A DNA stretch of 64,000 bases. Origin: Kingdonia uniflora (Eukaryota; Streptophyta; Magnoliopsida; Ranunculales; Circaeasteraceae). Position 1 is the stretch's first letter. Every line of letters starts with the position of its first letter. Position numbers and translations under genes: made by a program. The notes beneath the pieces were generated by a model. The model was not told where the DNA came from and ran no database searches. It saw only the letters and a list, made by a program, of their open reading frames with translations. This document shows, in pieces, positions 1 through 64,000 of this stretch. The stretch is from positions 682,001-746,000 of the forward strand of contig JACGCM010001796.1 of the NCBI GenBank assembly GCA_014058105.1, written 5' to 3'.

Positions 1-73
1 TTTCCTTACAGAAGCTCGAACACGGGCCAACTCCGCTTCTAACATTTTGATGCGATCCCGAGAAAAAATAACA

Positions 74-367
74 TCATCTTCTTCTTTTTTTCAATCTTTC
101 CAACAACTTTGTAAATTTAGCTCGAGTAGTGGCTAATTTTGCCTCTTGCTTATTTATTCGACCCACAAGATTATTTATGTGACACTGAGCTCTTCCCATA
201 TCGAACTTCCTTTTCTTTAAACTTTCATTCAACTTCTCCACCTTTTCTTGTGCACTCAATAGTTCAGACTCCTTTTTTACCATTTGCCCGGTTAAATGAC
301 CCACCATGCCTAGCAACTCAATCATCTTCAACTCCATTTTTACATTTAGCTCAACAACATTTTCCAA
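74..367 (-). CDS. Coiled-coil antisense ORF fragment (delta region, C-terminal part)
   Basis: A 97-residue minus-strand frame rich in Lys, Glu and Leu, with heptad-like spacing typical of a coiled coil (for example QEKVEKLNESLKKRK). The similarity of coding strand and composition to the C-terminal part of gamma suggests it is a further exon or gene of the antisense cassette; it runs toward the window edge, so its end is unknown. I recognise no enzymatic domain. It could also be a fragment with no function. Confidence 0.4.
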   Translation of the reverse strand: MENVVELNVKMELKMIELLGMVGHLTGQMVKKESELLSAQEKVEKLNESLKKRKFDMGRAQCHINNLVGRINKQEAKLATTRAKFTKLLERLKKRRR

Positions 368-1246
368 TGTTTTGTGACTCTAGTTTAAATCAACGTTCAA
401 TTTTTTGTTCAAAATAAATAGCGTCTCCCATTGACTTCACACCTCTTCTAATTTGACCTGTACAAACAGTTCACTTTCATATACAAAACAGTTTGTAGAT
501 AAGACAGTTTACATATAATCAAACATCTACATCATAGTATACAATTCATTCTCACAATTATTGTACGCCAATCTTATATTAATGAAATACTTATGTCTGA
601 TCAACCTGCATTTTAACTAGATGTATTCTACTTTCACATCTAAATCTACATACATAAACAGAATGCATCCATCAAGATATTGCTATAGAACATTCAATAT
701 ATCATCAAACAGTACACCTAATCTAGTATGCATACAACAACATTCGTCTAACATAGATAATTTATTTTCGTTCTCTCCTTGACCTACGTAAGGACTGTCC
801 CTTACCTCCTCCTTATCGCTATTTGCCTACTTGGCGTCCTCAGGTAACATAAAGGTCACAACGTCATGTTGGCACTGTCTTTACCGCGAACAAGGTAGTA
901 GACTCTTGGCTTCCTCCCCGTCATCCTCTAACAAATTTTGTGTCAGTGCAGGAGCTGGTCTTTCAAGACCTTTACAATCCTCAACCTTTGTAAACCACAT
1001 ATTTTCGGCTTTTCATTTTCTACATCAAAATCTTTTACTCTATATACAACTTTAATGTGTCTTGCAACTTGTTTAACTCATACTCTAAATTAGCTCACAC
1101 GGCTTTTTGCTCTTTATTTATATTGAAAAATAAAATTCTCATCGATCTTCGACCCGACACAAAACCAAGAGCATCTGATAATACACCTACACCACCCCAT
1201 ATAATAGACATACAAGCTCGAGTTGAATATTTTTTTGTATCTGTAC
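368..1246. other. AT-rich spacer inside the Tat-like element
   Basis: Between the two delta pieces I see only short stop-riddled frames on either strand and no repeat array. On the minus strand the stretch could hold introns or decayed exons of the antisense gene. Confidence 0.3.
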
Positions 1247-1618
1247 TATGACAATTTCTTGCTTCTTACGCCAAAATTTGAACTCGAGCTGGATCTGGTA
1301 TTTTACCTTTTTCTTTCAAAATGAATATGTAAGCATCTTTTAGCCCTCGCTTACTATCCACTTTAGCTTCAAAATACAATGTCATAAATAACAATGCTCT
1401 CTGACACTTGCCTTTATCACCTTTGTCAGCAAAATGAACTTCTTTTATGATTTTTTTTAATAAAGCAAACCTCTCCTTAAAGTCTCATCTCTTTCTATTT
1501 TTATTTTAGCATATCTAAACTGAAGTTCATATAGTTCATTAAAAAAATTATTTGAAATAGATTTAAAATGTCTTATCTCATATTCTGTTTTATTTAATAC
1601 CTGTTGAGTACGAGTCAT
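1247..1618 (-). pseudogene. Antisense ORF delta, N-terminal part, frameshifted
   Basis: Reading the minus strand from an ATG at 1618 gives a protein beginning MTRTQQVLNKTEYEIRHFK. It stays open for about 50 codons, and after a one-base shift continues for about 70 more (through KGDKGKCQRALLF) to a stop near 1249. The start resembles those of alpha (MVTTR) and beta (MVSTR). No family recognised. It lies downstream of gamma on the same strand, so it would be the fourth gene of the antisense cassette. The matching part of the right-hand copy is missing, so conservation cannot be tested here. Confidence 0.4.
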
Positions 1619-1831
1619 AGAGTCCCCCTCTACTCAACGCTATCTCCATTGTGGTAACAGTTTCCCTCAATCACTCTATTTCATGCATAAATTACAATTT
1701 GTCTATTATCAATAACATTCAAAATGGCACAACAAACTTATTCCTACCAAATCTTACAGTCTCAAAACAAATAGATACAGTCCTATCAAAATCAGCTTGA
1801 GATAGGACGAACAAAATACCACAGGAAAATT

Positions 1832-3813
1832 TTATCTATTTTTGGTAGGCTCTACCTTATGAGGTGATTGCAATCCAGCAACGGCCGCCTGAGCTTGATT
1901 TTTTGGGGGGGATGACACATACGATGGAGAGGCATGGGCATTTTGCATGTCCTCGTTGACCGGCTCATCCTCAGCATCTGAAGGAAATATTATCTCTTCA
2001 TACTTACCTTCCAGTCAGAGAGAGATATCGGCCTCGGTTAACCTGAAGTGGCGATATGACTGGATCAAGTTGTCTCTTCCTACCTTCACTGTCTCTACGA
2101 CCATTTCTAAGACTTTTTCACGTTCAGACATCTGCGCCCATAACTCTGAAGTACCTTTCACCACTTCCACCGTTATCTTCTTCTCTTTATCGAGCTGATC
2201 AGTGAGCTCCTTCAACAGAGCAATTTGAGCTTCGACCTTCTGGAAAAGCTAGAAATATTCTTCTGTTTTCTTCTCAAGATAATCCGAAGACCCCTTCACT
2301 AGCATAGATAGCTGCCAACACAATAAAAAAGTCATGAATGGATATATCAATCAACGTACAGTAAACAAAACATATTAACATATACCTGCACCATCTGCTC
2401 TTCAAATACTTCTTCAAGCTTCCTCAGATTAGTCCCAGCCATATCAAAATAGCTTTGTTGTACTAACCTTAGCTTCGCCATAGCTTTAGACCGAGTTTGA
2501 TCATTACTTTCGATTTCATATTATTTTAACTCCCTCACTATCCTTATGTTGCTTTAACTCTGCAGTATCAGTAACCTCCAGGGGTGGCAACTTACCACCC
2601 TTTTCCCCATTTGAAGCCTCTCGAAAAGAACGAGAAGATTCCCTGAGCGTTCTATTCGTCATGCAAAACTTCTACTGGCCGCTCAAACTTTTCGGAGACG
2701 GCGGAGGGATGCCAGTTAAATCCCCAATGGGATGAAGGTCCGTATTTACAATGTTAACAGAATCCTCTCGATCTACCATAGCCCATCTTTGGTTAGCTCG
2801 CTGAACATCTAGAATTTTGGAGTCCACTCTTTTATCCTTACAAATGTTTAGATCCTCACGAACTTGCTTCAGCTCTATCTGTTCATGAGCTACACAGTCA
2901 AATAAGCACGATTTGTCAGGAACGGCTGTAGCTGTAGGACCTAATAGGAAAAATATACATAAATGATTAACTGCTTTTAGATAATCAAATATTTGATCAA
3001 GATAACAGAAGTTACTTACTCGGATTAAAATATTTAAATTCCAGCTCGAGCGCTGGTTCATCTGGGACCTGCATATAGTTACCCCTAACCAATACAAGAT
3101 GGTCGTTCCATGGTCAACCAACATATTTAAAGTCAAAAAACATCAGCCTCGAAGAGTTGCTAAACAGGTAACAAGTTTTGTAAGCTGTCAAATACTTTAT
3201 ATTGTAATATTTCATTACATCAACTGCAACAAACTGCTTCGCAATACCATTCTCACTCCACCTTTTATTCAAAACTTCCTATTTAATTGTGCTCGGTAGC
3301 AGTGCAGTATTCATGACCCTTTTTTGAAAATAAGTCAGTGGTACCCTAAGACCATAGACCACTTGGTTCAGATAATACAGAAACCCATCATCTGGGCCTA
3401 ATGTCCCAGACCCATTATAGTATGAAATATCTACATCCTCCCGAATACCTCTCTTCGCTTTCCACAGGTCGAGATTAAGCACTTGATAATATACCTTTTT
3501 CCCTTGAACTGGAAAAAATGTTATGAACCACAGACTTTACTCCATTACATAGTCTCCCCATTTCTGGGTTAATTTCATTTTAAATTTCGAATATTATTTT
3601 CATATATCTACTCCTTCTGGATATATAAAAAAAATGACTCATCCTCAATCTCTATTTCAGTATCCCCCTCTACTATATCCTCGACTTGAATGGGCACATT
3701 AGTTACTATACCCATGGTTACTTCCCTACTGTCTACAACATCCTCCATGCCGCCACAATCGTCCCCTCTACCTGACGACGATGTTTCCTAGGTCTTAAGT
3801 TCTTAGAACGCAT
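1832..3813 (-). pseudogene. Antisense gene gamma, left copy (multi-exon, decayed)
   Basis: Homologue of the plus-strand gene at 20378-22411. The ATG at 3813 (MRSKN) follows an acceptor-like TTTGTAG. An early frameshift separates it from the next conserved frame (SSSGRGDD...). A conserved block ends at a GTAAGT donor (exon end 3020); a short intron (2941-3019) ends in TATTAG, and the next exon starts at 2940 with a conserved PDKS motif. A later intron (about 2305-2382) precedes a coiled-coil segment (MKELTDQLDKEKK, 2215) and a Pro/Ser/Gln-rich tail ending near 1832. The lesions differ from those in the right copy, so the common ancestor was probably open. The composition recalls plant 'putative gypsy-type transposon' proteins, but I cannot confirm that. 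Function unknown. Confidence 0.6.
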
Positions 3814-4441
3814 ACTCAACCTACAAATAAAATATATTTTATTATTCAGTCTGTCTCTACGATTTATTCTTTACACAGTTATACAATAGTCCACAAAAAC
3901 AAAAAATAGAACCCCACCCATGCTTACTTTTTCCTTATTACCCAATAAAACAATTTCAAACTTTCCAAGCAACAAAAACAATAGTCAGACTTTCTCCCTT
4001 CTCCCACAAACAGTTACAGCACATAACTCCAACAAACCCAGACAATTTGAAAACACATACCCCAAATAGAACTTCTACAATACTAATCAGTACAAACAAA
4101 ATTCTTCCAGTAATATAATTACATCACATTCTAACAAACATACAGATGAGATTCACAAACAACAAATATACAAAATCCTATTTACTTTAAAAGTAACATA
4201 GAAATCACAGAGTTTACATACCTGTATTGGAAGACCCACAATCTTCTACTCTGCCCGTAGCTTTAACACAAATTTCTTGATTACGCTGTTTTTCCAACAA
4301 AATCCTTTCACCAGATACAGTTTTTGTTAATGGCGGACTACGCTAAGACCTCAAGAATTTTCTCTCTCTAGAAACAATGCTCACAATACTTTTTTCTCTC
4401 TCTATAACTGTAAATAATTGATGAGGGAGAGAAAAACAATT

Positions 4442-4490
4442 TTTTATACTCTCCCTTGGTTTTTGAAAAGATGGCTCCCTCAGACACGTG
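4442..4490 (-). promoter_or_regulatory. Antisense promoter of gamma (G-box and TATA box)
   Basis: On the minus strand a CACGTG G-box (4485-4490, inside GACACGTGTC) is followed 37 bp later by TATAAAA (4442-4448) and then a pyrimidine-rich CTCTCCCTC stretch. The right-hand copy has the same three parts with the same spacing at 19757-19805. Downstream lies a leader with a donor-like ACAG|GTATGTAA and, after about 0.4 kb, an acceptor just before the gamma ATG. Promoter activity is inferred. Confidence 0.55.
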
Positions 4491-4932
4491 TCAGTCACAC
4501 CTATAGCCTCTATAGACATGTCCTTTTGCTGTACAGTATCATCATTACTTCGTGGATAAAGTGTTCTATTATCATGTCTAATGTCTATCCCACACATCAG
4601 CCATTAAACAATTCAATTCCTCATTCCTAAGAAAATCTGCACGATTGCACACTATTCTTTCCCTCAAACAAAATCGTACTACACCATCCTTCATTCCTAT
4701 AAATAACAAATAGTTTAAAATTCAAAATCTTTAAAACAGTCTTTTGACACCAGACACAGTTATCACCCATCATAACTGTCCCATAAATGGTGTAATACAC
4801 GTATTAGTCCTACTTTTCAGTTCATAGTTTAAATATGAACTTATACAAAATACAATAGTTAACAAACATAGAATACTACAAATGGATTCCTAATTCATAT
4901 CGAGCTTAACAGTTCGTGCTTACATTAAAATA

Positions 4933-5282
4933 TAGTTACATTTAAACCAGCCCAGGTGACTCAGTTCACCACATGGAATTATCTCCCCGCCCCCTCTGTT
5001 GCACTCTCATCCTCTTTAGTAAACTTATCCAGTACAATTTTTTGAACAACAACCTCTTGAAGGTTAGCATCCAGGAGAAGAGCACGAAAAACATTACACC
5101 AGAAATAGTGATCCAGCTCTACACGCCCACCTTCATCATCTAAGCTGGCCAACTATAACGGCCACTCTGGTAGCACAACATCATAAGGCAGCTGGCAAAA
5201 GTACTGCTCACAAAGTTCAACCACCTTAATGGCTAGCCTACCTTCCACGGCATGTTACGCGCTAAAAGCGTATCCTTACCAT
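4933..5282 (-). pseudogene. Antisense ORF beta, left copy (frameshifted)
   Basis: Minus-strand homologue of the ORF at 18972-19340. The ATG at 5282 (MVRIR) is followed by a frameshift, then a clear match: QYFCQLPYDVVLPEWPL here, against a YFHHLPYDVV segment in the right copy, and FWCNVF against FIWCNIF. Where the right copy has a TGA stop after LSE, this copy has TGG (Trp), which indicates that the ancestral frame was open. It carries its own stop shortly after. No known family. The chromovirus inserted about 41 bp upstream of the start. Confidence 0.5.
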
Positions 5283-5323
5283 GACAACTTCCAATTAACC
5301 AAAAGAATTCTCCCTACATAAGA

Positions 5324-5827
5324 TAATCCACAATACGATGAAGAAGCTCTAGTTAGCAGAAGGATATGAAGAACACCAAAATTGGGAAAATTAAACCTTC
5401 AATTGCTTAGAAAAAATGAAGTAGATTACAATGAATCACTTTAAAACCCTAGGCTTCTCTCAAAACTTTTTTCAGATTTAACATAGAAAAGAAATAACCT
5501 AAGTCCCCGTTATATACTAGGGAACCTAAAATACTAAAAACACGCATCTCGAGGCAAAAATACCCTTTAAAATATAACCACCACCAAAAGAAAAAAGGAT
5601 AAATCACGCCTCTGTTCGAACAGAATAAGTTTCTGTTTGAATAAAATAAAGTGCATTCGAATAGACAAAAATCTATTTGAATAAAATCTATCAGGCAGAA
5701 ATCTATTCGAGCAAAAATAAATCTGTTCAAATAAAGCCCATCAGGCAAAAATGTATTCAAACATAAATAATTATGTTAGAATAGAAACTTGAAAACCTTT
5801 ATGTCTTCGTCAGATCCTCTTGGATCA
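5324..5827 (-). repeat. 3' LTR of the chromovirus
   Basis: Matches 9123-9626 along its full 504 bp. On the minus strand it runs TGATCC...GGATTA. It contains several TTCGAA-centred motifs between 5610 and 5765. Confidence 0.85.
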
Positions 5828-5865
5828 TGGCTCCACCCTTTATGAGCCTTGAGCTCCTACTTAAG

Positions 5866-8800
5866 CTAGAACTGGAGATGTGGGAATGCGGCGATACCCA
5901 ATTCCCTGCTGTACCACTTCGACTTACTCGGTAGTGTACCCTTATTCTCAACTCGGAACGATTTAATAACACCCCGTTTTGTAGTATGAACCTTCCTCTC
6001 TAGAATATTATCCACCGACAATGGATCTTCTCTTTCCATCCTTAAGTCATCAACTGACGGTAGGCGAGAATCGATTTCAAGGTCTTTATCCAGAAGAGAC
6101 GGCTCAAACAGCTTTAAATACTCGACATTAATTACCGAATACATCTTCATAAAAAGTGACAAATCCAACTAGAATGCATTGTCACCAATCTTCTTGAGGA
6201 TCAAAAATGGACCATAGCGAATAGGTTTGAGCTTCTTACCTTCCCCCTAAAGCCGTTCCTTACCCAAATGCAACCAAAAGAGGTCGCCCTCAAGATGTAC
6301 TGCTCCTGTAAACATCTCAGAATGGTAAACAGTCGGTTTCCCATCCTGTAAAAGGATAGCCCCCAATGCATAGTCTGACGCATCTATCTCAACCTCAAAA
6401 GGCCGCTGTAAATTAGGCAATGCTAACACTGGTACATCCGTAATCTTCTGCTTTAGTAACAGAAAGGTCTTCTCATGCTGCTCTTTCCACACAAACTGTA
6501 CCCCAATTTTTGTCAAAGAATGCCTATTTGTGAAAAATGCCGAATAAATTTCCATAAGTATTGACAAGAACCCATAAAACTCCTCACTTCCGTCACTGTG
6601 TACGATCTAGGCCAATTCGTAATGACCGAGACCTTTTTTGGATCGACCTTAAGCTCGCCGCCACCAACAATAAAACCTAAATGGACTAGCTCCTGTTTCC
6701 CAAACTCGCACTTCATCCCGTTAAGAAAAAGTTGTTGATCGCAACACACCCAACACTTTGTGTAAATGCCCAAGATGCTCCTCCCATGTACGACTATATA
6801 TCAAAATATCATCCAAATATACAATCACAAAATCATCAATAAAGGTATGAAGTACCTCATTCATTAGCCGCATTAACGTCGCCAGAGCATTGCATAACCC
6901 AAAAGGCATCACTAACCACTCAAATAACCCTGTTTGGTTTTGAACTCTGTCTTCCAAGTATCCTCCTCCCAGATTCTAACTTGATGGTAACCCGACTTAA
7001 GATCCAGCTTGGTGAAAAACTGAGCCGTCTGCAATTCATCTAAAAGCTGATAATGATTCTTCACCGTGATCTTGTTCAACGCCCGATAATCCACACACAT
7101 CCTCCAAGACCCATCCGTCTTCGGCACCAGTAACACCGACGACCCACAAGGTGAGCAACTTGGATTAATAACTCCTTGCTCCTGGAGTTCATGTACCTAT
7201 TTCTTGATCTCATCAGACTCTATAACAGAAGTGCGATATAACCCAATATTGGGTAGTGGCTCACCATTCACCAAGGTAATATCATACTCCACATCTCTTT
7301 TACGCAATATCCCTTCTATTCCCAGAAACAAGTCTTCATACCCCTCTTACAACTCCCCCATATCGGTTTGTTGGTTAGGAGACATTGCCAAAGTAGACAA
7401 TATTGTAGCCGACGGACCCACTTGAACCTGTCGTACCAATAATAAAACAAACTTGTCGTTCGCATTAACCAACCTCTTCGCCTGAGTCGCCATTACCAAA
7501 TTACTGGTAGTGATATGTTCCTTGCACGCATTAATATGAAACTTTATCCCATCCTTCACCAAATGATACTTGTGAGCACGACGGTAAAGGATTGCATCTC
7601 GGTCCCAAATATAAGGGCTACCCAAGAAGACTTGACACACGTCCAATGGAGCTACCTCACATGTCACTTCGTCAATAAATTTCTCAGTAATCGTAAACTT
7701 GAACGTAGACTGCTTAGTGATCTTCAACTCTGCGTCTTTCTGAATCCAACCCAAACCATTCGACTTAGGATGAGCTACAGTAGCCAAGCCCATCGTCTTC
7801 ACCACCGCCTCATAAATTAAATTCTTCTGGCTACTCAGATCAATAATGGCCTCGACTAAGCTCTGCTTCACTTAAATGCTGACAAAGAAAAACTTTTCCC
7901 GACTCGCCTCGTTGATAACTAGAAGTTGCTTGAACATTAGAGAAAGCTTAGGATTTGGCTTATCTAAATTTGGAAGATCCACAATCGCTGCGGCTAGTAC
8001 ACATTTCTCTTTCTTGCCCTTCTCCTCCTTCGGCCGAAGCTCCGGGTGAAGTTTCCAACATCTATCAGAATTGTGCCCATTAGCCTTACAATGACTATAG
8101 ATAGCCCCCTTGAATGAAGACCCCTCACCTTTGGACTCCCCTTTCTTATCAAACTTCCAATTAGCCTTGTACCCCAACTTATTCTTATCATCTTTTTTGT
8201 CGCTCTTCAAGTACTTGCCTTCAATAGAAATTACTTTAACGGTTGCATCTTCGATATCTGCCATATTAAAGAGCTTTAATTCTCTTTGAATAGACTCTGA
8301 CAAACCCCCCGTATACTTCATGAACATATCGTACTCCTCCACGTCAATATCCAAAACCAAAGCTTAGTTATGAAACTCCGTAGTAAACTATTGCATGGAT
8401 TGCCCAAACCTTTGGCGCAAGTTGTGCCATTTATACTGTCGTTCATGTTCATACCCAATGGGATAAAATTACTTCCTCACCAAGACCTTGAATTCCTTCC
8501 AACTCAGACTTTCGACATCATGTCGCTTCTGATAGAATTTTTACCACGTGAGTGAGTGACTTGTGAATTTCAAAGTTGAGAAGCAAATCTTCTGAGCGTT
8601 GGAATATTCATCAATTGAAAAATAGGTCTCTAACCTATCTAGCCAATTATCTAATTTCTCGGCATCGACGGAACCATCGAAAAATGGAATCTCAATCTTA
8701 AAACCAAGACAAAGATTACGCATAGGATTTACTGACTTACCAAGACCTGGACGCTCCTTGATGGAATCGGCATCACTAGATTCATCGAATACCGGAACGT

Positions 8801-9073
8801 CCTCGTCACCATCCACCTCCATAACCCCTTCTTCGAATGGTCACGCCGTTTCACCGAAACGGATGCCTTCGCGAGGTTTGTGAGGCACAACTGCTCCACT
8901 AAATCCCCTACAGTAGAAGTTAGGGAGGAAACTATCATTTCTAAAGCCGTGAGTCTTTCATTGGGATCGCCCATCTCTAAATCGTCCTTCTTCGAATTAG
9001 GTTTGTAATGGATCTTCAACGGACTCACTAACTTCTCCTTCGTTTGCTTGAGACGGTCACGTGTAGAGACCAT
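5866..9073 (-). pseudogene. Chromovirus gag-pol polyprotein, decayed and internally deleted
   Basis: The start is at 9073 (MVSTRDRLKQ). In order on the minus strand: gag (8541-9073); a zinc knuckle near 8070-8110 whose first Cys is Tyr (YSHCKANGHNSDRC); protease region (7347-7871); RT with FTKLDLKSGYHQVRI (6912-7136) and the YLDDIL active site (6721-6957); RNase H start (EVEIDASDYALGAIL, about 6390); then an abrupt join at about 6290 to the integrase end (GDLFWLHLGKERL) and GPY/F module (KPIRYGPFLILKKIGD, about 6190-6230). The frame ends in a chromodomain-like segment (ILERKVHTTKRG...SKWYSRELG, 5866-6010). Several frameshifts and stops. The missing stretch is most of the integrase, so the element would be non-autonomous. 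Confidence 0.85.
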
Positions 9074-9122
9074 AAACCACAATCAACCCCCTGAAAATTG
9101 CAACTGGAAATCTGATACCACT

Positions 9123-9626
9123 TAATCCACAATACGATGAAGAAGCTCTAGTTAGCTGAAAGATACGAAGAACACCAAAATTGGGGAAAATAAAGCTTCA
9201 ATTGCTTAGAAAAAATGAAGTAGATTATAATGAATCACTCTAAAACCCTAGGCTTCTCTTAGAACTCTTTTTAGATCTAACATAGAAAAGAAATAACCTA
9301 AGTCTTCTTTATATACTAGGGAACCTAAAATACTAAAAGCATGCATCTCTAGGCAAAAACACCCCTCAAAATACAACCACCGCCAAAAGGAAAAAGGCTG
9401 AATTGCGCCTCTATTCGAGCAAAATAAGTTTCTGTTCGAATAAAATAAAGTGTATTCGAATAGACAAAAATCTATTCGAATAAAACCCATCAGGCATAAA
9501 TCAATTCGAACATAAATAAATTTGTTCGAATAAAACCCATCAGGAAGAAATGTATTTGAACATAAATAATTTTGTTCCAATAGAAACTTGAAAACCTTCA
9601 TGTCATCGTCAGATCCTACTGGATCA
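9123..9626 (-). repeat. 5' LTR of the chromovirus
   Basis: Partner of 5324-5827, same length. The primer-binding site is on its inner side at 9111-9120. TTCGAA-centred motifs recur at 9415-9575. Confidence 0.85.
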
Positions 9627-10317
9627 GAATAATAGGATAAAAGGTACCCAGGGATCAAGTTCTTATATAGCTAGCAAGAAAATCTTTTATGCACCACAAA
9701 TATCGCTTAAGGAACAGATTTGGGGTATATATATTCTAAAGAAACAAATTGTTAGAAATAAGGATATACTCTCAACCAATTTTTGGGATATTTTTTGAAC
9801 AACTCACACTTACCATCCTAAGAAGAATATTTTACTCAATACGTGGATACTATTTCTCACATGGATCGAACCACAGTGTTGCCAAGAAGATAGCGATAGT
9901 AATCTACTACAGAACGAATATATCTTTTGCACAACTACATCAAGGTATTTTTGCGTCATGAAACAGTTCGAGGAACTTTTTCAGAGATCGATCCAACCTC
10001 CTGCATACCCATATAAACAGTTCGAAACATTTTTTACAAACCGCTTTTACAAGGTCAAAATAATTTCTACAACTTATAAACAGGACGATATAAGTCACAG
10101 CACAATGACAAGAAAGGACAAATTTTTTCCACATGCAAAGGTTACAAATTCAGTCATTTTCAAACAACCTAGTTGCAACAAAAACTTGTTATTTGTACCA
10201 AGGTAACAGCTCGAGGCATTCCAACATAGTTCATAAATAACAGTTTACACACTTTTAGTTCAAGGAAATCTTTTTTTTCTTATCTCAAAAAGACAGTACA
10301 TTAACAATACAAAGACC
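9627..10317. other. Alpha-beta spacer of the Tat-like element
   Basis: With the chromovirus removed, this stretch corresponds to 18123-18971 of the right-hand copy, the gap between alpha and beta. No convincing reading frame on either strand; sequence similarity to the right copy is low by eye. Confidence 0.4.
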
Positions 10318-10647
10318 CTACATAATCCAGTCATTGGCAGGGTAGCGGCGAGACTTCCTTTGACGAACAACAACAGCCTCGTCCACCTCTGAAACCGTCT
10401 CCTCTGCCAGAAGACGTAGATCATTTCTACACCCCTCCCCCGGCGTCACAATATAATGGAAGTGCACCATTTGATAGTAATCGTCATCCTCCTCCTCTTC
10501 CTCTTCATACGTCATACCGTGGTAGGTAGGGCGTACATAAATAGGAGTAAGAAGGTCAAGAGACTGGGTCCCAAAGTATCAAAACTGCAGCTCTTGCACT
10601 TTGGTAAGAACTTTAGCCTCGTAAGATTGATGTCTGGTGGTCACCAT
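10318..10647 (-). pseudogene. Antisense ORF alpha, left copy (one stop)
   Basis: From the ATG at 10647 the minus strand reads MVTTRHQ, meets one TGA in place of a sense codon about 24 residues in, then continues YFGTQSLDLLTPI, an acidic run of Glu and Asp, FHYIVTPGE, and ends with a conserved RKSRRYPANDW. Homologous over its whole length to the open ORF at 17784-18122, with conserved blocks at the start (MVTTR), middle (YFG, QMV.FHY) and end (RKSRRYPAN.W). The basic C-terminal motif might bind nucleic acid or act as a localisation signal; that is a guess. No known family. Confidence 0.6.
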
Positions 10648-10917
10648 CTTCACTAACGAAAAAGCCACGAAGAAGGTATTTACAGAAGGTCTGGAATGAA
10701 TGAAGTACTTGAAGCATACAAGTCGATACTACAGCAGCATCAATATTTATACAGAGACTCTATTCAATACTAATAATGAGTTCCAATGCAGGAATAAATT
10801 CTAATGCAACAACCATTAACAACAATAGGTTTTGGGGAACTCAACAGCCAAAACGGATATTCAAGAATGAATATTGGAAATGATCCCTACACATTTAATA
10901 CAGCATTAATGAAGTTG
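10648..10917. other. 3' UTR of the Tat-like element
   Basis: A short stretch between alpha and the hairpin. It is AT-rich and has no frame on either strand. Confidence 0.4.
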
Positions 10918-10959
10918 CTCAACCAACACCACTCGTACTCTTAGTTGAGAGGAGGCGGT
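10918..10959 (+). promoter_or_regulatory. Hairpin and polypurine tract before the 3' LTR
   Basis: Arms CTCAACCAA (10918-10926) and TTAGTTGAG (10941-10949) can pair, and the 3' arm runs into the purine tract GAGAGGAGGCGG that would prime plus-strand synthesis. The same arrangement occurs at 17290-17337, 17483-17530, 25031-25078 and 62661-62708. Confidence 0.55.
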
Positions 10960-11451
10960 TGTAAGGGCTTATTTCCCACTCTCGACCAAAGCCTGGATAT
11001 CGACCTCCACACTAACAGCTCGATTCAGTAGTCACACAATGTCATTAAAGAAGCCATTACGAATAAGAAGGATCAGACCGTTACACAATCAATATGAAGA
11101 CTCATCAAAACCATATTGAAACGTTTGTCATTAAAGGTAATAAATGTCATCAAACGGTCATATTATAAGACTTATAAATAAGACCAGAGAACTACAGATT
11201 AGGAATACATGAAAAATCCTAGACAGATAATTCTACCTAGAAACTCTACACAGAACTATCCAGAGCGTTCTTTGTAATAGCTAGTCAATCAATAATATAT
11301 TTTTCTTAATCCTCAAGAGAGTTCGTGGTTTTATCTATTCAGGGGTTTCTACGCTAATCTTTGTGTTTGATTAGTTGTTGCTTATTACATTCTAATCGTA
11401 TTCGGTGTGAGATACTAAATTCGAGATACGAAATTAGGCTCTTACAATTTC
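10960..11451 (+). repeat. 3' LTR of the left Tat-like element
   Basis: Starts TGTAAGGGCTTATTTCCC directly after the purine tract and ends GGCTCTTACA. It has a TATA-like ATAAATA near 11172-11179. It belongs to the same LTR family as 15212-15700 and 46361-46847. Its right end is the left border of MYB block A. Confidence 0.8.
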
Positions 11452-12050
11452 CATTTGGGATATTTGGTTTTGCTTTAAACTCTGCAAATTGTGACGTATG
11501 TGGAGGAGATGAGGCCATTAAAAACCCTTATCCAAACAACAACTAATCTAAAACCAGAAAACTCAATGTTGATTTCCAAACAGTATATTTTTCTAAACCA
11601 GTTCAAGTTCGAATTTGTTTAGGCCAATATAAAACTAGCTGCTCTAGTTTTGGGGATTCCCAGCCCAAAAGCTATCTAACGCAATCTTTTTTGTGACTCA
11701 ATTTAAACAAAAAAAACGTGGATATAACTTATATGGTTCAAAAGCTGTTTAGATTCGTACGAGATTGCATCATCCTACTACAATGGGAAGGGACCAGAAA
11801 ACGACCCCGTGGTTGTCTTTTATAGATATTACAAAGAAGGGAAACAAAATACAATGTATATTTGGAGTAATAATAGTTATAACGATATTGACAATTCGGA
11901 ACTGTAGATCTATTTTCTAACAGTTTCTGGCATAATAATAACTCAGAGAAAATGATGGCAGTATGTATACATGAAATGAGCCTCATTAAAACGATACACG
12001 TACATATGCATGAGTGGGATAAATAACTCATTCTTGAAAACCTACTCTCC
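11452..12050. other. 3' flank of MYB copy A
   Basis: No reading frame of note. The sequence is shared by all three MYB blocks, so it is part of the duplicated unit. It should hold the MYB 3' UTR and polyadenylation signals, which I cannot place precisely. Confidence 0.5.
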
Positions 12051-13195
12051 TCACCAATCTTCTTTGGCATTAAGAAATGTATCTAACGACTGGAGATCGG
12101 ACGTGGGATCACATTGAATACAGTTAACTCCGGTCCAATATTGCTCAATATTTTCACCATGGAACAAGAGTGGATTATCGGATGAAATTGGTGGGGACAA
12201 GTCATTGTTATTATCGATATTGCCGTCTAAACGAATTGTGTTATTATCGTCGAATCTACACAAGTCTGAGAAGTCCGAATGTAGGAATTCAGATAGACAA
12301 AGTCCCTCCACATCAAGATCAGCAATGAAATCTGATAACAACCCATCGGATTCTGGTGCTTTCTCCTTGACAAACTCGTTAACTGCGGCGGGCTCTTCTG
12401 GAGTGAAAAAAACCTTAGTGCAACTTGTGGCTTTGGTTCGTACAACACGATACTCAGTCGTCGGTACTGGTGGAGTTGGGTTGAACAGAATCCTCTTTTC
12501 CTTGGATAGAGTTGATTGTTTGTGAGTCCATTTTGAGGTTGAGTGACTTTGAACTTTTTTCGATAAATTGGTGTTCCAATAGTTCTTGATTTCATTGTCT
12601 GTTCGCCCTGGAAGACGACCAGCTATAAGCGACCATCTGTAAGCAAAAAAAAACAACAATGATCGTGTAAATAAAAAATAAACATGCAAAACCACGGTAA
12701 GCGTACAAAATATATATAAAGACAGGTAGAAGAATACCTATTTCCTAAAAGCTTATGAAGTCTGATAATAAGGTCATCCTCTTCTTCAGATATGTTTCCT
12801 CTCTTGATGTCAGGTCGTAAATAGTTTAACCATCGAAGTCGACAGCTTTTCCCACAACGTTTGAGACCTGCATTACCGAATACTCAAATTTAGGTACCTC
12901 TTTCGCAATATTTCAAAAAGAATCTCAAAATTGTCTATTTTGTCAAATGATACTATGAGATCCCCACCGCATAATCTTGGAAGAATTTAAATAACTAAAA
13001 ACAGAACATTAATTCAAATACTAAAAATAAATCTTCAATAATTGCATGTATGTAATATTGACCTGCTTCAATGGGGAGATTTCTCCAACTCCCTTGACCA
13101 TGGATTTGGATGTACTCTTCGAGAGTTCTATCTTCAAGAGCAGTCCAAGCTCCTCTGTTCAAACCATCTTTAGAGCAACAAGGTCTTCTACCCAT
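12051..13195 (-). CDS. TT2-like: R2R3-MYB transcription factor, TT2-like (copy A), intact
   Basis: Exons: 13063-13195, 12738-12867 and 12051-12636 (133, 130, 586 bp), joined through GT-AG introns into 282 residues. The first exon also opens at an upstream ATG (13210), but MGRRPCC at 13195 is the family start. R2 and R3 carry the regular Trp residues (GAW, GSW, LRW; NRW, NYW). R3 has the bHLH-interaction signature [20 protein letters not shown]. After the MYB domain, [14 protein letters not shown] matches the TT2-type motif of subgroup 5, though Ser replaces the Arg found in copy C. An acidic C-terminus ([11 protein letters not shown]) is likely to activate. TT2 proteins act in the nucleus with bHLH and WD40 partners to switch on proanthocyanidin genes such as anthocyanidin reductase; that role is inferred by family. 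Most likely the functional copy. Confidence 0.88.
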
Positions 13196-13297
13196 CTCTA
13201 GTGATATCAATTATGGTGGAGAGAGACTATTAGGGAAGAAGACCTCAAATGTGTCGCTCTTTTCAACTCTTAAAGGATGTTTTTTTGTCTGAACCGG

Positions 13298-13307
13298 ATA
13301 TATATTT
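13298..13307 (-). promoter_or_regulatory. TATA box of MYB copy A
   Basis: AAATATATAT on the minus strand, about 103 bp upstream of the ATG at 13195. The same box stands at the same distance in copy C (45649-45658) and is deleted in copy B. Confidence 0.5.
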
Positions 13308-15206
13308 GTGCTTGTGGCAAGGATAGCTGTGATGTATTATTGCTTTTACTTATTTGTTTTCTCACTTCTCGCTAGTCTCTTTCCCTGAGAAGCTATGGTC
13401 AGTAAAATCAGACACTTCTTGTCTTGCCACTGGCGCAGCTACATCTACTGAAATTTTGGGAATTTTTAAGCAACTAGTCTGATTTCTAGGTGATATTCTC
13501 CTTAATTATGTGATATTTATTCTCCTTAATTTCTCCTAAATTATTTCATTACTTCTAATATTTTTCTTGTATCTCCTTTTTTTTCTTTCTTTTTTCTAAT
13601 CTTGATTTGTAACATGTTTTGGTATCAATTACTTCACCAAAACTTTCTATGTTTTTTTTTATTAAGTTAGAATCTTGCTTGTGGGAATTGATCCTAGGAC
13701 CTCTTGGTTTTCATTTTCCAAGTCACTAATCCTACCAACTGAACAATCCTAGGACCTCTTGGTGGTAAATATTTCACCAAAACTTCTCATGTTTTGATCT
13801 AAAGGCCAACGATAATTTAATCTATCCCAAAAAAGGAGCCCTAGCGCCTTCACAATATGGTGAATCAAGGAGTCACCTAGCCTAAGGTTCAAAGGACTCC
13901 GAAGATTTGATCAATACTCAACAACTACATGAACAACATATTGATCTATGATCAACAACTCCTTTTTCCAAAACAAGATACAAGAGGCAAAAACATAGAA
14001 AAGAAGTAAACATAGATGCTCACACCCACCCTAGCTTCATGTGAGGTATCGAAAGGCACAAAGGGATGACAATTCATAAACCAACTTCATATTCTAGGTC
14101 ATATAACTTACTTTCTAGCATCTCTGAGTTGAAGATAGAAACAACAATACATATGTACTAAATGTATAGCATATATAGTTCTATGTTTTGAACTTGCATC
14201 TACGTTCATAGTAGCTATTAGGCTTGAAATAAAAGAGAAAAAAAAACTAATGTATAAGTTTACACGATCATTTTTTTCTTCCTCGAACCCCCATTTATCA
14301 TCCTCCCTATGAAACTTTGCCCTCACTTAACTAATTTCATGCCTCTGCCACTGTTTCTGCTATAGTGAAATAACATTTTAAAGAAGGTAAGAAAATTTCA
14401 ACATTTTAGGAAAAGCGGGTATGTTACTATCTTATGGATGATATGCTATGGAAAACTAAAACATGTTGTCCGTGCCGTTAGATGTTAATTTTTTTTTTTT
14501 TCTCCTACATGTTAAAATGTAAAGGTTTATACTTGATACACTAATACCACATGCTTGTGGGGGATTGTAAAGTAGTCCTAGCGTCCGCATAATTTGATTA
14601 TGAGAGCACGATATTGTGTTTTTTATTTGTTTGTGGGGGAGCTCTTGAAAAGGTTGATTACGGGATTGTTACTTAATAGTCTGTTTTTTTTTTAATGTCA
14701 CATGTCTATTGTCTCCAGTGGGGGGGTCCTATTGAATTTGTATGAGGACCTCATAGTATGTGAGCCCACAATACCAAAAATACCAACAGTAGCCCTAGTG
14801 TCTGGAATTTGATTACGAGAGCTTGATATATTGTGATTTTTATTTGTTTATGGAGGAGGTCTTGAAAACGTGTTCTCCTACCACTGCTAAGTTAATTATT
14901 GTTAATTTCTCTCTTCTCTCAAACTAGCTACCCTTCCCATAGTACACCCATTGAAAGTTTGTTGATGTCTTTATTTCTTCCGAAAATTTGGGAATAAATA
15001 TCGAAAGATTCAAACATTACTTTTTCTTTGATTGGGACTAAGAAAGATTTAGTTGTCAATGCTCGTCCTGCCCAACTTGTAGACCTTAAGCTTTTATTAT
15101 CTTTCTTTGATTTGGACTAACTGAGAAGCAAAATTGATTTTTTCCTATAATTGTCTCATTGTCCGTTAAAGAATAATGATTTGGAACTGGCATTAGAGAC
15201 AATCTT
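13308..15206. other. 5' flank of MYB copy A
   Basis: Mostly AT-rich non-coding DNA without a plausible gene. The part 13433-14633 is absent from copy C, while 13490-14000 has a counterpart at 40083-40563 in copy B, which suggests a deletion of about 1.2 kb in C. 14634-15206 matches 45778-46355. Confidence 0.5.
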
Positions 15207-15211
15207 ACGTG

Positions 15212-15700
15212 TGTAATGGCCTGTTCCGAATTTCGAGCTCAAACCCTAACTTCGACCAACATACATTTACTCGACCTCGTTAACATACAATAGCGTAGCA
15301 CATTTATAGTATATTACGAGGCAGTTACAAAGAAGAAAAGTCATTCATATTGTTACACAACCGTTACGAAGACTCATTAAAACTGTTTTGTAACATTCAT
15401 CATTAAAATGAGTAATGGTTATTAAAACGGTCATAATATGAGACCTATAAATGAAACCATAAGGGACATATTTTTATATCTAGAGAATCAACACAATACT
15501 ATCAAGAATACTCGTTGTAATCAGTAGTCGCTTAATCAATAACATTTTTGTTTATAAATCCTCAAGAGAGGCCGTAGTTTTTACCTATTCAGAGGTTTTC
15601 ATGTTAATTCTCATGTGTTAGTGATTATTTATAATTGCTAGTATTCTGCTCATCTCTGGTGTGAGCTACTAAGTTCAAGCCGCGAATTTAGGCTCTTATA
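15212..15700 (+). repeat. Solo LTR shared with block C
   Basis: Runs TGTAATGGCC...GGCTCTTATA, flanked by a perfect 5-bp duplication ACGTG (15207-15211 and 15701-15705). The same insertion is at 46361-46847, so it predates the A/C duplication. Same LTR family as 10960-11451. Confidence 0.85.
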
Positions 15701-15714
15701 ACGTGCTTAGGGCT

Positions 15715-15880
15715 GAGCATAAACCAACCGAACCGAACCGATCTGGTCGGTTTTTTGAATAGGCTCGATTCGGTTCGGTTCTAAAATGTTAAAACCGAAT
15801 TAGGTCGGTTCAGTTTTCAGTTTCTTGTTTTTTAACCCGTAAAAACCGACCGAACCGAACTGAGTTTTAACTTTACCACA
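15715..15880. repeat. ACCGAACCG / CGGTTCGGT palindromic interspersed repeat
   Basis: Contains inverted runs of ACCGAACCGAACCG and CGGTTCGGTTC, a pattern common in plant miniature repeats. A truncated copy of the same repeat is at 46861-46936. Family not determined. Confidence 0.5.
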
Positions 15881-16310
15881 TGTTATAGTTTAACTTTTTG
15901 ACCCTTTTCTCGTTTATTATGGAGACTTTATCTCCTCAAAAAGACTAATAGTTGTAGAGAGAGAGAGAGTGTGTGTGGTAATAATTGTAGAGATAGAAAT
16001 CTTTCTCGAGAATCTCAACCCACAGGCCTCTCCCAATGCTCTCATTTGAGTTCCTTCTGTTTCTCTCTTCTCTCCTAAACAACCAAATGGGGTTTAACTT
16101 CCAACAATCAATACTACTACTATAGCAACAACATTGTGATTTGTGAACAATAACAATAACACTAGAGTAAAATAAGTTTTTTTTTCTTTATTTTTTTCCT
16201 AACTTAAGTTTTTTGATTTCTAGAGATCTCCCACTTTTAATTTTCATGAGAGAAGTGAGAAAGGTTAAAACTTGAGAAGTTATGAACAAGGACTAAAGGA
16301 GGGGTGAGGT
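15881..16310. other. Leader-like region before the HD-ZIP fragment
   Basis: Holds an AG/TG microsatellite (about 15957-15977), CT-rich stretches (16050-16080) and an AT-rich leader. It may be the old promoter and 5' UTR of the HD-ZIP IV gene whose first codons start at 16311. Confidence 0.35.
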
Positions 16311-16578
16311 ATGGAGTCAGGAGAGGACCAAGATGTGAATGATTCACAAAGGAAGAAGAAGAGGTACTATAAACATACAACTCGGCAAATTCAAGAGTTA
16401 GAGGGGTAACAATGGTTTATTTTGTTTGATATGATATGTTGTTAATGGGGTGTTATGTCTTTTTTTGGTAATTTTGAGTTTTGATGAAATAAGTATGTTT
16501 ATGAAGAATGATTAAGGAGTGCCCACATCCAGATGAGAAACAAAAGATGCAATTATGAAGAGATTTGGGGTTGCAGCG
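16311..16578 (+). pseudogene. HD-ZIP class IV homeodomain gene, 5' fragment
   Basis: The first exon (16311 to about 16405) encodes MESGEDQDVNDSQ followed by KKKRYYKHTTRQIQELEG, the start of a class IV homeodomain (typical form KKRYHRHT..QIQELE). It ends at a donor-like G|GTAACA. About 100 bp later a second piece encodes IKECPHPDEKQKMQL, one stop, RDLGLQ, the next homeodomain segment. Helix 3 (the WFQN segment), the zipper and the START domain are absent, and the acceptor is damaged. So it is a truncated relic. Family members regulate epidermal cell fate. Not seen in blocks B or C. Confidence 0.75.
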
Positions 16579-16718
16579 TAATAACGATAATGCCTATTCA
16601 ATGGTTTTTAACCTAATGATTAAGGAGTGCCCACACCGTTATAACGATAATGCCTTGATCCCGTTCCGTTTTATGCCTTGTTTCATTCTAAAAAATAATG
16701 TCCGTTATTTATCGTTAC
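16579..16718. other. Scrambled junction with templated filler
   Basis: Contains two copies of TAACGATAATGCC, a second copy of the nearby GATTAAGGAGTGCCCACA, and a short piece resembling the reverse complement of the neighbouring LTR (CCTATTCAATGGTTTTTAAC). This patchwork separates the HD-ZIP relic from the LTR at 16719. Confidence 0.5.
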
Positions 16719-17472
16719 TGCAATAGCCTAATTTCGAGATTCGAACTTAACCTTTACACCAAATGAATTTAGAACGTTCAAGAACAGTAGACAATAAACA
16801 ACAAGATGATTTACCGTAGAAAACCATTGAATAGGTTAAAAACCACGACCTCTCCTGATAATTTTGAGAAAGTGATAATCTTATTGAGATTGCTAGTTTA
16901 TTACAATGAGCGTTCTGAGAATATAATATGATAGAGTAGGAGCTTTTCTATGGTAAATGCTTTGTCCCTCATATGCAGTTCTTCAGGTCTTTTTATAGGT
17001 CCTCTAATATGACAGTTTGATGACCATAAAGTCCCTTAATGATGGATGTTACAAAGTGTGTGTGAGATATCCTTTGACCAGATTATGTAACGTTCTGATC
17101 TTTGCTATTGTACAACAACTCTATTACTGACTGTCTGCTTTGCATAGATCAACTATTGGTATAGCGGTCGAAAGTGATGTTTCAAACTGAGGAAAGTTGG
17201 TCATGTCTATAGTTGTACTTCATGTATGCTGATGAGATCGAGAACAAAGCTTGAGTCCGAGATACAAAATATGCTATTACAAGACGGCTCTCAACCAATA
17301 ACATGAGTGTCGTCAGGGATGAGTGGTATTAGTTGAGAAACTCGTGTTGTATATGTTTCCTGACATTGTTGTCTGATTTCTTATTGTGCCACGTACTCTA
17401 TTGTGGAGGCCAAAAGTTTGTATGTAGTTCGAAGATGAGGCATGAGCTCGAGATGCGGAATAAGCCACTACA
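16719..17472 (-). repeat. Long 3' LTR with an internal copy of the polypurine tract
   Basis: On the minus strand it begins TGTAGTGGCTTATTCC (17472) and ends GGCTATTGCA (16719). At 17281-17337 there is a second hairpin-tract-LTR start (AGAGCCGTCT then TGTAATAGC), so the first about 190 bp look like a tandem duplication of the LTR start together with the tract. The LTR at 62097-62822 has the same design. Confidence 0.7.
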
Positions 17473-17783
17473 ACCGCCCCCTCTCAACCAACAGTACGAG
17501 AAACATTGGATGCGAGTGGTATTGGTTGAGAAGTATCATTAAATGTTGTAGTTAATATCTAAGATTTATTTCTAATGTATATTCAAGAATTTTGTTGGTG
17601 TCCGTTGGGTTTTCTAGAACTAGTGACTATAGTCAAATGTTGTTGCATGGGGAATCTTTTTGACGTTAAGAATTTTGAGAGTCTACTTTGAATGCTAACC
17701 CGAGTATAAAAAGCACTCTGAGTTGAGTGGTAGGAGCCAACCTTCGTCTCTGATCTCTGCCTTCTTTATTTACTGTGGTAAAA
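17473..17783. other. 3' UTR with hairpin and tract
   Basis: Holds the perfect arms CTCAACCAA (17483-17491) and TTGGTTGAG (17522-17530) beside the purine tract, then an AT-rich leader up to alpha. No further gene seen. Confidence 0.5.
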
Positions 17784-18122
17784 ATGGTGACGACTAGGAC
17801 TCAGGCCCGAGAGTCTAGGATTCAGAGAAAGATGGAGGAATTGTGTATCAGGTACTTTGGTTATCAACCGTTGCATATACCTACTCCAATTCCTGTTTCT
17901 CTCACTTTTCATCATATGCCATATGAAGAAGTGATGGAGGCAGGGGATGACCACTTCCAAATGGTATGTTTCCATTACCTGTTAACATCTGAGGCAAAAC
18001 CTTGTAATGGTCTTCAGCTGCTGGCGGATAAAGCTGTTACAATTGAAGATGAAGTGGCAGGCGTTCGGCCGAGGAAGTCCCGTCGATATCCTGCTAATGA
18101 GTGGGTCTTGTTGAAGAAATGA
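17784..18122 (+). CDS. Antisense ORF alpha, intact (112 residues)
   Basis: Open from MVTTRTQ; an upstream in-frame ATG at 17775 adds three residues, but the left copy supports 17784. Segments conserved with the left copy at 10318-10647: MVTTR at the start, YFG, a Pro-rich TPIPV stretch, FHY, and the C-terminal RPRKSRRYPANEW. No signal peptide, membrane segment or known catalytic motif. The basic C-terminus could contact nucleic acid. Lies antisense to the retroelement, next to its 3' LTR, and is the first gene of a cassette (alpha-beta-gamma). Extra antisense ORFs of unknown role are known in Tat-lineage elements. Confidence 0.6.
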   Translation: MVTTRTQARESRIQRKMEELCIRYFGYQPLHIPTPIPVSLTFHHMPYEEVMEAGDDHFQMVCFHYLLTSEAKPCNGLQLLADKAVTIEDEVAGVRPRKSRRYPANEWVLLKK

Positions 18123-18971
18123 GGCCTCCCGCCTGTCTCTAGCATGCAAGGAGGTGATGAGGATGCAGAGGATCATTTTCTTCCACGGACCATAACTCTT
18201 TGGCCATAAAGAAGATCTTTCACCTGTGATGTCTGGTACTAACTTCCCTGAGTCTTGCAGCATGGGATCAAAGTTTGGAATCTGCCTCTTCTATTGACTC
18301 TTTGTGCCAGGAAAAATGTCAAGCTCATACTTGATATAAATTAAAGTAATATGTAAAATCTCTGTACTCTTCTGTAAAGTATTTTATAAGAAAAAGTTTT
18401 AGACTGAATAAAATATTTGTGTTCTGTTATGATGATACTTTGTCTCGAGCTTGTTTGTTTTTCTTTCTGTTTGTAACATAGGCGTTGGTAACATAGATGT
18501 TTAGGTATCATGGGTATGAAGGGAAAATAGTAGTGAGTGTTGAGGTAAAATTTAGAGGAGGTTGAGAATGTGATGAGAGGAACGACTTGTTGGAAATACC
18601 CGTATAGAGGAGGTCGAGTTGTTTATGCGAACTGGATGCCAGATTTATGTGAACTGTGAAACAAGGTTGATGTGCAGCTGTGTGTGCAACTACTGGATTG
18701 GCTATCGTCTTGTTTGTTGCCATTTTGATATGTGTCTGTATAAAATCTTAGAAGATACGTTATGATATGGAGACAAAGAGTTCTCATAATATTTCTGTAA
18801 CTGATGTTGATGTCATTCCGCGAATATTGCTTGAATAATATACTCTTCTATTGAATCAGTGTGGTAATATCTTCACAAATATTTCTGGTAGCTATAAAAT
18901 TAGGAATCGCAGCTGGTATGAGTTGTATCTTCTACGGGGATAATCCTTCTCTGGAGGTAGTGTGACTAACC
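18123..18971. other. Alpha-beta spacer
   Basis: About 850 bp with no credible frame. A run of ATG-poor AT-rich DNA precedes beta; I see no repeat or promoter element that I can defend. Confidence 0.35.
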
Positions 18972-19340
18972 ATGGTGAGCACTCGTTCTCAGTATGCGCG
19001 GCGTGCTCAATATGCAGTAGACGGTCATTTTCAGATCAAGGTTGCCAAACTTCATGAGTGTTATTTTCATCACTTGCCTTATGATGTCGTACTTTCAGAA
19101 TGACCATTGAATCTTGTCGGGTTAGAGGATGAAGGCAGGCGTGCGGAACATGATCGTTTTATTTGGTGCAACATTTTTCATATGTCTCTATTGGATCCCA
19201 AGGTACGAGAACTGACTGCTCGACAGCTCGCATGTGATAAGATTGTGGAAGAGGATGTAATGGTAACAAATGGAGAGATAATTCTGTGTGGGGAACCGAA
19301 CAACTGGGGTTACTTTAGATGTAACTGGGGAGGTCGTTGA
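18972..19340 (+). pseudogene. Antisense ORF beta, right copy (one stop)
   Basis: Starts MVSTRSQYARRAQY at 18972, reaches YFHHLPYDVVLSE, then TGA at 19098-19100, and continues in the same frame through LNLVGLEDEGRRAEHD and FIWCNIFHMSLLD to GYFRCNWGGR at 19340 (about 122 residues in all). In the left copy the TGA is TGG, so Trp was the likely ancestral residue. Start motif similar to alpha. No known family. Confidence 0.5.
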
Positions 19341-19756
19341 GCTCGAAGCAAGGGATCTCGTTATAAGTATTCTATTTTTTTGAGTATTTTGTATTCGAAT
19401 AAATGTAAGATGAAGGATCTTGATATGATAAAGTGATGGGATGTTTCGATCTGGTTGAATAAAGTATTTTGTTATATTGATTGTGTACTAATATTGTGTA
19501 TGACAGCTGTAGGATTTTAAGAACTGTATGGATATCTTTGAATTTTTGAAAATTAATCTATTTTAGGAATGTTTGTACGATCTTGGTAGAGTATATGTAA
19601 GATGATTGGTCATTTTGTTACTGTACTGAGAAGAGGTACATAATTTGTAATGGTAAATAACATAGATAAACGTGATGATAGCAAACGTTATCACAGAAGT
19701 CATGATGATGTTGTAAAACAAAAAGACGTGTATGTAACAACGATGGGGATGGCTAA
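19341..19756. other. Beta-gamma spacer, upstream of the gamma promoter
   Basis: Contains the start of a 102-codon open frame (19650-19958) that runs through the promoter motifs. I treat that frame as leader/promoter rather than a gene. Confidence 0.35.
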
Positions 19757-19805
19757 CACGTGTCAGAATGAACCGTTATGTCATAAACCGAGGGAGAGTA
19801 TAAAA
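19757..19805 (+). promoter_or_regulatory. Antisense promoter of gamma (G-box and TATA box)
   Basis: CACGTG (19757-19762, inside ACACGTGTC) is followed by TATAAAA (19799-19805), 37 bp between start points as in the left copy, then a TCTCTCTCTCCCTC initiator-like pyrimidine run. A donor-like ACAG|GTTGGTAA (about 20022) and an acceptor CTATAG just before 20371 would remove a leader intron ahead of the gamma ATG. Confidence 0.55.
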
Positions 19806-20377
19806 ACTCGTCTCTCTCTCCCTCATGAATTGTCTACGGTTTCAGAGAGAGAGAAAAGTGGTTCAAGTATTATTGTCAAGGAGAGGAGACGTTTGAGTGC
19901 TGAGTGTGATTTGAGAAAGAAATCTTCATCGAGTAATAGGAGATTGTCGGAGAGATGACGGGAACGCTCATTTTTGAAGAGACGTCCGGGTAAAGCAAAA
20001 GATTGTTGTTCTACAAGTACAGGTTGGTAATGAAAAACTCTTGTCTATTTGATTTGTGAGTAATTTGTGTTATGTAGTAATCTGTAAAATTTAGCAATCT
20101 GTATAGTTATTTTACCATCTGGGGTTTTGGGGATTTTAAAATTAAATGTGAGAGAAGGCCTGTAATGAAGGAGTTGTGATATATGTTTTGATCCTGTAGT
20201 GAGAGAAAATATGTGTATTGGAGAAGAAGAGGGAAATTTGAAATAATTTGATTTGTGCTTTTTTGTTTTGGGAATTAGGAAAATAGACGTGTTGATTGGG
20301 TAGATGGGTGGGCATGTATGTACTGTTTGTAATGTAAAAATAATGATAAAATATGCTTCTCTATCTATAGATTCAGT

Positions 20378-22411
20378 ATGCGTTCTAAACCTAGTATTCC
20401 CATGAGTAAATTTGTAGTAACGTCCAATTCTGGGAAAACATCATCTTCAGGAAGGGGGGACGAGTATAGTATGATGGAGGAAACTGTTAATAGTGTAGGG
20501 ATGACCGTAGAGGTTGGGGAACCTAGTAGAACTGATATGGTGATAGAGAAAGAGAACGAGAAAGTCCTTGTCATATACCCAGAGGGGTTAGATATAGGGA
20601 AAAAATACTTAAAAAATAAAAAGAAATGTCAAGGAGACTGGGGGAGTTACATGGAGGACCAAGGTCTTTGGTTCAGAGCCTATGTCTCCAAAAAAGGGGA
20701 GGAAGCAATATACTATCAAGTTCCATGTTTGGAAAAGTGGAAGAATGATAAAGGTATTAGTGAGGGGGTTAACCTCTCGTATTACAATGAGCTTAGGTTA
20801 TCAGGCCCAAGTATTGGGTTGTTATGTTTCATGAATCAGGTCGTATACAGCCTTAGAATTCTGCTAACCTACTTTCAGAAAGAGGTTATGAATGTGCTAC
20901 AGTACTACCCTGCCCAGTTAAATGGGAATGTGTATAAGATGATGAGGGTATATGAGGTACTGAATAAAAAATGGAGGAAGGAAGGGGCTACGAAGCAGTT
21001 CGTAGCTGAAGATCTATTAAAGTTTTACAAGTTTAAGTATGTGGAGAGTCGGAGTAGTGGCTACCTGTATAGTGATCCAGCTAGGCCAAAATTCTTTAAT
21101 TTTGAATCTGCGGGTAGACCATGGAACGACCACCTTGTGTGGGTAGAGGGTAACTGTTTGCAGGTTCTAGATGAACCGCGCTCAAGCTGAACCATATATA
21201 TTATAATCCGAGTAAGTAATGTTGACCAACCTTCGAATAGTCGATAACCATGTCTTCGTGCTGTTTAAATGATGTTTTATTCCTTTTTATTGGCAGAACC
21301 CAAACCATCGGCTACGCCAGATAAGACTAGTATATTCAATTGTATTGCTCGAGACCCAGACGGGCAAAAATAGGTACTCAGCAAGTTGGGTATCCGAAGA
21401 GACAAAAGAGTAGATTCTGCAGTACCCAAAGTTTAGCGTGCTCAGGAGAAACGAGTTATGGCTGAGGGAAAAACTGTTGAGACCGTTGCTGACGTGCTTA
21501 ATTTTCTACTTCTTGTACCTCTGATTACCAAAAGAATTGCTCATAAGGTCTGAAAGCCAGCGTAGCAGAGTACCTCAGCCGCTGGGGTTGTGCTCACAGA
21601 ACAAAAGATTGTAAAGCCCGCTGCTGGCGGTGTGGAGGAAAAAATTGAAGTGAGCGTGTCCGCTCTTTGGGAGGCTGAGAAGAGTTCGTTGAAGAGAAAA
21701 CGGTATTTAGAGGAGGGCAGTGACCGAACTAACCCTCATGTTGTGGCCAAGATGAAAGAGTTAGAGCAGAAATACTGTCGTATGGTTGGGACAAACTCGC
21801 AACAGCTCGAGGATGAGTACCTCGAACATACGTTAGCAGTATGTAGTCAAAAATTGTTACTTGATGTTGTCTTCAAATTAAGTAAAACTGTTGAACTGAC
21901 TCTTCTTTATTGTTTGTACTGGCAGCTCTCAACGCTGCTGAAGGTGGTAAGATAATGTTTGGACAAGAGGAGCCAAGAATTTGATGCTCTGACGACAAAG
22001 TTTAAGGCTTAGTCAGCTCGCGTGAAAGAGCTTATGGCTGACCTTCTGTTGGGGAGAGAGAGGAGGATTGCAGATGCTACCACAGCTGCAGAAAAGTTAA
22101 ATGATTTATCAAAGCATGATAACCTCATGACTGATTCAGTTGCATCAGTCTTAGTGGAAAGAGACCACTTTATCCAATTGTACTATTCTTATGGACTAAG
22201 CGTTGATGATGTGGAACTGACCCGGAGTGGTAGATATGGAGAGGTAGAGTTCCCTGCTGAGGTCGAGGGGGTAGAGATGGCTGATGATGTTGCTGGTTTG
22301 CCTGAGAAAGCGTCAAACCTTCGTCTAGGCCGTACAGAGCCAGTCCATACTGTTGAGCAAATAGTGGACCCTCTAGTGGAACGTGCTGAAATAGTTTCCT
22401 CTCCGAGGTAG
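20378..22411 (+). pseudogene. Antisense gene gamma, right copy (multi-exon, nearly open)
   Basis: The first coding exon starts MRSKPSIPMSKF at 20378 and runs open for 270 codons; it includes the conserved GLWFRAYVSKKGE, SYYNELRLSGP and NQVVYSLRILLTYFQKEVMN segments. A frameshift near its end leads into AATCCGA|GTAAGT (exon end 21211). The intron is 21212-21296 (TTGGCAG), and the next exon begins with a PDKT motif matching the left copy but has stops. A further intron ends at CTGGCAG near 21925. The last part is a coiled coil (MKELMADLLLGRERR, 22034) with an acidic tail ending 22411. Intron positions agree with the left copy. No catalytic motif seen; function unknown. Recalls plant 'putative gypsy-type transposon' proteins. 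Confidence 0.6.
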
Positions 22412-23390
22412 ATGTCGAAATCTCATTCTGAGGTAGACATTAACAAGCACCTTTAAACCTTCTGTGGTATCATGTCTTCTATTTTTTAGCTCGCTTGATT
22501 TGGATGTGATAGTACTCTGTATAATCGTATACAGTTTTCATTTTGAGTGATGTTTTGAAATATATTTTTCGTGAATGTTTGTATTGAAACAACTCGAGCT
22601 CTTCATATCTTTAATTCGAGTTAAACTTTTTGAATCGAGCTTTGCTCGACTATTGTAACCGTTGTTACTGCTTATAACTCAATCGTGGTTCAGGGAGTTA
22701 ATGCGGAGTTCAGGGAGTTCATGTTAAAACTCAACTGAGTTCGAGGCAGCCCACAAATGAGTGAAACTTCAAATACCTGCTGTACAGTTTGGTTCAAGTT
22801 CTCGCGATTACGACGTTCTTTTGGATGCATATTGGTTCCGTTCAATTGGAATTTTGCCACTTTGATCATAAAGTTTCGCCAACTTGGGTCAAGCATACTT
22901 TGATTTATACCGTGCTCCAACTTATCATGCAACAAGGGCTCTCCGACAGCCCATCGTATTATGGCAGGCGCATTTCCCAACCAAGTTCCTTTTTAGCCAA
23001 GTATCCTCCAACGACAACAAGGATGACAATATCAGTAGCCTCCTGCATTTGCAGATTTCTTTTACTCCCATGGACTTCAAGAGACTGAAGATGGGAAGTT
23101 AGAACTCGAAAGTTGAAACCAGTCACAAACTCAAACAGTGGTGCCAATCGCAATATCAAACAACATCTCAATCTCTTCACAAGACTGCTCATACTCAACA
23201 AGAATTTCACAATGCCATTGAGCCATTAGAACTTTGTTTTGGTATCCCATGCTAATGACGAGCAGATGCCAAAGACCAACAACTGCTACTACAACTAATA
23301 TGCCAAGTTCACAGCAACAACAACAGAATCAACAGAGACTAATATGAATCTCAAGCCAAAAAGAAAATTCAAACCAAATTATGAAAGCGC
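22412..23390. other. Boundary zone between two Tat-like elements
   Basis: Somewhere here the minus-oriented element ends and the plus-oriented one begins. Overlapping open frames exist on both strands at 22690-23210, but none matches a family I know and none has clear coding character. Confidence 0.3.
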
Positions 23391-23399
23391 TCGAGGTCG

Positions 23400-23975
23400 A
23401 GGTACTCGAGACAATTGCACTTATTCAAGCTATACTCGAGGCGAGCCCAATATTTTCAACAACATTATTAAGGCGCTCAAGGTCAGGGTACTCGAGGCGA
23501 TTACAACTTATTCAAGCTATACTCGGGGCGAGCCCGATTTCAGCTTCAGACACAACAGACTTAATATCAATCGACGTAAATCATACTCGGGGTGAGCCTG
23601 ACTTTAGATTCAGACGCAACGCTCGTCCTTAACTTCAGACAGAATAGACTGAATGACAATCGACGTAACTCATACTCATACTCGGGGCGAGCCCAATTTT
23701 AGATTCAGACACAAAGTTTGACCAGCACATTCAATCATACTCGGGGCGAGCCCGACTTCAGATTCAGACTCAATGCCCGACCTCATTTTTTCAAACAACT
23801 TCAAACTACATTATGAAAGTGCTCAAGGTCGAGGTACTCGAGGCGATTTCAACTTAAGCTTATACTCGGGGCGAGCCCAATGTCATCTTCAGACACAATG
23901 TTCAAACTCAACTTCAAGACTTGAGATCAAACAACTTAACTCATACTCGGGGAGAGCTCGACCAACATCTTATAG
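23400..23975 (+). repeat. Minisatellite around ACTCGGGGCGAGCCCGA
   Basis: About seven imperfect repeats, each with ACTCGGGGCGAGCCC followed by a CAGATTCAGAC-type tail, at irregular spacing of 40-100 bp. Located in the 3' UTR of the plus-oriented Tat-like element. Confidence 0.7.
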
Positions 23976-24078
23976 GTCAGTTATTGGTACGTCCAATTCT
24001 ACGAAACAAAACACATTCCACAAGTTGGTTATTGAATCAAACTAGTCCAACCTACATTCAAACATTTCAACAACATAT

Positions 24079-24745
24079 CTCATTACGGTCGCTTATTGAT
24101 ACGCTCAATTCGATCTGTAACTGAGACCTACAACATAGTTCTTCCAGTATACACGCTGTCCCGAGGATCGCTTATTGAGTTAATCAATTTGACCAGGCAG
24201 AGATACGTTATACAGCTATTCAACATTCAATATATCTCATTACGATCGCTTATTGATACATTCAATTCGACCTATAACTGAGACTTACAACATAGCTCTT
24301 CCAGTATACACGCTGTCCCAAGAGTCGCTTATTAAGTCAATCAATTCGAATTGGCAGAGACACGATATACAGCTATTCAACATTCAATATATCTCATTAC
24401 GGTCACTTATTGATGCGCTCAATTCGACCTGTAACTGAGACCTATAATATATCTCTTCAAGTATACACGCTGTCCCGAGGGTCGCTTATTCAGTTAATCA
24501 ATTCGACCTGGTAGAGACACACTATATAGCTATTCAACATTCAATTTATCTAATTACGATCGCTTATTGATAAGCTCAATTCGACCTCTAACTGAGACCT
24601 ACAATATAGCTCTTCAAATATACACGTTGTCCCGAGGGTCGCTTATTGAGTCAATCAATTTGACCTGGTAGAGACATGCTAAACAGCTATTTAACATTCA
24701 ACAATTCTCCTCACGGTTGGTTATTGATTCGCTCAATTCAACCTG
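24079..24745 (+). repeat. 157-bp tandem repeat array, about four and a half units
   Basis: The phrase CTCATTACGGTCGCTTATTG recurs (with changes) at 24079, 24236, 24393, 24550 and, more diverged, near 24712, i.e. every 157 bp. The unit also holds a CTGTCCCGAGG segment. Such arrays in the 3' UTR of Tat/Ogre elements are a known source of plant satellites. Confidence 0.8.
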
Positions 24746-24751
24746 TGCTCG

Positions 24752-24965
24752 AAACATACTATCATATATTCTAATCATACAAACTATCATACATTCTACT
24801 ACATTATCATACATTTTACTACAGTATCATCCATTCAAATACACAATCATACATTCTAAAATACAATCATACATTCTAACATACTATCATACATTCTAAT
24901 ACATTATCATCCATTTTACTATATCATACATTCTGCTATATTATCATACATTCTCTTACATTCGA
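24752..24965 (+). repeat. Short tandem array of ATCATACATTCTA units
   Basis: Ten or more imperfect units of about 16-18 bp (variants CATACATTCTAATACATT, CATCCATTTTACTA), directly downstream of the 157-bp array. Confidence 0.7.
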
Positions 24966-25030
24966 ACAGTTGGTTATTGGTTCAACCAATCCAACCATAC
25001 AGTCTACATATTCAAAGATCAAAGATGTGT

Positions 25031-25088
25031 CTCAACCAACACCACTCGCCCCTGATGCTTCTCGTGCTATTGGCTGAGATGGGGCGTA
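25031..25088 (+). promoter_or_regulatory. Hairpin and polypurine tract before an LTR
   Basis: Arms CTCAACCAA (25031-25039) and TTGGCTGAG (25070-25078), then GAGATGGGGCG just before the LTR at 25089. Confidence 0.5.
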
Positions 25089-25623
25089 TGTAGTGGACTT
25101 ATTTCCAATACTCGACCTAAACCCAGATTTCAACCTTCAGCCCGATTGGATGTAAATGCCAATTCTGAAACTCAAGCTCAGGTCTCAAGCATTCGACCAT
25201 CACGCATTTACTCGACCTCGTCAACAAACACGTGACGCATTTATGACACATTATGGAGCGGTTACACGGAAGAAGAGTTACTCAAGCCATTACTCGACCA
25301 TTATGAAAGACCATTATGAAGACTCATCAAAACCTGATATTGTAACGTTCCTCATCAATGTAACCAACGATCATGTTATAAGACCTATAAATAGGACTAG
25401 AGAACGACAGATTAGAGAGGCGGCATTGATACATCTTTTAGGAGACCTTTTCTACATTTTTCTCTCTTTATAATAGTTAGCAGTCTATAAACATCTCTCT
25501 CTTTCAAAAATCCTCAGGAGAAGTCGTGGTTTTTAACCTATTCAAGGGTTTTCCACTCTAAATCTTGTGTTAGTTACTTTCAGTTCTTAGCTAACATTCC
25601 ATATTTCAAGGGTGTAAGGCACT
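25089..25623 (+). repeat. LTR, plus orientation, missing its last 32 bp
   Basis: Begins TGTAGTGGACTTATTTCC and follows the two inverted LTRs closely until GTGTAAGGCACT; the expected end (through GGCTATTACA) is absent. A 5-base TTCCA then leads straight into the tRNA. TATAAATA at 25386-25393 is the likely LTR promoter. Confidence 0.75.
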
Positions 25624-25628
25624 TTCCA

Positions 25629-25704
25629 GCCGTCTTAGCTCAGCTGGTAGAGCGCGTGGCTTTTAACCACGTAGTCGTGGGTTCAATTCCTACAGACGGT
25701 GCCA
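25629..25704 (+). tRNA. tRNA-Lys(UUU): tRNA-Lys(UUU) sequence with CCA, fused to an inverted LTR
   Basis: A 73-nt cloverleaf: acceptor GCCGTCT with AGACGGT (one G-U pair), D arm GCTC/GAGC, anticodon arm CGTGG-CTTTTAA-CCACG with TTT anticodon, T arm GTGGG/CCTAC, discriminator G. CCA follows at 25702-25704, although nuclear plant tRNA genes do not encode it. Two A residues later, at 25707, the reverse complement of an LTR begins. That is the spacing seen between LTR and primer-binding site at 62077-62097. The likeliest origin is a primer tRNA copied whole into cDNA. The A box (TAGCTCAGCTGG) and B box (GGTTCAATTCC) are good and a T5 run lies at 25717-25721 or nearby, so transcription by Pol III is possible. 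Confidence 0.85.
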
Positions 25705-25706
25705 AA

Positions 25707-26273
25707 TGTAATAGCCTATTTTTGTATTGGACGAAGATAGTGTCTTACACCCTTGAAATATAGAATGTTAGTTAAAAACTGAAAGTAACTAACACAAGAT
25801 TTAGCGTGGAAAACCCTTGAATGGGTTAAAAACCACGACCTTTCATGAGGATTTTAGAAATAGAGAGATGTTTATAGACTGCTAGCTATTACAAAAAGAG
25901 AGAGATATAGAAAAGGTTTCCTAGATGATGTATCAGAACCGCCTCTCGAATCTGTCGCTCTCTAGTCCTATTTTTAGGTCTTATAACATGACTGTTGGTT
26001 ACATTGACGAGGAACGTTACAATATTAGGTTTTGATGAGTCTTCATAATGGTCTTTCATAATGGTCGAGTAACGGCTTAAGTAACTCTTCTTCCTTATAA
26101 CCACTCCATAATGTGCCATAAATGCGTCACGTATTTGTTGACGAGGTTGAGTAAATGTGTGATAGTTGAATGCTTGAGACCTGAGCTTGAGTTTCAGAAC
26201 TGGCATTTATATCCAATCGGGCTGAAGGTTGAAATCTGGGTTTAGGTTGAGTATTGGAAATAAGTTCACTACA
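25707..26273 (-). repeat. LTR, minus orientation, joined to the tRNA
   Basis: On the minus strand TGTAGTGAACTTATTTCC...GGCTATTACA, then TT and TGGCACCGTCTGTAGG, i.e. the tRNA complement in the primer-binding position. Differences from the plus LTR are often CG to CA or TG, as expected for methylated repeats. Confidence 0.85.
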
Positions 26274-26278
26274 TACTA

Positions 26279-26844
26279 TGTAATAGCCTATTTTCGTATT
26301 GGATGAAGATAGTGTCTTACACCCTTAAAATATGGAATGTTAGCTAAGAACTCTAAGTAACTAACACAAGATTTAGCGTGGAAAACCCTTGAATGGGTTA
26401 AAAGTCATGACCTCTCCTGAGGATTTTAGAAAGAGAGAGATGTTTATAGACTGCTAGCTATTACAAAGAGAGAGAGATGAAAAAAAGGTTTCCTAGAAGA
26501 TGTATCAGAGCCGCCTCTCTAATCTGTCGCTCTCTAGTCCTATTTATAGGTCTTATAACATGACCGTTGGTTATATTGATGAGGAACGTTACAATATCAA
26601 GTTTTGATGAGTCTTCATAATGGTCTTTCATAATGGTTGAGTAACGGCTTGAGTAACTCTTCTTCCTTGTAACTGTTCCATAATGTGTCATAAATGTGCC
26701 ACGTGTTTGTTGATGAGGTCGAGTAAATGCGTGATGTCGAATGCTTGAGACCTAAGCTTTAGTTTCAGAACTGGCATTTACATCCAATCGGGTTGAAGGT
26801 TGAAATCCTGGTTTAGGTCGAGTATTGGAAATAAGTCCACTACA
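26279..26844 (-). repeat. Second LTR, minus orientation, 5 bp from the first
   Basis: Nearly the same length (566 bp) and orientation as 25707-26273, separated from it only by TACTA (26274-26278). No interior sequence lies between them. Confidence 0.85.
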
Positions 26845-27850
26845 AGTTTCATTTTGTGTCAATCCTAGATTATAGGGGTCTTAGCTAGACAGAGTCAATC
26901 TTGTAGTTCATCCTCATTAGAGACTTTTCCTAGATTAACTACAATTGGACTAGGTACTATCAGTCAACGTGGAAATCATCCGTCAGGTAAGTTAACTTGA
27001 GAATGACTATGGTATGAGTGAAAACCACACACGTTTTATAAAATAATTTAAATAAAATGATTTATGCAAAAATAAAAAAGGAAAAGGTTTTTTTGTTTAA
27101 ACAAGATTTTTCTTTTTCGAACCATTTGGGTTAAGATTAATACTGAGAATCCTATTTGAACAGGAATTGAATCACGTTCGAACATAAACTACATTTTTGG
27201 CCCAATTTTGCTTTAAAACATCTTTTTTTCTTTCCTTTTTCACACTTTTTTTTAGGGTTTTAAACTCATATCAGAGAACAACTTTTGAGAATAAGAAATC
27301 AATCAGATTAACATCCTCAATCTTGTTTTTGAGAGTTGCCAATCACTTTCCAATCAACCAATTTTAGATTTGAGAGTTTGAGGGATTTAAGTTTGGAAGC
27401 TTAGGTGCGTGATCCGGAGTGAGGCGTTGCGAGAACGAAGAATAGGTTGCAAGAGGTCAATTGGAAGAGAGGTAACCCAATAATATGTTTATCGAGTCTA
27501 TAAGTAAATAAATTCTTATAATTCCTTATAAATAGTAGATTTTTAGCTGTCGGGCGATTCGACAGCGACTGTGAGTTTTTTTTCCTGAGAAAGGTCTCCC
27601 ACAGGGTTAAAAATTGTTTATTGTTGTACATGATTGAGTAGTAATTGTTATCACTAGATAATTGATTAAGCTTTAATTAGGCTAGGGTTAGACTATTAAT
27701 TTCAAGGATTATCAGACTTAACCTATTTGACATAAATTGTTCAAAACCAATTAATCTCAAGTAGTTAAAATTTTCATGTTATTCTTATTATAATCTGAAG
27801 AACTTTGCTAGGGGAGAATACAACTTCACCTAAAAAGATATAAAAAAGTA
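26845..27850. other. Unassigned AT-rich region
   Basis: No credible gene. A 27.0-27.3 kb part is very T-rich and contains a GTTCGAAC motif (27177). It may be a decayed LTR or UTR, but I cannot assign it. Confidence 0.3.
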
Positions 27851-27912
27851 AAAAGATAATCAACACATTGGTTTGATTCCCTATAGATGTGTATGAAGTG
27901 GAACTGGTCCAA

Positions 27913-29148
27913 TGATGAACGCGTAATTATGACATTTTTAATATACCCGAACATGTATTTTAGTCGTCCATTATATTTAATTTTAGGTACTTATGTACGT
28001 TTGTTTGATTGCAGCTATTGGAGATGGATTTTTGAAAACCAAGCTCTTAAAGTCAAGTAAAAGTGTCTCCAGCAGTTCACAACATAAAAAGTCAAAGACA
28101 GAATATATTTGGTCTCATGATTGAAGAAATATATATACAAATATTCTTGGAGAATAAGATCAAAAAATATATTGCATCCAAGATCCTTGAAGATATTTTA
28201 TATTGAAGATATATGCAAGAGTTTCCATGAAGAAAAATCTCTACATTACTTAAGGGAATTATATGCAAAAATCTTAGGTGATTGGTTGTAAAATTAGAAG
28301 ATATTATTGTGAAAATATTCTTTACAATTTAATGTATAGTTTCTAAATTTGGGTTCCTTCTCCTATAAAAGGAACTCTCCCCCCATTGTAATTGGACATC
28401 TCATATTAGAGCAAGTTTAGAAGAAATAAAGTCTTAGTTAAATTTAATTATCTCTTCTCTCTTTTATTTTCTTTTGCAAATAGTTAGCTAGTTTATACAA
28501 TGATCTTGAGAATGATAGAAGGTTAATCTCTTATAGCTATGACTAGAAGGAAGCCCTTACCCGAGTAACAATAGTTATGTTGTAGTTCAAGGATTAGTTT
28601 TCTTTTGCAATCTTCTAAAATAGTTATAATCTACTTCTAGACTTAACCATAACTAGTAAGTGAATTTAGACTATTTAGCCAAAATCCGGTGTTATAACCA
28701 TTAAATCGAATTTTAGGGGTAAACACGAAGAGAACTCATAGGAGAAATTCGACCAAGCTTAACCATAGTTAGAAGAATTCCTCCTACACATCGGATTAAG
28801 TAAAACCTAATTTGACTAAACCTTATATGCCTAACCATAGATCTAGGATTGGCATTTACATCAAAGATGCCCTACCTGGGATTTTTGACATGAATAATCC
28901 ACCTAGTAAATCTACATAATTACTATTATTGCTTTCGTTGGGCCGAATTCTAGTCATAGCTATTCTCTTACTAATTGTTCTTGTCATTTCTTTCTTTTAG
29001 ATTTATCTCTTATAAAACCTTATTCGGCCTAGAAAGTATTTGTTTTCTCAAACCTCCCTCTGGATTCGATCCCACTCATCCATGCTACAATTCGACAACC
29101 ATACTTTAGGCGGGTATTATGCTAGAGGCCCTAAAAAACTTCTTATCA
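27913..29148 (+). repeat. Solo LTR of the Athila-like family
   Basis: A 1236-bp match to the LTRs at 47248-48501 and 52940-54188, from TGATGAACGCGTAATTATG to CTTCTTATCA. A perfect TSD TCCAA flanks it (27908-27912, 29149-29153). No interior remains, so the full element was lost by LTR-LTR recombination. Confidence 0.9.
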
Positions 29149-29153
29149 TCCAA

Positions 29154-29704
29154 CATACCAATAACCTTCCTCATTCTAGCTTGTTACTAAATTTGGGAAA
29201 AAATTAACGAATTGAATGATGCAAAAACTCCAAGGCACAATAAATTGCTGTCTTTTAAGAGATGTTTCTTCTCTTCCAGAATGAATCGCAAGAACACAGT
29301 AGAATGGAAACAAAACTTCTCTCTCAGGATACAATAGAGGTTGTCGGGTTTGAGATCTGAATGCCTCGATCCAACCAAAGAACACTCTGTAAAAACTAGA
29401 ATAAATAATGCCAAGAGAGAGATATATATATATATATATAATTTTTGTGTGTGTCTGTTGGGTTGGGTATGAGTTTCAATATATAGACCAATCGTGCCTA
29501 TTGGTTTTGCCTCTTCGAAAAAACACAACTCAATTGCTCCAACAGTCACAACCAATTGTTACAACCCAATTTGAATCCCTTTGAACGATGCCTATTGGTT
29601 GTGCCTCTTCAAAAAGACACAACTCAATTTCTCCAATAGTCACGACCCCCGTTCGCGACACACATTAATTCGAAGCGGCAAACAAATATTAGAAAATATC
29701 TAAC
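29154..29704 (-). repeat. 3' LTR part of a copia element
   Basis: On the minus strand a G-rich tract (AATAGTGGGGGAA) precedes TGTTAGATATTTTC at 29704, the LTR start. The LTR continues left to the Athila solo LTR and probably beyond it (to about 27850). It holds a tandem duplication of about 60 bp (29498 and 29588 onward) and an AT microsatellite (about 29418-29441). A second tract-like GGGGGGAATG is about 35 bp upstream. Confidence 0.55.
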
Positions 29705-30399
29705 ATTCCCCCACTATTTTCAAAAATATTTATCATTCCCCCCAAATTTTAAAAATAGTATAAGTTTTGAAAAACCAATATATATATGTAGGCAGCATCA
29801 TCGAAGTGACTACCTACGTACCCTTTCGGGATCAAGCCATCGTAGTTCATGCATCGAGAAAATGACTCGATCGGCATGGATTGGCATCATCATTGAAAGA
29901 GTACATAAATGAAAGTAATTTTTGGCTTTGAACTTTCACTTAGTAACAACTCAAGGCTTGGTCAAGGTGCTATGGTGAACGGATCTTGAACCAAGGACCC
30001 TTTATTGACCAACCGGAGTCATCACGCATACTACGTACATTCCTGAGGAAAAGTGCATTTTTATTCCAACGCATTAATGACCATGCGCAATACCCTAATT
30101 TCTTGAGTGCTCTAGAGACGATTTAAATCTCATGGAAAATGGCCTAACTTTCTCACTCATATAGGTAAGTTATCTTTAAGTGATTCTACTTCTACGAGAG
30201 ACTTCGTCACACTATAGAACTTATTAAGGAATTTAATCCAACCTCTTTCATGCAGAAATTCAGCACTAGAGATTTTCAGAATGAGATCTAAAGTTATACT
30301 CTAGTGTCTTGTCTAAATCATACTTTAACTTGTTTGTACCCCTTAAACTTAGTTCATATTTCAAAATATAAGTAGAGTTCCCATAAAAGGTGATTGAAG
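29705..30399. other. 3' UTR of the copia element
   Basis: Non-coding stretch between the pol stop and the purine tract, as expected for a 3' UTR; no gene seen. Confidence 0.4.
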
Positions 30400-31540
30400 T
30401 TACGTAGACCTCAACCCCATTCCTTTTGATCTTTTTGTAATCATCTTTCTAGCCAGTCCTTTCGTCAAATGATCTGCTAGGTTATTTCTTGATTCTACAT
30501 AGTCAATTATAATTACTCCATGCTTGAATAATCCCCTAAGGAATGTCTAAGTCTGAGATGTCGTTGCTTTCCATTGTAAGTCTTACTAACTACTTTATAC
30601 AAAGTTGCCTGACTATCATAGTTTATCATCACTGTTGGTATTGGTTTCTTCTATATAGGAATGACCCTCAATAAATTCCACAACCACATAGCTTCCTTGC
30701 ATGCATTCGCCAAAGCTATGAATTCTAACAACATCGTCGAGTCAGAAATGCATGTTTGCTTCTTGAATCCCCAGGATACTGCTGCTCCCCCCAAGGTGAA
30801 GATCCATCCTATTGTGGACTTAGAGTTTGACTCTATATTATTCCAACTAGCATCACTGTAGTCTTAAAGTACAACTGGATAGTCTTGGAAATGTAAGCCA
30901 TAATCAATAGTCCCCTTTAGATATCTCAGAACTCTTGAAACTGCACTCCAATATTCTTTACCTGGACTTCTAGTGAAATGACATAACATACCAACCGCGT
31001 ATGCATGCTATGTCTGGTCTTGTACAATGCATAACATACATAAGACTGTCGATAGCACTAGCATAGTCTAACTGGTCATAACACCTACCGACATATTTCA
31101 TTAACTTAATACTAGGATCAACAGGAGTAGCTATTGGTTTATGGTCCAGGTGATCATAACGTTTAAGGATGTTCTCAACATAATGTGATTGAGTTAAGGA
31201 TAAAGATTTCTCTTTCCTCATTATTTTAATCCCTATAATCACGTTTGCTTCCCCCAAATCTTTCATATCAAAGTTAGATTCTAGAAACTTCTTGGTTTCC
31301 ATCACACATTCTAAGTTAGCACTGAAAATAAGCATATCGTCTACATATAAGCATATAATGAAGGATACACCATTTTTGTAGTTAGAATAAATACACTTAT
31401 CTGCATCATTAACCTTGAAACCATCATATAATACTACTGAGTTAAATTTCTCATCTTATTGCATAAGAGCTTGTTTTAGGCCATAAAGAGACTTGACAAG
31501 TTTGTAAACCTTCTTCTCTTGGCATGGGTGATATTACCAT
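30400..31540 (-). pseudogene. Copia pol, reverse transcriptase end and RNase H
   Basis: On the minus strand: KSLYGLKQALMQ near 31480, then LYVDDMLIFSANLE (RT active site YVDD, about 31330) and SNFDMKDLGEANVIIGIKI, then YASAIDSLMYVMHCTRPDIA. With frameshifts it runs into the RNase H ([31 protein letters not shown]) and stops at 30400-30402 after GMGLRST. The upstream half (gag, protease, integrase) is missing; the break at about 31.54 kb is near the start of MYB block B. Several internal stops. Confidence 0.85.
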
Positions 31541-32768
31541 CTATCAGCAAATTTTGTGAAATTTGTGAGTAATTCGTGAATTAGGCGAACTAAGCACTTA
31601 TTTGGAGACTTATACGACATACCCCCAGTACGCGAATAATATGCAAATTATTGGTATAATTCGGAGAACTTTGTGCTTTGACACATTTCGAGTGTCAAAT
31701 ACTCCGTAAAAGTGGGTGGGGACTATAGTCTCCGCTCTATCGTTCTCAATAATTGATAATTTAATATCGAATCTTTGAAAAATGATGTTATTCAATAATT
31801 AAAATGGAAATCGTCACTTTTACAGGTCGTCCGTACTTGAACCCTATGTTGAATATTAAACACCCCTTAGGCCATAGGTTAAGATTTTTTTCGATGAACG
31901 TTTTCATTAAGATGTCTACTTAGTACTTTCAGATTTTATTGTTGTTTCTATCTTTGAAAATAAAGATAAGGAGCAATAATTTCTTCTAGGATGTGAAAAT
32001 TTGAACTCTGATTTGAAGTTCGACTCTTATAGAAGTGGGTTTCAGTCGATTGAAAAAGAAATGACTTACTTTAATGGTGCACAAAGTCTATCCTTCACCT
32101 CTTGTTTTTCAGTGATGAAATGCCCACCCCACATATGGTTGCTTTTGTGTGTTCATAAGAGGAGTACCAAAGAAAACTCAATGATGATTTCCATTAGGGG
32201 ATTTGGTTTTGCTTTAAAATCTACGAATTGCGACGTATGTTAAAGAGATGAGGCCAGTAAAAACCCATATCCAAACAACAAGTAAATCTAAAACCAGAAA
32301 ACTTAATGATGATTTCCAAACAGTATATTTTTCTAAACCAGTTCAAGTTCGAATTTTTTCAGGCAAATATAGAACTAGCTGCTCTAGTTTTGGGGGTTCC
32401 TGTCCAAAAGCTATCTAACGAATTCAAGTTTGTTTTTTGTAACTCAATTTTCCAAAAAAAAAAAAAAAAAACGTGGATAGAATCTATAAGGCCAAAAGTT
32501 GTTTCAATTCGTACGAGATTACAAACGTGGTTTTCCTTCATAGATATTAGAAAGAAGGGAAACAAAATACGATGTATATTTGGAGTTATATAGCTATAAC
32601 GATATTGACACTTCGGAACTGTAGATCTGTTTTTTTAACAGTATCTCGCATAATAATAACTCAGAGAGAATGATGGCAGTATGTATACATGAAATGAGCC
32701 TTATTAAAACGATACACGTACATATGCATGAGTGGGATAAATAACTCATTCTTGAAAACCTACTCTCC
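31541..32768. other. Left part of MYB block B (3' flank of copy B)
   Basis: 31541-31720 has no match in the window. From about 31720 (CTATAGTCTCCGCTCTATCG) the text follows block C (41045 on) and, from about 32190, block A. No gene seen. A 17-A run is at about 32455-32470. Confidence 0.55.
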
Positions 32769-33147
32769 TCACCAATCTTCTTTGGCATTAAGAAATGTAT
32801 CTAACGACTGGAGATCGGACTGGGATCACGTTGAATACAGTTAAATCCGGTCAATATTGTTCAATATTTTCACCATGGAACAAGAGTGGATTATCGGATG
32901 AAATTGGTGGGACAAGTCATTGTTATTATCGATATTGCCGTCTAAACGAATTGTGTTATAATCGTCGAATCTACACAGGTCTGAGAAGTCCGAATGTAGG
33001 AATTCAGATAGACAAAGTCCCCCCACATCAAGATCAGCCATAAAATTTGATAACAACCATCGGATTCTGGTGCTTTCTCCTTGACAAATTCGTTAACTTC
33101 GGCGGGCTCTTCTGGAGTGAAAAAAACCTTAGTGCACATTGTGGCTG

Positions 33148-33984
33148 TGTTAGGAATACGACTCAAAATTGGGAAAGCCGTTCAAACGAGTGGGGAAGTC
33201 GTTCGGACGAAAATAGCGCTTGGGCCAAAATTCCAGAAAACTGTTATGGTCGTTCGAACGACCTCATGACTCGTTCGAACGACTTTGGCTCTGTTTGGTT
33301 GTTTCTAAATTCGTCTTAAAGGGGATTTAATCCAAAACGATAGATTATCTCCTGATGCGTAATTCGAAGATGACCTAATGGAAGGTCTATAAATATAGAG
33401 TGTAAGTTCAAAGCCTTTAATCGATTTGTATCAAACACAGTATGTGAGTTAAAAGCCTTTGTGTGAGAAACTTGAGATCTAGAAGAGATGTAGCCTCTGT
33501 GGTAGACCTTGTAAAGAGTTGGTCTTTACAAGGAAGAAGATGGAGTGTGTTGTTCTATTGGGATTTGATGGTGAGAGGGGAAGTACATCTAGATTGCTAA
33601 GAAGATAAATCAAGGTAGAGAAAAGATTAAAGGGTTTCAAGAAGAAGGTATGCAACATGGTCTTTGTTGAGGTAATCTTCGATGTTCTTGATGGATCTTT
33701 TATGTTTCGTTTATCTCTTGTAAATCTATGTGAGGATTATTGCGAGATTAGGGATTTCCATGTTTGTTGGAATCCCTTGAGTGCTTGTAATTGAACTTGA
33801 ATACATAGTGGATTTCTAGCTTGGTGGGGGGAGTAGCCTTATGGTGAACCTCCGGTAAATATTGTGTTTTGTGTGCATATTAATTTCGTTTCTAGTTTAT
33901 TGGTAGATTATTTGTATGCCATGAGGATAACGGAGAAAACCAAATTGCGCGAGGGTGATGTATTCCTCACGTTCACCCCCAACA
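33148..33984 (+). repeat. 5' LTR of the outer element
   Basis: TGTTAGGAATACG...CACCCCCAACA, 837 bp. Contains GTTCGAACGA motifs (about 33250-33285). Confidence 0.9.
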
Positions 33985-34405
33985 ATTGGTATCAGAGCGA
34001 GGTTAAGACCTTGGGATTATAGTTCTTGAAGATTTATGGGTTCGATGGTTAAGTCGGATAGTTGAAGTTTTTCAAGATGGATTTAGTTTCGGTTATTTTG
34101 GCTACATAATTTTTCTCAAGCGGAAGAGTTTGGGAAGAAGAGATTTAGACGAAAACGATTTTGTACACAAGCATGGCAACATAGTTTATGTTATGAGAAG
34201 GGATTGAACATAGTTCTTTGTTCAAGGTGGAGCGGTTCTGGCAAAAGCTTCAAAAGTTTAGTAAGGGAGGATGGTTTTTCTCTAGAACCGATGTTCGTTA
34301 AATTTGGTAATCGTGGTGGCACCTCAAGTTATTCACCATGGTTGATTACCAAATTGGCGGGTCACAATTTTATGAATCATGGTCATAAGTTATGGTTTGT
34401 GTGGT

Positions 34406-35040
34406 TGCTGGCCTTCCCTCTTCATGAGGTTGAAGTTCACATCGAAGAAGATTGTTGGGCTTCCCTTGGCTTTAGGTAGAAGTTACCACATTGAAGGCTT
34501 GGAGGTTTAGCCGCAGAAAGAGGAACAGTCGTTTCTAACTGAATTGCAACTCTAATAGGACTTTTTCCTATAAATAGAAGAGCCTACTAGGGAATTGTTA
34601 TGAGATAGAAGTGAATCTTAATTTTTGTGTGAGAGGCAAAAGAGATAGGGGCTTTGAGAAAACTCTTGCATCGCTTTTGTAGAATTGTAGAGAGGAGAAA
34701 ATCCTGTTGATCATCATCGTTTTGAGATCATACAGGTTGAATAGAGAGATTGTGAGATCAATTGTAATCGTCACCTTCTTCTTCTAGTAAAATCTCTTTA
34801 CCCCGTGGACATAGGCATCGATTTTGCCAAACCACGTTAAATCTTGTGTATGTAGGTAATCTTTACTATTCGTTGTTTTAGAATTGTTTAGATCGTGTTT
34901 GCCATTAATACTCTGTAGACTTACATAAGAGAAAAACAGAAATCGAATAAGGAGGATTCGATCGTGCTATTGTTGATTCTCGATCTTGGAACTTGTTGTT
35001 CTCGATCTTGGATCAATTTCGATCTGTTTCTAACCCAACA
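34406..35040 (+). repeat. 5' LTR of the nested copia element
   Basis: TGCTGGCCTTCCC (mutated from TGTTGGGC) to TAACCCAACA, 635 bp, matched by 36832-37471. Confidence 0.9.
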
Positions 35041-35168
35041 AGTGGTTCTGTTGCCAGGATGAAGGTTTGTGATTAAGATCTAAGGTTTGGAGTCATAGGC
35101 TCTTCTTCAGATTTGGAAGAGAACTCTGGTGACTTGTGTAAGTTATAGAGTCGGTATCTACATACAGG

Positions 35169-36251
35169 ATGATCAGTCTGAATCGTGGGAATTATACGAT
35201 TTGCAAATCGAAGATGGAGGATATACTTTATTGCAAGGATTTGACAAAACCCATTGAGAATGATGGTGTGATGCAAGAGAAGGATGATCTGAGTGTTTGG
35301 AATACACTAGATCGAAAGTGCATAAGCGATATTTGGAAGTGGGTGGACGATTATGTCTACCACCATATTGCTCAAGTCAAGACTGCCATTGAGCTTTGGA
35401 AGAAACTTGAAGAGTTGTATGAAAGGAAGAGCATTGGGAATAAAGCATTGTTGATAAAGCAATTTGTCAACATGAAATACAAGGATGGTGAATTCATGAT
35501 CGAGTATCTGAACGAGGTTCAGAATATGATAAACCAGTTCTCTCTTATGAAGATAAATTCAGGAGATGAGCTGCATGCTCTGTTTATCATTGGCTCTCTG
35601 CCCGATAGCTATACTACGCCATCCGTAGCGGTCATAAACTTCTCAGCTGATGGAGTTGTTTTCGTTGAAAGAATTACTAGTGCGTTGTTGAACGCGGAGA
35701 CGAGAAGGATGTCAAGTGACACTCATCTCCTGAGTACTAATGAGGCCCTTGTTGCTGAGAAGAGAGGCAGGTCGAAGAACAAGAAAAATTCTCATTCGAG
35801 CAGTAATGAGAGGCTGAGATCGAAAGGAAAGTCCAGCATTCCTAAGGATACGATGGAAACCCAGTGTTTTTATTGCAGTGTGAAAGGACACTTTAGAAAC
35901 AAGTACTATTCTCTGAAGACCGATCAAGAGAATGGAACCATACATGAAGACAAGATTGTTGGTAGATCGAAGAACACAGTATCCTCTGTGTCCGTGAATG
36001 ATTTCCTGTATGCGTCCGCTTGTAGTAACTCGTGCTTGAGTATATCAAGTCAAGATACAGATTGGATCGTTGATTCGGGGGCATCGTATCATGTTACCCC
36101 ACATCAAAGTTTCTTTGCCACTTACAAGACTAGTGAGTTCGGCAGTGTAAAGATGGGGAATAGTGGAGTTTCCAAGATTATGGGGATGGGTGATGTCTTT
36201 GCACAACAGAGATCCATCAAGAACATTGGGAAGGTGTCAAGTGGATTCTGA
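35169..36251 (+). pseudogene. Copia gag and protease start (nested element)
   Basis: A frame of 360 codons. It contains the UBN2-type gag region (IELWKKLEELYERKS, LLIKQFVNMKYKDG), a zinc knuckle whose final Cys is Tyr (CFYCSVKGHFRNKY), and the protease motif DWIVDSGASYHVTPH near 36060. After about 36190 it runs out of frame into the RNase H region: the join removes the integrase and RT. A gag of this length would normally lead into a pol of more than 1000 residues. Confidence 0.85.
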
Positions 36252-36787
36252 GATACTTGAGAGGTACATCCAAGTTATGTTTGTGCTATGGTGGTGATAA
36301 GCCGAAGCTATTCTGCTATACGGATTCAGACATGGCAGGCGATACCGACACAAAGAAGTCTACTTCGGGCTGCTTGTTTACTTTTTCTAAGGGAGCAGTT
36401 GCATGGCAAGCTAAGCTACAAAAGTGCGTAGCCCTCTCGACTACTGAAGCCGAGTACATTGCGATCACTGAAGGTTGCAAAGAAATGTTGTGGATGAAAC
36501 GGTTCTTCAAGGAGCTTGGTATTGCACAGAACAAGTTTGTTGTGTATAGTGATAGCCAGAGCGCGATACACCTGAGTGAGAATGCCAATTTCCATTCACG
36601 TAGTAAGCACATTGATGTGCGCTACCATTGGATAAGAGATGTGCTTGACTTGAACTTGTTAAGCATTGACAAAGTTCATACCGACGAGAATGGATCGGAT
36701 ATGATGGCGAAGTGTTTGCCAAGAAGTAAGCATGATTATTGTTGTGCCAAAGCTGGTATGGTGGAGGTGCACCAATCATCGACTTGA
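36225..36787 (+). pseudogene. Copia RNase H (nested element)
   Basis: Reads HWEGVKWILRYLRGTSK, then CYTDSDMAGD (first catalytic Asp), STSGCLFTFSKGAVAWQ, STTEAEYIA (Glu), VYSDSQSAIHL (Asp), RSKHIDVRYHWIRD and a normal C-terminus ending before the purine tract. The fold residues are intact; only the first part, from the deletion join, is out of frame with gag. Confidence 0.9.
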
Positions 36788-36831
36788 TTGGGTCAAAGGA
36801 CTTTCCGCCTCATCTTGAGTGAGGGGGAGAT

Positions 36832-37471
36832 TGTTGGGCTTCCCTCTTCATGAGGTTGAAGTCCACATCGAAGAAGATTGTTGGGCTTCTCTTGGTTTTA
36901 GGCAGAGGTTACCACATTGAAGGCTTGGAGGTTTAGCCGCAGAAAGAGGAACAGCTGTTTCTAACTGAATTGTAACTCTAATAAGACTTTTTCCTATAAA
37001 TAGAAGAGCCTACTAGGGAATTGTTATAAGATAGAAGTGAATCTTGATTTTTGTGTGAGAGACAAAAAGAGAGAGATAGAGGCTTTGAGAAAACTCTTGC
37101 ATTACTTTTGCAGAGTTGTAGAGAGGAGAAAATCCTGTTGATCATCATCGTTTTGAGATCATACAGGTTGAATAGAGAGATTGTGAGATCAATTGTTATC
37201 GTCACCTTCTTCTTCTAGTGAAATCTCTTTACCCCGTGGACGTAGGCATCGATTTTGCTGAACCACGTTAAATCTTGTGTGTGTAGGTAATCTTTACTAT
37301 TCTTTGTTTTAGAATTGCTTAGATCGTGTTTGCCATTAATACTCTGTAGACTTACATAAGAGAAAAAAAGAAATCGAATAGGGAGGATTCGATCGTGCTA
37401 TTGTTGATTCTTAATCTTGGAACTTGTTGTTCTCGATCTTGGATCTATTTTGATCTGTATCTATCCCAACA
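36832..37471 (+). repeat. 3' LTR of the nested copia element
   Basis: TGTTGGGCTTCCC...CCCAACA, 640 bp, immediately after the purine tract. Confidence 0.92.
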
Positions 37472-37978
37472 GTGGTGACAAAGTGTGTCGATGGGCGGAG
37501 ACTCTAGGTTTGCGTTATTGAGTCAGATTTCGCAGGTTTGTTCAACATGGCCGGGTTAGTGTGTAGTGTTTAATTTGTTTCCTTTCTAGATTAAGCATAC
37601 ACTGGTTTTGATTTTGCTGGTGTAGGCAAAATTGTGTGATTTCATTGGTATAATGAAATTATTGTTTCAGAGGCTCTTTTTTCTGTGATGGAGTTCAGGG
37701 GTGAACTTGATGGCGCTTATGGAGATGTGTTCAAAGAAGAAGTTGGAGCGGTATAGTTTCATGGCTGCAGGTGAAGCAAGCTTGGAAGTATGGTTTATCA
37801 CGGAGAGAAAAAAAGCTAATGGATGTTCATTATTTTTTACGAAGGTATCCGATTTTGGGTACGAAAATATTTTGACGTGGGTATCGGATAAGAAGTAAAC
37901 AAGTTCAGCAGTTTTGTTGATGGGTTTGTTCGCGCTATGGATGGTCAATGAATTGAGGTTTTTCGCCGAGGTGGAGAT

Positions 37979-38635
37979 TGTTAGGAATACGGCTCAAAAC
38001 TGGGAAAGTCGTTCGAACAAAAATAACGCTTGGGCCAAAATTCCAGAGGACTGTTATTGTCGTTCGAACGACCTCATGACTTGTTCGAATGACTTTGGCT
38101 TATTTTGGTTGTTTCTAAATTCATTTTAAAAAGGATTTAATCCAAAGCGATGGATTATCTCGTGATACGTAATTCCAAGATGACCTAATAGAAGGTCTAT
38201 AAATATAGAGTGTAAGTTCATAGCCTCTAATCGATTTGTATCGAACATAGTGTGTGAGTTAAAAGCCTCTGTGTGAGAATCTTGAGATTTAAAAGAGATG
38301 TAACCTTTGTGGTAGACCTTGTAAAGAGTTGGTCTTTACAAGGAAGAAGGTGGAGTGTGTTGTTCTCTTGGGATTTGATGGTGAGAGGGGAAGTACATCT
38401 AGGTTGCTAAGAAGAGAAATCAAGGTAGAGAAAAGATTGAAGGGTTTCAAGAAGAAGGTATGCAACATGGTCTTTGTTGAGGTAATCTTCGATGTTCTTG
38501 ATGGATCTCTTATATGTTTCTTTTATCTATTTTAAATCTATTTGAAGATTATTGCGAGATTAGGGATTTCCATGTTTGTTGGAATCCCTTGAGTGCTTGT
38601 AATTGAACTTGGATACATAGTGAATTTCTAGCTTG

Positions 38636-38670
<35 letters not shown>

Positions 38671-38820
38671 AGCCTTATGGTGAACCTCTGGTAAATATTG
38701 TGTTTTGTGTGCATGATAATTTCGTTTCTAGTTTCTTGGTAGATTATTTGTATGCCATGAGGATAACAGAGAAAACCAAATTGTGCGAGGGTGATGTATT
38801 CCGCACGTTCACCCCCAACA
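37979..38820 (+). repeat. 3' LTR of the outer element
   Basis: 842 bp, same ends as the 5' LTR; differs by scattered substitutions and by a long G run at 38639-38669. Confidence 0.9.
38639..38669 (+). repeat. Run of 31 G residues
   Basis: The 5' LTR of the same element has only GGTGGGGGGAG at this place. Either a slippage expansion or an assembly artefact. Confidence 0.9.
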
Positions 38821-39587
38821 CTTTGATTCGTATAACACGAAACTCAGTCGTCGGTACTGGTGGTGGTAGTCGTGTTGGTGGAGTTGGGTTGATCAAAATC
38901 CTCTTTTCCTTGGATAGAGTTGATTGTTTGTGAGTCGATTTTAAGGTTGAGTGACTTGGAACTTTTTTCGATATATTGGTGTTCCAATAGTTTTTGATTT
39001 CATTGTCTGTTCGCCCTGGAAGACGGCCAGCTATAAGCGACCATCTGTAAGCGAAAGAAAAAAAAAAAAAAAAACAACAATTATCGTGCATATAAAAAAT
39101 AAACATGCAAAACCAGGCTAAGCGTACAAAATATATATAAAGACAGGTAGAAGAATGCCTATTTCCTAAAAGCTTATGCAGTCTGATAATAAGGTCATCC
39201 TCTTCTTTAGATATGTTTCCTCTCTTGATGTCAGGTCGTAAATAGTTTAACCATCGAAGTCGACAGCTTTTTCCGCAACGTTTGAGACCTGCATTACCGA
39301 ATACTCGAATTTAGGCACCCCTTTCACAATATTTCCAAAAGAATCTCAAAATTGTCTTTTTTGTCAAATGATACTATGATCCCCACCCCATATTCATTTT
39401 TGATTTCAAATACTAAAAATAAATCTTCAATAATTGCTTGTATGTAATATTGACCTGCTTCAATGGGGAGATTTCTCCAACTCCCTTGACCATGGATTTG
39501 GATGTGCTCTTTGAGAATTTTATCTTCAAGGGCAGTCCAAGCTCCTTTGTTCAAACCTTCTTTAGAGCAACAAGGTCTTCTACCCAT

Positions 39588-40569
39588 CTCTAGTGATATC
39601 AATTATGGCGGAGAGAGACTAATAGGGAAGAAGACCTCAAATGTGTTGCTCTTTTCAACTCTTAAAGGATGTTTTTATGCCTGAACTGGATAGCTGTGAG
39701 GTATTGCTTTTACTTATTTGGGAGCAAAACTATTTTTATTTTTTCCGCTTTTGGCCCTTCTGTGTTCTCACTTCTCACTAGTATCTTTCCCTGAGAAGCT
39801 CAGTGAAATTTAGGATTTGTTAATCTGTTTTCTTCTTTAGTTCCATGTTATGGTATGTGTTTATGATAATGGAGTGGGTATTAATAGTCATAGCACCTCA
39901 TAATAAGGATATAGATCAAACTGTAAGAATTTGGAGATTCATTCGAATTTCAGTTCACCATAACACTTCACAATCAAGCCATAAATTTCAGTTTGCTGAT
40001 TTTGATTGTTAAGAAAAACACTTAGTAAGTAAAAACAGCCATTATTAATGGTGGGAGAGAGAGAGTTGTTGAGGGTAAAATGACAACTAGTCTGATTTCT
40101 AGGTGATAGTCTTTCTATGGTGATATTCTCCTTAATTATGACCTATTTATTCTCCTTAATTTCTTCTAAATTATTTCATTACTTCTATTAGTTCTCTCTT
40201 TAAATATATCTGCCCAACTTGGACTCTATATTTTCAAAATCTTTTTCTTGTATCCTTCAGCGGTAGTCCCTTTTTTTTATGTATTATTATTATTATTTAT
40301 TTATAATCTTGATTTGTAACATATTTTGGTGTAAGTTATTTCACCAAAAATTCCCATGTTTTGATCGAAAAGCTAATGATAATTTAGTCTGTCCCAAAAA
40401 AGGAGGCCCTAGCGCCTTCACCATATGGTAAATCATGGAGTCACCTAGCCTAAGGTTCAAAGGACCCCGAAGATTTGATCAGTACTCAACAACTACATGA
40501 ACAACATATTGATCTAAGATCAACAACTCCGTTTTCCAAAACAAGATACAAGAGGCAAAAACATACAAA
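39588..40569. other. 5' flank of MYB copy B
   Basis: Follows the 5' flank of copy A with indels. The 24-bp TATA segment is missing at 39688-39692, with GGATA at the join. No gene. Confidence 0.6.
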
Positions 40570-41043
40570 TGACTCTTACACCAAATATACCTGTGACTCA
40601 AATATAACAACAAAGAATATAAATTGATACAGGTTTTAGAGTAGAAACCTCTGAATAGATAAAACCACGACCTCAGTCTGAGGGTTTAGTAAAAGAGCTT
40701 TATTTATCTATAGATTACAACTTTAGATCTTGTTAGCTAGAAAAGCTTGGTTCCTTTCTCCTCTATATCATACTCCTTTTATAGACCTCATTGTCAGTTC
40801 ATTTTCATGTGCAAGCATGCTCCCCAGAAATGGGAAAAAGTGGGAGTTACTTTTGTAAGTGCCAGTTCATGGGAGACAGGTGTCCTTAACTCGTTATGTT
40901 TCATCTAGAGTGCTCGAACCACGTTCTACTTCAGTTCGTGGTCCAGGTGTTATTGTTCACCAAGTGTATGTCATGTCTATGTTGCGTGAGTCTGGCATGG
41001 TACTAGTTCGATGTTATACCAGCTCGGGGGATAGGTCCCTACA
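40570..41043 (-). repeat. LTR at the B/C block junction
   Basis: On the minus strand it begins TGTAGGGACCTATCC (41043), with a TATA-like CTATAAAAGGAG and an AACCACGAA-type middle as in the other Tat LTRs of this window. 474 bp, no clear target duplication. It stands exactly where block B ends and block C begins. Confidence 0.6.
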
Positions 41044-41271
41044 ACTATGGTCTCCGCTCTATCGTTCTCAATAATCGATAATTTGATATCGAATCATTGA
41101 AAAATGATGTTAATCAATAAATAAAATGGAAATCATCATTTTTACACGTTGTCCACTTGAACCCTATGTCATATCTTAGACACCCCTTAAGCCATAGGCT
41201 AAGGTTTTATTCGATGAACGTTTTCCTTAAGATGTCTACTTACTACTTTTAGATTTTATTGTTGTTTCTAT

Positions 41272-41694
41272 CTTTGAAAATAAAGATCAAGGAGCAACAA
41301 TTTCTTCTAGGATATGAAAATCTGAACTCTGATTTGAAGTTCAACTCTTATAGAAGTGGGTTTCAGTCGATTGAAAAAGAAATGGTTGTTTCTTTAATGG
41401 TGTACAAAGTCTATCCTTCACCTCTTGTTTTTCAGTGATGAAATGTCCACCCCGCATATGGTTGATTTTATGTGTTCATAAGAGGAATAACAAAGGGGGA
41501 TTTGGTTTTGCTTTAAAATCTACGAATTGTGACGTATGTGGAGGAGATGAGGCCAGTAAAAACCCATATTGAAACAACAACTAATCTAAAACCAGAAAAC
41601 TCAATGATGATTTCCAAACAGTATATTTTTTAAATCAGTTCAAGGTGGAATTTGTTCATGCAAATATAGAACTAGCTACTCTAGTTTTGGGGGG
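41272..41694 (+). repeat. Direct repeat left of the TIR element
   Basis: From CTTTGAAAATAAAGATCAAG to CTAGTTTTGGGG, repeated at 43477-43923. This host segment occurs once in blocks A and B. Confidence 0.8.
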
Positions 41695-43476
41695 AAATTT
41701 TGATCTCTCTAAAGAGATCAAAAGTTAATCTCTTCTAATCCAAACTTGTCATGAGGAATAAGAGATAAACATTCAAAAATAAGTTAACTCCACAAGTTAA
41801 CACCGTTTGGGATCCTTTTTTAACTACTCTTTATTTATTATTACTAATTTATAAATAATATCTTTTATTAAAAAATAATAAAAATCTATCCTCTTCTCTT
41901 TAACCCTAGTACGTATTATATATACATGCAATTTCTGTGAAGCAACAAGCAAGTGCAATTTTAGAGAAGAGTATGGCTTTTCAAAGATCATTGGTATGAC
42001 AACTTTACTTGGATAATATCTTTGCAATCCATCATAATTCTTTCCTTCTCGGGAAATTACTTTACAGCAGGTTTGCTTCTTTTAATAATTTTGATGAGTC
42101 TGTTAGCAATCTAGACATCAGGTAGAAGTTCCTTATAGCTTTCCCTTTTATTTCCCATAACCCCGCCTGTTATACTCAAAAGTGAAAAGAAATCTCAACT
42201 CAAGAAGATCAAAATATGTGTGGTATTAACCAAATATATGTTGGTCCAGGATGTACTAGTTGATTTTAGAGTCTGCATGATTCCCGTTCATTTATTGAAT
42301 ACCTAGAAGATTCAATTAACATAACCATTTTGGGGCACAAATTATCCGCTTACCAAGCCTCTGGAAGAATATAAATGATCTTTTGTTTACTATGAGAGAG
42401 TTTACAAGAGGGCTATACGGTACCCGTATCCGTAGACATACTTGTTATTCTTAAGAAACGTTTTTGAGATTGTGGAGATTGACGGCATTTTATAAAATGA
42501 ACACACTTTTGATGGCCTATTGGATTCATTTGGTTGGAGAATGCCACGTTTTAGTTTTGGCAACAGTGATTGTTTGAAGAAATGTCTTTTATTTTTCGCA
42601 TGGTGGTCTTCTTTTAACTTTGCAACAACAAATAGATGGGGAGATTCACATGGAATGTTGAGATGGGTCTCCAAGAGTTTCTCTGGAAGATTGGGAGAAG
42701 TTTCAGTTTTTCGCTTTGAAGGGATGATGCCATACCAGATTGAAATAAATTAGTTCTAAAATAACTTGTGGAGTGTAAATAGAGAACTCACAGAAGAAAT
42801 TCCTATTAAAACGAACTAAAATCGGTATAATCCAGAATTTGCATTTGATCACTTTCATGGTTTGAGGTATTGTGCTTTGCAAAAAAAAAAAAAAAAACTG
42901 TGTTAATGCTCGAGTTAACGACGTTACCAATAGAATTTTAAATCATCAAGATCAAGATCTTAATATCTAGTTATTAGGGGTATGATCTTCGTGCGAAGGG
43001 TGGTTATTGCCTTGGTTTCACCTGAGTTGTCCGTATGAGACATATTCTTTTGGTGAGTTTGTTGGTAGTCTGCAGATGCTTGCCTGGTTTTGGACGAGGT
43101 CTCCCAGGAACTAAAACTTTGAGTGATTGGTCTGATGGTTTCTCGAGAATGTAGGGATAAACTACATGAGCTTCTTAGTGATACCTGATTAGCGATTATA
43201 GATAGATCCACAAAATTTTGTAGTAGAAAGTCTCGAAGAATGTTAGTCGTCTTGCTTAACCAACTCCCCATTGTTTTGCTTATTCTTACAAAGGCAGTTA
43301 TCCGATTTAGAGTGTAGGGTCTGAGGGAAAAAAAATTGATTGATTTTTAAATGTTAACTTGTGGAGTTAAAAAGGGATCCCAAACGGTGTTAACTTGTGG
43401 AGTTAACTTATATTTGAATGTTTCTCTCTCATGCCCACATGGCAAGTTTTGATTAGAAGAGATCAATTTTTGATCT
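41695..43476. mobile_element. DNA element with about 120-bp terminal inverted repeats
   Basis: The left end (AAAGAGATCAAAAGTTAATC, 41711; ACTCCACAAGTTAACACCG, about 41790) recurs inverted at the right end (about 43350-43479). No transposase is seen. The interior has a leader-like stretch with TATATATA and ATGGCTTTTCAAAGATC|ATTG followed by GTATGA near 41980, and several frames without known domains, so it may carry captured gene fragments in the manner of a Pack-MULE. Ends and target duplication cannot be fixed exactly. Confidence 0.6.
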
Positions 43477-43923
43477 CTTTGAAAATAAAGATCAAGAAGC
43501 AACAATTTCTTCAGGATATGAAAATCTGAACTCTGATTTGAAGTTCAACTCTTATAGAAGTGGGTTTCAGTCGATTGAAAAAGAAATGGTTGTTACTTTA
43601 ATGGTGCACAAAGTCTATCCTTCACCTCTTGTTTTTAAGTGATGAAATGTCACCCCACATATGGTTGATTTTGTGTGTTCATAAGAGGAGTAACAAAGAA
43701 CACTCAATGATGATTTCCATTGGGGGATTTGGTTTTGCTTTAAAATCTACGAATTGTGGCGTATGTCGAGGGAGATGAGGCCAGTAAGAACTCATATTCA
43801 AGCAACAACTAATCTAAAACCAGAAAACTCAATGATGATTTCCAAACATTATATTTTTCTAAACCAGTTCAAGGTTGAATTTGTTCATGCAAATATAGAA
43901 CTAGCTGCTCTAGTTTTGGGGGT
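43477..43923 (+). repeat. Direct repeat right of the TIR element
   Basis: Second copy of 41272-41694; continues into the MYB 3' flank (GGGGGTTACCAGTCC) where the left copy stops. Confidence 0.8.
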
Positions 43924-44386
43924 TACCAGTCCAAAAGCTATCAAACGCAATCAAGTTTGTTTTTTGTGACTCAATTTTCAAAAAAAAAACGTGGATAGAA
44001 TTTATAAGGTCCAAAAGCTGTTTAGATTGGTAACAAAGTACATTATACAATTACAATGGGAAGGGACCAGTAAACGACCTCGTGGTTGTCCTTCATAGAT
44101 ATTACAAAGAAGGAGAACAAAATACGATGTATATTTGGAGCTTACGATGTATATTTGGAGCTATAATAGTTGTAACGATATTGACAATTCGGAACTCTAG
44201 ATCTATTTTTTAACAGTTGCTGGCATAATAATATCTCAGAGAAAATGGTGGCAGTATGTATACATGAAATGAGCCTTATTAAAAATGGTGGCAGTATATA
44301 TGCATACATGAAACGAGCCTTATTAAAACGATACACATACATATGCATGAGTGGGATAAATAACTCGTTCTTGAAACCTACTCTCC
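43924..44386. other. 3' flank of MYB copy C
   Basis: Matches A and B, with two local duplications specific to C: GCTTACGATGTATATTTGGA twice at about 44121-44160, and an about 43-bp repeat at 44243-44329. Contains no gene. Confidence 0.6.
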
Positions 44387-45546
44387 TCACCAATCTTCTT
44401 TGGCATTAAGAAATGTATCTAACGACTGGAGATCGGACGTGGCATCACGTTGAATACAGTTAACTCCGGTCCAATATTGTTCAATATTTTCACCATGGAA
44501 CAAGAGTGGATTATCGGATGAAATTGGTGGGGGAGACAAGTCATTGGTATTATCGATATTGCCGTCTAAACGAATTGTGTTATTATCGTCAAATCTACAC
44601 AGGTCCGAGAAGTCCGAATGTAGGAATTCGGATAGACAAAGTCCCCCCACATCAAGGTCATCCATGAAATCTGATAACAACCCATCGGATTCTGGTGCTA
44701 ACTCTGGAGTGAAAAAAACCTTAGTGCACCTTGTGGCTTTGGTTCGTACAACACGAGACTCAGTCGTCGGTACTGGTGGTGGCAGTCGTGCTGATGGAGT
44801 TGGGTTGTTTAGAATCCTCTTTTCCATAGATAGAGTTGATTCTTTGTGAGTCCGTTTTGAGGTTGAGTGACTTTGAACTTTTTTCGATAAATTGGTGTTC
44901 CAATAGTTTTTGATTTCATTGTCTGTTCGCCCTGGAAGACGACCAGCTATAAGCGACCATCTGTAAGCGGAAAAAAAAAAAAAAAAAAAAAAACAATTAT
45001 CGTGCATATAAAAAATAAACATGCAAAACCAGGCTAAGCGTACAAAATATATATAAAGACAGGTAGAAGAATGCCTATTTCCTAAAAGCTTATGAAGTCT
45101 GATAATAAGGTCATCCTCTTCTTCAGATATGTTTCCTCTCTTGATGTCAGGTCGTAAATAGTTTAACCATCGAAGTCGACAGCTTTTTCCGCAACGTTTG
45201 AGACCTGCATTACCGAATACTCAAATTTAGGCACCCCTTTCGCAATATTTCCAAAAGAACCTCAAAATTGTCTTTTTTGCCAAATGATACTATGATCCCC
45301 ACCCCATATTCTTGGAAGAATAAAAAAACGAAGAATTTAAATAACTAAAAACAGAACATTGATTTCAAATACTAAAAATAAATCTTCAATAGTTGCATGT
45401 ATGTAATATTGACCTGCTTCAATGGGGAGATTTCTCCAACTCCCTTGACCATGGATTTGGATGTACTCTTCGAGAGTTCTATCTTCAAGAGCAGTCCAAG
45501 CTCCTCTGTTCAAACCATCTTTAGAGCAACAAGGTCTTCTACCCAT
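44387..45546 (-). CDS. TT2-like: R2R3-MYB transcription factor, TT2-like (copy C)
   Basis: Exons 45414-45546, 45075-45204 and 44387-44960 (133, 130, 574 bp) give 278 residues. Exon 1 gives the same protein as copy A. The MYB domain and the bHLH-contact signature are intact, and the C-terminal motif is the canonical [14 protein letters not shown]. Relative to A there is an insertion (ARLPP) before it and a 12-residue loss after it. Intron 2 begins GC (AATAG|GCATTC) rather than GT, as in B; a long T run of about 23 precedes the acceptor of the same intron. If GC is not used, intron retention would add stops after R3 begins. Expected role as for copy A. Confidence 0.82.
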
Positions 45547-45648
45547 CTCTAGTGATATCAATTATGGTGGAGAGAGACTAATAGGGAAGAAGACCTCAAT
45601 TGTGTCGCTCTTTTCAACTCTTAAAGGATGTTTTTTTGTCTGAACCGG

Positions 45649-45658
45649 ATATATATTT
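45649..45658 (-). promoter_or_regulatory. TATA box of MYB copy C
   Basis: AAATATATAT on the minus strand, 103 bp before the ATG, as in copy A. Confidence 0.5.
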
Positions 45659-46355
45659 GTGCTTGTGGCAAGGATAGCTGTGATGTATTATTGCTTTTAC
45701 TTATTTGTTTTCTCACTTCTCGCTAGTCTCTTTCCCTGAGAAGCTATGGTCAGTAAAATCAGACACATCTTGTCTTGCGGGGGAGCTCTTGAAAAGGTTG
45801 ATTACGGGATTGTCACTTAATAGTCTGTTTTTTTTTTAATGTCACATGTCTATTGTCTCCAGTGGGGGGGGTCCTATTGAATTTGTATGAGGACCTCATA
45901 GTATGTGAGCCCACAATACCAAAAATACCAACAGTAGCCCTAGTGTCTGGAATTTGATTACGAGAGCTTGATATATTGTGATTTTTATTTGTTTATGGAG
46001 GAGGTCTTGGAAACGTGTTCTCCTACCACTGCTAAGTTAATTATTGTTAATTTCTCTCTTCTCTCTTCTCTCTTCTCTCTTCTCTCAAACTAGCTACCCT
46101 TCCCATAGTACACCCATTGAAAGTTTGTTGATGTCTTTATTTCTTCCGAAAATTTGGGAATAAATATCGAAAAATTCAAACATTACACTTTCTTTGATTG
46201 GGACTTAGAAACATTTAGTTATCGATGCTCGTCCCGCCCACTTGTAGACTTTCTTTGATTTGGACTTACTGATAAGCAAAATTGATTTTTGTCCTATAAT
46301 TGTCTCATTGTCCACTAAAGAATAAAGATTTGGAACTGGCATTAGAGACAATCTT
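45659..46355. other. 5' flank of MYB copy C
   Basis: Matches copy A to about 45776, then jumps to the A sequence beginning at 14634. A TCTCTTC microsatellite (about 46053-46087) has about five units against two in A. No gene. Confidence 0.55.
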
Positions 46356-46360
46356 ACATG

Positions 46361-46847
46361 CGTAAGCGCCTGTTCCGAATCTCGAGCTCAAGCCCTAGCT
46401 TCGTCCAATATATATTTACTCGACCTCGTCAACACACGATAACATGGCACATTTATGGTACATTACGAGGCAATTAAAAAGAAGAAAAGTCATTCATACG
46501 AGACTCATCAAAACTGTTTTGTAACATTCATCATTAAAAGGAGATAATTGTCATTAAAATGGTCATAATATGAGACCTATAAATAGGACCCAAAGAAGAA
46601 CAAATAAATAACATATTTTTTTATCTAGAGAATCAACACAATATCGTCAAGAATACTCATTGTAATCAGTAGTCGCTTAATCAATAATATTTTTGTTTCT
46701 AAATCCTGAAGAGAGGCCGTGGTTTTTACATATTAAGAGATTTCTATGCTAATTCTCATGTGTTAGTGATTATTTGTTATTGTTAGTATTTTGCTCATCT
46801 CTGGTGTGAGGTACTATGTTCGAGCCCCGAATTTATAAGCTCTTACA
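46361..46847 (+). repeat. Solo LTR shared with block A
   Basis: Counterpart of 15212-15700; first base mutated (CGTAAGCGCC), flanks ACATG and AAGTG correspond to the ACGTG duplication in A. Confidence 0.8.
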
Positions 46848-46860
46848 AAGTGCTTAAGGC

Positions 46861-46936
46861 TGAGCATAAACCGACCAAACCAAACCGACCTAAACCAAAC
46901 CGATCTGGTAAATTTTTCGAAGAGGCACGGTTCAGT
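46861..46936. repeat. Truncated ACCGAACCG-type repeat
   Basis: Same repeat as 15715-15880, cut at about 46936 where an LTR fragment begins. Confidence 0.5.
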
Positions 46937-47223
46937 TCGCTTATTCCACATCTCGGACTCAAGCTCCATCTTCGACCATCATACATTCACTCGACCTCAT
47001 CAACGTCTACGTGACACATTTATGGCACATTAAAAAAATAACTACATAATTTTATTCATCAATCTCGACCACTACATTAACAGTTTGAGTCAACGCACAT
47101 GGTCATGAATGAAGCCGTTACAAAACAGCAATATCAGACCGTTAAGCAATCAGTTCAAAGACTATCAAATATACATATATTACAACGTCCATCATTACGA
47201 ATAATAATATGTCGTCAAACGGT
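46937..47223 (+). repeat. Tat-type LTR fragment
   Basis: Starts CTTATTCCACATCTCGG, i.e. inside the start of a Tat-type LTR (TGTAGTGGCTTATTCC), and is cut on the right by a copia LTR at 47224. Confidence 0.5.
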
Positions 47224-47247
47224 TGTAAAGAAATAAGGGCAACTAAT

Positions 47248-48501
47248 TGATGAACGCATAATTATGACATTTTTAATATACCCGAACATGTATTTTAGTT
47301 GTCCATTATATTTAATTTGGGATACTTATGCGCATTTGCTTGATTGCAGCTATTAGAGATGGATATTTGAAACCAAACTCTTAAAGTCAAGTAAAAGTGT
47401 CTCCAGTAGTTCATAGCACAAAATGTCAAAGACACAATATATTTGATCTCAAGATTAAAGAAATATATACATAAATATTCTTAGAGAATAAAGATCAAAG
47501 AATATATTGTATCCAAGATCCTTAAAGATATTTTATATTAAAGATATATGCAAGAGTTTCCATGAAAAAAGATCTCTACATCACTTAAGGAAACTATATG
47601 CAAGAATATTAGGTGATTGATTGTAATATTAGAAGATATTATTGTGAAAATATTTTTTAGAATTTAATATATAGTTTCTAAATTTGGGTTCCTTCTCCCA
47701 TAAAAGAAACCCTCCCTCCATTATAATTGAGGATCTCATATTAGAGCAAGTTTAGAAGAAATAATTGAAGTCTTAGTTTTATTTCATTGTTTCTTCTTAT
47801 TTTTAGTTTAATTTTTGTTAATGTATTTTTTAGTTGTTAATGCGATGAAGTCCGATATGAGCGGCTAATCTCCTAGCTAAGGCTAGGATGAGGCCTCTTC
47901 TTGGATGAGCAATAGTTGATAATAATTAGATTCTAATTAGTTTTTTCTTAGTACTTTATAATTGATAAGTTAGTGTATCATATCGAAGGCTTGACCATAG
48001 CTTCAATTTGGTGTACGATAACTTTGGATACAAACAAGTGCTACTAACCGTAGACTTAATTTGGAGATCTAAACAAGAAAAAATATTAGAGAACTCACTC
48101 AAGCTTAGCCATGGTTGAGTTGATAATTCTCTATGGCACTGTTCACCATCTCTTAAAAGCATAACCACTAAATGCTTGACCATAGATTTAATAGTTTATT
48201 TTACAACATCGTATGTGTCTTAACATGAACATATGATGGGTGGAGATATTAGGATCTAGTTATATATCGATTAGTACTTTGAAAGGAAGAGGCCGAGTCT
48301 GAACCTTAGCTCTCTCTCATTAAGTTTTATAATTAGTTTTTACTTCTTCTTAGATTTATCTCTTATAAAACCGTAATTCGGCCTTAAAAGTATTTGTTTT
48401 CTCAAACCTCCCTGTGGATTCGATCCCACTCATCCGTACTACAATTCGACAACCGAACTTTGAGCGGGTATTTTGTAGAGGCCCTAAAAATCCTCTTATC
48501 A
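47248..48501 (+). repeat. 5' LTR of the Athila-like element
   Basis: TGATGAACGCATAATTATG...CCTCTTATCA, 1254 bp. Confidence 0.92.
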
Positions 48502-48503
48502 AA

Positions 48504-48521
48504 TGGCGTCGTTACCGGGGA
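48504..48521 (+). promoter_or_regulatory. Athila primer-binding site
   Basis: TGGCGTCGTTACCGGGGA, two bases after the LTR; matches the Athila site TGGCGCCGTTGCCGGGGA with two changes. Confidence 0.85.
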
Positions 48522-50011
48522 GGCATCATTAAAAACTATTTTCTCTAATACCGAATTTTCTTTGTTAATTATTTCTAATACCGTGCCAATGATTTCTAAA
48601 TTCTATGTTTCTAATATTTGTAAAAAAGTATAGTGGGCCGGTAATAGCATATAGTGTTTATATTATTATCGTTTCTATTTTTGTTTCACTAGTTTAGTTA
48701 AAAAGAAAAGAAAAGATTGTTTCGAGTTTTTGGCGCTACAGTAGCTGTGGAGTCTGTTCCTGAATGTTTCACCATTTTTATCATTTATACTTCACAGTTG
48801 GAAAATATAATTGCTATAAAAGTTTCAGATAATTCAAAACCCTTTCCAAATTGCTATAAATCATTTTTTTTTTGTTTAGTCGTTTATGAGTTACAGCCTT
48901 TTGAAAAAACAGTCTCAGTAAAGGACACCGTTGTTCATTCATCACTTTTTTTGAGCATTAAGGATGCTAAATTCTAGAAAAGTTCTTTATTGAATATTTT
49001 TCCTTTCTGAAATATCTTTCCAAATTGATATTATTTATTGCTCTCTCTTAACCGAGCTGAAAGATATACACATTTGAAAATCAAGACATCATATACTACA
49101 ATAAACATGGAAATTGAATTAATATTGTTGTCGCAAGTTCACTAATCTTTTTTCTCTTGCTTTGCAGGATAGTCACAAAGTTGAAAACGAGACGTACAAT
49201 ACGCAAAGCTAAAAGCATCATCAAATCCATGGTTCTTGTGCCCTCTAAGTGAAGGGGCACTTCTTTCTTTCGCCCTCTAAGTGAAGGGACGGCCACAGCT
49301 TCACCGGGAAATACTTCCCCTAGGTTGGTACCTCTATAAACTTGACATCTAGAAGGGGTTCATATCCGCTCCGCCCCGGCACTGAGAACATAAAGTCGTG
49401 TGGACTATGCAAATACACGCAGCTCTAATAAAATATTTTTTATGGTTGGATTGACCTATTGTAGTGTTTAAATTTTTTTTAATTCCAACATTAGTAAAGG
49501 TAAAAATTGTTAGAAACTTGCGGGATTTCTTCACCTAAAAATCTCTCTAGCAAGTGGGACCACCCATTAGGGATACGAAGAAATTCGTATCATACGAAAA
49601 TTGAACGTCCCAGACCTGAAAATAACTGATAATAAAAAAGAGTAGCAAGATTCCTGCGGGATTTCATCACCCAACGGATAGGTATACCGGACCGGGGTAC
49701 AACACGGGTTCGTAGGATACGGCCTCAACCTAGCGCCGCGAAATATTGGTTGTAGGTTTGCGACGTCACCGTTCCAAGTGTTGGCGTACGATAAGGCGAC
49801 ACACTCAGGCGTGAGGACTGAACATCTACTCTAAGCTGGTACTAGCACAGTGACGCAAGGAGTATAGGAGCCAAAGCCTTTTGCCATCCTACCTATTTTG
49901 AACATAGATGAATATAGGGGAGACCTAATTATTACTTCTAAAAAATGTTAATGTGCTAGAGTTTATACTTGATTGATTATTTATTGCATTGGGTGTTGCT
50001 TTTATTTCAAA
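48522..50011. other. Athila-like leader region
   Basis: About 1.5 kb before the gag-like frame. It has two copies of CCCTCTAAGTGAAGGG (about 49240 and 49272) and two of GCGGGATTTC.TCACC (about 49519, 49657). No gene I can support. Confidence 0.4.
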
Positions 50012-51045
50012 ATGTCATACATGCAAGAACATTGGAATCCATACAGCTCGCAATTCGACATCCCGCAACAACCTCAAAATCATTTTTAATCATTGAATCA
50101 CCAAAATTCTCAATACATAGAACCTTTCCAATCTCATTCATATATGCAAGACCATCAGTCCATTCAATCATCCAATCAGTTCCCACCAGCTCCACCCAAA
50201 CCATCTTTGGAAGATACCCTTGTTCTCTTCATGAAACAAGGGTTGCAATTTCAACAACAAATGATGCAATTCCAATAACAGACATTGGTGAATCAAACTT
50301 CTACGACCCAAATTTTCAGTTGTCAACTACGTAGAGTGAAATAGAGTATAAAAAACTTCTAAGCAATGAAGAAGAACAATTCGAAGTTAAATCCCCTAGT
50401 GATTCAGAAATAGATGAATTCAAGCGTAATCAAGGAATGTTTTCTCCGTGGGGTGAATGGATACCATATTGCGAGACAGATTTAGAAGATGAACATTTTA
50501 AGGTCAACGATCCTATGTCACAAGGAGATCTTGAAGAAGCAGTTATCATGTCTAATACAATTCTTTCTCAATCACCTCTAAATTCAGCCCTCAACATCCA
50601 ACCATCGATGTCACCATACATCATTTCATTTGTCAACCCAATAAATTCTTTCGAGGAAACTATGACCGAGACTGAATATTTTTCCCTCTCCTCTAATGAT
50701 TTTTCTGACGATGACGAGATAAAATATGAACATATGGAATCACCATCTCATTATACGATAATATGCGAGGAATTTGTAGATGATGATATTTGTACCAAAG
50801 TCAAGAAATTAGAAATTGCCGAACCTGTTGCAGATATTATCAACTTGTCATTTCCTTCTCAGTCTCCTTATGAGTCATCTCAGCCTTGCCTTGAGCCGCA
50901 TCCACCTGACACAAATTGCAATATTAAAAACCAGTGGGTGGACGACCCTTGTTTACAGGATATATCACTATTATTGGGGGCTGATTCTGTTTTGGTTACT
51001 CCTTCACCAACCCTCCCTATACCTATGCCTACATCTTCATTTTAG
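50012..51045 (+). pseudogene. Athila-like gag, decayed
   Basis: From MSYMQEHWNPYSSQFD (50012) with stops and frame changes. The segment PPKPSLEDTLVLFMKQGLQF resembles the part of Athila gag after the zinc-binding region. A second open stretch (50437-51045) is acidic and Ser/Pro-rich and ends with PTSSF; it resembles no enzyme. No pol follows. The element would depend on another for transposition. Confidence 0.55.
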
Positions 51046-52939
51046 AAGCCACTTGGGGGTACCCTAATTGTTAATGAATTTGAGGATTTGTTGCGCGATA
51101 ACTCTAGTTGTACCTACTCTATTGATCAATGTTTGAATTATTTCAAAAATTAGGACGACCCCGTAATTCTTAAAATAGTACAAGTATTATCACCTATAAC
51201 TGAGTCATAGAAACTTGAGCCTGACCCATAACCACCCGATCGACATCACTTTAATGGTTCAAGTTACTTTTTGGGAAATGATTAATATCAAGATAAATTT
51301 TTGGTGTATGGAATTATACCTTGTAAAATATCTCAAAGTGAGATTCCCCATAAATTAAATAAGGAAAATCTGTATCCTGGGGGATTAGACTCTGAGTTAT
51401 TTTTATGTATCATGATTGTATCAGCACAATTAGGTGTAGATAAGGAGAACCACTATTTTTTTATTATCTGGTTATTCAAGGATAAGGACAATTTTGGTGT
51501 TCATCGGTTATTTAAGGAAAACTTGCAACCTGGATAGTTCATCAATTATTGTACTTTGTACCCCTTTAGACCTATATCATAACATTCAAGTTTGGGGATA
51601 TATTCGTCTGGCTGAAGACGGTAAACTTAGCGCTTCTTGGGAGGCAACCCTTGACATATTCAGGTAAGAAATTTTAGTTTTCCTCTTCTATTTATTTTTT
51701 TGTTCTCTAATATTTAGGGCAATGCTTGATTTAAGTTTGAGGGTAGAAAACCATTTCTTTATATGCTTTTTGAAGAAAAGTGAAATAATAACATTTTGAC
51801 AATTTATTATATATTTTGACGAATTTCCAAACACTTAAACTGATTTTACCTTGACATAAATATTATGGAAAAACCTAAATTTTGAAATTGTACCAAGTAT
51901 GCACTAGAATATTTTGGAATATCTTAAGCTAGATGTACTATCATTTTATTAGCGACTAATTCAAGTTGACTTGGCATATTTTGAAAACGTGCACTTCACT
52001 GTAGTTTTGTAATTAATACCTTCAATAGATTTTTGCTTAGTATAAGGGAAATTTAACATTTATGTTAGGAATAGTTTGCTACAAGGGAGACAACTGCCTA
52101 AGAATAAGTTTATTCCTAAGAATAAATAATAAGCCAAATGTGTTCTAAAAACATTTACGCTGCAAGGCTACTCGCATGATTAAGAGCTGAAAGAGGAAAA
52201 ATTATCACCAATCTTGAGTTTGACCATGAACTATGTGAAAGGAGCACAATAAAATGTTACTTGTAAGAATCACGAGTCTAGGTCATGATGGGGTACCACA
52301 CTCTGATAACCTTAACTAACTAGCAGGGATTGTCGACCGAAAGCTCCTTGTAACGGAGGTTTCACTAAGAAACAATGTACTCAATTAGAAAAGACATGCA
52401 AAAGAAAAGAAAAAAGTAAAATTCTAGGAAGAGGAATTGACTAAGGCACTCGTCGAACTGACCGTTAAATTTATTCCAGTAAAAACTAGACTACCAAAAA
52501 TTGAGTAAATTATTCTAGACAACGTATTAGGCAATAAAACTATTTTCACTGTGCATTCAAATATAGCTAAAGTAAAATACTTGAATCTCTTTCTAATCTT
52601 GAGGTAATACCTCTAGTTTTGGATAAACTTAAAATATTTTTTTATATACTTAGGAGAATAACAAGTTTAAGTATTTTTCAATCGATATATTTTTGTCACA
52701 ACTATGTAAGGATAAGTTTATAGGAAATGAGTGATGTGTATTCTAGAATTGTTTAAAATATTATTATTGACTTTTGTGGGTATAGTTACTACAAACCCTC
52801 ACGAGAAGATACTCGCCTACCAGGCTAAACCTGGGGGTTTAACGGCTTGTTGCATATGCTAAATGTAATCGCTCTTCTTGAGAAAGTGGCTATTATTTTA
52901 TTTTACTCGGGACGAGCAAAATACATGTTTGGGGGTATT
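51046..52939. other. Athila-like 3' region
   Basis: Short broken frames only (for example 51301-51537). The hallmark hairpin and GGGAGGCAACC are at 51612-51655; the rest is AT-rich 3' UTR. Confidence 0.5.
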
Positions 52940-54188
52940 TGATGAGCGTATAATTATGACATTTTTAATATACCCGAACATGTATTTTAGTTGTCCATTA
53001 TATTTAATTTTGGGTACTTATGCGCATTTGTTTGATTGCAGCTATTGGAGATGGATATTTAAAACCAAGCTCTTAAAGTCAAGTAAAAGTGTCTCCAGCA
53101 GTTCATAGCACAAAAAGTCAAAGACGCAATATATTTGGTCTTAAGATTAAAGAAATATATACAAAAATATTTTTGGAGAATAAAGATCAAAGAATATATT
53201 GCATCCAGGATCCTTAAAGATATTTTATATTAAAGATATATGCAAGAGTTTCCATGAAGAAAGATTTCTACATCACTTAAGGAAATTATATGCAAGAATA
53301 TTAGGTGATTGGTTGTAATATTATAATATATTATTGTAAAAATATATTTTAATTTAATGTATAGTTTCTAAATTTGGGTTCTTTCTCCTATAAAAGGAAC
53401 TCTTCCCCCATTGTAATTGGGGATCTCATATTGGAGCAAATTTAGAAGAAATAATTAAAGTTTTAGTTTTATTTCATTGTTTCTTCTTTTTAGTTTAATT
53501 TTAGTTAATATCTTTTTTAGTTGTTAATGCGATGAAGTCCGAGATGAGCGGTTAATCTCTTAGATAAGGCTAGGATGAGGCCTCTTCTTGGATGGGCAAT
53601 AGTTGATAATAATTAGCTTTTAATTAGTTTTCTCTAAGTACTTTATAATTAATAAGTTAGTGCATCATATCGAAGGCTTGACCATAGCTTTAATTTGGTA
53701 TACGATAACTTTGGATACAAACAAGTGTTACTAACCGTAGACTTAATTTGAAGATCTAAACAAAAGAAAACATTAGAGAACTCACTCAAGCCTAGCCATG
53801 GTTGAGTTGATAATTTTCTAAGGCACTTTTTACCATCTCTTCAAAGTATAACCAATAAATGCTTGACCATAGATTTTGTGGTTTATTTTACAATATCGTA
53901 TGTGTCTTAACATGAACATATGATGAGTGGAGATATTAGGATCTAGTTATATATCAATTATTGCTTTGAAAGGAAGAGGCCAAGTCTGAACCTTTGCTCT
54001 CTCTCATTAAGTTTTATAATTAGTTTTTACTTCTTCTTAGATTTATCTTTTATAAAACTGTAATTCGGCCTAGAAAGTATTTGTTTTCCCAAACCTCCCT
54101 GTGGATTTGATCCCACTCATCCATACTACAATTCGACAACTATACTTTGAGCGAGTATTTTGTAGAGGCCCTAAAAATCCTTTTATCA
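52940..54188 (+). repeat. 3' LTR of the Athila-like element
   Basis: TGATGAGCGTATAATTATG...CTTTTATCA, 1249 bp. Confidence 0.92.
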
Positions 54189-54193
54189 CTAAT

Positions 54194-54975
54194 CCCAATT
54201 CCTCGCCCCAAGAACGATAAACGGAAATACCATTAAGAAATTATACAAAAGCAAGAACACAGCGATTTACTTGGAAGAGGGAAGTGGAAAACCCTTACGG
54301 ATAAAAAACTACTCCCCGAATAATCCACTATGATAATCAAACAGGTTTCAAAGATCTCTCCAAGCTTCTCAAATGGAGTCTCTCAAATTCTAGGTCTCTA
54401 GAATTAAACTCACATAGGAAGGATGGGCTAACAAATAACCTAAGTCCTCTTTATATACTAGAGGACTTAATACAAGTATAACAGATCTCGAGGTATAACT
54501 CAACGTCTTAGAAGAACTCACAAAGGCAACCTAGCACAACTCGTTCGAACGTAGCACAAAGTTGTTCGAACAACTTTAACGATTAAAGGTTCCAGCCCTA
54601 GAAAACATACATGACGTTCGAACGAAATCCAATCTCGTTCGAACGACTTCTTCAGTCTTTAAATCTCAAAACGTGAAATCAGACAACTCGTTCGAATGAG
54701 CTCCATTCTTGTTCGAACGACTTCGACCTACTTAGAGTTCATCTTCAGCAATTTGAGCAGAACCAGCTCGAGTCTTCAGGCAACATAACCAGTTTGAACT
54801 CCAAGTAACTTAACCAGCTTGAATATTTAGGTAACTAAACCAGCTCGAACTTTTGTCGGTCATAACCAGTTCGAATCTGAACATTAAAAATCTCATTTTC
54901 AATCCGACTTCAATCCTTGAACTGAAATATCTCAAACTAAAATGACCTCGAACATAATTCGAGTTCATACCTTAA
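54194..54975 (-). repeat. 3' LTR of the split copia element, main part
   Basis: On the minus strand starts TGTTAAGGTATGAAC at 54975. Contains a set of GTTCGAACGA-type motifs (54540-54725). Its last 24 bp are across the Athila insertion at 47224-47247. Confidence 0.7.
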
Positions 54976-55447
54976 CAATCTCCCACTTAAAATTGAATCT
55001 ATCATAACCCATCTCCAGATCTCTAAATAAATTGCTCGCACTACCCAGAACTTCAATTTTGAAGACCTACTTAACAAATTTCACAATCTTCAACAAATCT
55101 CCCATTTGAAATTGGAAATTTGAAATGTGAGGTTCGCGTAACTTTACCTATCTTCAAAGTAACTATATTTGTAACTGTGTTAAACCGAACTCTTTACGCC
55201 AAAAGCCACTGTATCACACAAACTTTCAAAGCCGCACTGTACTTATGCCTTTGCAATCAATGATGCAATTAACCATTGTCATATCGATACCCAAGAGGCT
55301 TCAGTATAACACCACTAAACTGTAGTCATTTCCATGTCACTAATGTAGTTCGCCATCACAAGTAAACACAACCATGCAAGCTGAACAAGAAATACTCCAT
55401 AGCTATGAGCTACAACCGAGTCTTCTTCGAATGCATAATATTTATTA
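54976..55447. other. Purine tract and 3' UTR of the split copia element
   Basis: Tract at 54976-54986; otherwise non-coding. The RT and RNase H that should lie here are missing. Confidence 0.5.
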
Positions 55448-57080
55448 TCAACGTCTCACAAGCTCCCACTTTCCTATGACCTCACCTTGTAAAGCCACCT
55501 TGTAGTCATCACCAATACTGGCTAGACACAAACAATGTCGAGAGTAATGATAATGGGCCGCAGGTATCAAAATCTTGGTTCTTCTTTTTATTACAATTGG
55601 AGGAGTATATGGTTCTCGTTGGACCTTTTCAACCAATGGTTCCAACACTATCTCTGCAGAGATTTTTACATACTCACATGACCCCAATAAATCTACTTTT
55701 CTGGTCCACTTATCCATGTCTTTACAAAAGACATCATCATTGGATATCGCATTAATAAGTTGGATAATTTTCCGATTCTTCGCATCACTAGACCGGTCAC
55801 CAAAATCATCACAAACATATCCAATGAACATGCACAAACCAGACATATAATCTAGTAATGATATACTACTAGAATAGAAAAAAAAAAGTATAAATGATTA
55901 CCTCCCTTTTTGTCCAAGTGATCTATTCTAATAGTCCAAGATTTAATGCATACCAAGACTCTATATCAACCGTCGAAACTACCGAATCTACCCAAAATTG
56001 CTTTGACGACTCGATGAAACATTTCATACTTCGCGCCCTTTTAGTAATTACACGAACCATACTTTCAGCCATACCAAACTCTTGTAGTATTATTGGGATC
56101 TTCTCAGCCTTTCAATCCCAATAGATACTTTATTTATAACAAACTTGTCACAGCAAAATTGATTACTATCACCATTAGACCCAAGATGCTTCAACATTGA
56201 ACCCATCTCAATTTTAACTCAAGCTTTCCATCTAGCGAAGACATCAAACCAATCAGTTTCATTCTTCAAGAAATGTACACCAAGCTCTCGTGTAGAACTA
56301 ACTCTAGTCGGTTCCCATACATCATCGTATAAGTGGTTTGATCCCATATTCCATTTTCTTCTCTTTCTAGGAAACCCAACTTTCTTTTGCTTTACCAAGA
56401 CAACATCTTCACAAAAGAACAAATCTTTCAATTTTAACTTGTTAAGTATTCTCCTTGAGAATAATGTTTTCATCCTAATGCTCACGTGACCAAGTTTTTT
56501 ATGCCATGCTCTAGAGTTCACCATCGAAGTAACAACACCAATAATGTCATCATTAGCATTACACATCCCTAAGAACGCATCTTTTCTTTTGTCCCAAGCT
56601 AAAATAATAGTATCCTTCATGATCTCAAAATAATCATCGCCAAAGGTAGCCAAAAGACGCAAGTCTGATAGTTGGCTTGAAAGCATATTTCTAGCCATAC
56701 TAGACACATATTACATCGTGTCCAAACTTAACGAATTATCATTCTCCATTATCTACTATGTGATAGCATTCATCATAGCTAGACAATTCACTTTTACCTG
56801 ACGTAATTTCCAATGGAGCAACCAAGTCTAACTTCAACTTTTTACAAACACCATAAGATAACCACCATGACTTATCACGAGTACCATGAATTACATTACA
56901 TGGTTTATCCCGAATATCACAAGTCATATCAACCAAATTATTTGAAATAAGATTGGAGGCACTATCGGAATTCTTTCCTTCCCCGGAGAAAGTCACCGAA
57001 CGTCTCTTTACAGATATTTTCTTTCTTGTCGATCTACAATCTTCCTTCTTATGACCAACTTTACCATAATTCCAACAAAT
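55448..57080 (-). pseudogene. Copia gag-pol remnant
   Basis: On the minus strand: zinc knuckle CWNYGKVGHKKEDC (about 57060; second Cys is Tyr); a stretch with IVDSGA-like protease decay; gag-pre-integrase AWHKKLGHVSIRMKTLF and KDLFFCEDVVLVKQKKV (56219-56707); integrase pieces with stops (FARWKA, ARSMKCFIESSKQFW); the region after integrase (CMFIGYVCDDFG, EPYTPPIV, YKVALQGE, 55448-55846). Then it ends. Many lesions. Confidence 0.8.
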
Positions 57081-57159
57081 ATCTTATTGATTGCAATTTT
57101 ATGCCTTTATGCGCCTTTTACTTCCATTCTCAAAATGTGAAACTCTCTTCCTTTAACTT

Positions 57160-57715
57160 CAACATCTGAGAGATGGGGGCAGCCAAATCGAATAATGATA
57201 TTTTCCCAGATAAACTTGATGACTTCATCTTCTCGTGTGCGGCATAAAGGGATTGTTTCTACCTACTTAGTAAAGTAATCTATTGCAACTAAGAGATGTT
57301 TCCATTTTCTTGGTGCAGTAGGAGACTCGCCGACAAGGTCGAGGGCCCATTTTTTAAATGGTCATACAACATTGCAATAATGTAGTTCTAAAGCTGGAGC
57401 TCGAATTTGTAAACCATGACGTTGACAGGCATCGCACTTGCTTGTAAGCTCGATTGCTTGAGCTTTCATTTTAGTCTAGAAGATGCCTTGAGTAAGAGCT
57501 CGGTTGGCTAGAGATCTTCCTGCTACGTGAGAGCCACAAGTGCATTCATGTAGTTCATGTAAGAAATTTTGAGCTTCTTTATAAGATAAGCATTCAAGAT
57601 ACGGCCCTGTGACCAAAATCTTGTATAAGAGGCCGTTTTCAATGATGTAGCATTTGGCATTATCTAGTATGTACCTTCTTTCAGTGGGGTCTTGAGGGAG
57701 ATCGCCATCAAATGT
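57160..57715 (-). pseudogene. Tat integrase, N-terminal part
   Basis: Zinc-binding part LHELHECTCGSHVAGRSL (57540-57590) and CDACQRHG (about 57420), then WALDLVGESPTAPRKW and LLVAIDYFTK of the core. One TAG after GIF replaces a Trp position. The third catalytic residue (Glu) is lost with the truncation. Confidence 0.75.
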
Positions 57716-57719
57716 GTTC

Positions 57720-58265
57720 TTAGAACCAATATACTTTGAGGAAAGGTCGTCTCCAATCATCCTCATTCTCTTCAACGCCCCCAGTATTAACAGAATTTGA
57801 GCTGATGATGATAACGTTGGGGTTTGATATTACTTCAATCTTGAGATACTGAGCTTCTAAGCCAAGGACTCCTGCGAGATATGCGAGGGAATCAGAGTGT
57901 ATGTTTTCCCTGCGTGGCAAATGTTCGATAGAAATTTTTTGGATTCTACTCATTCTGTCGGCTACTGCGACTGCGTAATCGATCATTTTCCCATTCTTCT
58001 GGAATTTTTCTGTATAATGGTTTACGATAAGCAAAGAGTCCGTAAATATGTACAGCTCGGACACTCCAATTTTTAGAGCCATGTCTAAACCGTGAAGCAT
58101 TGCCTCATATTCTGCTGCATTGTTGGTAGCTTCAAAATTTAATCGGATTGCCTTTTTAATTCTATCATTAGAAGGTGTGATCAACACGATTCCAATGCCT
58201 GATCCTGTGGGTCTAGAAGATTTATCAGTTACAAGATACCATCCCTTTTGCGTTATCCAGTCAGC
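57720..58265 (-). pseudogene. Tat second RNase H (aRH)
   Basis: Starts about WITQKGWYLVTDKSS and carries the four acidic positions: TDKSS (Asp), NNAAEYEA (Glu), FTDSLLIVN (Asp), HSDSLAYLAG (Asp). This archaeal-type RNase H after the usual one is a published hallmark of Tat elements. Largely open. Confidence 0.8.
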
Positions 58266-58575
58266 CTTTTCTTTGAGCTATTTTTTATGAATTTTGATCT
58301 GCGTTGTCTTCTTCCCAGTTAGGATCTTCTACGGGGTAGTCTGCAAGAAAATCTGCCACGGCCTGACCCTTTTTAGAATGTCTGGGCTCAAATCGGATGT
58401 CATGCTCGCCAAGAGTGGCTGACCATTGCTAGACTTATCTTGATTTTTCTCATTTGGATAACATTTCATGTAGAGGGTAGTTGGTCACTACTCAGACTGA
58501 GTGGGCTTGGAAGTATTGTCTCAATTTTTGTGAGGTGTAGACAAGAGCCAAAAGCAGTTTCTCGACCTTGTTGTA

Positions 58576-58848
58576 TCAAGATTCTGCTGGAGTAAAAGTT
58601 TTACTGATGAAGTAGACAAGCTTCTTGGTTTTCTTATCAAGCCAAATGAGAACAAAACTTAATGATTCTTCAGTAACTGTAAGATAGATGGTGAGTTCTT
58701 CCCCTTTGTTAGGTGTACTCATCACTGGTGGTAAACCCAAGTAAAGTTTTAGCTGCTGAAAAGCTGCTTCGCACTGCGCTGTCCATTCGATCTCGTGGTC
58801 CTTCTTAGGTTTCAATTTTTTTGTCCCATCACGTAATAAGTTGAACAA
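58576..58848 (-). pseudogene. Tat first RNase H domain
   Basis: WTAQCEAAFQQLKLYLGLPP, then LTIYLTVTEESLSFVLIW: the first catalytic Asp position of a standard RNase H is not acidic here (Thr-Val), which fits the idea that the second RNase H does the work in this lineage. Confidence 0.7.
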
Positions 58849-58907
58849 CCATCGACAGTAATCGAACGATTTTGAGACAAAACGGCTTATTACGGCATTC
58901 TTCCCTG

Positions 58908-59600
58908 CTAACTTCTGGACGTTCTTTCTGGGGAAGGCATAAATAATAGTGCGCGAATACGATTTGAATCGGCTTCAATACCGCGTTTGCTAATTAAGTG
59001 GCCCAAGAATTTCCTTGATTGAACTCCGAATTGGCATTTGTCAGGGTTGAGTCTCATTTTATAGAGGCGAAGGATATCGAAGGCCGTGTGTAAATCCGCA
59101 ATATGGTTTTCCTTCTTAAAACTTTTGCACAACATATCGTCTATATAGACCTCCATTCTTTTTCCGAAGTGATCCTTAAAAATTTGGGTCATCAGTCGCT
59201 GGTAAGTAGCTCCAGCGTTCTTGAGACCGAATGGTGTGACTTTGTAACAGTATAGGTTGTGCTCTGTAATAAAAGTTGTTTTCTCTTGGTCTTCAGGTAG
59301 CATAGGTATCTGGTTGTAGCCTGACGTAACATCCATCATAGACAGGAATTCGTGTCCTGATATAGAGTCAAGCTGGTTATTTATGACAAGGAGTGGAAAA
59401 CTGTCCTTCGGAGTATGCCTGCTCAGGTCGGTGAAATCCACACATACCCTGATTTACCCATTCTTCTTCGGTACCGCTACAATATTGGATATCCATTCAG
59501 GATAATTGGCCTTGCGGATAAAATTGACTTCGATGAGTTTTTGATTTCCTTGCTGACTTCATCGCGAAGTCTAGGTGTTAAAGTTCTCTATCTTTGCTTA
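58908..59600 (-). pseudogene. Tat reverse transcriptase
   Basis: VDFTDLSRHTPKDSFPLL, MMDVTSGYNQIPM (first Asp), TPFGLKNAGATYQRLM, VYIDDMLCKS (YIDD active site), LNPDKCQFGVQSRKFLGHLI. A 177-codon stretch is open; the part before it (59441-59600) needs frame changes. Confidence 0.85.
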
Positions 59601-59874
59601 ATAGCTACAACTTTTTCCTTCAAGTTGAGTTTATCACAGGCCACGTTCGGATCGATACCCGACATCGAAACGTCCAGGCAAAGATGTCGTTATTTTCTTT
59701 AAGGAACTGGATGATAGTGCCGCGCTCTGCTGAGGGCAGATGGGTGGCAATATATGTCCCACGCTTGGGTCCACTGATTTCAATGTATTATGTAGTTTCT
59801 GCGTTGGGAAGATGTTGCCCTGCAGTATTGACTGTATAGTTCTCTATAATATTTCCTGTTGTCTTTTATAATTA

Positions 59875-60350
59875 CTATACAAGTTGATGTTCAGAATGTT
59901 CTGGTTCGATGACGGCGGAATTTTTGCATGCTCGCGTTAATTTTTGACTTCCTTTTATCTCATAAACGCCACCCTCCCACTCAAAATATAATGTCAAGTG
60001 GTAGGTTGATGGAATAGCGTGCATATTGTGTAACCAGCAATGACCTATGATCCCTAGATAATATGATTTCACGTTAGCGACGTAAAAGACAATGTCGAGT
60101 GTCACCAGCCTTGTGGTGATGGGGAGTATAATCTTCCCTATGCGCTCCTCCTTAGACCGGTTGAAACCATAGACATCAACGTCGTTGGGTTGGACCTTAT
60201 CAGCCAGACCCATCTGGTCAATCGTACTCTAAAATAGAGTTCAATGGTACTGCCAGTGTCTACCATCATTGTATGAAGCATCATGGTGAGGAAAGTTGAC
60301 ATGCCGAACATCGCAATCATCGAAAGAGATCCCAGTTCGCTGAGAGTTGG
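59875..60350 (-). pseudogene. Tat protease
   Basis: Active site MMVDTGSTIELYF (about 60260) followed, after a frame change, by GLADKVQPNDVDVYGFN and LGIIGHCWLHNMHAIPSTYH, the usual aspartic protease end of Tat elements. Confidence 0.75.
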
Positions 60351-60828
60351 AAACTGGAATTAAACGATCTTTTTTATCTTGCATGGATAAATCGTGGCAT
60401 TGGACGACAAGCCTTTGCTTGCTTCTGTTTAATTCTTTAACGACCTGGATCTCCACGAGATGGCAGAACGAGAGATGGTACAGATATTTTTTGGCTGCGG
60501 GCTCTTCAACTTGTACAGCTTTAGTGGAGTTTTTGTAACTTTCGTTGTTATAACTCTCCACATCCACTATGTACTCGTGCATTCGTCCATCGATAAAGAT
60601 ATACTCCAACAACCGTTGTAAGGCAAAACATTGCTCTGTCTCATGATGTCGAACCTTATGGTGGATGCAGTACGGTTTGTTCTCGATCGACTGTAGGTAC
60701 TGTGCATTTTAGAAGAATATGTATTTCTGCAATATAGGATATATGCTGGCTATAGTCATATTCATCTTTCGAAGGTAAGGTCTAGGCAAGTTACTTCCCT
60801 TCCGGGGTCGGTCGTCGTTGGATTTGGT

Positions 60829-62024
60829 TCATTTTCTGTCTCCTTCTTGATCTGATGTCCGATTCAAATCGGAATGGCTTGACTGATCTCGAGCTGTCAG
60901 TGTTGATTTTTGATATTTTTGCCTGTCGGATACCATCCACTCTAGGTCAATGTATCCGCTGACATTTTCAATCATGTCATCCAATGTTGTTGGTTTATTA
61001 AGGACGAGGTACTCATTTGCTCGGCCATTGACGAGCAAAGCGTTGGTGAAAGCATAAATAGTAATCTTCTGGTCGAGTCGATCTACTTTTTGGGCTAATT
61101 CCAGGAACTTTTTAGTAAATGTCTTGAGTTTTTCTCCTTGCATCTGTTTTAGGCTAAAAAGAGAATATAAGTTTTCTTCTTTATCTCTATTGTACGAGTA
61201 ATTCTTAACGAAGAGTTTGCACAACTGTTCGAAAGTCGTGCTAGATCATTCAGGCAGTGTGTAAAACCATTGTAAGGGTTCGCCTGACAAGCTGGTAGGA
61301 AAGAGCCGACATAGAATGTGGTTGGATGTAAAATACAGACCTAGAGCGTCCTAGAACTTTTGAACGTGTTCTACTGGATCAGTCCCTTTGTACTTTCGGA
61401 TCTTCGGAGTATGAAACCCGGTGGGGACCTCACCATCCAAGAGATCTTGGGCAATCGGGCTCTTCTGTAATCTGTTGTATATCCCTTTAGTCAGCGTGGG
61501 CTTCGAGCAATTCTTTGATCCATTTTTCGACATACTCCTGAGTAACATATTGTCGAGCTGTGATGGTTGGTCGTGTGACGCTCCATTTTCCAGGGCTGTG
61601 GTCACCACTTCTTTCACTTAGACGTTCCTTCGCCGGGACTCAAACCCTTCGAGGTAGATTTTTAGTCTGTCTGGCTCCCGTCAGGCCGCCATCTACTTCC
61701 CGTTGGATCTCCTAGATCGGGGGGGGGGTCCATATCCTGTTGTTGACGGTTATATCAAAGCGCACCTCCGACGTGAATGCCCTTCGGATGAGGCCCTATT
61801 CTGTCATGGACGGAAATCCGCGAGCTCTCAGTTTATGTGACTTTGTTCTTCTGGGCGGCAAATTGCTGACCTTGTAAGACCTTCAGCGCATCGTAGACAC
61901 TCGCGAGTTGTTGTTTCAGGGCTACACGCCTTTCTGTTTTTGAGTTCATAGTAGCCCTTAGGTCTGCTAAAGCTGTGTTCTCCTCCACCTGGACGATCGG
62001 TGTGCTTTGACCTGGAGGCGACAT
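60829..62024 (-). pseudogene. Tat gag
   Basis: Start MSPPGQSTPIVQVEENTALA at 62024, then pieces LLDGEVPTGFHTPKIRKYKG (61351-61617) and LCKLFVKNYSYNRDKEENL (61224 on), the core of the retrotransposon gag domain. Several stops and frame changes. Confidence 0.75.
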
Positions 62025-62076
62025 TCTGAGAAAAGGTGATCAGTGGCATTCGTGATAATGGGTTTGAGAATTTTGG

Positions 62077-62094
62077 TTCCCACAGACGGTGCCA
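62077..62094 (-). promoter_or_regulatory. Tat primer-binding site (tRNA-Lys)
   Basis: Minus strand TGGCACCGTCTGTGGGAA, two bases (TT) after the LTR. It is complementary to the 3' end of the tRNA-Lys at 25629 except for one base, and has the same two-base spacing. Confidence 0.85.
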
Positions 62095-62096
62095 AA

Positions 62097-62822
62097 TGTA
62101 ATAGCCTAATTCTGGAATACAGACTTAGCCTTTACACCAAATGTATTTAGAGCGTTCAAGAATAATAGACAATGAACAACAAGACAGTTTAGCATGGAAA
62201 ACCTTTGAATAGGTTAAAAACCATGACCTCTCCTGAGGATTTTAAGAAAGTGATGATCTTATTCAGATTATTAGTCTATTGCAATGAACGATTTGAGAAT
62301 ATAGGATAATAAAGCAAGAACTTTTCTATGGTGATCATTCCATCTCTGATCTGCAGTTCTCCAGGTCCTCAGATAGGTTCTCTAATATAACCGTTTGATG
62401 ACCATAAAGTTCATTAATGATTACAAAGTGAGTGTGAAATATTCTTTGACCATGTTGTGTAATGTTCTGACCTGTTGTACAACTTCTCTATTGCTGACTG
62501 CGTGTTTCGCGGAGGTCAAACTGCTGGTGCAGAGGTCAAAAGTAATGTCTCGAACTAGGGAAAGTTTGGTTACGTCTTTAGTAGTGTGCTTCATGTATGT
62601 TGATGAGATCGAGGGTGAGGTTTGAGTCTGAGATACGAAATAAGCTATTACAAGATGGCTCTCAGCTAATAACATGAGTATTACGAGGGATGAGTGGTAT
62701 TAGCTGAGAAACTCATTTTATACATGTTTGTGATTGTGCCACGTGCTCTATTGTTGAGGTCAAAAGTTCATCTGTAGTTTGAAGATGAAACATGAGCTTG
62801 TGATGGGGAATAAGCCACTACA
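62097..62822 (-). repeat. 5' LTR of the Tat element, long form
   Basis: Minus strand TGTAGTGGCTTATTCCCC...GGCTATTACA. At 62652-62708 it carries the internal tract-plus-LTR start, with arms CTCAGCTAA and TTAGCTGAG, as in 16719-17472. Confidence 0.75.
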
Positions 62823-63120
62823 ATAATAATGAGATCTCGATCTATTAAAAGTCTATAATAAGCGTAATGTAGAATCATTCAGCATAGATTTATCGATAAG
62901 GTATTCATATTCGTTGTTGTGCTCGCTATCAAGGATGAGAATTTAGAGCCACTTATTGTAAAAGACTGTATGTTGTTGTACATTAATAAAAGTGGGCATA
63001 TGAAATCCAAGTAGAGCTCAGCTTATGCATAATGCAAAATGATTCCATTGAGCCTATCAGTTATAAATGGAAAATGTACGAAAACATAATTAACTCAGAG
63101 AGATAATTTGGTTAAGGCAG
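62823..63120. other. 5' part of a decayed copia pol
   Basis: No open frame, but it leads into the copia RT remnant on the plus strand; possibly integrase-RT linker. Confidence 0.3.
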
Positions 63121-64000
63121 GACTAGTGCCTAGGAAATTTTTAAGAGATCTGGCATCGATTGCATTGTGACCTATTAGCCGGTTATGGATGCTATAACGT
63201 GTCAGTACTCATCAGTTTGTCAAGTTGTCGAGGACAAGCGAGACATGCGTCTGATATAAATACCGCGTATCTATATGGGAAACTAGATACGGATATATAC
63301 ATGAAGCCACCTGGGGAGGTATAAGCTTCTGGAAGTAACTAAGCTCAACACACGAGGTACGGACATAATAAAACTGGAAAAGTTATTGTTAACTTGAAGC
63401 AATTGGGGCCCATGAGACATAGTGAGTTGATTGAGTATTTGAAGGTCGGGGACTTTGCAAATATCCTTATTTGTCCATGCGTTCTTATTTAGAACACAGA
63501 TATTAGCTTCACTCATCATAATAGTATACTAAATGATTTGGATATTATTAGACCTCCGGGGAAGATTGCGAGAGCTGCCAAATACCTTGGGAAGGAATTC
63601 AAAATACAAGACCTTGGAAAATCAAGAGTGTCTCGATTTGCATATCGAACACATCTTGATAGTGGCACTCATACACCAAGAAATATATATCGAAGGAGTT
63701 ATTTAACACTTCGATATGGATGTAGCATACGGTGCTAAGTCGTTTATTTCGTGTCTAGCACTTGGGTGTGGATAACGACATCTTCCACCATCCTAATGGG
63801 GGAGAAACTCCTAGGGCCGTGGTGTCATAGCTAAGAGGTATTTTACTATAGTTAGCTGGGTATACTAGACACAATGACACATTAGCAGTAAACTGTTTGG
63901 CTTGTCATAGTTTTGTTCCTACCCAAAGGCACTGGATTGAGATTAGACACATTCTGAGGTATCTGATCGGTATAAAAGACTGGGGTCTATTCTACTTGAA
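63121..64000 (+). pseudogene. Copia RT and RNase H remnant
   Basis: In shifting frames: NTAYLYGKLDTDIYMKPPGE (about 63260), LKQLGPMRHSELIEYL, ICPCVLI, KIARAAKYLGKEFKIQDLGK (63538 on), HLDSGTHTP, then the RNase H region (TQRHWIEIRHILRYL, GIKDWGLFYL) to the window end. Many frameshifts. Confidence 0.8.

Follow-up and report, generated by a model that had tools for sequence, protein, structure and literature searches.

The locus described here raises the question of how a complete tRNA-Lys(UUU) came to lie between two LTRs of opposite orientation in the genome of the plant Kingdonia uniflora. The window, i.e. the whole stretch of DNA analysed, comprises 64,000 nucleotides of contig JACGCM010001796.1. 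A preliminary description of the window had proposed that the primer tRNA of an LTR retroelement had been copied into DNA over its whole length, and that the resulting LTR-tRNA-inverted LTR had been integrated. On the plus strand, the locus consists, in this order, of tandem repeats, a PPT-like run, LTR-L(+), TTCCA, tRNA-Lys(UUU)+CCA, AA, LTR-M(-), TACTA and LTR-R(-), the positions of which are given below together with a site used for comparison.

24071..24970, plus strand: tandem repeats, four units of 157 bp and then units of about 20 bp (repeat search)
24990..25088, plus strand: 3' internal end of the (+) element, its last part the PPT-like GAGATGGGGCGTA (genome contiguity; PPT-like run kept in L122-L124)
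25089..25623, plus strand: LTR-L, 3' LTR, without about 32 bp of its U5 end (LTR alignments)
25624..25628, plus strand: TTCCA where the two parts join, either filler or in part LTR-derived (sequence; comparison with sibling LTRs)
25629..25704, plus strand: full-length copy of tRNA-Lys(UUU), nt 1-73 plus CCA, read as reverse-transcribed (ARAGORN, Rfam, gene comparison)
25705..25706, plus strand: AA spacer from CCA to LTR; on the element's strand, TT from LTR to primer-binding site (PBS) (sequence)
25707..26273, minus strand: LTR-M, complete, with the tRNA tail on its U5 end (LTR alignments)
26274..26278, no strand: TACTA, from LTR-M to LTR-R (sequence)
26279..26844, minus strand: LTR-R, complete, third LTR of the LTR-L/LTR-M subfamily (LTR alignments)
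62079..62094, minus strand: primer-binding site of the Tat-like 62 kb element, for comparison (tRNA match nt 59-76 at 62077-62094)

LTR-L(+) and LTR-M form an inverted repeat with 91% identity over 538-541 nt, and LTR-M, on the minus strand, starts with TGTAATAGCC and terminates with CACTACA. The last ~32 bp that are missing from LTR-L are present in LTR-M, in LTR-R and in three sibling LTRs elsewhere in the genome (L122-L124), which upholds the truncation reported in the preliminary description, although the TTCCA that it regarded as filler may be partly LTR-derived. Two features had been overlooked: LTR-R(-) begins only 5 bp (TACTA) past LTR-M, and element-internal sequence directly precedes LTR-L. 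Because the internal end and the LTR start (24990-25130) are contiguous at 40 of the 40 scored genome places (out of 2248 candidates), the window among them, LTR-L belongs to a multicopy (+) element as its 3' LTR, and the insert is therefore not a simple LTR-tRNA-LTR unit. The tandem repeats are taken as the 3' non-coding part of this element, a link drawn from the same genome-wide contiguity. The 5-bp target-site duplication of the integrase type, expected for an LTR-tRNA-LTR unit, was not found: the flanks GCGTA (left of LTR-L), TACTA (right of LTR-M) and AGTTT (right of LTR-R) are unpaired, and the TACTA at 26274-26278 has no matching duplication on the other side of LTR-M or LTR-R. Given the third LTR and the lack of a target-site duplication, the data do not support that the inverted product was integrated as one unit, and a simple palindromic insertion is rejected on the 3' LTR context and the same lack of a duplication.

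The mutual identity of LTR-L, LTR-M and LTR-R is 90.9-92.8%, as compared with 81.4-88.9% to the LTRs of L122-L124. With gapped columns and the columns from 530 onward removed, the three diverge in a star-like manner, with 17, 26 and 21 unique changes, respectively, over 529 columns, and pairwise divergences of 8.1% (L-M), 7.2% (L-R) and 8.9% (M-R). At commonly assumed plant rates, this presumably corresponds to about 3-7 million years.

Regarding the tRNA itself, ARAGORN calls a tRNA-Lys(ttt) at 25629-25704, and Rfam a tRNA at 25629-25701 (68.7 bits). CCA occupies 25702-25704 and AA 25705-25706, directly before the reverse complement of a complete LTR, so that the two programs and the sequence confirm this part of the preliminary description. 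Compared with the gene plus CCA, the copy has four changes in 76 positions, each of them C>T or G>A (45A, 57A, 63U and 72U at nt 45, 57, 63 and 72), a number that would be compatible with the age of the LTR-L/M/R divergence. Its first nucleotide at the junction is precisely nt 1 of the tRNA, as would follow from run-off synthesis. The 62 kb element reads, by eye, GGTTCCCACAGACGGTGCCA-AA-TGTAATAGCC with a tRNA match from nt 59; the CCA-AA-TG register and the ~18 nt of tRNA (nt 59-76) previously described for it were thus recovered, and CCA-AA-TGTAATAGCC is exact at both 25702 and 62092. Within the window, the 16-nt PBS core has two matches with up to three mismatches, versus 0.15 expected. The 15-mer CCAAATGTAATAGCC, searched with the same tolerance, was found three times versus 1.9 expected, which is not significant, and its two exact matches are the window junction and the 62 kb PBS.

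A query composed of the tRNA, CCA, AA and 30 nt of LTR, which favours long matches, was searched against the 1.003-Gb assembly and gave 42 rows at 40 distinct places (the 40 scored of 610 candidates), all of which were examined. The tRNA-AA-LTR arrangement is found in one register at 31 of these 40 places including the window, at 30 of them with CCA and at one (L010) with CAA, and the AA register is common to several LTR families. Eight places are intact tRNA-Lys genes without CCA, seven identical and one with a single change, and nothing in the 0.7-2.2 kb retrieved for them matches an M-type LTR; another (L037) is gene-like and has neither CCA nor the LTR register. Since the genes lack CCA, while the AA-LTR register recurs at 30 other places, at 29 of them with CCA and at L010 with CAA, an origin from a tRNA gene hitched to LTRs is rejected and, judged from the sequence, the tRNA in the window is a reverse-transcribed mature primer, copied end to end. 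In this respect, the preliminary description has held up well: copying of the whole primer is supported by the CCA, the register and the junction at nt 1, and the improbability of a chance tRNA gene is borne out by the eight genes and the 31 places. Ordinary tRNA genes at varied distances from LTRs were not seen among the 40 places.

The view that the window records a single event was not borne out. A 33-nt PBS+LTR pattern gave 495 genome matches with up to three mismatches, and its reversed control gave 0; the pattern needs a match to about nt 52 and is thus blind to 18-nt sites. We examined 71 of the 100 listed matches (of the 495), 10 at earlier loci and 61 in 60 new regions. The remaining 29 listed matches all start with GC at nt 52-53 and have the appearance of the nt-54 type, which is under-counted because they were left out. 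Clustering by the tRNA-adjacent sequence, with all rows included, yielded 66 independent junctions, in which the tRNA copy starts at nt 1-6 (11 junctions), nt 7-24 (4), nt 25-32 (29), nt 34 (1), nt 37-46 (11) or nt 50-54 (10), these limits being set by a scoring rule to which chance can add 1-2 nt. A start at nt 25-31 occurs in 22 of 47 pattern-sampled junctions, versus 6.1 expected if starts were uniform, and 1 of 20000 simulated sets equalled 22/47 in any 7-nt stretch (fraction 5e-05), with cluster medians entered by hand and a uniform null that is crude. A pattern of nt 1-24 with up to two mismatches occurs at 24 places genome-wide, nine of them new. Three of the nine (L114, L118 and L120) hold full-length copies, that of L120 being internally deleted; none of the remaining six is a PBS copy. 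Full-length (nt 1-6) junctions thus number at least 14 (11 of the 66 plus L114, L118 and L120), next to the larger partial set. At three related places (L115, L116 and L117), tRNA-Lys is present only to about nt 26-27, where unrelated sequence takes over.

The 62 kb element encodes the Pfam families Retrotrans_gag, RVT_1 and RVT_3/RNase_H and, like the partners of the tRNA tails discussed below, we take it to be Tat-like Ty3/gypsy. Four ORFs at 17.7-22.4 kb of the window match 0 Pfam families. A 285-aa ORF at 20333-21187 (plus strand), likewise without a Pfam match, has a relative with 65% DNA identity at 3012-3655 (minus strand). It may be an extra ORF that a Tat-like element carries in antisense, and a minus-strand LTR at 16719-17473, 78% identical to the 62 kb LTR, is perhaps the 3' LTR of the element with this ORF. 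In the Retand lineage, the stretch from pol to the 3' LTR is described as holding an antisense ORF that has a TRP28 domain (PMC11963269); tandem repeats are present here, but with no Pfam family in the four ORFs, an assignment to Retand was rejected. The window also harbours R2R3-MYB genes of the TT2 type in tandem or dispersed duplicates (84-91% identical; 11447-13427, 31951-33149, 38821-39800 and 43713-45778), several of which look interrupted.

The partners to which the tRNA tails were joined were searched for in the 150 nt from each of the 66 junctions. A Tat-like gag-pol or leader partner was found at 25 junctions, in all cases in the orientation of the LTR. One of these (L074) is at the normal leader, and the misplaced Tat interior partners are sense in 24 of 24 cases with breakpoints scattered over the element, a count that leaves out five junctions with partners in the 17.5-25.1 kb region (four on one strand, one on the other), whose orientation is uncertain. 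Inverted LTR partners are present in the window and at L009, L026, L033, L077 and L120, and the other U5-U5 joins with a tRNA between them are L009, L033, L077 and L120 (L120 by eye in both respects); direct partial LTR partners occur at L011/L012, L017, L023, L027 and L091. No identifiable partner was found within 150 nt at 30 junctions. Same-orientation deletion products are thus the commonest traceable class. Their sense orientation, variable breakpoints and fixed tRNA ends are what would be expected if an over-long plus strand had been transferred to a site inside the minus strand, and random end-joining to any fragment is disfavoured because it would not prefer one orientation. A further 5-6 kb of flank at L010, L019 and L032, where the copies are full-length or start at nt 28, revealed no second copy of the LTR, and integration of these deletion products as ordinary two-LTR elements lacks support. 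At L077 (C131:56561-56674), two tRNA tails with starts near nt 27 lie head to head, forming a near-perfect palindrome between inverted LTRs.

The starts of the tRNA copies also bear on where copying stopped. They coincide with the tRNA 5' end (nt 1 in the window; cluster nt 1-6) or with a candidate modification stop (cluster nt 25-32), the main cluster at nt 25-31 adjoining G26. By analogy, m1A58 and m2,2G26 may have been the stops, the methylation of G26 being putative in Kingdonia. In Arabidopsis nuclear tRNAs, m2,2G26 is reported to be widespread and m1A58 ubiquitous, and reverse transcription of the nuclear tRNA-LysTTT almost always truncates internally, at a position that the available part of the report does not give (PMC11658184). 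In HIV-1, plus-strand strong-stop synthesis is described to stop at m1A58, and unmodified tRNA to be fully copied (PMC13191261). The nt-54 group, in which one family has 16 clustered copies, fits over-extension past A58. A second group, with starts at nt 37-46 (L054, L057, L060, L062/L072, L067, L070, L071, L073, L079, L090 and L095), is not accounted for by m1A58 or G26; ms2t6A37 would predict nt 38, where few starts lie.

A long primer-binding site can apparently also be passed on. Six loci (L029, L039, L042, L041, L053 and L055) share their flanks (92.7-94.8% over about 630 nt in the four compared) and match the tRNA over 50 nt with 0-2 changes, so a tail that reaches nt 27 is heritable. 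The cluster comprises seven copies, six with the 50-nt tail, and the seventh (L056) has lost nt 27-52. In such families, the G26 stop would have been taken up as a 50-nt primer-binding site that is inherited. A side observation is that L124 (C142:730743 region) has PPT, LTR, TT and PBS in a row, i.e. two head-to-tail elements with one common LTR. We tentatively regard these data as a fossilised ladder of primer-tRNA run-off, with a heritable 50-nt PBS and with aberrant transfer of longer or misplaced tails giving rise to internal-deletion and inverted-LTR derivatives, a composite reading that we hold with slightly less than even confidence. Its stops would lie before m1A58 (18-nt PBS), at nt 54, at G26 (50-nt tail) and at the tRNA 5' end, and DNA would then record past modification of tRNA-Lys.

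The mature-tRNA origin, the register, its recurrence, the preferred 5' limits and the orientation of the partners are the observations that a mechanism has to accommodate. We consider it likely that a Tat-like element ran off its tRNA-Lys(UUU) primer and that the tail was misjoined, in the window by end-joining to a truncated U5 end. The Tat-like Ty3/gypsy element would prime its cDNA with tRNA-Lys(UUU), and during plus-strand strong-stop synthesis, the presumed time of the event, reverse transcriptase would usually halt before A58, leaving an 18-nt primer-binding site. When it passes A58, it may run off the 5' end of the still-attached tRNA, yielding an LTR with a 76-nt tRNA tail, whose end would be misused because it cannot pair correctly in the second strand transfer. 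In most of the sister cases that can be traced, the tail would have ended up on gag-pol interior sequence of the element itself, both parts having one orientation. For the window, we presume end-joining as the last step: the run-off U5-tRNA end would have met a 3' LTR of the same subfamily at its truncated U5 end, this LTR being part of either a co-produced cDNA or an existing copy, and LTR-tRNA-inverted LTR would have resulted. Against this mechanism stand the lack of a target-site duplication and the third LTR, which it leaves without explanation.

In another, unlikely course of events, the run-off tail would have folded as a DNA acceptor stem and its 3' end would have primed on its own PBS (GCCGTCT) and been extended over its own LTR, generating LTR-TT-TGGC-tRNA-CCA-AA-inverted LTR in one molecule, from which the window later lost the left U5 end and PBS. 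The predicted TT-TGGC, followed by the tRNA from nt 2-3 onward, can be seen by eye at L009 and L120, and the predicted fold of the tail places its last 7 nt in the paired acceptor stem, with z -3.4 and a stability that none of 200 shuffles reached. However, L009 and L120 are equally explained if a normal 18-nt PBS end and a run-off end were joined through microhomology. In the window, no TT-TGGC lies left of the tRNA, and LTR-L is itself preceded by a PPT and an internal region, so that we favour end-joining of the run-off tail there. Quite unlikely, in turn, is a later rearrangement, in which inversion, deletion or ectopic recombination after integration brought the tail of LTR-M, inserted separately within a same-orientation deletion element, against LTR-L. 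Such a history would agree with the missing target-site duplications, the third LTR 5 bp away and the prevalence of same-orientation deletion products among traceable ones, but the break would need to hit tRNA nt 1 exactly, and U5-U5 joins recur (L009, L033 and L077).

Inverted arms are a known form of assembly artefact, arising from an inverted chimeric read. This explanation is very improbable for the window and was rejected, as its arms differ at 43 of 529 aligned columns (8%); analogous structures also occur on other contigs. The least credible proposal, with a probability close to nil, is that of an ordinary genomic tRNA-Lys gene beside which LTRs inserted by chance: the tRNA is indeed well preserved (68.7 bits versus 75.2 for the gene L013), yet it carries CCA, its AA register is found at 31 of the 40 places and with several LTR families, and the eight genes have neither CCA nor, as far as their flanks were covered, an M-type LTR.

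Whether the copy could act as a tRNA gene is a matter of prediction. Its Rfam score is the best of six retro-copies, the others scoring 64.2 to 31.3 bits and the gene L013 75.2 bits. Read by eye, it has what we take to be internal promoter box motifs, and it is followed by TTTTT at 25719-25723. It is possible that the copy is transcribable. ARAGORN calls a tRNA in seven of 13 other full-length copies, and the decay of most copies suggests that there is no selection on them.

Read-through of a primer tRNA has so far been known as a biochemical dead end and from single (retroviral) accidents. The open-licence literature that we searched yielded no account of a plant genome with full copies of a primer tRNA, nor of a ladder on a genome-wide scale, which is weak evidence of novelty. 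If our view is correct, plant genomes retain an evolutionary record of the stops of reverse transcriptase on modified tRNA, a primer-binding site can grow longer and be passed on in that form, and failed transfer of the plus strand gives rise to non-autonomous deletion elements. It should be noted that some annotated tRNA genes may be reverse-transcribed primers, given the ARAGORN calls in seven of the 13 further full-length copies.

Several known systems resemble the one described here in part. Helenus TRIMs are, like the window, LTR elements with a tRNA-like sequence, which in their case is described as lying inside the LTR (PMC10886601); the window tRNA is located outside both LTR-M and LTR-L, at the primer-binding site, and this relationship was therefore ruled out. 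For HIV-1, read-through when A58 is unmethylated and a lentiviral primer over-extension sequence are described (PMC13191261). As in Kingdonia, copying in plus-strand strong-stop synthesis then proceeds past A58, up to the tRNA 5' end; the over-long HIV-1 products (P1, P5) are, in the text available, biochemical and unused in transfer, whereas those of Kingdonia have descendants in the genome (PMC13191261). Closer in structure is the reverse-transcribed tRNA-Gly reported beside the HIV MN provirus (Gurgo and Franchini 2025, PMC12220202), where a CCA-containing tRNA copy also abuts the U5 end of an LTR and joining without integrase has been proposed. It differs in that it concerns one cell clone and a non-cognate tRNA, for which the authors favour self-primed copying without LTR priming (PMC12220202). 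Finally, in a laboratory circle, a spurious mature tRNA primer is described as copied, with its four 5' bases missing, and kept at the LTR junction (PMC12220202). The likeness to the window is that of a mature tRNA primer present as DNA at an LTR junction; in contrast to the spurious primer of the circle, the Kingdonia copies derive from the cognate primer, are fixed in the germline, recur many times, and occur in an inverted LTR context.
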